NCBI RefSeq assembly: GCF_030453185.1
Contig: NZ_JAKDKW010000019.1
Coordinates: 1 to 33,213, forward strand
Source of the DNA: Yaniella sp.
Lineage (GTDB): Bacteria > Actinomycetota > Actinomycetes > Actinomycetales > Micrococcaceae
DNA length: 33,213 bases
Direction of reading: 5' to 3'
The notes under the pieces were generated by a model. It did not search any database, was not told the DNA's origin, and saw only the letters and a program-made list of their open reading frames with translations. Positions 1 to 33,213 of this stretch are shown piece after piece. The number at the start of each line of letters is the position of its first letter. The stretch's first letter is position 1. A program made the translations under genes and the position numbers.

Positions 1-780
1 GGTTTCTCACTGTTCGGCTCATTGCTTCCGGACGCGTTGAGCCCGTTCATTACACAGGTGGCCTGGTGGGCCATATTCGGGATGGTCCTTGGTATCTTGC
101 TGGCACTTACCGGCCCGCGGTTTCTGCATGAAGCGGAAACGACGGTTGTCTCTTCTCCGGTGGCAGGCCGCTGGCTGGCGCTGAATAGTCCGGCCACCAA
201 AACCCCGAGTCACGGTGTTCGGGCATACGGTCAAACCTATGCCATTGACCTGGTCTATGAACCGGATGGACACGAACGTCCCAGATTCGGTGTGGGGCCA
301 GCAATGCGTCCACCCCAGCAGTATCCGGCGTTCGGCGAAGCCGTGCATTCAATGGTCAGCGGCACGGTAGTTCGGGCATCAGCGTGGCATCGCGACCACA
401 GGTCCCGTTCCAAATTGTTGGCGCTCATCTACATGATGTTCGAAGGCACCATTCGAGAATTGGGTGGGCCCGGCTTTATTCTCGGCAACCACGTAGTGGT
501 TCGAAGCGATGAGGGGCTCTACGCAGTGACTGCGCATTTGCAGCAAGGTTCAACTCTGGTGAGTTCCGGGGAGACGGTTGTAGTAGGCCAACTGATTGGG
601 CGTTGCGGAAACTCCGGTAACAGCAGTGAACCTCATGTGCACTGCCACCTCATGGATAGGGCTTCGCTATTTCGCGCCATCGGGCTACCCATGATGTTTG
701 ACAGCATCGTCCTTGACGATCAACTGAACCCCGTCAACGCTTTGCCAAAAGATGGTCAACACATGACCGCAAATCGGTGA
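1..780 (+). CDS. M23-family (LytM-like) peptidase-domain membrane protein, 5' end outside window
   Basis: The frame is open from base 1, so the N-terminus lies upstream; a TTG at 22 could start it but has no convincing ribosome site. A hydrophobic segment (about residues 10-30 counted from the TTG) suggests a membrane anchor. The rest looks like a beta-rich M23/LytM fold: a histidine in SHGVRAYGQ followed by QTYAIDLV carrying the Asp, then AHLQQGS, and the C-terminal zinc-ligand motif HVHCHL. This pattern matches the M23 subgroup with a QxYAID motif. In the family these are zinc endopeptidases that cut peptidoglycan cross-links, or inactive regulators. The key His/Asp/HxH residues seem present, so activity is possible. 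It converges on the desaturase gene with only 24 bases between them. Family assignment is fairly sure; substrate is unknown. Confidence 0.7.
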   Translation, partial: GFSLFGSLLPDALSPFITQVAWWAIFGMVLGILLALTGPRFLHEAETTVVSSPVAGRWLALNSPATKTPSHGVRAYGQTYAIDLVYEPDGHERPRFGVGPAMRPPQQYPAFGEAVHSMVSGTVVRASAWHRDHRSRSKLLALIYMMFEGTIRELGGPGFILGNHVVVRSDEGLYAVTAHLQQGSTLVSSGETVVVGQLIGRCGNSGNSSEPHVHCHLMDRASLFRAIGLPMMFDSIVLDDQLNPVNALPKDGQHMTANR

Positions 781-804
781 GACGACTCGCCAAGTGCGGG
801 AAGT

Positions 805-1920
805 CTAGCGGGGGCGGAACTCGGAAACCATCGGGCATTCCATGGGATCAGCGTAGCCCAGGCCAACCCTGTTGAGATATTTGACGACGATCGCATATGA
901 CTCAATGAGGCCGGCCTCCGTGTAGGGGATGCTGCGCTCTTCACAATGCTGGCGAACCATCGGCTGTACTAGCGGTAGATGGGCGCTTGGCATTCGAGGA
1001 AACAGGTGGTGTTCAATCTGATAATTTAGGCCACCCATTGCCCAGTCGACGACCTTGCCACCGCGAATATTGCGCGAGGTCAACACCTGACGGGATAAAA
1101 AGTCGATTTTGGAATCATGGGGGATCAGCGGCATACCCTTGTGGTTGGGAGCAAAGCTGCCACCCATATATACACCGAACACGAGGAGCTGCACGCCCAT
1201 GAAGGCTGAACCAAGACCCGGGCCCAGGACAACCAGCACGAGTAACGGGAAGCTGATGAAACGGAATGCCAACAATGCCAATTCGACGCGGCGATGCTTC
1301 AGTTTTCGGTTCTGTAGAACAGATTTCACGGAATTGTAATGCAATGCCAATGCAAACAGGCACAATAGCGGGAAGAACAGCCACCCTTGACGGCGAGTGA
1401 CCCACCCCATGAAGCCAGTACGCTCAGCTTCTTCAGGAATGAACACCAGTGCACCGGTGGCGATGTCGCCGTCCTTGCCCACGGTGTTCGGGTTGGCGTG
1501 GTGTCGACCGTGTTTGCGGGTCCACCAGCCGTAACTCAACCCCACTATCAGGTTGCCGCAGATGCGCGAGAACCACGCATTACGTTTCCCCGAAGAGAAT
1601 ATCTGCTGATGCGCTGCGTCGTGGGTCAGGAACCCCGCTTGAGTGAACAGCACGCCGAATAACGCTGCGACCGCCAGCTGCCAGTAGGTGTCACCCAGTG
1701 TGAATAACAGGGTAAACGCCCCGGCTAAGGCCAGGCCTAAGAATATCATTCGAGTAATGTATCGCCCGACGCGTCGCTGCATCAGCCCGGCATCTTTGAC
1801 TTTGCGAGAGAGCTCAAAAAAGTCACTGACCTGAGGGTTCTCGCCGGGTTGTTTTACTGTCCGGCGGCCCGTTGTAGTCGGCGTCGACTCGAGCTGTGAT
1901 GTTTCATATGGAGATGGCAT
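805..1920 (-). CDS. Membrane fatty acid desaturase (acyl-CoA/acyl-lipid type)
   Basis: Three histidine boxes define the membrane di-iron desaturase family: HDAAH (residues 100-104), HGRHH (137-141) and QIEHH (301-305), numbered from the ATG at 1920. The QxEHH third box is typical of front-end (delta-5/6-like) or linoleoyl-CoA-type desaturases, which insert a double bond into fatty acyl chains using O2 and electrons from a ferredoxin or cytochrome b5. Hydrophobic segments lie around 58-100, 180-195 and 215-255. No cytochrome b5 domain is present, so electrons must come from a separate protein. A TTG at 1938 would add six residues; I prefer ATG because the TTG lacks a ribosome site, though the ATG has only a weak AAGAG nearby. 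It lies 61 bases downstream of the sensor kinase on the same strand. Regiospecificity cannot be read from sequence. Confidence 0.88.
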   Translation of the reverse strand: MPSPYETSQLESTPTTTGRRTVKQPGENPQVSDFFELSRKVKDAGLMQRRVGRYITRMIFLGLALAGAFTLLFTLGDTYWQLAVAALFGVLFTQAGFLTHDAAHQQIFSSGKRNAWFSRICGNLIVGLSYGWWTRKHGRHHANPNTVGKDGDIATGALVFIPEEAERTGFMGWVTRRQGWLFFPLLCLFALALHYNSVKSVLQNRKLKHRRVELALLAFRFISFPLLVLVVLGPGLGSAFMGVQLLVFGVYMGGSFAPNHKGMPLIPHDSKIDFLSRQVLTSRNIRGGKVVDWAMGGLNYQIEHHLFPRMPSAHLPLVQPMVRQHCEERSIPYTEAGLIESYAIVVKYLNRVGLGYADPMECPMVSEFRPR

Positions 1921-1981
1921 ACTCTTGACGGTATGCAAAACAGGGCTGCTTTACATCACCCAGTAGAGCCAATTACACCCC

Positions 1982-3883
1982 CTACCGGGGTATGGCCTGG
2001 GCCTGCAATGGCAGCCTGGCGTACACTGCGAAACCACCAGTGAGCGTGGGCTTGGTTTCCGAAGACCCTCCCACTGCCGCGGTCCGTTCGTGGATACCCG
2101 TCAAGCCAAGACCCGAACCTGCCGACGAAACGTTTTGCACTTTCGGGGGCCCGTTGATGACGGCAATGTGCAACCAGTGCGTATGTTCATCGGTGCTGGC
2201 CAAAGTGACATTGACGTCGACCTCAGTGCCCGGCGCGTGGCGTAACGCATTGCTCAGTGCCTCTTGCACCGTTCTGTAGGCAGCGAGAGCGGTAGCCGGT
2301 GCTGTATTGCCAAGCAGCCCGTCGTGCGTTTGCTCGAGGCCGCGGTAGTGGATGACGGTTCCTGATGCTCGAGTTGCATCCACGAGGGCGTCGATGTCCT
2401 TTAAGTTTGGAGTCGGTGCGGTCGGGGCTTCGTCGTCGTTGCGCAGAATACTGAGCAGCATCCGCATTTCACTCAGGGCCTGTCGCGAGGAGCTGGCGAT
2501 TTCTTCAAATTCACGCTGAGCAGTCTCCCCGATATCCGGATTTCGATAGCGTGCAGTAGCAGCTTGAACACTGATCACTGACATACTGTGGGCGACGACG
2601 TCGTGCAATTCACGGGCAATCCTATTGCGTTCTGCTAGTTCCTTGCTTCGTCGATCTTGCAGGGCACTAGTTCGTTCGGCGGCCTGTAGCCGACCAGCAT
2701 TACGAATCCACATTCGGCCAAGGGTTGCCGATGCCACCGTACCGGCACTCACCGAAGCGAAAACAATACTGTTGCCCAAAGCGCCCGCGGGGATGTCCTG
2801 GGCGACCGCAAACATCACGCCAAGTGTCACGAGCACCGAGGCAGACCAGCCAGAAATCGCGTAGTACCAGGGCTTCACGAAGCCCACCACGATGAATACG
2901 GCACACTGGGTCAGCAGCACCGTCACCGGCCAAGGCCACACTGCTACACCCGCATCGGCAGTTAGCGCAATGAGCGCTCCTGAAGCAATCAACGATAGGC
3001 CCATTCCGGCCCAAGCCCAGCGCAGGGAGAATAAGATCGCCGCGCAATGAAGAGTCACCCATATCATGGCATCTAGGATGCCGACGGAATAGAACACAGC
3101 CAGTACAGGCCACCCGACGGCAAGCAGGGTGGTTGCCGCGACTCCGGCTCCGGCACGAGACCAGGCGGTAATGCTAAAAGACCGCTCAGGCGAAATGTCG
3201 GTCGCGTCTGGTGCAGTCTCGAATGTTTTGGTCCCCAATAGGGCAGCAGTGAGCGTTGCATCCAGCTTTGCCAGCCCGGCCACGACCGGTGCCAGAGTGC
3301 TAAGAAACACGATTCCGATCACAAAGTGTGCCCCTACATCGAGTAGATACTGAAGCACCGCGCCGTCTGGGATCAGCGCTGGCTCGGCAAGCTGCAAGAG
3401 CTGCATCACAGTGCGATCACCGGGTAAGTATATAGACCAGAAGAAATAGGTGACCCCGCCTATCCCAATCAATGTCCAGCTAAGCGTTAGGGCAAATGTT
3501 GCCAGCCGAAGGGGAAAAGCGAGGAGTCCTTCGAAAGCTAGATCCAGCCAGCGTCGAGGATCCGAGATGATGCGCAGCTTGCCGAACACCCCGGATGCAT
3601 AACGCCGATAGGTTACCGGTTCAACGCTTGCCCCCAGCGCCTCCAAACGCCTTTTGGACAGTGCCGCAAGGGACGATGCGAAAAGTAATGTGAGCGGCAG
3701 CAGCAGCGCTCCCAACCAGACCACCAGGGTTGCAACCGAAACCGTCGTCATGATCACCAAGACGGGGAAACTGATGAGCGTGATAGGGAACCCAGCGAGC
3801 AGGTACCAAACATGTTTGCCGAATCGACGGACAGCTGAGGACTGGCTCGTGCGGTCTTGAGTCTGCCTGGCGGTTCTGTTCAT
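1982..3883 (-). CDS. Two-component sensor histidine kinase with N-terminal sensor domain and HisKA_3 core
   Basis: The protein has 633 residues. About 390 N-terminal residues hold many hydrophobic segments, arranged as a putative Sensor-like membrane domain (about 25-230) followed by a second set of helices (about 245-390). A short coiled coil then leads into the HisKA_3 dimerisation domain, with the phosphoacceptor His427 inside ELHDVVAHSMSV. The HATPase domain follows, with an N-box (QEALSNALRHAPG) and a G-box (GSGLGLTGIHERTAAVGG). This is a NarL/DesK-class kinase that autophosphorylates on His and passes phosphate to a LuxR/NarL regulator, almost surely the one divergently encoded at 3978. 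The stimulus is unknown; the membrane-only sensor region and the downstream desaturase suggest a membrane-state signal (inference). The ATG has no Shine-Dalgarno, and a TAGAGT hexamer lies 7 bases upstream, so a near-leaderless mRNA is possible. Confidence 0.9.
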   Translation of the reverse strand: MNRTARQTQDRTSQSSAVRRFGKHVWYLLAGFPITLISFPVLVIMTTVSVATLVVWLGALLLPLTLLFASSLAALSKRRLEALGASVEPVTYRRYASGVFGKLRIISDPRRWLDLAFEGLLAFPLRLATFALTLSWTLIGIGGVTYFFWSIYLPGDRTVMQLLQLAEPALIPDGAVLQYLLDVGAHFVIGIVFLSTLAPVVAGLAKLDATLTAALLGTKTFETAPDATDISPERSFSITAWSRAGAGVAATTLLAVGWPVLAVFYSVGILDAMIWVTLHCAAILFSLRWAWAGMGLSLIASGALIALTADAGVAVWPWPVTVLLTQCAVFIVVGFVKPWYYAISGWSASVLVTLGVMFAVAQDIPAGALGNSIVFASVSAGTVASATLGRMWIRNAGRLQAAERTSALQDRRSKELAERNRIARELHDVVAHSMSVISVQAATARYRNPDIGETAQREFEEIASSSRQALSEMRMLLSILRNDDEAPTAPTPNLKDIDALVDATRASGTVIHYRGLEQTHDGLLGNTAPATALAAYRTVQEALSNALRHAPGTEVDVNVTLASTDEHTHWLHIAVINGPPKVQNVSSAGSGLGLTGIHERTAAVGGSSETKPTLTGGFAVYARLPLQAQAIPR

Positions 3884-3977
3884 GTTGGTTACTCTAGGGC
3901 CAATGCTTGGCTGGGCACATCACACTGCAGAGTGAACGTCACAGATGAAGCATGTTGTGGTGCGGTAGGTTTAAACC
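3884..3977. promoter_or_regulatory. Divergent control region between sensor kinase and response regulator, with a 10-bp palindrome
   Basis: These 94 bases must hold the promoters of both divergent genes. A perfect palindrome GGTTTAAACC (3968-3977) abuts the GTG of the regulator and could be an operator. On the plus strand GGTAGG (3964-3969) could serve as ribosome site; alternatively TAGGTT (3966-3971) sits 6 bases before the GTG, as expected of a leaderless start. On the minus strand TAGAGT sits 7 bases before the kinase ATG. None of the -35 elements is good. Autoregulation by the NarL-type regulator is a guess. Confidence 0.4.
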
Positions 3978-4703
3978 GTGTCTGAATCTCGATCTTCACC
4001 TGTTGCCCTACCTTCCTCATCTGATCCAGGTTCGGATGTGCGAGTGCTCATTGTCGACGACCAAGCGATGATCCGAGCAGGCTTTGCTGCTCTGCTGAAT
4101 GCGCAGCAGGGGATCGACGTCGTCGGGACAGCCGATGACGGTGAGGGCATCGTGGACGTCGTGAAACGCACCAAGCCCGATGTAGTACTCATGGATATCC
4201 GAATGCCAAAGGTCAACGGACTTGATGCCACCCGTCACGTGCTGGCTGAATCGGATGAGGCCCCGAGAATTCTGATGCTCACAACATTTGATGCAGACGA
4301 GTACGTGTTCTCTGCATTGCGGGCCGGGGCCAGTGGGTTTCTGCTGAAGGACGCAGCTCCTGAAGAGCTCGTGTATGCGGTAAGGGTTGTAGCAGCCGGA
4401 GACGCCCTACTGTCTCCGCAAGTCACCAGAACATTGATATCTGACTACGCTTCGCGGCCCGCGACACCGCGCACCGACAGTACTGTTGAAAAGCTGTTGA
4501 CCGAACGCGAACTCGATGTTGCTCGGTTGGTCGCCCGGGGGCACTCAAATACCGAAATTGCGGCGATGCTATTCCTCGCTGAACAGACCGTGAAGACTCA
4601 TGTCTCACGCATCTTGAGCAAACTGGATTTACGAGACCGCGTCCAGATCGTAGTTACCGCCTATGAAACAGGTTTGGTTCGGCCGGGCGAAGCGCAGTCC
4701 TGA
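3978..4703 (+). CDS. NarL/FixJ-family (LuxR-HTH) response regulator
   Basis: The protein has 241 residues. The receiver domain (about 21-140) has the acidic pair D27-D28 in VLIVDDQ, the phosphoacceptor D73 in VVLMDIRMP, the conserved Thr in MLTTFD and Lys124 in FLLKDA. A linker leads to a C-terminal LuxR-type helix-turn-helix (about 168-232: LTERELDVARLVARGHSNTE, then QTVKTHVSRILSKL). In the family, phosphorylation by a HisKA_3 kinase promotes dimerisation and DNA binding. The divergent kinase at 1982-3883 is the clear partner. The GTG start leaves about 20 low-complexity residues before the receiver; a GTG at 4038 would remove them. Targets are unknown; the neighbouring desaturase and the palindrome before its own start are natural candidates. 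Confidence 0.93.
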   Translation: MSESRSSPVALPSSSDPGSDVRVLIVDDQAMIRAGFAALLNAQQGIDVVGTADDGEGIVDVVKRTKPDVVLMDIRMPKVNGLDATRHVLAESDEAPRILMLTTFDADEYVFSALRAGASGFLLKDAAPEELVYAVRVVAAGDALLSPQVTRTLISDYASRPATPRTDSTVEKLLTERELDVARLVARGHSNTEIAAMLFLAEQTVKTHVSRILSKLDLRDRVQIVVTAYETGLVRPGEAQS

Positions 4704-4707
4704 CGCT

Positions 4708-5013
4708 CTAGAAACCGTTGCCGTGATCCCCAGAAAACTTGGTGAACAGATCATTGAGATCTGATTCAGTGAGCGTGGCTTCACGCTCAATCCAGGACTT
4801 ATACACCACCCGGATCATGTTGAGTTCTGGTGACAGCGTGGTGTTCACCCAATCGGACTCTCGGTAGGTCACAACCTCTTCAGGGGTCACGACGTCGACG
4901 CTGCCCTTATCTGGGTAATGATGTATGGCCTGAATAACTGCCACTGACTGGCCATCACGATAGATCAGTGTCTGACCTACGTTTCGATGGTCGAGCGTTT
5001 TTGCTTCGAACAT
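4708..5013 (-). CDS. Small hypothetical protein (101 aa)
   Basis: I do not recognise this protein. It has 101 residues, is acidic and soluble, with no signal peptide or membrane segment. The first ~60 residues look like alternating beta strands (GQTLIYRDGQSVAVIQAI, then VDVVTPEEVVTYRESDWV), reminiscent of a small SH3-like or barrel fold. The C-terminal part (SWIEREATLTESDLNDLFTK) looks helical. The ATG at 5013 is preceded by AAAGGAAA about 10 bases upstream, a passable ribosome site. It converges on the response regulator with only 4 bases between stop codons and is otherwise isolated, with its own promoter expected in 5014-5100. The good ribosome site and soluble composition favour a real gene; function is unknown. 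Confidence 0.6.
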   Translation of the reverse strand: MFEAKTLDHRNVGQTLIYRDGQSVAVIQAIHHYPDKGSVDVVTPEEVVTYRESDWVNTTLSPELNMIRVVYKSWIEREATLTESDLNDLFTKFSGDHGNGF

Positions 5014-5308
5014 TTTGAAAGATTTCCTTTAATTTCATTTCATTGGTGGACCCACGCCGGCTGCCTACACTACGAAACACGCTATTTCTATCTACTGCAG
5101 TGTCATCGTTTGGTCACCAGGGCGTAAGACCATGGAGTTCATCCTATGTGATAGAGCCGCGAAAATGAACGCCATAAGAGGCGCTTCTGCACATGGCATT
5201 ACGCATTTTCAAATCTCACGAACGAAGCATAGAACATCGCAGAGGGACCATACGATTTTGCACGTTGGAAACTTATGGGATATTGTTGTCTTCGTTGCCC
5301 AATGGCAC
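5014..5308. other. Intergenic region upstream of tRNA-Gly
   Basis: No gene is supported here. It should hold the leader and promoter of the minus-strand 101-residue gene at its left end and the tRNA-Gly promoter at its right end. An open frame beginning at 5132 runs through the tRNA and is not credible. No repeat or mobile-element trace was seen. Confidence 0.5.
5258..5286 (+). promoter_or_regulatory. Candidate promoter of tRNA-Gly
   Basis: TTGCAC (5258-5263) and TATTGT (5281-5286) are separated by exactly 17 bases. The predicted start near 5293 lies about 16 bases before the mature tRNA. Spacing is ideal; the hexamers are only moderate matches to the vegetative sigma consensus. Confidence 0.5.
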
Positions 5309-5382
5309 GCGGATGTAGCTCAATGGTAGAGCCTCTGCCTTCCAAGCAGATAGTGCGAGTTCGATTCTCGTCATCCGCTCCA
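5309..5382 (+). tRNA. tRNA-Gly (anticodon TCC)
   Basis: It folds as a full cloverleaf: acceptor GCGGATG pairs with CATCCGC; the D-arm holds AGCTCAATGGTAGAGC; the anticodon stem TCTGC/GCAGA encloses the loop CTTCCAA with anticodon TCC; the T-arm has GAGTTCGATTCTC. Discriminator T5379 is followed by a genomically encoded CCA (5380-5382). It reads GGA and GGG codons. An intrinsic terminator begins at the next base. Confidence 0.97.
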
Positions 5383-5417
5383 AGCTCCGATTCTCAAACA
5401 TAGAGTCGGAGCTTTTT
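5383..5417 (+). terminator. Rho-independent terminator after tRNA-Gly
   Basis: The perfect 8-bp stem AGCTCCGA (5383-5390) / TCGGAGCT (5406-5413) is followed by a run of T residues (5413-5417). It starts directly after the tRNA CCA, so the tRNA appears monocistronic. Confidence 0.88.
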
Positions 5418-5726
5418 GCATCCCTGGAACTTTTTCTGCAACCGCCTGGACCGAAGCAACCTGTCGTTCCGAGATGGACTCACCGGGGGAGTGGCCCAAA
5501 GTGTCACCATGCAGAAGTGAGTCCTTTTCCGGGCATGCGGAAGATCACTTTTGGGCTGCAGAAGGCTGCAATGACGCCAAAATTTTCGAACTGGTCAGAA
5601 AAACCTTCCTTCGATTTGGACTTTCTGAATCCTTTGTCATATAGTTATCTCTCGGCGCCATGGTGCGAGCCGCTACAGGGGTAAGACTTCAATGGCGGAT
5701 AATCCAGCAGGTCATAGACCTGATCG
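5418..5726. other. Gene-free stretch between the two tRNAs, with imperfect inverted repeats
   Basis: No coding frame is supported. Two interleaved inverted repeats stand out: GGACTCA (5476-5482) with TGAGTCC (5518-5524), and GCCCAAAGTG (5494-5503) with CACTTTTGGGC (5546-5556, one bulged base). As these cross, both cannot form as simple hairpins at once; the pattern would permit alternative folds or a pseudoknot. The right part carries the tRNA-Pro promoter. No duplicated tRNA end, integrase or transposase remnant was seen. Confidence 0.4.
5616..5645 (+). promoter_or_regulatory. Candidate promoter of tRNA-Pro
   Basis: TTGGAC (5616-5621) and TATAGT (5640-5645, five of six matches to TATAAT) are separated by 18 bases. 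The predicted start near 5653 would give a roughly 74-base 5' leader to be trimmed before the tRNA at 5727. Confidence 0.5.
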
Positions 5727-5800
5727 CGGGACGTAGCTCAGCTTGGTAGAGCGCGCGCTTTGGGAGCGTGAGGTCGCAGGTTCAAATCCTGTCGTCCCGA
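5727..5800 (+). tRNA. tRNA-Pro (anticodon TGG)
   Basis: The cloverleaf is complete: acceptor CGGGACG pairs with CGTCCCG; the D-arm is GCTCAGCTTGGTAGAGC; the anticodon stem CGCGC/GCGTG holds the loop TTTGGGA with anticodon TGG; the T-arm is GCAGGTTCAAATCCTGT. Discriminator A5800 is followed by CTG, so CCA must be added post-transcriptionally, unlike the nearby tRNA-Gly. No terminator is seen after it, so readthrough into tig is possible. Confidence 0.97.
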
Positions 5801-5829
5801 CTGCATGGTGCTGTCGGAAGCATAGTATG

Positions 5830-5858
5830 TGATTCGGCCAGTACCGAAACCATAAAAT
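5830..5858 (+). promoter_or_regulatory. Candidate tig promoter with inverted repeat between its elements
   Basis: TAAAAT (5853-5858) is a good -10 candidate placed 27 bases before the tig GTG; the matching -35 (around 5830-5835) is poor. The inverted repeat TTCGG-N6-CCGAA (5833-5848) lies just upstream of the -10 and could be a protein site. This is a weak call. Confidence 0.3.
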
Positions 5859-5885
5859 ATTCCGATTAGAACCCAGGAGTCCTAC

Positions 5886-7232
5886 GTGGTCCAATCCACC
5901 GTTGAAAACCTCGCCCCTACACGGGTCAAGCTCGAGGTTGAGGTTCCTTTTGATGAACTCAAACCGCGTATCGATGCTACTTACAAATCACTAGCAGACC
6001 AGATTCAGGTCCCTGGCTTCCGTAAGGGCAAAGTTCCAGCACGTTTGATCGACCAGCGCGTCGGCCGCGGATTCGTTATTGAAAACGCCGTGAACGACAA
6101 CCTTGATTCGTTCTTCCAGGAAGCACTGAGTGAACAGGAACTCACACCCCTGACCCGCCCAGAAGTCGATGTGACTTCCGTGCCTGGCAATGAGGGTGAT
6201 GAAGAAGCCCCGCTGAAATTCAACACCGAGTTCGATATTCGTCCAACGATTGAACTGCCAGACTATAAGGACCTCGAAGTCACCGTAGATCCAATTACCG
6301 TGACGGAAGAACAAGAAGCAAAAGTTCTTGATGAACTGCGCGAACGTTTCGCAACACTGGTGGACGTCGAACGTCCTGCCGAAAAAGGCGACCACGTAAC
6401 CATCGGTCTGAACGCAACGATTGATGACGAAGAAGTCGATACCGCAGAAGGCCTGTCCTACGAAATCGGCTCCGGCTCGATGCTGGATGGCATGGACGAA
6501 GCGCTCGAAGGTCTTTCAGCTGGCGAAGACGCCGTCTTTGAAACCACCCTGGCAGGTGGCGAACACTCCGGTGAAACCGCAACCGTCAAGGTCGTGCTGG
6601 AATCCGTCAAAGAACGCGAACTGCCAGAAGCCGATGATGACTTCGCACAGTTGGCCTCTGAATTCGATACCATTGATGAACTCAAAGAAGACCTAAAGAA
6701 CCAAGCCGCAGAAGAATCCAAGACCAATCAGGGTGTCGAAGCCCGCGAGAAGGCCTTGGAAGAACTGCTGAAGCTTGTTGAAGTTGATGTTCCAGAAAAC
6801 ATGCTCGCCGAGCAGGTAGAACAGCACTTCACCTCGCAGGGACATGCCGAAGGTGATGACCACGACACTGAAGAGCACCGCGAAGAAGTGACTCAGAACT
6901 TCCGCGAAGCTTTCGTCAACGAGGTCGTGCTGGATACCATTGCCGACGCGGAAGAAGTCCAGGTCGAGCAATCGGAACTGATCGAATACATTCTCAGCTC
7001 CGCATCGCAGTATGGCATGGAACCAAACCAGTTTGCGCAGATGCTGGACCAGGCCGGACAGGTTCCAATGATCATGGGCGAAGTCCGTCGTCGTAAAGCA
7101 CTTGCTGCTGTTCTGGAAGTCGCCAAAGTTGTGGATACTGACGGTAACGAAGTTGATCTGTCGTTCTTCTTGACTCCTGAAGGTGAAGAAGACGCTGCAT
7201 CAGAAGAAAACGTTGACGAAGACAACAGCTAA
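5886..7232 (+). CDS. tig: Trigger factor, ribosome-associated peptidyl-prolyl isomerase chaperone
   Basis: The protein has 448 residues, normal for the family. The N-terminal ribosome-binding domain contains the signature GFRKGKVP (about 44-51), which docks at the exit tunnel near L23. An FKBP-like PPIase domain follows (about 160-245, beginning near KGDHVTIGL), then the helical C-terminal chaperone arms (about 250-420) and a short acidic tail rich in Glu and Asp. It binds nascent chains and catalyses proline isomerisation. The GTG start at 5886 is chosen because AGGAG lies six bases upstream (5875-5879) and the expected Trigger_N domain begins at once. It stands directly upstream of clpP1-clpP2-clpX, the classic order, but a strong terminator separates it from clpP1. 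Confidence 0.97.
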
Positions 7233-7246
7233 GTTCTGAATCAACA

Positions 7247-7282
7247 CCAAGGTCCGCTCCTATAATAGGGAGTGGACCTTGG
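7247..7282 (+). terminator. Intrinsic terminator-like hairpin after tig
   Basis: A long stem, CCAAGGTCC-G-CTCC (7247-7260) pairing with GGGAG-T-GGACCTTGG (ending 7282), begins 14 bases after the tig stop. The T run behind it is short (CTGTTTAA), so efficiency is uncertain, but the stem is very stable. Confidence 0.75.
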
Positions 7283-7301
7283 CTGTTTAAGTACAGATAA
7301 C

Positions 7302-7312
7302 GGCTTTCAGCG
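7302..7312 (+). promoter_or_regulatory. Candidate ClgR-like operator upstream of clpP1
   Basis: GGC-TTTCA-GCG with an A-rich right flank matches the core of the known corynebacterial ClgR site (CGC-N5-GCG) at five of six bases. ClgR is the established activator of clpP1P2 in actinobacteria. One mismatch in a short motif makes this tentative. Confidence 0.3.
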
Positions 7313-7419
7313 AAAACAGTGAGTCAACCCTGCTCAAGTTATGTTTTCACAAGTAATGTCTTTCAACAGAAACAAGTTTGCAAAACCATATGCACGCCAG
7401 TGAAGGAAGGTAGGACGTC

Positions 7420-8043
7420 GTGACTGAATCGTCCAACGCGCCACGCATGGCATCGGTAGATCCGGCCAACCGTGAAGACTACATCTACAACCGTTTGCTC
7501 AAAGAGCGCATTATCTGGCTCGGGTCAGAGGTTCGCGATGATAACGCGAATGCCATCGCATCCCAGATGCTGCTATTGAGCGCCGAAGACCCAGAGGCAG
7601 ATATCTTCCTCTACATCAACTCACCCGGTGGGTCAGTGACTGCAGGAATGGCTATCTATGACACCATGCAGTTGATTCCAAATGACGTGGTCACCGTAGC
7701 CACTGGTCTGGCCGCCTCCATGGGACAGTTCCTGCTGTCCTCGGGAACGCCAGGCAAGCGCTATGCCACCCCGCACGCACGTATCCTGATGCACCAGCCA
7801 TCCGGCGGCATCGGCGGTACTGAGTCGGACATTCGCATTCAAGCACAGCTGATCATGCACATGAAGCAGGTCATGTCTGAAATCACCGCGGAGCGAACCG
7901 GCCAGAGCCTTGAAACCATCCTAGAAGATAACTCCCGTGATAAATGGTTTACCGCTGAAGACGGATTGGAATACGGCTTCTTTGACCACATCGCCTCCGG
8001 TACCGCCTCAATGGTCGGTGGCGGCGGAATTGGCAATAAATAG
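7420..8043 (+). CDS. clpP1: ATP-dependent Clp protease proteolytic subunit, first paralogue
   Basis: A 207-residue ClpP serine peptidase. The catalytic triad is visible: Ser100 in [10 protein letters not shown], His125 in ILMHQPSGG and Asp174 in NSRDKWFT. ClpP forms a 14-subunit barrel; in actinobacteria two different rings (ClpP1 and ClpP2) usually make the active mixed complex, fed by ClpX or ClpC. The GTG at 7420 has GAAGGAAGG nine bases upstream. The first ~20 residues are likely a short propeptide or axial loop. It is followed 52 bases later by clpP2, probably in one transcript. The glycine-rich C-terminus (VGGGGIGNK) is slightly unusual. Which paralogue equals mycobacterial ClpP1 or ClpP2 is not certain from sequence alone; numbering follows gene order. 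Confidence 0.95.
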
Positions 8044-8095
8044 TCGCCGGTAGCCAGTCGCGAATACTTATACGATTTTCCTTCAGGAGACTTTC

Positions 8096-8746
8096 ATGAA
8101 CCACGATATGCCACAGGGCACCCCGGCAACCCCGATGCCCTCAAACCGCTACATCTTGCCACAGTTCGAAGAACGTACACCCTACGGCTTCAAACGCCAG
8201 GATCCATATGCACGGTTGTTCGAAGACCGCATTATCTTCCTAGGCACTCAGGTCGATGACGCCTCTGCTGACGACGTCATGGCACAGCTGCTTGTCTTGG
8301 AAGCTATGGACTCGGACCGTGACATCACGCTGTACATCAACTCACCTGGTGGCTCATTCACCGCGATGACCGCGATCTATGACACCATGCAGTTTATTCG
8401 CCCAGAAATCCAGACCGTAGCGCTGGGGCAGACGGCATCGGCCGCTGCAGTACTGCTGGCAGCTGGTACACCAGGTAAACGCCTGGCGCTACCCAATGCC
8501 CGCGTACTCATCCACCAGCCATCAATGGGCGGCGACCGCGGTACAGCCACCGATCTGCAGATTCACGCAGACGAACTGCTTCGCATCCGTACCTGGATGG
8601 AAGAAATTCTGGCCAGCCACACTAACCGCACAGCGGACCAGGTTCGCGAAGATATTGATCGCGACAAATTCCTCTCGGCTGCAGGAGCCAAAGAATACGG
8701 CTTGGTTGACGAGGTACTGGAATCTCGCAAAAAAGACGCTGAGTAA
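8096..8746 (+). CDS. clpP2: ATP-dependent Clp protease proteolytic subunit, second paralogue
   Basis: A 216-residue ClpP. The triad is Ser115 (GQTASAAAV), His140 ([10 protein letters not shown]) and Asp190 (DIDRDKFLS). It differs clearly from the upstream paralogue, as expected for the obligate hetero-ring ClpP1P2 protease of actinobacteria. The ATG at 8096 has AGGAG six bases upstream (8085-8089). The first ~35 residues contain several prolines and are likely removed in maturation or form the axial loop. Transcription probably comes from the clpP1 promoter. A stable hairpin follows at 8763-8796, before clpX. Confidence 0.95.
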
Positions 8747-8762
8747 CATGAGCCTCTGATAA

Positions 8763-8796
8763 TGATGGCGTTCCGCAATGCCGCGGGACGCCATCA
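8763..8796 (+). terminator. Hairpin between clpP2 and clpX (possible terminator or attenuator)
   Basis: TGATGGCGT (8763-8771) pairs with ACGCCATCA (8788-8796), extended by an inner CC/GG. There is no T run after it, so it could be a partial terminator, a processing site or an mRNA stabiliser rather than a full stop. Confidence 0.5.
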
Positions 8797-8919
8797 GTTC
8801 ATTAACGCCAATGCACAGGGTGACATCGGCGAATAAAGTTATCCACGCCTGGTGCAACCTCCCCAGGAACAGGCGCCCAACCAATTATGCTGGACTAGTA
8901 AGGCGCATAAGGAGATGAA

Positions 8920-10230
8920 ATGGCTCGAATCGGAGAATCGGCAGATCTGCTGAAGTGTTCTTTCTGTGGGAAAACACAGAAGCAGGTACGAAAGCTCATT
9001 GCAGGCCCCGGGGTCTACATTTGTGATGAGTGCATCGAGCTGTGCAACGAAATCATTGAAGAGGAACTGGCAGAGGTTACCGAAGGCGAAGATTTTACGC
9101 TGCCTACGCCGCAGGAAATCTACGCTCACCTCGACGAGTACGTGATCGGTCAGGATCGTTCCAAGGCTGCCTTGTCAGTTGCGGTATATAACCACTACAA
9201 GCGGGTCCACGCCCAAGACAATATTAAAGCTTCGATGCGCGAGTCATTTGGTACGGATGTTGACTTTAGTCACCTCGAGGATGTTGAAATTGGTAAATCC
9301 AACATCATGCTCGTAGGGCCTACTGGCTCTGGTAAAACGTATCTCGCGCAGACTCTGGCCCGGAAACTTGACGTGCCATTTATCGTTGCCGACGCAACGT
9401 CGCTCACTGAAGCAGGCTACGTCGGCGAAGATGTCGAGAACATTCTGCTCAAGCTTATTCAAGCCGCTGACAATGATGTGTCCAAGGCTGAGCAGGGCAT
9501 TATCTATATTGACGAGATTGACAAGATCTCACGCAAATCTGAGAACCCTTCTATAACTCGTGACGTCTCGGGTGAAGGCGTACAGCAATCACTGCTGAAA
9601 ATCCTTGAAGGTAGCGTGGCCTCGGTGCCACCACAAGGTGGACGCAAACACCCGCACCAGGAATTTTTACAGCTGGATACCTCCAACATTCTCTTTATTG
9701 TGGCAGGAGCGTTTGCGGGTCTCGAAGACATCATCGAAGCACGTGCCGGACACAAGGCCATCGGCTTTGGTGCGCCACTCAAAGTCGCTGGCCAAAACGA
9801 GAACCCGTCGTTTGCAGATGTTCGTCCAGATGACCTGGTGAAATTTGGTCTCATTCCAGAATTTGTTGGTCGCCTGCCGGTGATCACCGCTGTGGACCAC
9901 TTGGACGAAGCTTCATTGATCAAGGTGCTGACTGAACCGCGCAACGCGCTGATCAAGCAATACCAGAAGATGTTCGCACTCGATGGTGTCCAACTGCACT
10001 TTGAAGAAGACGCTCTAAAAGCGATTGTTGCGAAAGCAGAAGACCGGGGAACCGGTGCTCGCGGCTTGAGATCTATCATTGAAGACGTACTGCAGCCGAT
10101 CATGTTCGATCTACCATCGCGCGACGACGTCGCAGAGGTAACGATTACCGGTGGAACCGTTGACGGCACGGGACAACCCGTCATGGTCCCACACGAAGTA
10201 GAGCGAAAACGTCGCAATAAATCCGCATAA
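8920..10230 (+). CDS. clpX: ATP-dependent Clp protease ATP-binding subunit ClpX
   Basis: A 436-residue AAA+ unfoldase that recognises tagged substrates and threads them into ClpP. The N-terminal zinc-binding domain has Cys13, Cys16, Cys35 and Cys38. Walker A is GPTGSGKT (133-140), the GYVG pore loop is at 166-169, Walker B is IIYIDEID (194-201), the RKH-type loop is GGRKHPHQE and sensor 2 is GTGARGLRS. The ATG at 8920 has AAGGAG five bases upstream. A TATGCT at 8886-8891 could be a -10 for a gene-specific promoter. The next gene starts 9 bases after the stop with its ribosome site overlapping the stop codon, so the two are likely co-transcribed. Length and motifs are fully normal. Confidence 0.97.
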
Positions 10231-10239
10231 GGAGAAGCC

Positions 10240-10848
10240 TTGTCACAGACTGTAAAGTTTTGGTTCGACCCAGCCTGCCCATTCGCATGGATCACCTCGC
10301 GCTGGATCCGCGAAGTAGAAGAAGTCCGCGATATCACGGTTGATTTTAACGTTATCTCGTTGGGTGTCCTCAACGAAAGTAAAGACGACCCCAACAACCC
10401 AGAAACCCACAAGAAATGGCAGGGTGCGCGTGCAGCGCTAGCCGTTCGTGAGCGCCACGGTGCAGAAAAAGTTGCCGACTTCTATACTGCAGCCGGTACT
10501 CGCATCCACAATAAAGGCTACGGTCTTGATGACTACGAAGCAGCGCTATCCGAAGCATTAGACGAAATCGGTGTCGATGACGCCGCAGAAATCCTCGAAG
10601 AATCCCAAAAGGAAACCTACGACCAGGGCCTTCGTGATTCCACGAAGGCCGCACTGTCACTTGTAGGCGACGATGTGGGCACCCCGATCATTGCGATCGG
10701 AGACTCCGCATTCTTCGGACCGGTTATGACACGTATCCCACGCGGTGAACAAGCCGGGAAGATCTGGGACGGTTTTGCCGCCCTCGTTGACTTCCCCTAC
10801 TTCTATGAACTGAAACGGTCTCGCAACACCGACATTGATTTCAGCTAA
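10240..10848 (+). CDS. DsbA-fold protein of the mycothiol-dependent nitroreductase (Rv2466c) family, with atypical CPFA site
   Basis: A 202-residue thioredoxin/DsbA-like protein. The order [16 protein letters not shown] at the N-terminus, the IHN motif mid-protein, and GTPIIAI, FFGPV and [11 protein letters not shown] near the C-terminus closely resemble mycobacterial Rv2466c, as remembered from the family. Rv2466c uses CPWC and mycothiol as electron donor. Here the site is C13-P-F-A16: the second, resolving cysteine is alanine, leaving one active-site thiol that would need a mixed disulfide with mycothiol or a different chemistry. The TTG start at 10240 is supported by AAGGAG five bases upstream, overlapping the clpX stop. 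It sits at the end of the clpX transcript, before a strong terminator. Assignment to the family is confident; activity is not. Confidence 0.85.
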
Positions 10849-10865
10849 CTCACGTCGCGATAGAA

Positions 10866-10899
10866 TTTTGCCCCAATGGTTCAAACCATTGGGGCAAAA
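10866..10899. terminator. Strong bidirectional terminator between clpX operon and valS
   Basis: A perfect 15-bp stem (10866-10880 with 10885-10899) with a 4-base loop is flanked by T runs on one strand and A runs on the other. It sits between two convergent genes and can terminate both. Confidence 0.93.
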
Positions 10900-10915
10900 C
10901 TGTATCTAGGTGAGA

Positions 10916-13582
10916 CTACTCGGCGTCGGCCAGTGAAACCTGTGTCAGACGGAGATCGACAATTTCATCATCTTCCGTTGTGACAGCCTCACCCTGTTCC
11001 AGGTTGAGCTCGCTGACATTGCCGGCAGCACGCAGGTCATCAAGACCCGCCTGCAATTCTTCGATCCGTGCCTCGGTAGTCGTGATCGTCGCGGAGAGGA
11101 CCTCGGTACGTTGTTTGACCTTGGCATCAGACTTTGCTTTACGAATCCGCGAGATAGCGCGCGTCACCGTTGTTAAGACGTCCGCGTCACCTGAAGTAGC
11201 GGCTTGCGCAATTCCGCCCAGCTGGTTTTCAAGACCTGGCCAAGCCTGTTCGTGGACTGAGCCCTTACGCCACCAGGACCATACCTCGTCGGTCGCAAAC
11301 GGCAGGAATGGAGCCAACAGTCTGAGCAACGCATCCAGTGCAGTTGCCAACGTAGCTACGACTGATGCCTGTTCGGCTTCACCTCGGGAACCGTATGCGC
11401 GGTCCTTAATGAGCTCAATGTAGTCATCCGTGAAGTGCCAGAAGAAGGTCTCCACCAGATTTAGGGTTCGAGCGTAATCGTATTTCTCGAACGCACGCGT
11501 CGCCGGAACGATTGCCTCATGCAACTGCGCCAAGAGTGACTGATCCAGTGGATGACTAATCACGTTGGCATCAGCAGCACTGGTCACAATCTTGTCTTCC
11601 GTCGCGCCTAGATTCAGCGCAAACTTCGAAGCGTTCAAGAGTTTGATTGCCAGACGGCGACCAATCTTCATTTGGTTGACTTCATACGCCGTATCAGCAC
11701 CAAGACGAGCAGACGCAGCCCAATAGCGCACAGCATCGGAGCCGAACTGATCCAAAATATCCGATGGGACAACGACGTTGCCCTTGGACTTGGACATCTT
11801 CTGGCGCTGCGGATCCAGGACCCACCCGGATAGCGCAGTGTGTTTCCAAGGCACCGTGTTTTGCAGCTGATCGGCACGAACCACGGTGGAGAACAGCCAG
11901 GTTCGGATGATGTCGTGACCCTGTGGGCGCAGGTCGAATGGAAACACATTGGCGAAGTAGTCCTCGTCTTTGGACCACTGGCCAATGATCTGCGGGGTCA
12001 AGGACGACGTCGCCCAGGTATCCAACACATCAGGATCCCCCGTAAAGCCACCTGGAACATCACGTTGGTCGGCGGTAAAGCCCTCAGGAACATCGTCGAC
12101 TGGATCAACCGGCAGCTGCGCATCGGATGGAACAATCGGATTGTCATAGTCGATATTCCCCTGATCATCAAGGCGGTACCACAGTGGGATAGCCACACCG
12201 AAAACACGCTGACGGGAAACGAGCCAGTCACCGGTCAGGTTCTCAACCCAGTTCGTATAGCGCGACTGCATGAAGCCTGGATGCCATTCCAGTTCGTTGC
12301 CGCGCTCCGTGAGCTTATGACGTAGCTCCGCGTCACGGCCGCCGTTTCGTAGGTACCACTGACGTGACGTGACGATCTCGAGTGGCTTATCGCCTTTTTC
12401 GAAGAAGTTCACCGCGTGGGTGATCTTTTCGGGTTCACCGTCGAGCAGGTCTGCGCCTTCGAGCATCTCGATGACGGCTTTTTGCGCGGAGAAGACAGTT
12501 TTGCCGGCAACTGCTGCATAGTTGGTCGCACCGCGTTCGGAGGTGATCCATTCTGGTGTGTCACGAGCAAAGCGTCCGTCGCGTCCAATGAGTGTGCGCG
12601 TTGGGAGTTGCAGCTCGCGCCACCAGGTGATGTCGTTCTGGTCGCCGAAGGTACACACCATAGCAATACCGGCACCCTTATCCGGCTGAGCCAGCTCGTG
12701 GGGGTACACCTCAACTTGAACATCAAAGAGGGGAGACGTCACGGTCTTTCCGAAGAGGTGCTTAGAGCGGTCGTCCTCGGGATGTGCGACCAACGCTGAA
12801 CAAGCCGGCAGCAGTTCTGGACGCGTGGTCTCAATGAAAATCTCCGACCCGTCATCGGCATAGAAGGCATACCGGTAGTAGGCGCCGGGTACTTCTCTAT
12901 CTTCCAGCTCGGCTTGGGCCACGGCGGTCTGGAAACTGACATCCCACATAGTTGGAGCTTCGGCATTGTAGGCATGCCCATCGGCTAAGTTCTGCAAGAA
13001 AGCCCGCTGGGAAACTTCGCGAGAGTGCGCATCAATGGTGCGGTAGGAGAGATCCCAGTCCACCGACAGACCCAACTGGGTGAAGAGCTGTTCGTAAATG
13101 ACTTCATCATCACGGGATTGCGCCAAGCATAGCTCGATGAAGTTCTGACGGGAAACAACATCCCAGTCTCGACGATTCTTAGCGGGTTTTTCAGGTGGCT
13201 GATAGTTCGGATCGTAGGGCACACTGGTGTCGGTGCGCACCCCGAAGAAGTTTTGTACGCGACGCTCGGTCGGCAACCCATTGTCATCCCACCCCATCGG
13301 GTAAAAGACGTTCTTACCGCACATCCGCATAAACCGAGCAATCACATCAGTTTGGGTATACGAAAAGACGTGGCCCACGTGCAGTGAACCAGATGCCGTG
13401 GGTGGGGGAGTGTCGATCGAGAACACATCGTTGCGAGTGGTGTTTGGATCAAACGCATACACTCGGTTTTCAGCCCACCGGGCGTTGAATTTGTCTTCGA
13501 GTCCTTCGAGTCCAACTCGATCAGGAACATTTACCGTTTTGGGCGTGTCTGTGCCCATCTCATTTTCAGCCATGGCCACCAT
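10916..13582 (-). CDS. valS: Valyl-tRNA synthetase
   Basis: A class I aminoacyl-tRNA synthetase of 888 residues that charges tRNA-Val. The HIGH motif is HVGH (68-71) in TPPPTASGSLHVGH; the KMSKS motif is at 595-599; an editing (CP1) domain lies between them and the anticodon-binding domain follows. The segment after HIGH reads MGWDDNGLPTERRVQ, the form typical of many Micrococcales ValRS, rather than the TDHAGIATQ of E. coli. The C-terminal arm (about 830-888) has a short coiled coil. Start is uncertain: ATG at 13582 lacks a ribosome site but has GAATAT 6 bases before it (possible leaderless start); ATG at 13573 is the alternative. No T-box precedes it, unlike ileS. It is divergent from the SDR gene. 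Confidence 0.95.
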   Translation of the reverse strand: MVAMAENEMGTDTPKTVNVPDRVGLEGLEDKFNARWAENRVYAFDPNTTRNDVFSIDTPPPTASGSLHVGHVFSYTQTDVIARFMRMCGKNVFYPMGWDDNGLPTERRVQNFFGVRTDTSVPYDPNYQPPEKPAKNRRDWDVVSRQNFIELCLAQSRDDEVIYEQLFTQLGLSVDWDLSYRTIDAHSREVSQRAFLQNLADGHAYNAEAPTMWDVSFQTAVAQAELEDREVPGAYYRYAFYADDGSEIFIETTRPELLPACSALVAHPEDDRSKHLFGKTVTSPLFDVQVEVYPHELAQPDKGAGIAMVCTFGDQNDITWWRELQLPTRTLIGRDGRFARDTPEWITSERGATNYAAVAGKTVFSAQKAVIEMLEGADLLDGEPEKITHAVNFFEKGDKPLEIVTSRQWYLRNGGRDAELRHKLTERGNELEWHPGFMQSRYTNWVENLTGDWLVSRQRVFGVAIPLWYRLDDQGNIDYDNPIVPSDAQLPVDPVDDVPEGFTADQRDVPGGFTGDPDVLDTWATSSLTPQIIGQWSKDEDYFANVFPFDLRPQGHDIIRTWLFSTVVRADQLQNTVPWKHTALSGWVLDPQRQKMSKSKGNVVVPSDILDQFGSDAVRYWAASARLGADTAYEVNQMKIGRRLAIKLLNASKFALNLGATEDKIVTSAADANVISHPLDQSLLAQLHEAIVPATRAFEKYDYARTLNLVETFFWHFTDDYIELIKDRAYGSRGEAEQASVVATLATALDALLRLLAPFLPFATDEVWSWWRKGSVHEQAWPGLENQLGGIAQAATSGDADVLTTVTRAISRIRKAKSDAKVKQRTEVLSATITTTEARIEELQAGLDDLRAAGNVSELNLEQGEAVTTEDDEIVDLRLTQVSLADAE

Positions 13583-13666
13583 TGTTTCATATTCGCAGGA
13601 CAGTTCTGGCCTCTGACAACATCGTAGAGATCGATATTTGCCAACTCGTGTTTTAGGGTTGACTCC

Positions 13667-14446
13667 ATGAGTGATTCACAGCGTTCTGCCCTTGTTACCG
13701 GTGCGACCTCGGGTATCGGTCGCGCAACCGCCAAAAAGCTTATTTCTGATGGATGGACCGTCTTCGCTGCCGGACGACGTCAACAGCAACTTGAGACGCT
13801 TGCCACCGAGTGTGAGCAACTGCCGGGCAGACTGGTGCTCGTGGCCACGGATGTTACCGACAATGCATCGATCGATGCGCTGTTCTCAACGGTTGAGGCG
13901 GCCGGCGGCGTCGACACCATCCTCAATATTGCCGGGGGCGCACTGGGTGCGGAGTCTATCGCTGATGCCAACATCGACGATTGGCGGTGGATGATCGAAA
14001 CCAACGTACTGGGCTCATTGCGCATTATTCAAAAGTTCCTGCCGATGCTGCGAGCACACGGTGAGGGGACCATTCTGAACCTCACATCAACAGCCGGTGT
14101 CGTCGCCTACGAGGGCGGCGGGGGATACAACGCCGCAAAATTCGGTCAGCACGCGCTGACCGGAGCCCTACGCTTAGAAGAAGCCGAACACAATATTCGT
14201 GTGGTCGAAGTACTGCCGGGATTGGTCAAGACGGAGGAGTTTGCCTCTAAGCGGATGCGCGGTGATGAGTCCAAAGCAGCTAATGTTTATGCCGGTGTTT
14301 CAAAACCGTTGACCGCCGATGACGTCGCTGATGTGTGCTCCTATGCCGTGAATTTGCCGCATCACATCAACCTGGATGAAATTGTGATGCGTCCCGTCAA
14401 ACAAGCCGCCCAGCATAAATTGATTCGTGATGAGGGCACATTGTGA
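13667..14446 (+). CDS. Short-chain dehydrogenase/reductase (SDR, classical type)
   Basis: A 259-residue Rossmann-fold oxidoreductase. The cofactor motif TGATSGIGRA is at 11-20, the structural NIAGG motif in the middle, and the catalytic residues are Ser141, Tyr154 and Lys158 (YNAAK). The Arg-rich stretch after the second strand (AAGRRQQQ) favours NADP(H). The sequence is in the YdfG-like group of SDRs, which act on 3-hydroxy acids or other small carbonyls; the true substrate cannot be read. The ATG at 13667 has AGGG eight bases upstream. It is divergent from valS with only 84 bases between starts, and a hairpin follows its stop. No functional tie to its neighbours is apparent. Confidence 0.88.
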   Translation: MSDSQRSALVTGATSGIGRATAKKLISDGWTVFAAGRRQQQLETLATECEQLPGRLVLVATDVTDNASIDALFSTVEAAGGVDTILNIAGGALGAESIADANIDDWRWMIETNVLGSLRIIQKFLPMLRAHGEGTILNLTSTAGVVAYEGGGGYNAAKFGQHALTGALRLEEAEHNIRVVEVLPGLVKTEEFASKRMRGDESKAANVYAGVSKPLTADDVADVCSYAVNLPHHINLDEIVMRPVKQAAQHKLIRDEGTL

Positions 14447-14448
14447 AA

Positions 14449-14492
14449 AACTGCGTTGGCAGGATCGGACGAACACCCGCCAGACTGCAGTT
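14449..14492 (+). terminator. Hairpin after the SDR gene
   Basis: AACTGC (14449-14454) with GCAGTT (14487-14492) and, inside, TGGC with GCCA form an imperfect stem just after the SDR stop. There is no T tract, so termination is uncertain. Confidence 0.35.
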
Positions 14493-14571
14493 ATTGGACT
14501 TGTCATCCCGTCGCTGAAAACGTGGAAGACGACGTAGAGGCGCTTGTTGAAATTGTTGTAAGCTAGGGATG

Positions 14572-14756
14572 ATTGCGCAACGATCCGACCATCATCGGGG
14601 AGTGCTTCGGAAGAACGGCGTCAGCCTAGTAGAACCGAACGGGTCAGCCCGATACAGCTGCAATAAGCGATCTTGGGTCCCAAGATAAGCAGGGTGGTAC
14701 CGCGCCAAAGGCGTCCTTGCAGACCGAGTGACGAAGTCGATGCAAGGAAGGTAACT
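14572..14756 (+). promoter_or_regulatory. Translational T-box riboswitch (ultrashort Stem I) controlling ileS
   Basis: The region has all parts of the actinobacterial class of T-box that controls translation. A very short Stem I (CCGA 14585-14588 / TCGG 14595-14598) exposes the loop CCATCA with specifier AUC (Ile, 14591-14593). Stem III is formed by ATCTTG/CAAGAT (14670-14686). The T-box bulge AGGGTGGTACCGCG starts at 14691, with UGGU for pairing to the tRNA acceptor end. Downstream, TCCTTGCA (14714-14721) pairs perfectly with TGCAAGGA (14741-14748), hiding the ribosome site AAGGAAGG (14744-14751). Uncharged tRNA-Ile should stabilise the alternative fold and free the site. Known class; this instance is read from sequence. 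Confidence 0.95.
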
Positions 14757-17700
14757 GTGTACCCTCTGGCAAGTTCCCAACAAGGGTGGGTCAAATCTGG
14801 TTCCACCCCCTCTACGCCCAATCTGCCCACGATCGAAGAATCGATTCTCAAATACTGGGATGAAGACGGCACCTTCAAAGCATCGATAGAGAACCGTCCA
14901 GCAGAAGTGGACGGCGAGAACAACGAATTCGTGTTCTACGACGGCCCACCGTTTGCCAATGGTCTGCCACACTATGGCCACCTGTTGACCAGCTACGTCA
15001 AAGACTTGGTCGCCCGCTATCAGACTCAACAGGGCCGCCGGGTGGAACGCCGTTTCGGTTGGGATACCCACGGGCTCCCCGCCGAGCTCGAGGCCATGAA
15101 ACAGCTAGGTATGACTGACAAGGCCGAAATTGAAGAAATGGGCATCGATAAGTTTAACGATGCCTGCCGCGCTTCGGTGTTGGAATACACCAAAGAGTGG
15201 GAACAATACATCAACCGCATGGCACGCTGGGCCGACTTCGAAAATGACTATAAGACCCTGAATCCGTCGTTTATGGAATCGGTCATCTGGGCGTTCAAAA
15301 CCTTGCACGAGCGCGACCTAACATACCGCGGTTTCCGTGTCCTTCCATACTGCTGGAATGACGAAACCCCGCTGTCAAACCACGAACTGCGGATGGACGA
15401 CGACGTCTACAAAATGCGTCAGGACCCGTCGGTCACCGTTCAATTTACGATTACCGGCCTACCACGTGATGCAGAGCTGATCCCAAACGGCGGCGCCACC
15501 CAGGAAATCGCTGAGTCCCTCAAAGGTGTGGGCGTACTGGCCTGGACCACTACGCCCTGGACGCTTCCGACCAACTTCTCTGTGGCCGCCGGCCCAGACA
15601 TCGATTACGCAGTGGTCCCGGTTGCCGCAGCCGAAGTGGATACCTTCAGTACGCAAAGGGTCCTGTTGGCCACCGACCGGGTTGGTGCACATGCCAAAGC
15701 ACTGGGCTATGCGGATGCCGAAGCCGCCGCCGCCGAAATTACTGCCACCTACACCGGTTCACAACTGGCCGGCCTGGTCTATGAGCCACTGTTCACCTAC
15801 TTTGTCGATGCTGAAACGTACGGCACCGAAAACGCCTTCCGTATCCTGGCCGACGACTATGTTTCGACCGAAGACGGTACCGGCCTGGTACACCAGGCAC
15901 CCGCCTACGGTGAAGAAGACCAGCGGGTCAATGAAGCTCACGGTATCCCCGTAGTCCTGTCCGTGGATGAGGGCGCAAAATTCCTGCCACTTTTCGGTGA
16001 TGAAACCGTCGGTGGCGGCGCACTGAAAGATATCGCCGGCGTCCAAGTGTTCGAAGCCAACCGCACTATCATTCGGGCATTGCGCGCGCAGGGCTCACTG
16101 CTGACTGAACAGTCCTATGAGCACTCCTACCCGCACTGCTGGCGTTGCCGCACACCGTTGATCTACCGTGCTATTACCTCCTGGTATGTCAAAGTCACCG
16201 AATTCAAAGACGACATGTTGCGCCACAACGAAGAGATCAACTGGATCCCGGGCAACGTGAAGCACGGCCAGTTCGGCAAATGGCTGGAAAACGCTCGAGA
16301 CTGGTCGATTTCCAGAAACCGCTACTGGGGTTCACCCATCCCCGTATGGGAATCCGATGACCCAAACTACCCGCGACTTGAGGTCTACGGCTCCCTCGAC
16401 GAAATCCAAGAAGCCTTCGGCGAGCTACCACGCAACGCCGAGGGCGAGATCGACCTGCACCGCCCCTGGATCGACGAACTGGTCCGACCAAACCCCGATG
16501 ACCCAACCGGTAAATCGATGATGCGCCGCGTTGAAGACGTCTTGGATGTATGGTTCGACTCCGGTTCTATGCCCTATGCCCAGGTGCATTACCCGATGCA
16601 GCATAAGGAATGGTTCGACACCCACAACCCCGCGGACTTCATCGTTGAATACATTGGCCAAACTCGGGGCTGGTTCTACACGATGCACGTGCTGGGCACC
16701 GCCCTGTTCAACCGCCCGGCATTCAAAAACGTGATCTCTCACGGCATCGTGCTCGGCTCGGACGGCAACAAGATGTCCAAGTCGCTGCAGAACTACCCTG
16801 ATGTCAACGAGGTGCTGGACCGTGACGGGTCCGACGCCATGCGCTGGTTCCTCATGGCTTCACCCATTCTGCGCGGTGGCAACTTGATCGTCACAGAAGA
16901 GGGCATTCGCGAAGCCGCCCGCCAGGCCATTTTGCCGGCCTGGAACGTGTGGCACTTCTTTAGCCTCTACGCCAACTCAGCCACCGATGGCGGTAACCGT
17001 CCGGGTGGTTACGAAGCGCAATTGCGTTACGAATCTACCGACCCACTGGACCAGTACATTCTGGCCGCTACCGGCACGATGCTGCGCGACGTAAAGGCCG
17101 CACTGGACGACTACAACGTTTCCGCTGCCACTGACACCATTCGTACCTACATGGATACGATGACGAACTGGTACATTCGCCGTTCGCGTCAGCGGTTCTT
17201 CGCCGAAGATACTCAGGCGTTGGACACCCTCTACACCGTGCTCGAAGCCTTCTCCCGCGCGGCAGCACCGCTTATGCCGCTTGTGGCAGAGGAAGTATGG
17301 CGTGGTCTGACCGGTGGCCGCTCGGTGCACCTGACCGATTACCCGGATGCTGACTTGTTCCCATCCGGTGACGACGCCGTCGCACTGCAAGAAACGATGG
17401 AACTGGTACGTACGATCGCTTCTTCGGCGTCATCACTTCGAAAAGGCGCGAACCGTCGCGTCCGTTTGCCGCTGGCCGAGCTGACCGTCGTTGTACCGCA
17501 CGTTGAACGTTTCACGCAGGCATTTACCGACATCCTGTCGGATGAGCTGAACCTGAAGAGCGTTAAGCTCGTGGACGTGGCCAACACCTCGGCAGAAGAC
17601 TTCGGTATCTCCCAGCAACTGACCGTCAATGCCCGAGCCGCCGGACCACGCCTAGGCAAGGACGTTCAAACCGTCATCAAAGCCTCCAAATCTGACGACT

Positions 17701-18137
17701 GGACCGTTCCAAACGACGGCACAGTGGTAGCCGGCGGCATTGCACTGGAACCAGCCGAATACACACTGTCGACCGTGGTGGAAAACGATCCAGAGAACCC
17801 TGAATCCGCAGTTGCCGTGATCCCGGCAGGATTCGTATTACTCAACACCGCCGTGGACGAAACGTTGGCTGCTGAAGGCGCGGCCCGCGACGTTATCCGT
17901 GCTGTGCAGTCGGCTCGCCGCGATGCTGACCTCGACGTCTCCGACCGTATTCACGCTTCCATCAGCGGCCCCGAAACCGTTATCGAGGCCATCCGAGCAC
18001 ACGAGACACTAATCAGTCATGAAACCCTCTCGCTGCAGGTGACGTTCGAAGCAACTGACGCGCCAGATCCACGCGAATCGTTCGCCGATGACGCCACCAA
18101 AGCCGTAGAAGTCACCGTCAAGAAAGTCGACGCCTAA
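14757..18137 (+). CDS. ileS: Isoleucyl-tRNA synthetase, eukaryote-like (type 2)
   Basis: A class I synthetase of 1126 residues from the GTG at 14757. That start is fixed by AAGGAAGG (14744-14751) five bases upstream and by the T-box sequestering exactly this site; an ATG at 14673 lies inside the riboswitch and is rejected. HIGH is HYGH (72-75) in PPFANGLPHYGH; KMSKS is at 672-676; an editing domain lies between, with a long anticodon-binding C-terminus. The text around HIGH (FGWDTHGLPAELE) matches the eukaryote-like IleRS2 branch found in many actinobacteria; that branch is generally associated with reduced mupirocin sensitivity, an inference here. The stop overlaps the folC ATG by one base (TAATG), so folC is probably translationally coupled and shares the T-box transcript. 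Confidence 0.97.
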   Translation: MYPLASSQQGWVKSGSTPSTPNLPTIEESILKYWDEDGTFKASIENRPAEVDGENNEFVFYDGPPFANGLPHYGHLLTSYVKDLVARYQTQQGRRVERRFGWDTHGLPAELEAMKQLGMTDKAEIEEMGIDKFNDACRASVLEYTKEWEQYINRMARWADFENDYKTLNPSFMESVIWAFKTLHERDLTYRGFRVLPYCWNDETPLSNHELRMDDDVYKMRQDPSVTVQFTITGLPRDAELIPNGGATQEIAESLKGVGVLAWTTTPWTLPTNFSVAAGPDIDYAVVPVAAAEVDTFSTQRVLLATDRVGAHAKALGYADAEAAAAEITATYTGSQLAGLVYEPLFTYFVDAETYGTENAFRILADDYVSTEDGTGLVHQAPAYGEEDQRVNEAHGIPVVLSVDEGAKFLPLFGDETVGGGALKDIAGVQVFEANRTIIRALRAQGSLLTEQSYEHSYPHCWRCRTPLIYRAITSWYVKVTEFKDDMLRHNEEINWIPGNVKHGQFGKWLENARDWSISRNRYWGSPIPVWESDDPNYPRLEVYGSLDEIQEAFGELPRNAEGEIDLHRPWIDELVRPNPDDPTGKSMMRRVEDVLDVWFDSGSMPYAQVHYPMQHKEWFDTHNPADFIVEYIGQTRGWFYTMHVLGTALFNRPAFKNVISHGIVLGSDGNKMSKSLQNYPDVNEVLDRDGSDAMRWFLMASPILRGGNLIVTEEGIREAARQAILPAWNVWHFFSLYANSATDGGNRPGGYEAQLRYESTDPLDQYILAATGTMLRDVKAALDDYNVSAATDTIRTYMDTMTNWYIRRSRQRFFAEDTQALDTLYTVLEAFSRAAAPLMPLVAEEVWRGLTGGRSVHLTDYPDADLFPSGDDAVALQETMELVRTIASSASSLRKGANRRVRLPLAELTVVVPHVERFTQAFTDILSDELNLKSVKLVDVANTSAEDFGISQQLTVNARAAGPRLGKDVQTVIKASKSDDWTVPNDGTVVAGGIALEPAEYTLSTVVENDPENPESAVAVIPAGFVLLNTAVDETLAAEGAARDVIRAVQSARRDADLDVSDRIHASISGPETVIEAIRAHETLISHETLSLQVTFEATDAPDPRESFADDATKAVEVTVKKVDA

Positions 18138-19615
18138 TGTTTGAAACCGCCCAACAGGTCTATGAACACCTGTTATCGCGGGCTCCTGAAAACAAAATGG
18201 AGCCCCGCATGCAACCCATGCGCGACATCATGTCCCTGCTGGGTGACCCCCAGACCAGCGCACCCGTCATTCACCTGACCGGTACCAACGGGAAAACGAC
18301 CACGGCCCGGATCATCGAACAGGTGCTCATCGCCCACGGGCTGCGCACCGGACGCTACACATCACCACACCTTTCCAAGGTCACCGAACGGATCACCCTG
18401 GACGGCCAGCCGGTCGACGACGACACTTTCGTACGGATTTGGAACGAGATCGCACCGTTGATCGACATCATCGATGCACAACTCGAGGAGGCCGGCGAGC
18501 AGAAGCTCACCTATTTTGAAACCGTGACCGCACTGGGCTTTGCCGTCTTCGCGGATGCCCCCGTCGATGTCATGGTGCTAGAGGTCGGTCTTGGTGGCAT
18601 TACCGATGCCACCAATGTTGCTGATGCCCAGGTATCGGTTGTCACCCCGATCGCCGTCGACCACGCAGACCTCCTGGGGGATACACCCGGAGTCATCGCG
18701 GTGGAAAAATCTGGGATTATCAAAGACGACGGGTATCTCATCTCGGCGGCCCAAGATCCCGAGGCCGCCCAGGTGCTGCTCGAAGCCGCCCGAGAAAAGC
18801 AGGCGAACTTCAAATTTGAGAACGTTGAATTTGGAATCACTGACCGTGCTGTTGCCGTCGGTGGCCAACAGGTCTCCATTCAGGGCATTACGGCCGACTA
18901 CAACGGACTGTTCCTGCCGCTGCACGGCGCTCACCAGGTGCAAAACCTTGCTGTTGCAATCGCCACGCTGGAAGCCTTCCTCGGCGCCGGGGAACAGGCG
19001 CTGAACCAAGAGGTGCTCCAGGATGGCCTGGCACAGGTCACCAGTCCGGGACGCCTTGAACTTTTGAGAACCAACCCGTCGCTGGTCATCGACGCCGCAC
19101 ACAACCCACAGGGTATTGAAGCAACCGCTGCCACCATGCGCGAAACCTTCAATTTCTCGGCTTTGGGACTCGTCGTCGGTATTCTCGACGATAAAGATGC
19201 CCTGGGGATACTGACGGCACTATTTGACCACTTTGGCGATGAGATAGACCATTTGGCTATCACCCAGTCCAACTCCCCACGAGCTATTGGTGCCGAAGCG
19301 CTCAAAGAAATCGCACTGGATGCAGGCTGGGATGAAGACCAACTTTTCACCACAGAATCCGCAATCGATGCCATCGCCTGGAGCGTCCGCGGTGTTCGCG
19401 ACGTCGATGCGAAAGTTCAAGACGCCGGCAAGACCCTGACCGCAGGTACCGGGGGAGCGGGCGTACTGGTGACCGGTTCGATTACTCTGGTGGGTCAGGT
19501 GCGTGAACTGTTAGGCGCCCAAACAGAAAGCGCTGATGCCGGTGTTGACGTGGCCGGTCATGATGACTTCAGCGCGTTCTTCGATGAGGATGATCAGGAG
19601 GATGACGGTGTCTGA
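18137..19615 (+). CDS. folC: Folylpolyglutamate synthase / dihydrofolate synthase
   Basis: A 492-residue Mur-ligase-fold enzyme that adds glutamate to dihydropteroate and extends the folate polyglutamate tail using ATP. The P-loop TGTNGKTTT is at 48-56; the substrate loop RYTSPHLSKVTERI follows; an omega-loop region (VLEVGLGGITDATNV) binds ATP/Mg; the DAAHNPQG motif marks the C-terminal ligase domain. The start ATG overlaps the ileS stop. A long acidic tail (last ~30 residues, rich in Asp and Glu) extends beyond the usual fold. The following gene starts within its last codons. The folC-DUF4233-ndk order is common in actinobacteria. Confidence 0.96.
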   Translation: MFETAQQVYEHLLSRAPENKMEPRMQPMRDIMSLLGDPQTSAPVIHLTGTNGKTTTARIIEQVLIAHGLRTGRYTSPHLSKVTERITLDGQPVDDDTFVRIWNEIAPLIDIIDAQLEEAGEQKLTYFETVTALGFAVFADAPVDVMVLEVGLGGITDATNVADAQVSVVTPIAVDHADLLGDTPGVIAVEKSGIIKDDGYLISAAQDPEAAQVLLEAAREKQANFKFENVEFGITDRAVAVGGQQVSIQGITADYNGLFLPLHGAHQVQNLAVAIATLEAFLGAGEQALNQEVLQDGLAQVTSPGRLELLRTNPSLVIDAAHNPQGIEATAATMRETFNFSALGLVVGILDDKDALGILTALFDHFGDEIDHLAITQSNSPRAIGAEALKEIALDAGWDEDQLFTTESAIDAIAWSVRGVRDVDAKVQDAGKTLTAGTGGAGVLVTGSITLVGQVRELLGAQTESADAGVDVAGHDDFSAFFDEDDQEDDGV

Positions 19616-20087
19616 CAAACCACAGGCTCAAGAACCTTGGCGCCCCCAGCGGGAAACCAAATCTCAGCGTGAATGGCAACCCGGACAACAGAAGAAAGAA
19701 CGCTCCATCATGGTGCTGTTCACTTCCACAGTGCTGTATGGTGAAGCGTTCGTTATCGCGTTCTTTGGGCTGATGCTGTACGGCCTGAACCAGGACAGCG
19801 GCGGCATCTGGATGCTTATTGGCAGCCTGGTGCTGGCCGTCATTGCCGGAGGTACCGCTCGGATGGTTACGAAACCGCTGGGCCTTACCATCGGTTGGAT
19901 CATCCAGGCGCTGCTCATTATTTCAGGATTCTTAGAACCCTTGGGCTTCCTCGTCGGGGTACTGTTTGCCGGTGCCTGGTGGTACGCCGTCGTCAAGGGC
20001 CGACAGATCGACAAAGAGAAGCACCAACGTGAGCAAGAACAACTGGCTTGGGAGCAGGAACATGGTTCGGAACCAGAAGACCTTTAG
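19608..20087 (+). CDS. DUF4233-family membrane protein
   Basis: A 159-residue protein with a charged N-terminal tail (about 35 residues, Gln/Arg/Lys rich) followed by about four hydrophobic segments (roughly 37-60, 65-85, 92-112, 115-130) and a charged, Glu-rich C-terminal tail. This layout and its position directly after folC and before ndk match DUF4233, an actinobacterial family of unknown function. The GTG at 19608 is chosen because AGGAGG (19596-19601) lies six bases upstream; it overlaps the folC stop by 8 bases in another frame. Upstream ATGs in the same frame lie inside folC with no ribosome site. No enzymatic motif is seen; it may be a small integral membrane accessory protein. Confidence 0.85.
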   Translation: MSDKPQAQEPWRPQRETKSQREWQPGQQKKERSIMVLFTSTVLYGEAFVIAFFGLMLYGLNQDSGGIWMLIGSLVLAVIAGGTARMVTKPLGLTIGWIIQALLIISGFLEPLGFLVGVLFAGAWWYAVVKGRQIDKEKHQREQEQLAWEQEHGSEPEDL

Positions 20088-20094
20088 GTATGAT
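20066..20094 (+). promoter_or_regulatory. Candidate ndk promoter
   Basis: TATGAT (20089-20094, five of six consensus) with TTCGGA 17 bases upstream (20066-20071) would start transcription near 20101 and give a leader of about 48 bases before the ndk ATG. The -35 is weak and lies in the end of the DUF4233 gene. Confidence 0.45.
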
Positions 20095-20148
20095 CAGGTA
20101 CGGTAGCGCAAACCGCACTAGCCAACGCACCTGATGAATGAGGTAGTC

Positions 20149-20568
20149 ATGAGCCAGCCTGAACGCACACTTGTACTCGTCAAACCTGACGCCGTAGAGC
20201 GCGGACTCACCGGTGAAATTCTGTCACGCATCGAGCGCAAGGGTTACCAAATTGTTGAGCTGAGCATGCTCCAGGCTTCCCACCAGATGCTCGTGGAACA
20301 CTATGAAGAGCACGAAGGAAAAGACTTCTTTGAGCCGCTCGTAAACTTCATGGCCGAAGGCCCTGTCGTTGCCGCCATCGTCGAAGGTGAACGAGTCATC
20401 GAAGGAATCCGCGCACTCGCAGGTATCTCAGATCCGACGTTGGCTGAGCCAGGAACCATCCGTGGTGACCTCGGCCGCGACTGGGGCGAAGGCGTACAGA
20501 AAAACCTTATCCACGCCTCGGACTCGACACTGTCGGCTGAGCGTGAGATCGACATCTGGTTCGGCTAA
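20149..20568 (+). CDS. ndk: Nucleoside diphosphate kinase
   Basis: A 139-residue enzyme, the usual size, that transfers gamma-phosphate between nucleotides through a phosphohistidine. The active-site His122 is in KNLIHASDS; the N-terminal LVLVKPDAVERGL is the classical NDK start. ATG at 20149 is preferred over the ATG at 20134 because GAGGT lies just upstream and the protein then begins five residues before the first conserved strand. It has a probable own promoter and a hairpin terminator behind it. It converges on the Nudix gene. Confidence 0.97.
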   Translation: MSQPERTLVLVKPDAVERGLTGEILSRIERKGYQIVELSMLQASHQMLVEHYEEHEGKDFFEPLVNFMAEGPVVAAIVEGERVIEGIRALAGISDPTLAEPGTIRGDLGRDWGEGVQKNLIHASDSTLSAEREIDIWFG

Positions 20569-20589
20569 CTGCAATACGTACAGCAACAG

Positions 20590-20613
20590 GGCACCGGAAA
20601 CCACTCCGGTGCC
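20590..20613. terminator. Hairpin terminator between ndk and the Nudix gene
   Basis: GGCACCGGA (20590-20598) pairs with TCCGGTGCC (20605-20613), a 9-bp stem with a 6-base loop, 21 bases after the ndk stop. The following T-rich stretch is broken (CTTCACTGTTTCT). It may act in both directions between the convergent genes. Confidence 0.7.
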
Positions 20614-20654
20614 TTCACTGTTTCTAAGGAAAACTCCCCGATATTCTGGGGCGC

Positions 20655-21320
20655 TTAGAGCCCGCGAATGGGCTGGACAACCGGGTCTCGGCTCAGCAGG
20701 TCATCAATGGTGTTCTGCTCAAGAATATCCATGAGTAAGAACTTCGTTGGACGCATGAGGGCAAGACGTTCTGCCTCGGCGTCGTCCAAAATGGATTCGA
20801 TGGAGTGCCAATCTGCCGAAACAGCCTCGGTCGTAATGTTCTCCGGCAAGACATCGTCATCCGGCGTAGCCAAGAAAAAGAAAGTATCGAAACGTTTCGG
20901 GTAGCCCACCGGAGTGATGAGGTTGCCCCAGGGACGAAGTATGTGGGGTTGCAGCCCAACACCGGTTTCCTCTTCAACCTCACGCAAACCGGTTCGTAGC
21001 ATCATCGAAGAATTCGACAGGGCTCTATCCCGGTTATTGGAACCCAACGACGTCCGTTGCCAGCCATTAACGTGTTCGAGTAGGACCGGCTGGGCATCTT
21101 CTTCGAACTTGAAAACAGAGTCTTCGGCATCGGTGCGCCCACCAGGAAAGACCACCGCACCGGCAGCAAAGTCCATGGTGGTTGCACGATGCTGCACATA
21201 GACTTCGAGTTTGCCGCCCGTAGCCTGACGAAGCATAATCACGGATGCGGCTTGTTTCGAAGCCACATAGGGGTGTGTCAGCTCGGGGCGGGCCATGCTG
21301 TTGAATTTCTTTTCGTCCAC
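20655..21320 (-). CDS. Nudix hydrolase with long insertion in the Nudix box
   Basis: A 221-residue protein from the GTG at 21320. A Nudix fold is indicated by VVFPGGRTD (about 57-64) and REVEEETG (113-120). In the usual Nudix box about 14 residues separate the first Gly from RE; here more than 50 residues intervene, as in the NUDT7/NUDT19-like branch, whose members cleave CoA or acyl-CoA esters. The catalytic glutamates are present. Further hallmark text is TPVGYPKRFDTFFFLA. The start was chosen because AGGA overlaps the upstream VKOR stop and lies five bases before the GTG; an ATG at 21296 is the alternative. It is very likely coupled to the VKOR gene. A CoA-related substrate is an inference from the insertion type only. 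Confidence 0.85.
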   Translation of the reverse strand: MDEKKFNSMARPELTHPYVASKQAASVIMLRQATGGKLEVYVQHRATTMDFAAGAVVFPGGRTDAEDSVFKFEEDAQPVLLEHVNGWQRTSLGSNNRDRALSNSSMMLRTGLREVEEETGVGLQPHILRPWGNLITPVGYPKRFDTFFFLATPDDDVLPENITTEAVSADWHSIESILDDAEAERLALMRPTKFLLMDILEQNTIDDLLSRDPVVQPIRGL

Positions 21321-21327
21321 AACTGTC

Positions 21328-21945
21328 CTAAAACATTGCTTCGCCGAAGCGCAGCACAATCGATGCACCGATCACCACATAGAAGAGGATGATCGTCGGC
21401 CAGGCGGCCGTCGTTATTATCATCTTCGTCCGTGGTGTGACTTTGATCAAATCGTGCGATACATTTCGCGCAAGCACCAAGATGGCTGCGGGGATAGTGA
21501 CGACCCAGACGATCATGCAGTACAAGCACAGGGTGTTGATGACGTACACGGCCTGTGTCCATAGCCACAAACAGAAGATCATGGCTAAACTCAGCCCGAT
21601 CGAGGTCGCGTGCCACCACCAGGTCGCAAATCGGGCACCGCCGAGTATGGCCAGGCCGATGGTAATGACGATCGCAAAACCAATGATGCCAATAAATTGA
21701 TTGGAAAATCCGAAGAGCGATGCTTGCCAAGATTCCATGACGGTCCCACACGAGACCCATACGTTGACATCGCACGATGTGACGTAGCCAGGATCCATCC
21801 ATAACTGGACGCGCTCATAGGTGAGCACGAGGGTAGCGATCATGCCGATCATCCCGGAAACCAGGAGGACCATGGCGACGCCAAAACTCCTGGCGTACCA
21901 GGGGAGTGCATCGCCTTCGTTGGTGAGTTTCGCTGCGGTATTCAC
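21328..21945 (-). CDS. Vitamin K epoxide reductase (VKOR)-family membrane protein
   Basis: A 205-residue integral membrane protein. Bacterial VKOR re-oxidises DsbA-type thiol oxidants in the envelope, passing electrons to menaquinone. The four redox cysteines are present: loop pair Cys58 and Cys66 (SCDVNVWVSCG) and the CxxC pair Cys140-Cys143 (TLCLYC); Ser72 in the conserved position follows the loop pair. About five hydrophobic helices are visible. The GTG at 21945 has no ribosome site; TATACT lies 7 bases upstream, which fits a leaderless mRNA. A longer open frame to 22044 adds residues that do not look like a signal or conserved text. No thioredoxin domain is fused, so its DsbA partner must be elsewhere. 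The Nudix gene follows within 8 bases. Confidence 0.9.
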   Translation of the reverse strand: MNTAAKLTNEGDALPWYARSFGVAMVLLVSGMIGMIATLVLTYERVQLWMDPGYVTSCDVNVWVSCGTVMESWQASLFGFSNQFIGIIGFAIVITIGLAILGGARFATWWWHATSIGLSLAMIFCLWLWTQAVYVINTLCLYCMIVWVVTIPAAILVLARNVSHDLIKVTPRTKMIITTAAWPTIILFYVVIGASIVLRFGEAMF

Positions 21946-21952
21946 GCGGCTC

Positions 21953-21958
21953 AGTATA
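21953..21958 (-). promoter_or_regulatory. Candidate -10 element giving a leaderless VKOR mRNA
   Basis: TATACT on the minus strand matches the consensus at five of six bases and sits 7 bases before the GTG start. No good -35 at normal spacing is seen (TTGCTG is 21 bases away). Confidence 0.45.
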
Positions 21959-22071
21959 GGGCCGATAGCTGAGTGCGCGCAGCAAATACCGGCTTTTGGC
22001 CAAAAGTATGTCACAATAGTGGAGACCTCTACGGGCACGCACACCCGTGTTGGTCCTGCGGAAGCTTTATG

Positions 22072-22133
22072 GTTTACCGGTTGCGAAGGTCGATTCCATC
22101 GTGAAAGAGATGTCGAATCCCCCGACGGTAAAC
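22072..22133 (+). other. Nested hairpin upstream of rne (candidate structured leader RNA)
   Basis: The outer stem GTTTACCG (22072-22079) / CGGTAAAC (22126-22133) is perfect over 8 bp. Inside, GATTC-CATC (22092-22100) pairs with GATG-TC-GAATC (22109-22119) with a two-base bulge and an 8-base loop. The paired ends look tRNA-acceptor-like but there is no D-arm or proper T-arm, so it is not a tRNA. Function unknown. Confidence 0.45.
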
Positions 22134-22210
22134 ACCTGAAGTTTTATTGAATTGTCTTGAACGCTTCTGCTGGCTCCGGCACAGGCCGGTTCATATTAGG
22201 CTTTTTCTAG

Positions 22211-22239
22211 GTGCGTACAAGCCATACTGGCGTACGTAC
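22211..22239 (+). other. Hairpin in the rne 5' leader
   Basis: GTGCGTAC (22211-22218) pairs with GTACGTAC (22232-22239) over 8 bp including one G-U, enclosing GCC/GGC with a 5-base loop. It lies about 60 bases before the rne start. E. coli RNase E autoregulates through a leader hairpin; a similar role here is only a possibility. Confidence 0.4.
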
Positions 22240-22298
22240 AACCGAATTTGGTCTAACCGCGATGAGTGCGGATCGCGCTTAGGCCCGGGAGGCGCAGC

Positions 22299-25031
22299 AT
22301 GCCAGCTGCCGATAACACGCAAGTACAGACTGACCCTGCTCAAGAGGTAGCGAACACCGGGACCACGATGCCCGATGATCCGACCGCCTTGGTCTTTCAA
22401 GCACCGGACTACTCACAGGTTCCGGTCCGTCGTCGTCAGCCGGAGCGTCACGATGACGACGATGACGACCGCAGCAATACCAATGGTGGTCGCGGCGGAC
22501 AGCGGAATCAGCGTAACTCGAAGCGAAACAACCAGCGACAGTCCTCTCGTCGAAACACTAAGGGCGACAACACCTCCAGCGATGACGACGGCCAGGACGA
22601 CAAGCATGTCGCCCAGGACGACGATCAAGATGGGGCACAGGACGATAGAGCCACACAACGCTCACCTCGAGGTCAACGTGACGATGGCCAAAGGGCAACC
22701 GAGCAGGATGACGATCAGACCACCGTTTCACATCGTCGTCGCAGACGTCGCCGCGGCAATGTTGATCTAGAGATGGACGGTGGCGGCGAAGACGATCCGG
22801 AACACACCGTCACTCGGGTTCGTGCACCGCGTCAAGCGTCAACCAGTGGTCCAGATGAAGTCACCTCACTGCGTGGCTCCACTCGTCTCGAAGCAAAACG
22901 CCAGCGTCGTCGCACGTCGCGTCGTGGGCGTCGCAAGAACGCAGTGGTTTCAGAAGCTGAGTTCTTAGCACGCCGCGAATCCGTTGAACGCAAGATGATG
23001 GTTCGCCAGCGCGACAACCGTATTCAGATTGCGGTCCTGGAAGATGGCGTACTTGCCGAACACTTCGTCTCCAACACCCAACAGGATTCACTCATTGGCA
23101 ACGTGTACCTCGGCAAGGTACAAAACGTGCTGCCATCCATGGAAGCAGCCTTCGTTGATATCGGCCGCGGTCGTAACGCCGTCCTATATGCCGGTGAAGT
23201 CAACTGGGATACCGCCCAGTTGGACGGCAAAGCGAAAAAAATTGAGAACGCACTGAAGTCCGGTGACTCCGTGCTTGTGCAGGTCACTAAAGACCCGGTC
23301 GGGCACAAAGGTGCGCGACTGACCGCACAGGTTTCCCTCCCAGGTCGCTACCTGGTGTATGTGCCTGGTGGCACCATGACCGGTATTTCACGCAAGCTAC
23401 CGGATACTGAACGCAACCGTCTCAAATCGATCCTCAAAGAACACCTGCCAAATAAGACGGGCGTCATCGTCCGGACGGCAGCTGAAGGTATCGCTGAAGA
23501 GGAGCTACTCAACGACATCAACCGACTGCGCGTGCAGTGGGAAGAAATCGAAGAGCTCTCGAAGTCCAATAAGATTGTGGCTCCTGAACCGCTGCACTCC
23601 GAACCAGATTTGACGATCAAAGTTGTCCGCGATGTCTTCAATGAGGACTTCACCAAGATGATCGTCGAAGGTGACGAAGTCTGGGACAAGATCGAAGCGT
23701 ATGTCACCTACGTAGCGCCTGACTTGCTAGATCGCTTAGAGAAGTGGGATCCAAAAGCATATAACGGCATGGATCTCTTTGGACATCATCGCCTGGACGA
23801 ACAACTCCACAAGGCGCTTGAGCGCAAGGTAAACCTGCCATCCGGTGGCTCACTGGTCTTTGACCGCACCGAGGCTATGACTGTTGTCGACGTGAACACC
23901 GGGAAGTTCACCGGCTCGGGCGGAAACCTTGAAGAAACCGTCACCAAGAATAACTTGGAAGCAGCCGAAGAAATTGTTCGGCAGCTCCGCCTGCGCGATA
24001 TCGGCGGCATTATCGTCGTTGACTTCATCGATATGGTGCTCGAATCCAATAGGGATCTCGTGGTGCGCCGCTTAGTGGAATGCCTAGGACGGGACCGTTC
24101 ACGTCACCAGGTCGCGGAAGTGACCTCTCTTGGCCTAGTCCAGATGACCCGTAAACGTATGGGCACTGGCCTGGTAGAAGTGTTCTCACATACCTGTGAG
24201 CACTGCGCAGGCCGGGGCATCGTCGTCCAAGAAGAGCCTGTTGAACGCGGCAAGCCGTATGACTCCTCGCAGCGTCGTCGGGGCGGAGATGTGGGTGCAC
24301 GCCGTAATCGCCGTCGGAATAAGGACCAGCAGCCTCAGGGGCAGCCCAACGATGCTGAAACACCGGAGCAGTCCTCAGACGACACTGCGCCCACTGAAAA
24401 GGCCGAACAGACCCGTAATGCCATTGCCTCGATTGCTGCCGCAACCAATGGCCAAGAGGGAGAATCTTCAGAAGACCAGTCCAAGGATTCCAGTGGGAAC
24501 TCCTGGCGTCAGCGTCGTCGCGGTGATCGCCGTCGGAATCGACGTGGAAATTCCTCACAAGATCAGCAGACAGCTGCGAAACAGCAGAGCTCTCAACAGG
24601 AGGAATCCACGCAACAGGATTCCAACCAACAAGAGCAGCAGTCTGATCAAGAATCATCCCGTGGTGGACGCAAGCGTCGTCGGGCGACCGTGCAGCAACA
24701 GACCGGCCAAGAACAGCAGCAGAAGGCGGAGCCCAAACAGCGCAACGTCAAGGCTGTTGAGGACACTAAGCCAGCTGACACACCAAAAACTTCGGATGCT
24801 GGAACACAGCAGACCAAAGAAGCAGCACCAAAGCGTCGTCGCGCCGCGACATCACCCACCGGTGCTACAGATATCCAGCAAGCCTCGATTGAAGCACAGC
24901 AGCAAGGCAAAAGCTTTGCTGCAAGTGCCGCAGATCAGGTGAAAAAGCAGGATAAGCCCGTGAAATCGTCTGCGATTTTGGGGGTAGGCGTGGCCGCCGA
25001 CGAAATTTCGTCACCGGGTGCGCCACGCTGA
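22299..25031 (+). CDS. rne: Ribonuclease E/G with N- and C-terminal disordered extensions
   Basis: An endoribonuclease of 910 residues that starts mRNA decay and processes rRNA/tRNA precursors. Residues 1 to about 235 are a charged, disordered extension with Asp-rich and Arg-rich blocks (e.g. SHRRRRRRRGN), typical of actinobacterial RNase E. The S1 domain begins near 242, followed by the 5' sensor and DNase-I-like regions. Mg-binding Asp531 (VVDVNTGKF) and Asp575 (IIVVDFIDM) are spaced 44 apart, close to the E. coli pair. The zinc-link cysteines are Cys633 and Cys636 (TCEHC). The last ~250 residues are Gln/Arg/Glu-rich and lack visible fold, likely a scaffold for partners. ATG at 22299 is chosen for GGGAGG six bases upstream; an ATG at 22266 has none. 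It precedes rplU-rpmA, as is common. Confidence 0.96.
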   Translation: MPAADNTQVQTDPAQEVANTGTTMPDDPTALVFQAPDYSQVPVRRRQPERHDDDDDDRSNTNGGRGGQRNQRNSKRNNQRQSSRRNTKGDNTSSDDDGQDDKHVAQDDDQDGAQDDRATQRSPRGQRDDGQRATEQDDDQTTVSHRRRRRRRGNVDLEMDGGGEDDPEHTVTRVRAPRQASTSGPDEVTSLRGSTRLEAKRQRRRTSRRGRRKNAVVSEAEFLARRESVERKMMVRQRDNRIQIAVLEDGVLAEHFVSNTQQDSLIGNVYLGKVQNVLPSMEAAFVDIGRGRNAVLYAGEVNWDTAQLDGKAKKIENALKSGDSVLVQVTKDPVGHKGARLTAQVSLPGRYLVYVPGGTMTGISRKLPDTERNRLKSILKEHLPNKTGVIVRTAAEGIAEEELLNDINRLRVQWEEIEELSKSNKIVAPEPLHSEPDLTIKVVRDVFNEDFTKMIVEGDEVWDKIEAYVTYVAPDLLDRLEKWDPKAYNGMDLFGHHRLDEQLHKALERKVNLPSGGSLVFDRTEAMTVVDVNTGKFTGSGGNLEETVTKNNLEAAEEIVRQLRLRDIGGIIVVDFIDMVLESNRDLVVRRLVECLGRDRSRHQVAEVTSLGLVQMTRKRMGTGLVEVFSHTCEHCAGRGIVVQEEPVERGKPYDSSQRRRGGDVGARRNRRRNKDQQPQGQPNDAETPEQSSDDTAPTEKAEQTRNAIASIAAATNGQEGESSEDQSKDSSGNSWRQRRRGDRRRNRRGNSSQDQQTAAKQQSSQQEESTQQDSNQQEQQSDQESSRGGRKRRRATVQQQTGQEQQQKAEPKQRNVKAVEDTKPADTPKTSDAGTQQTKEAAPKRRRAATSPTGATDIQQASIEAQQQGKSFAASAADQVKKQDKPVKSSAILGVGVAADEISSPGAPR

Positions 25032-25039
25032 TGAACAAT

Positions 25040-25068
25040 TTGGAGAACGAGACAAAAAGCGCTAAACT
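25040..25068 (+). promoter_or_regulatory. Candidate promoter of rplU-rpmA
   Basis: TTGGAG (25040-25045) and TAAACT (25063-25068) are spaced by exactly 17 bases, starting 9 bases after the rne stop. Transcription from about 25075 would give a leader of roughly 120 bases before rplU. Each hexamer matches consensus at about four of six positions. Confidence 0.55.
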
Positions 25069-25127
25069 GCTTGTTTGGTGCTGTGAAGCCTGGCAGTTGG
25101 CGTTCCAATCCGGCAACTTGTCTCGTT
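25046..25127 (+). other. Long inverted repeat in the rne-rplU interval (candidate L21 leader structure)
   Basis: AACGAGACAA (25046-25055) and TTGTCTCGTT (25118-25127) are perfect 10-bp complements 62 bases apart. Nested inside are AACTGC (25065-25070) and GCAGTT (25093-25098). In readthrough RNA from rne the whole structure can form; in RNA from the promoter at 25040 the left arm would be missing. Ribosomal protein leaders for L21 are known in other bacteria. Further on, CAAAAATTTTTG (25159-25170) is a 12-base palindrome. Confidence 0.5.
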
Positions 25128-25196
25128 AGCCAATACCCTCAGGTGTTATACAGCTGAACAAAAATTTTTGATTAACGTCGAGAGAAGTGAGTCCAA

Positions 25197-25505
25197 ATGG
25201 CATACGCGATTGTACGCGCTGGCGGACGCCAGGAAAAAGTCTCTAAAGGAGACTTGGTAGTCCTAGATCGCCTCCCAGCAGATGTTGGCAGTTCCATCGA
25301 ACTGCCTGCCCTCATGCTGGTTGATGGCGATAAGATTACCTCAGATAAAAAAGATCTGGAAAAAGTCACTGTTTCCGCAGAGGTGCTTGATCACAGCCGT
25401 GGAAAGAAAATTGTTATCCAGAAATACAAAAACAAGACCGGTTACAAAAAGCGTCAGGGTCACCGTCAGAACCAGACCCGCGTGAAGATCACCGATATCA
25501 AGTAA
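25197..25505 (+). CDS. rplU: 50S ribosomal protein L21
   Basis: A 102-residue protein beginning [19 protein letters not shown], the classical L21 N-terminus, and ending in the basic RNA-binding stretch [13 protein letters not shown] typical of the family. It binds 23S rRNA in the large subunit. The ATG at 25197 has a GAGAGAAGTGAG purine tract upstream. It is followed 36 bases later by rpmA and then a terminator, giving a two-gene transcript, plus possible readthrough from rne. The leader upstream holds a long inverted repeat. Confidence 0.97.
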
Positions 25506-25541
25506 GCTTTGAATCGGAAGAACTCGTAAAGGATTTAACTC

Positions 25542-25799
25542 ATGGCAACAAAAAAAGGTGCTAGCTCCACACGTAACGGTCGTGACTCCAACGCCAAGTT
25601 CCTTGGTGTGAAACGTTTCGGCGGTCAAGACGTCAACGCTGGTGAAATTCTGGTTCGTCAGCGTGGAACCAAGTTCCACCCTGGTCGTAACGTCGGTGTT
25701 GGCAAAGACCACACCCTGTTTGCGCTGGAAGCCGGTTCGGTAGCATTTGGCAGCCGTCGCGGTCGCAAAGTTGTGGACATCGTCACAGCTGAAGCCTAA
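25542..25799 (+). CDS. rpmA: 50S ribosomal protein L27
   Basis: An 85-residue protein with the L27 signature ([13 protein letters not shown], then LGVKRFGGQ and [14 protein letters not shown]-like text). The flexible N-terminus reaches the peptidyl transferase centre. It begins MATKKGASS where most homologues have MAHKKG, a mild change. There is no cleavable N-terminal extension of the Firmicutes type, so no Prp-like processing is expected. AAAGGA precedes the ATG. A strong terminator follows at 25825. Confidence 0.97.
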
Positions 25800-25824
25800 G
25801 AAGCTTTCGTATTTCTAACGCTCC

Positions 25825-25857
25825 AGCGGGGGCGGACCTCCCCGGTCCGTCCCCGCT
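25825..25857 (+). terminator. Rho-independent terminator after rpmA
   Basis: AGCGGGG-G-CGGACC (25825-25838) pairs with GGTCCG-T-CCCCGCT (25844-25857), a 13-bp stem with one mismatch and a 5-base loop, followed by TTGAGTTTTT. It separates rplU-rpmA from obg. Confidence 0.9.
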
Positions 25858-25893
25858 TTGAGTTTTTACAACTAAAATCCCTGGAGGAACTCC

Positions 25894-27459
25894 ATGTCAC
25901 AATTCATTGATCATGTGACCGTGCATGCCACCGCAGGCGACGGTGGACACGGGGAGACCTCCGTGCGTCGAGAAAAATTCAAGCCCCTCGGCGGTCCCGA
26001 CGGCGGAAACGGCGGGCACGGTGGCAACGTCGTCATCGTTGCTGACCCCGACGTCACCACACTGTTGGACTTTCACCACCAACCCCACCGCAAAGCCACG
26101 AACGGCGAACCAGGTCGCGGAGACCTGCAACACGGTAAAAACGGTGAAATACTGTATCTCCACGTACCCGTGGGTACCGTCATCAAAGACACCGACGGTA
26201 ATATCTTGCACGACCTCGTCACCCCACACGAAGAGCTGATCCTTGCCCACGGTGGGACCGGGGGATCAGGGAACGCTTCACTGGCCTCACCAAAGCGCAA
26301 AGCACCTGGTTTTGCACTGCTGGGTATCCCTGGTGAAGAACGCAGTGTGGTCTTGGAACTGAAAACCGTGGCAGATATTGCTCTGGTGGGTTTCCCCTCT
26401 GCAGGGAAGTCTTCGCTGATTGCTGCCATTTCCGCGGCACGGCCCAAAATCGCCGACTATCCCTTCACCACGCTGGTGCCAAACCTTGGTGTTGTCGACG
26501 CCGGTGGCACCCGATTCACCGTAGCTGATGTACCGGGATTGATTCCAGGAGCGTCACAAGGCAAAGGTTTGGGTCTAGAATTTCTGCGCCACGTGGAACG
26601 CACTCACGCTCTGGTCCACATTCTGGATGCAGGCACACTGGAGTCCGACAGGGACCCGATCTCTGACTACGACGCATTAGAGAAAGAACTTGCAGCCTAT
26701 GCGGTCGAACCCATCCTGACCGAAGCCGGCGAGCAGTTAATTCCACTCGATGAACGACCACAGCTGGTGGTCATCAATAAGGTGGATCTGCCAGATGGGC
26801 AAGCCATGGCCGACATGACGCGAGCTGAACTGGAATCCCGTGGACTGCGGGTCTTTGAAATCTCTGCGGTCAGCCGCAAAGGCCTCGACCAGCTGAAATA
26901 TGCGATGGCCGAACTCGTCAATGAAGCCAGAGAGGCGCACGCTGAAGCAGCCGAAGCCCTCGAAGCTGTCCCGGAGACCATAACCATTGAGCCGCAACAC
27001 CGCCGTCGCGGTCGACGGCCCCAGGAATTCACCCTTACCAAAGAGGAACGCAGCCTCAAACCGATGTTCCGCATTCGGGGCGACAAACCAGAACGCTGGG
27101 TTGCACAAACGAACTTCAATAACGACGAAGCCGTTGGGTATTTGGCAGACCGGTTGGAACGTCTGGGTATTGAAAAGGCGCTCTTCGACGCCGGGGCGCT
27201 ACCCGGCGATGCGGTAGTCATTGGTGACGACGACCTCGGAGTGGTCTTTGATTGGGAACCAACCATGACCACCGGTGCCGAACACCTTTCTGGCCCCCGC
27301 GGTCAGGATGCTCGATTCGAAGACCGGGCACGACCAACCCGTGAAGAAAAACGTCAAGAATATGCCGAGCGTAAAGCTGCTCGCGCCGCAACCCAGACCG
27401 AGATGGAAGAAGAACGTCGATCCGGGCTGTGGACCAATTACGAAACCGACAACGAATAA
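25894..27459 (+). CDS. obg: Obg-family GTPase (CgtA), 50S assembly and stress factor
   Basis: A 521-residue protein. The glycine-rich Obg fold covers about 1-158 ([14 protein letters not shown]). The G domain follows with G1 GFPSAGKS (166-173), the G3 motif DVPGL and G4 NKVD. An OCT domain occupies about 385-455 (e.g. [17 protein letters not shown]), followed by a charged C-terminal tail rich in Arg and Glu. Obg binds the 50S subunit during late assembly and responds to ppGpp in other bacteria. The ATG at 25894 has GGAGG six bases upstream. proB begins 12 bases after its stop, suggesting one transcript with proB. Confidence 0.97.
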
Positions 27460-27471
27460 GAAAGATCCTGC

Positions 27472-28638
27472 GTGTCCACCCACAACCTGGCTATGCCAAA
27501 CCCGGTAACCGACCGCACCAAACTGCGTGCGGCACGTCGCATCGTCGTCAAAGTCGGTTCATCTTCGTTGACCGACGGACACGGCAGCGTCTCTGTATCA
27601 GCCATTGACGCTCTCACGCGCGTGGTCAGCCAGCTCTACCACGGTGGTGCCCAAGTTATTGTGGTCTCGTCCGGTGCAATTGCCGCAGGATTCAAACCGC
27701 TAGGCCTCGATAGACGACCACGAGATCTCGCAACCCAACAGGCTGCAGCAGCCGTTGGCCAGAGCCGTCTGATGGCACAATACTCTGAGTCCTTCTGGAA
27801 GCACTCGATCAACGTGGCTCAGGTACTACTCACCGCAGAGGACTTGATGCGCAGGACGCAGTACAACAACGCGTTTCGATCACTCAACCGACTGCTGAAC
27901 CTGGGTGTCGTCCCCGTTGTCAACGAGAACGACGCGGTCGCCACCCACGAGATTCGCTTCGGAGATAACGACCGACTGGCAGCATTGGCGGCATCCGTGG
28001 TCAAAGCTGATGCCCTGTTCTTATTATCCGACGTCGATGCACTCTATGATGGGCCACCAACCCGGACCGGGGCACGACGCATTGCTAACGTCTCGGCAGA
28101 TGCGAACCTTTCACACGTTACCGTCGGCGATGCCGAGTCGGAAATTGGCACCGGCGGTATGGTTACCAAACTTCAAGCCGCATCAATTGCCACCGATGCC
28201 GGTATCCCAACCTTCCTCACCTCGGCGGAAAATGCCCAGGCCGCAATTGACGGCCAAGACATCGGCACCTGGTTCGAGTCCCGTGGCCAACGAAAATCAG
28301 CCCGCAACGCGTGGTTGCAACATATGGCGGTCTCACGCGGCCAGATTATGATTGATGACGGTGCCGTCGAAGCCATCACCGTGCGTCACCGTTCGCTCCT
28401 GCCGGCAGGTCTCATTGGCGTGACTGGCACATTTGAAGCCGGCGATGTGGTGGAAGTTGTGAACGCCAAGAGCATGGTCGTTGCCCGTGGGCTGACAAAC
28501 TACTCTGTCAATGAACTTCCAGCCATGGTCGGAAAGTCGACCCGCCAGCTGCGGACCGAGCTGGGACCCGAATACGATCGCGTCGTCATGCATACCGACG
28601 ACACGGTCATTGTGAAGCAGACAACTCTTACCCGGTAG
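27472..28638 (+). CDS. proB: Glutamate 5-kinase
   Basis: A 388-residue enzyme that phosphorylates glutamate, the first step of proline synthesis. The amino acid kinase domain begins at RRIVVKVGSSSLT and contains VVNENDAVA, the glutamate/Mg site. A C-terminal PUA domain (about 285-370, starting near RGQIMIDDGAVEA) is present, as in most bacterial ProB. The GTG start at 27472 has only a weak AAAG ribosome site; translation may depend on coupling to obg. Feedback inhibition by proline is known for the family. It is 21 bases before proA. Confidence 0.96.
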   Translation: MSTHNLAMPNPVTDRTKLRAARRIVVKVGSSSLTDGHGSVSVSAIDALTRVVSQLYHGGAQVIVVSSGAIAAGFKPLGLDRRPRDLATQQAAAAVGQSRLMAQYSESFWKHSINVAQVLLTAEDLMRRTQYNNAFRSLNRLLNLGVVPVVNENDAVATHEIRFGDNDRLAALAASVVKADALFLLSDVDALYDGPPTRTGARRIANVSADANLSHVTVGDAESEIGTGGMVTKLQAASIATDAGIPTFLTSAENAQAAIDGQDIGTWFESRGQRKSARNAWLQHMAVSRGQIMIDDGAVEAITVRHRSLLPAGLIGVTGTFEAGDVVEVVNAKSMVVARGLTNYSVNELPAMVGKSTRQLRTELGPEYDRVVMHTDDTVIVKQTTLTR

Positions 28639-28647
28639 AACAAGGAT

Positions 28648-28653
28648 TACAAT
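28648..28653 (+). promoter_or_regulatory. Candidate -10 element giving a leaderless proA mRNA
   Basis: TACAAT matches TATAAT at five of six bases and lies 6 bases before the proA ATG, which itself lacks a well-placed ribosome site (AAGGA is 14 bases away). The -35 region is weak, so transcription may also continue from proB. Confidence 0.35.
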
Positions 28654-28659
28654 ACGATC

Positions 28660-29934
28660 ATGACTGCTCAACTAGATTCTGATTCCGTGACCGCCCAAAT
28701 TGCCGCGGTCACCAAGGCTGCACGTGCTGCGCAGAAGAGCCTAGCCTCGGCTTCTCGGACCGAAAAGGACGCCGCCCTGGCCGCCATGGCAGAAGCCATC
28801 GACGCCAACAGAGCTGCGATCCTAGAAGCGAATGCCACAGACCTACAGCGCGGCAGAGAACAGCACACCGCCGAAGCAATGCTGGATCGTTTACAGCTGA
28901 CCGATGAACGCATCGACGGTTTGGTTTCCGCCCTCGGTGATTTGGCTGCCCTACCGGATCCGATTGGCAACGTGCTGCGGGGCAACAACCTGCCCAATGG
29001 GATTCGAATGCAACAGGTTCGGGTGCCGCTGGGCGTCGTCGGGGCAATCTATGAAGCTCGACCAAATGTCACCGTGGATATCGCTGGTATCGGCATTAAA
29101 TCCGGTAACGCCGTCATTCTGCGCGGTGGATCAGCTGCCGAAACCACGAACGGCGTGACTATTTCGGTGCTGCGACAAGCACTGGAATCACGTGGGCTGC
29201 CCGCAGACCTCATTCAAGGCGTCGACCAGTGGGGACGCGAAGGTGCGAACTCCTTGATGACCTACCGTGGGGGAGTCGACGTACTCATTCCACGCGGGGG
29301 CCCCGGCCTGATCCGCGCAGTCGTCGACAACGCTGCCGTACCGGTCATTGAAACAGGCGCAGGTGTTGGCCACGTGTTCGTGGATGCCTCCGCAAATCCG
29401 GAAAAAGCCGTGGATATTGTTTTCAACTCCAAAACGCATCGGCCATCTGTCTGTAATGCAGCAGAAACCGTGTTGATTCATAAGGACGCGAAAGAAACCG
29501 GTGTCAGTGTGCTGAACAGCCTGCAGGAAGCAGGCGTGGTGCTGCACGTGGATCAAACCGCAGCTACGTGGGTTGCCGACGCTGTCGCAGCGACCGACGA
29601 AGACTGGTCAACCGAATACCTGGATATGCAGATGTCGGTAAAAATTGTGGACGACCTCGATCAAGCGTTGGACCACGTTGAAACCTACTCGACCGGCCAC
29701 ACCGAAGTCATCGTGACGGAAAACCTCTCCAACGCGGAACGGTACGTGGCGGAGGTCGATGCTGCCGTGGTGATGGTGAATGCGTCGTCACGTTTTACCG
29801 ATGGCGGACAGTTCGGTCTGGGCGCAGAAATCGGGATCTCTACCCAGAAACTGCATGCTCGTGGACCTATGGGGCTGGAAGAACTGACCTCAACGAAATG
29901 GATTCTTCGGGGTGACGGTCAGATCCGTGACTAG
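28660..29934 (+). CDS. proA: Gamma-glutamyl phosphate reductase
   Basis: A 424-residue NADPH-dependent aldehyde-dehydrogenase-fold enzyme that reduces gamma-glutamyl phosphate to glutamate semialdehyde, the second step of proline synthesis. The catalytic Cys265 is in HRPSVCNAAET. Other family text is GAIYEARPNVTVD and RGGSAAETTN. With ProB upstream it forms the committed pathway to proline; proC is not in the window. The ATG lacks a close Shine-Dalgarno. Length is normal. Confidence 0.97.
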   Translation: MTAQLDSDSVTAQIAAVTKAARAAQKSLASASRTEKDAALAAMAEAIDANRAAILEANATDLQRGREQHTAEAMLDRLQLTDERIDGLVSALGDLAALPDPIGNVLRGNNLPNGIRMQQVRVPLGVVGAIYEARPNVTVDIAGIGIKSGNAVILRGGSAAETTNGVTISVLRQALESRGLPADLIQGVDQWGREGANSLMTYRGGVDVLIPRGGPGLIRAVVDNAAVPVIETGAGVGHVFVDASANPEKAVDIVFNSKTHRPSVCNAAETVLIHKDAKETGVSVLNSLQEAGVVLHVDQTAATWVADAVAATDEDWSTEYLDMQMSVKIVDDLDQALDHVETYSTGHTEVIVTENLSNAERYVAEVDAAVVMVNASSRFTDGGQFGLGAEIGISTQKLHARGPMGLEELTSTKWILRGDGQIRD

Positions 29935-29957
29935 GTCGCGACACCGTTACCATCTGG

Positions 29958-29972
29958 ACCGAAAAATTCGGT
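29958..29972 (+). other. Small perfect hairpin after proA
   Basis: ACCGAA-AAA-TTCGGT forms a 6-bp stem with a 3-base loop 23 bases after the proA stop. There is no T tract. It may be a minor transcription or stability element, or chance. Confidence 0.25.
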
Positions 29973-30018
29973 AAGCTCGTTCACTAGTAACACTCGTACG
30001 TACAGGAGTAATAAACCC

Positions 30019-30225
30019 ATGCAACTGTTCCAAGCAGCAGCGGAAGAAGCCGCCGTTACAGAACTGCCGTTTGACCCACTGGTATACGGTTTCGCGATTT
30101 TTGCTGCGCTGATGTTCCTGCTGTTGGCCATTATGTCGCTACGCTCCGTAGCATTGCGTCGCGAAGCTCCAGCATCAACCGACGTCGGACAGCCACAGCA
30201 GGGCTCCACCTCCGCAAACCGTTAA
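30019..30225 (+). CDS. Small single-pass membrane protein (68 aa)
   Basis: I do not recognise a named family. The protein has 68 residues: a short acidic N-terminus ([14 protein letters not shown]), one clear transmembrane helix (about 23-43, [19 protein letters not shown]), then a basic turn (RSVALRRE) and a Ser/Gln/Pro-rich tail. The positive residues after the helix place the N-terminus outside and the C-terminus in the cytoplasm. AGGAG lies 11 bases before the ATG. It fills the gap between proA and nadD with its stop only 7 bases before the nadD GTG, so the two are probably co-translated. Small TM proteins at this spot occur in other Micrococcales as I recall, without known role. Confidence 0.75.
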
Positions 30226-30232
30226 CTTGCCC

Positions 30233-30925
30233 GTGACTCAAACTCCGCACACTCCACCGGTCCGTCGACCACGCCTCGGCATTATGGGTGGTACATTTGA
30301 CCCCATCCACCATGGCCACTTAGTCGCAGCCAGTGAAGTTGCGGCAGAGTTTGACCTAGACGAAGTCGTCTTTGTTCCAACCGGACAACCCTGGCAAAAA
30401 TCGGATAAGGAAGTCTCCCCGGCAGAACACCGCTATTTGATGACCGTGGTCGCCACTGCATCAAATCCACGGTTTTCTGTGTCTCGGGTAGACATCGACC
30501 GACCAGGCCAAACATATACGGCCGATACGTTGGACGACGTTCAATCCCTGCGCCCCGATGCAGATTTATTCTTCATCACAGGTGCTGATGCCATGGAACA
30601 AATCATGACTTGGAAAGACGTCGAGCAGCTTTGGGGCAAAGCACACTTTGTGGGCGTATCCCGACCGGGCCACGAACTCACGGACTTCGGTCTGTCCGAT
30701 GAGGTATCGCTCATGGAAATCCCAGCCATGGCCATCTCATCGACCGACTGCCGTGACCGTGTGGCCGCTGGTAAACCCGTGTGGTATCTGGTTCCCGATG
30801 GAGTTGTCCAATATATTGGCAAGTACGGGTTGTATGTTGACAACAAGGGAGACTTCTCCCGCCATAATATTGCCCCCTACGTGCCAGCATCACTGAACAA
30901 TCGACCGGAGGAAGACGATGAGTAA
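30233..30925 (+). CDS. nadD: Nicotinate-nucleotide adenylyltransferase
   Basis: This enzyme adenylates nicotinate mononucleotide to make deamido-NAD. The nucleotidyltransferase signature [10 protein letters not shown] lies near the N-terminus and the second motif [10 protein letters not shown] near the C-terminus, both needed for ATP binding. The GTG at 30233 gives 230 residues; a TTG at 30227 is an equally open alternative and neither has a good ribosome site, so translation is probably coupled to the miniprotein just upstream. The first ~12 residues before RLGIMGG are Pro/Thr-rich and extra to the fold. The last codons overlap the next gene by 8 bases. The nadD...rsfS order is conserved widely. 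Confidence 0.94.
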
Positions 30926-32279
30926 TCCTTATCCTTCCCGCCGAGAACTGCGGCTGCAACGTGAACGCGAAGAACGCGCCCAATTGCGTGATGCAGAAGC
31001 CCAGCGCTGGGCAGAAGAAGTAGAAGACCGCCAGCAACGCGCAGCCGGCGCGGAACGTCAGGCACATGAGACACTAGCCAAAGTCGAGCCCGTACCGGCA
31101 AGCGAAGCGACCGAGGCCCCTCTAGAGCCGGCTCAGCTTGATCAACGGCCGGATGACAACTTTGGACGCCGAGCAGCAGCCACGCCTATAGACGCGCCGC
31201 CCGATGTCGACGCGCCTGTTGAAGAAGCCGTGGCACCGCGTCGTCGGCGCCGCGCAGACTCGCAAATAACATCCACCGGCATGCTGCCACTCATCACCAA
31301 GCGTCGGGATGAATCAGCACACGACCCCAAGCCGCGCTCCCGTCGCGAAGCGCGTGCCTATGCGCACCGTGCCTCAACTGAACGTCAAGACGACATTGAA
31401 GCGCTGAAGGCGCAACAGGAAGAACAGCAGCAAGCTGCTCCAGCCAGGCCCGGGCGTCGTGCGACCGCACCGCAAGCGCCACCACCGCCACTGCCTGCTG
31501 TCGGAGAAGAACCTGCGGCGTTAGAAGAGCAGCAAGACGAGGAAGCAACGTCTGAAGCTTCCGAAGATACCGTTGTGCTTTCCACCTGGGAACGATACGG
31601 TGAATCGGCCGTTGAAATTACCGACATGTCAGGGCTGGATACGTTAGAAATTCGGCGTGCCGAATTGCGCGATGAAACCGAACGCCTGACCCAGGAAATT
31701 ATTCAACTGGGCCAGGAAAATCCCAATGTCATTGATCCCTTGCTGTTACGTCGGCAAAAAGAACTCGCTGAAAAATCTCAAGAGCTGCAAGAACTTGAAA
31801 CCTCGGGCATCGAGATCGTCGACGGTGAAGATTCTCAGGACAACGAAGTGCAGCATGCTCCTGAAGTCCCTTCAGCCCCTGAGACCCCGGTAGACGACGG
31901 CGTCCCTGAAGAGGAATCGAACTCGGACGATACAGCCGACGAAGCTGAGACTCAACCTTCGCGGCGAGCACGCCGTGCAAGCAGCGGCCCCATGATTACC
32001 GGTCCATTTGAAGTGTCCAGCAATGACGAATCCGAAGAATCCAAAACGGAGGACACTAAACCGGATTTCGCTGCGCACTTTGAGCAGCAGCCCGATACAG
32101 CAGCTTTGCCGGTCACCGGACCCGAACAACCGCTCGAGGCCAGTTCAGCACATGGACTGGACACCTTGGATCCAAAAGAATCCGAAGCTCCCGAGCGCCT
32201 GATTCTGACCATATCCATCGCCGTCTTTGCGGTCGGCATTATTGCGCTAATTATCGCACTCATTCTGCTTACTCGATGA
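30918..32279 (+). CDS. Low-complexity, probably disordered protein with C-terminal membrane anchor
   Basis: I do not recognise a domain. The protein has 453 residues, mostly charged and low in complexity. It opens with a helical, Arg/Glu-rich segment ([20 protein letters not shown]), has Arg clusters at intervals ([32 protein letters not shown]), a possible coiled coil (about 250-300) and long acidic stretches. The last ~26 residues ([20 protein letters not shown] onward) form a single hydrophobic helix ending in Arg, so it is tail-anchored with the bulk in the cytoplasm. The ATG overlaps the nadD end by 8 bases and has GGAGG six bases upstream, so it is strongly coupled. rsfS follows directly. 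Function is unknown. Confidence 0.85.
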
Positions 32280-32293
32280 ACAAAAGGAGTTCC

Positions 32294-32659
32294 GTGGTCG
32301 TACCCGAACCCACACTTGACGCTCTCACCATTGCGTCGAAAGCCGCAGCATCCATGCAGGCCGAGAACATCTCCGCCGTGGATGTCGCAGAACGCCTCGG
32401 TATCACCGACGCATTTTTCTTCGCCTCCGCACCAACCGAGCGACAGGTAAAATCAATCATCGATGAGATCGAAGACGACCTTCGTGAACAACTTGAATTG
32501 AAACCAAGCCGACGCGAAGGAGAATCCGAAAGTCGCTGGGTGCTCTTGGACTACGGACATTTCGTTATCCACGTCCAGCACGATGAGGAACGCGCAAACT
32601 ATGCGCTAGATCGTCTCTGGTCAGACGCTCCCCAGATCGAACTCCCCGACACTGAATAA
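32294..32659 (+). CDS. rsfS: Ribosomal silencing factor RsfS
   Basis: A 121-residue protein that binds L14 on the 50S subunit and blocks joining of the 30S in poor conditions. Family text includes ITDAFFFASAPTERQVKSI, EGESESRWVLLDYGHFVIHV (the conserved WxLLDxGxxVxHxF-like core) and YALDRLW. GTG at 32294 is preferred because AAGGAG (32284-32289) lies just upstream; an ATG at 32276 overlaps the preceding stop (ATGA) but has no ribosome site and adds six residues. It follows nadD and the tail-anchored protein in one likely operon. Confidence 0.95.
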   Translation: MVVPEPTLDALTIASKAAASMQAENISAVDVAERLGITDAFFFASAPTERQVKSIIDEIEDDLREQLELKPSRREGESESRWVLLDYGHFVIHVQHDEERANYALDRLWSDAPQIELPDTE

Positions 32660-32695
32660 CCTCGTTTCTCATAGTGAATAGGTGACATCCCAAAG

Positions 32696-33213
32696 ATGAA
32701 GACACTCGTGTTTCTCCGCCATGGTGAAACAGATTGGAACGCGCAAGGTCGCTACCAGGGCCAAACTGACATCCTGCTCAACGATGCCGGCCGTGTACAA
32801 GCCAAACAAGCAGCTCGCCGGTGGAGTCACACCGAATTCGATGCCGCGATCGTTTCTCCGCTGGCTCGGGCCAATGAGACCGGTCGAATCATGCTGGGGG
32901 ATCGCGACCTTGAACTGGTGACGGTCGAGGATATCAAAGAGACCGACGGCGGAGCCTGGGAAGGCCTAGTCTTCACCGATATCGCTGAGGAATGGCCAGA
33001 CGAACACGCAGCGTTTCGCCTACCCGGACTTGATTCAGGACCAGTGGGTGGCGAAACGCCTCGAGAATCTGGCACCCGTACCGCAAACGCTGTCGTCGCC
33101 GCATTAGTCGACGCCGACGTCCTCGTCGTTGTTTCTCATGGCAACACGTTGCGTGCTGCCGCACACTTGCTGACCGGACGTGACGACGAAGACTATGCGA
33201 CGGTGCCACGACT
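32696..33213 (+). CDS. Histidine phosphatase (phosphoglycerate mutase-like), 3' end outside window
   Basis: The visible 172 residues begin MKTLVFLRHGETDWNAQGRY, with the phosphohistidine motif RHGE (8-11, His9) and the second catalytic His148 in VVVSHGNTLR. This is the histidine phosphatase superfamily, covering cofactor-dependent phosphoglycerate mutases and many phosphatases. The frame is open to the window end. In mycobacteria the gene after rsfS encodes glucosyl-3-phosphoglycerate phosphatase (GpgP), so by position this could be that enzyme, but sequence alone does not settle it. The ATG at 32696 has AGGTG about 11 bases upstream; it starts 36 bases after rsfS. Confidence 0.9.
   Translation, partial: MKTLVFLRHGETDWNAQGRYQGQTDILLNDAGRVQAKQAARRWSHTEFDAAIVSPLARANETGRIMLGDRDLELVTVEDIKETDGGAWEGLVFTDIAEEWPDEHAAFRLPGLDSGPVGGETPRESGTRTANAVVAALVDADVLVVVSHGNTLRAAAHLLTGRDDEDYATVPR

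Follow-up and report, generated by a model that had tools for sequence, protein, structure and literature searches.

The window, by which we mean the whole stretch of 33,213 nt that was analysed, carries a NarL/LuxR-type response regulator, a membrane histidine kinase and a membrane fatty-acid desaturase, all three with intact open reading frames and the expected domains, in agreement with the gene calls and coordinates of the original prediction (Table 1). Pfam matches were Response_reg (2.1e-28) and GerE (4.2e-18) for the regulator, Sensor (PF13796, 4.7e-20), HisKA_3 (1.9e-17) and HATPase_c (1.6e-7) for the kinase, and FA_desaturase (PF00487, 4.8e-42; 144.9 bits against a cut-off of 29.7) for the desaturase, giving the same pairing of HisKA_3 kinase and NarL-type regulator as in DesK/DesR/Des. 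The ends of the reading frames also bear out a desaturase whose ATG lies 61 nt downstream of the kinase stop codon; starting farther upstream, at a TTG at 1938, would extend the enzyme to 377 aa, and we prefer the ATG because of the position of the -10 box. The host genome comprises 2.58 Mb in 156 contigs.

Table 1. Positions of genes, protein regions and putative regulatory features in the window.
Feature	Position	Strand	Remarks
NarL/LuxR-type response regulator	3978-4703	+	241 aa; divergent from kinase
Membrane histidine kinase	1982-3883	-	633 aa
PF13796 'Putative sensor' region of kinase	3236-3805	-	aa 27-216 (Pfam); optional N-terminal membrane add-on
Core membrane sensor of kinase	2708-3190	-	aa 232-392; six helices in AlphaFold2 model
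HisKA_3 domain of kinase	2432-2632	-	Pfam; phospho-acceptor H427 in HDVVAH
Membrane fatty-acid desaturase	805-1920	-	371 aa from ATG at 1918-1920; end 805
Bipartite element	1954-1994	-	overlaps kinase stop codon
Operator block 1 (putative)	1979-1994	-	CATACCCCGGTAGGGG; inverted repeat containing kinase stop 1982-1984
Operator block 2 (putative)	1954-1969	-	GCTCTACTGGGTGATG
Probable -10 box	1928-1933	-	TACCGT; 20 nt after block 2, 7 nt before ATG
Block-2-like element	3915-3932	-	CTCTGCAGTGTGATGTGC; before kinase, in 3884-3977; possible autoregulation

The desaturase possesses the three predicted histidine boxes (HDAAH, HGRHH and QIEHH) and is the only PF00487 match in its own genome at E <= 0.001. 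Its structure model (pLDDT 85.5) found 8xks_K as the best Foldseek match in the PDB (8.8e-7), with FtAlkB at 9e-4 and SCD1 at 0.14, while its best NCBIfam matches, DesB at 45.5 bits and DesA at 36.7 bits, stand against cut-offs of 500. It shares the three boxes and the membrane fold with the membrane fatty-acid desaturases of PF00487, and desaturation of lipid chains is the activity predicted from this family membership. The QIEHH box had been taken as a mark of divergence; we reject this reading because the box is ordinary among these homologues, the histidines of all three boxes, along with Q and E in the third, being invariant in 22 aligned sequences (window included).

For the kinase, an AlphaFold2 model (mc2d506f45659) of mean pLDDT 68.4 and pTM 0.38 placed six helices at 231-391 (model numbering, one less than that of the protein), with 13 of the 16 ten-residue blocks of the core sensor at pLDDT >= 75 and the remaining three at 51, 59 and 63. 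In this moderate-confidence model the last core helix spans 365-446, extending past the core as coiled coil and histidine helix. Model and hydropathy together describe a core that is nearly all membrane helix, the short kinases L036 and L151 each showing six distinct hydropathy peaks and other orthologues from five to more, overlapping, peaks. PF13796 was not detected in the orthologues L036, L137, L151 and L152, all of which have the same gene order, nor in collinear or arthrobacter-type kinases (defined below), so the core rather than the PF13796 part is the likely sensor. We discard the idea that a large, two-part membrane sensor defines the system, since short orthologues without a detectable N-terminal half share the same neighbours. 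Searching the PDB with the kinase at E <= 0.01 returned five sequences, all DesK (best 1.6e-5) and all aligned to the HisKA_3 part only; probably few HisKA_3 kinases are present in that database. The motif named DxxxQ is the phosphatase motif that follows the phospho-histidine. Here HDVVAH aligns with HDTLGQ of DesK, such that DVVAH stands against DTLGQ, and an invariant histidine replaces the glutamine, both histidines of HDVVAH being conserved in 10 orthologues (H426 and H431 in numbering without the first Met). Because the Gln of the DesK motif is missing, a DesK-like phosphatase step in this kinase appears doubtful.

The original prediction had linked the three genes by adjacency, and we evaluated this link across 149 genomes of the family and 396 of the order (G000, G024 and G026 being common to both scans). 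The divergent arrangement, with the regulator facing away from a kinase-desaturase pair, recurs in other families, and the named relatives that carry it are Enteractinococcus coprophilus, Nesterenkonia aurantiaca, two Brachybacterium, Promicromonospora sp. AC04 and the MAG Candidatus Brevibacterium intestinigallinarum, whose contig ends within the regulator. Amnibacterium and one genus (g37) of family f6 carry kinase, regulator and desaturase in that order on one strand. Kinase and desaturase orthologues adjoin in five of eight genomes of the host genus (in the family scan G021 and G140 have no desaturase match and G073 a distant one only) and in five of six genomes of genus g13 (G138 has no desaturase match), and in the order scan all 21 desaturases with E <= 1e-150 adjoin a kinase by coordinates. 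For each of the 81 kinase genes of this type that were fetched, a regulator lies <= 1.5 kb away. The expected lasting adjacency held for the cassette in several families but failed in genera g24, g26 and g28, which we call arthrobacter-type from their grouping with the Arthrobacter loci L041 and L043; there the kinase lies apart from the desaturase, by 39-85 kb in the nine genomes that have both on one contig.

Co-occurrence in the family was pronounced at the level of whole genomes. A kinase orthologue is present in 28 of the 30 genomes with the best-listed desaturase matches among the 149, against 5 of the 119 others (Fisher p 6e-23, ignoring kinship, which inflates all counts and every p-value). 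The kinase cut of 150 bits, passed by 33 family genomes, sits in a gap (150.1, then 129.6), whereas the desaturase cut of >= 413 bits does not (413.4, then 410.9), and the outcome moves with it: at 500 bits the kinase is found in 10 of 10 genomes with 23 of the 139 others also possessing it, at 419 bits in 27 of 28, and at 400 bits in 28 of 40, leaving 12 without a kinase orthologue. The exceptions at the main cut are two genomes with a close desaturase and no kinase orthologue (G035 and G143) and five with a kinase and no close desaturase (G029, G034, G064, G102 and G119). Since G035 and G143 are 95% and 99% complete, a kinase could have been missed there, a missed element less so. In genus g4, three genomes carry a kinase, with no close desaturase and no detected element.

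Comparison of the gaps before desaturases revealed a bipartite element, CnTACCnnnGTAGGGG-N8-10-GcTCnnnnGgGtGAyG. Using a scoring matrix without seeds from the host genus, the window site reached a joint score of 28.8 for blocks 1 and 2, compared with 7.1 for the next best site in the window and 19.4 for the highest in 200 dinucleotide shuffles of it. The full matrix, for which 20 promoters of divergent cassettes served as seeds (among them those of the window and of its two nearest relatives, with arthrobacter-type and collinear loci not among them), was applied to 146 distinct desaturase genes (left out were the repeat loci L001-L011, the loci L177-L228, ORFs < 280 aa and copies sharing the last 300 residues; label A was assigned by hand for L137, L145, L151 and L153, which have overlapping ORFs). 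The element precedes 45 of 48 distinct desaturase genes with adjacent regulator genes, the best upstream scores being 27.2-53.8 for divergent cassettes (all 32) and 25.9-46.2 for desaturases with the regulator directly before them (13 of 16); a further 21 genes (26.9-45.5) form a group defined by the element itself (score > 20), and all 77 genes classed as without it score <= 9.7. The divergent group is partly circular because 20 of its 32 cassettes either served as seeds or nearly duplicate one.

The cleanest test is offered by the 20 arthrobacter-type desaturases (L012-L031), none of them a seed, 17 of which have the element, and all 17 of these genomes carry the kinase orthologue elsewhere. 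Two of the other three, L017 (G143) and L031 (G035), belong to the genomes that also have no kinase orthologue, and the third is L030, whose genome (G004) instead bears a weaker site (23.6) in front of the DedA/VTT gene that directly follows its kinase. Separation does not break the link, as 17 of the 20 distant desaturases keep the element in front of them. Elsewhere, the kinase-regulator-desaturase loci L173 and L241 scored just 0.9 and -0.6, L083 has a low-scoring regulator with no detected kinase and no element, and no element > 17 was detected near the kinases L112-L114 (genus g4) or L166-L169 (family f6, other places). In Nocardioides luteus (L039) the element (42.0) precedes an alpha/beta-hydrolase gene behind the regulator, with the desaturase ~2.4 kb beyond on the same strand. 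Conserved gene order, co-occurrence and the conserved element in 1921-1981 (reaching the kinase end), with a weaker related one in 3884-3977, strongly support the functional link that had been proposed, and the link between the three genes goes beyond adjacency.

Genome-wide searches with a strict form of the pattern, written after the arthrobacter-type sites had also been seen, gave a single match in the host genome. The 149 family genomes yielded 22 sites, with a kinase in 22 of 22 genomes; 21 lie before a desaturase and one (G064) before an acyltransferase-3 gene behind the kinase-regulator pair. The 396 order genomes yielded 36, of which 30 lie before a desaturase, four in front of acyltransferase-3 genes that adjoin the pair (G199, G291, G328 and G433) and two before the kinase (G328 and G497). 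G328 has three sites, at kinase, acyltransferase and, on another contig, desaturase. Pooled, a desaturase lies downstream of 48 of 55 distinct strict sites (51 of 58 listings), and the reversed control pattern had no match in the host genome, the 149 family genomes or the 396 order genomes. Degenerate sites escape the strict pattern: among the 33 family genomes with a kinase, 11 gave no strict match, but in six (G012, G054, G056, G093, G098 and G125) a matrix site >= 29.8 precedes the desaturase; the remaining five are G004, G029, G034, G102 and G119.

The spacing from the element to the promoter is fixed. With TAnnnT boxes sought at offsets 16-24, a box stands 20 or 21 nt after block 2 in all 66 element-bearing desaturase promoters, and each of the 45 cassette promoters has an ATG or GTG 6-7 nt behind the box, which suggests a leaderless desaturase mRNA starting at or near the ATG; 18 of the 21 other promoters have no ATG or GTG at 4-11 nt. 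One dimer abutting the -35 region and another some two turns farther upstream would fit an activator. A sigma-70 scan of 700-5100 found no promoter-like site (shuffles give 2.5). Block 1 resembles a hairpin, and an RNA reading of it was set aside: because the -10 box comes after block 1, block 1 should lie outside the transcript from that promoter. Kinase and desaturase as one operon only was likewise rejected, the desaturase having its own element and -10 box. Exact matches to CTCTRCWGKGTGATGTRM in the host genome are confined to 1951-1968 and 3915-3932, the two sites from which this pattern was drawn; at <= 2 mismatches it gives 3 hits against 2 for a reversed control, and the likeness of the two copies is not significant (~0.2 expected by rough arithmetic), making the kinase-promoter copy in this genome a weak candidate.

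A quick, midpoint-rooted tree of the desaturases put those of the divergent cassettes on one side of a branch (SH-aLRT 98) and gathered divergent, collinear and separated desaturases in a 67-row group (support 95), to which Nocardioides luteus, two Jiangellaceae and G143 belong as well. A separate group of L058 (Agromyces), L233 and L234 (support 100) also carries the element, which points to independent recruitment of a desaturase from another clade.

To summarize these observations, we interpret the locus as a DesK/DesR-like circuit for membrane-lipid homeostasis that probably activates the desaturase, and we put the probability of this reading at roughly 0.7; that a real, conserved circuit works here in the manner of DesK/DesR has a good probability. 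Gene order, co-occurrence, the element and its fixed spacing are seen in the sequences themselves, whereas we infer that this regulator is the binder, that it activates rather than represses, and what the signal and the substrate are, as follows. The kinase would read a membrane property through its core of about six helices, and the last helix, as a coiled coil, would pass this state into the histidine helix and to H427. Phosphorylated regulator would then bind blocks 1 and 2, probably as two dimers, next to the -35 region and activate a promoter starting at or near the desaturase ATG, and the desaturase would unsaturate lipid chains and thereby remove the signal. Probable further targets of this regulator in relatives are the gene of its own kinase, an acyltransferase-3 gene and, in a single genome, a gene of the DedA type.

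The signal is where another reading comes closest. The circuit may be real and act on the desaturase while its kinase responds not to membrane order or cold but to damage of the envelope or to a chemical such as a solvent, a peptide or an ion, in which case the desaturase, acyltransferase-3 and DedA would be the output of an envelope defence. VraR/LiaR systems answer envelope stress, and the regulator matches VraR (1.1e-43) more closely than NarL (2.5e-37), DevR (1.2e-33) or DesR (1.4e-33) in the PDB; acyltransferase-3 and DedA, moreover, belong as much to envelope as to fluidity functions. However, the most constant target is the desaturase (48 of 55 distinct strict sites) and the core sensor is nearly all membrane helix, and we consider a sensor of envelope damage or chemicals somewhat unlikely. 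The sign of the control could also differ, with the regulator repressing the desaturase until a signal releases it, as block 2 borders on the -35 region, a place where repressors bind as well. Against this stands the fixed distance of 20-21 nt to the -10 box together with the second upstream site, which is a usual layout of an activator. DesR, too, is described as activating, bound to the des promoter as a tetramer (PMC11237406, in part), and repression is accordingly improbable.

Whether the neighbouring regulator is the one that binds is a further question, since the DNA-binding part resembles that of many NarL-type regulators; another regulator might occupy the element while the two-component genes merely travel with the desaturase. 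This is very improbable in view of the kinase orthologue in all 22 element-bearing family genomes, the further sites of the element in front of the kinase gene or of the acyltransferase gene next to the pair, the joint absence of kinase orthologue and element in G035 and G143, and the regulator's proximity to the kinase (81 of 81 fetched kinase genes). Adjacency by chance and without function might be entertained in that HisKA_3/NarL pairs are common in actinobacteria, with five kinase matches in the host genome itself, but conserved order, co-occurrence and the element contradict it and leave it barely credible. The reading we favour is that of a kinase that would sense the membrane and a regulator that would activate the desaturase.

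Among known systems, VraSR/LiaSR share with this circuit the closest solved regulator, VraR, and differ in that the targets here are lipid- and envelope-modifying genes. Bacillus subtilis DesK/DesR/Des likewise joins a HisKA_3 kinase of membrane helices, a NarL-type regulator and an adjoining desaturase, and the two-part site described here fits the tetramer of phosphorylated DesR reported at the des promoter (PMC11237406, in part). The two differ in gene order, desKR lying directly downstream of des in Bacillus according to the same partial source, and in the sensor, with six core helices in our model plus the PF13796 region as opposed to the five transmembrane domains of the DesK model (PMC11237406). 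They further differ in having HDVVAH rather than HDTLGQ, in the additional targets found in relatives, and in a regulator scoring higher with VraR than with DesR. With its regulator nearer VraR and HDVVAH in place of HDTLGQ, the circuit is called DesK/DesR-like here for its probable way of working rather than for descent. The DesK homologues YvfT, BA5598 and SA1313 are also temperature-answering membrane histidine kinases, associated with ABC transporters rather than a desaturase in the accessible portion of PMC7726353, and DesK has conserved membrane prolines (PMC6879721, in part). Closer to our host, the Bacillus system is cited by analogy for Arthrobacter (PMC4326396, in part), and a cold-activated kinase called DesK is reported in Rhodococcus sp. 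RCBS9, whose desaturase genes go down at 10 C (PMC11617531); the part of that source available to us shows no link between this kinase and a desaturase. Among the open-access matches listed (titles and abstract starts), none described this regulon or element in actinobacteria.

Taken across families, we lean towards viewing these loci as an undescribed membrane-lipid regulon present in several families of the order, in which a HisKA_3/NarL pair and a bipartite operator would control a desaturase (from at least two recruitments out of different clades), an acyltransferase-3, sometimes a DedA-type gene, and the pair itself; it would be DesK/DesR-like while separately assembled and lacking the canonical phosphatase glutamine. 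In Bacillus it is already known in detail how a membrane-sensing kinase governs lipid desaturation. Here a defined operator and partner genes, together with the natural variants at hand (with and without PF13796, adjacent or distant, with and without the kinase), make sensor-kinase control of lipids in actinobacteria directly testable, and with it the contribution of PF13796 and the way in which such circuits gain new target genes.

The two-block candidate operator that precedes the desaturase also stands before an acyltransferase-3 gene in seven loci of family f19, probably the Microbacteriaceae (L229-L232, L235-L237; gene order kinase-regulator-acyltransferase-3), and in several of these it additionally lies close to the kinase start. 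Two further f19 loci, L238 and L239, carry a gene at or before the kinase start that a one-sequence profile identified as DedA-like.

Scoring the gap for the element gave no match in two kinase-regulator-desaturase loci, L173 and L241. In the L173 gap an inverted repeat of another sequence, TTGGGTACTACCCAA, stands ahead of GGGTGACG; it is possibly a diverged operator. A search of the three genus g4 loci (L112-L114) found no element; these retain the divergent arrangement of regulator and kinase, with the kinase split over two overlapping ORFs, one bearing the N-terminal putative sensor region (PF13796) and the other the remainder. The desaturase of L037, from a MAG named Brevibacterium, nests among Brachybacterium sequences, suggesting either a misnamed bin or gene transfer.

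Beyond the cassette, the window holds ordinary housekeeping content (5309-32279), and the 101-aa protein had no Pfam match at E up to 0.1 and no NCBIfam match at E up to 0.01.

Features of the window and of related loci
Feature	Location	Strand	Remark
101-aa protein	window 4708-5013	-	between regulator and tRNA-Gly
tRNA-Gly, tRNA-Pro	within window 5309-32279		
Trigger factor	within window 5309-32279		
ClpP-like and ClpX-like protease genes	within window 5309-32279		from reading of translations
Two class I tRNA synthetases	within window 5309-32279		
Mur ligase	within window 5309-32279		
RNase E/G	within window 5309-32279		
Obg GTPase	within window 5309-32279		
Amino-acid kinase with PUA domain	within window 5309-32279		
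Aldehyde dehydrogenase family protein	within window 5309-32279		
Small SBP_bac_3-like protein and cation-efflux protein	downstream in L112		ORFs of equal size in L113, L114
DedA/VTT gene	G004, L120 7930-8685		directly 3' of kinase

In genome G004, matrix scoring upstream of the desaturase revealed no element, and a weaker one (matrix score 23.6) precedes the DedA/VTT gene; regulation in this genome may have switched target from the desaturase to the DedA/VTT gene.
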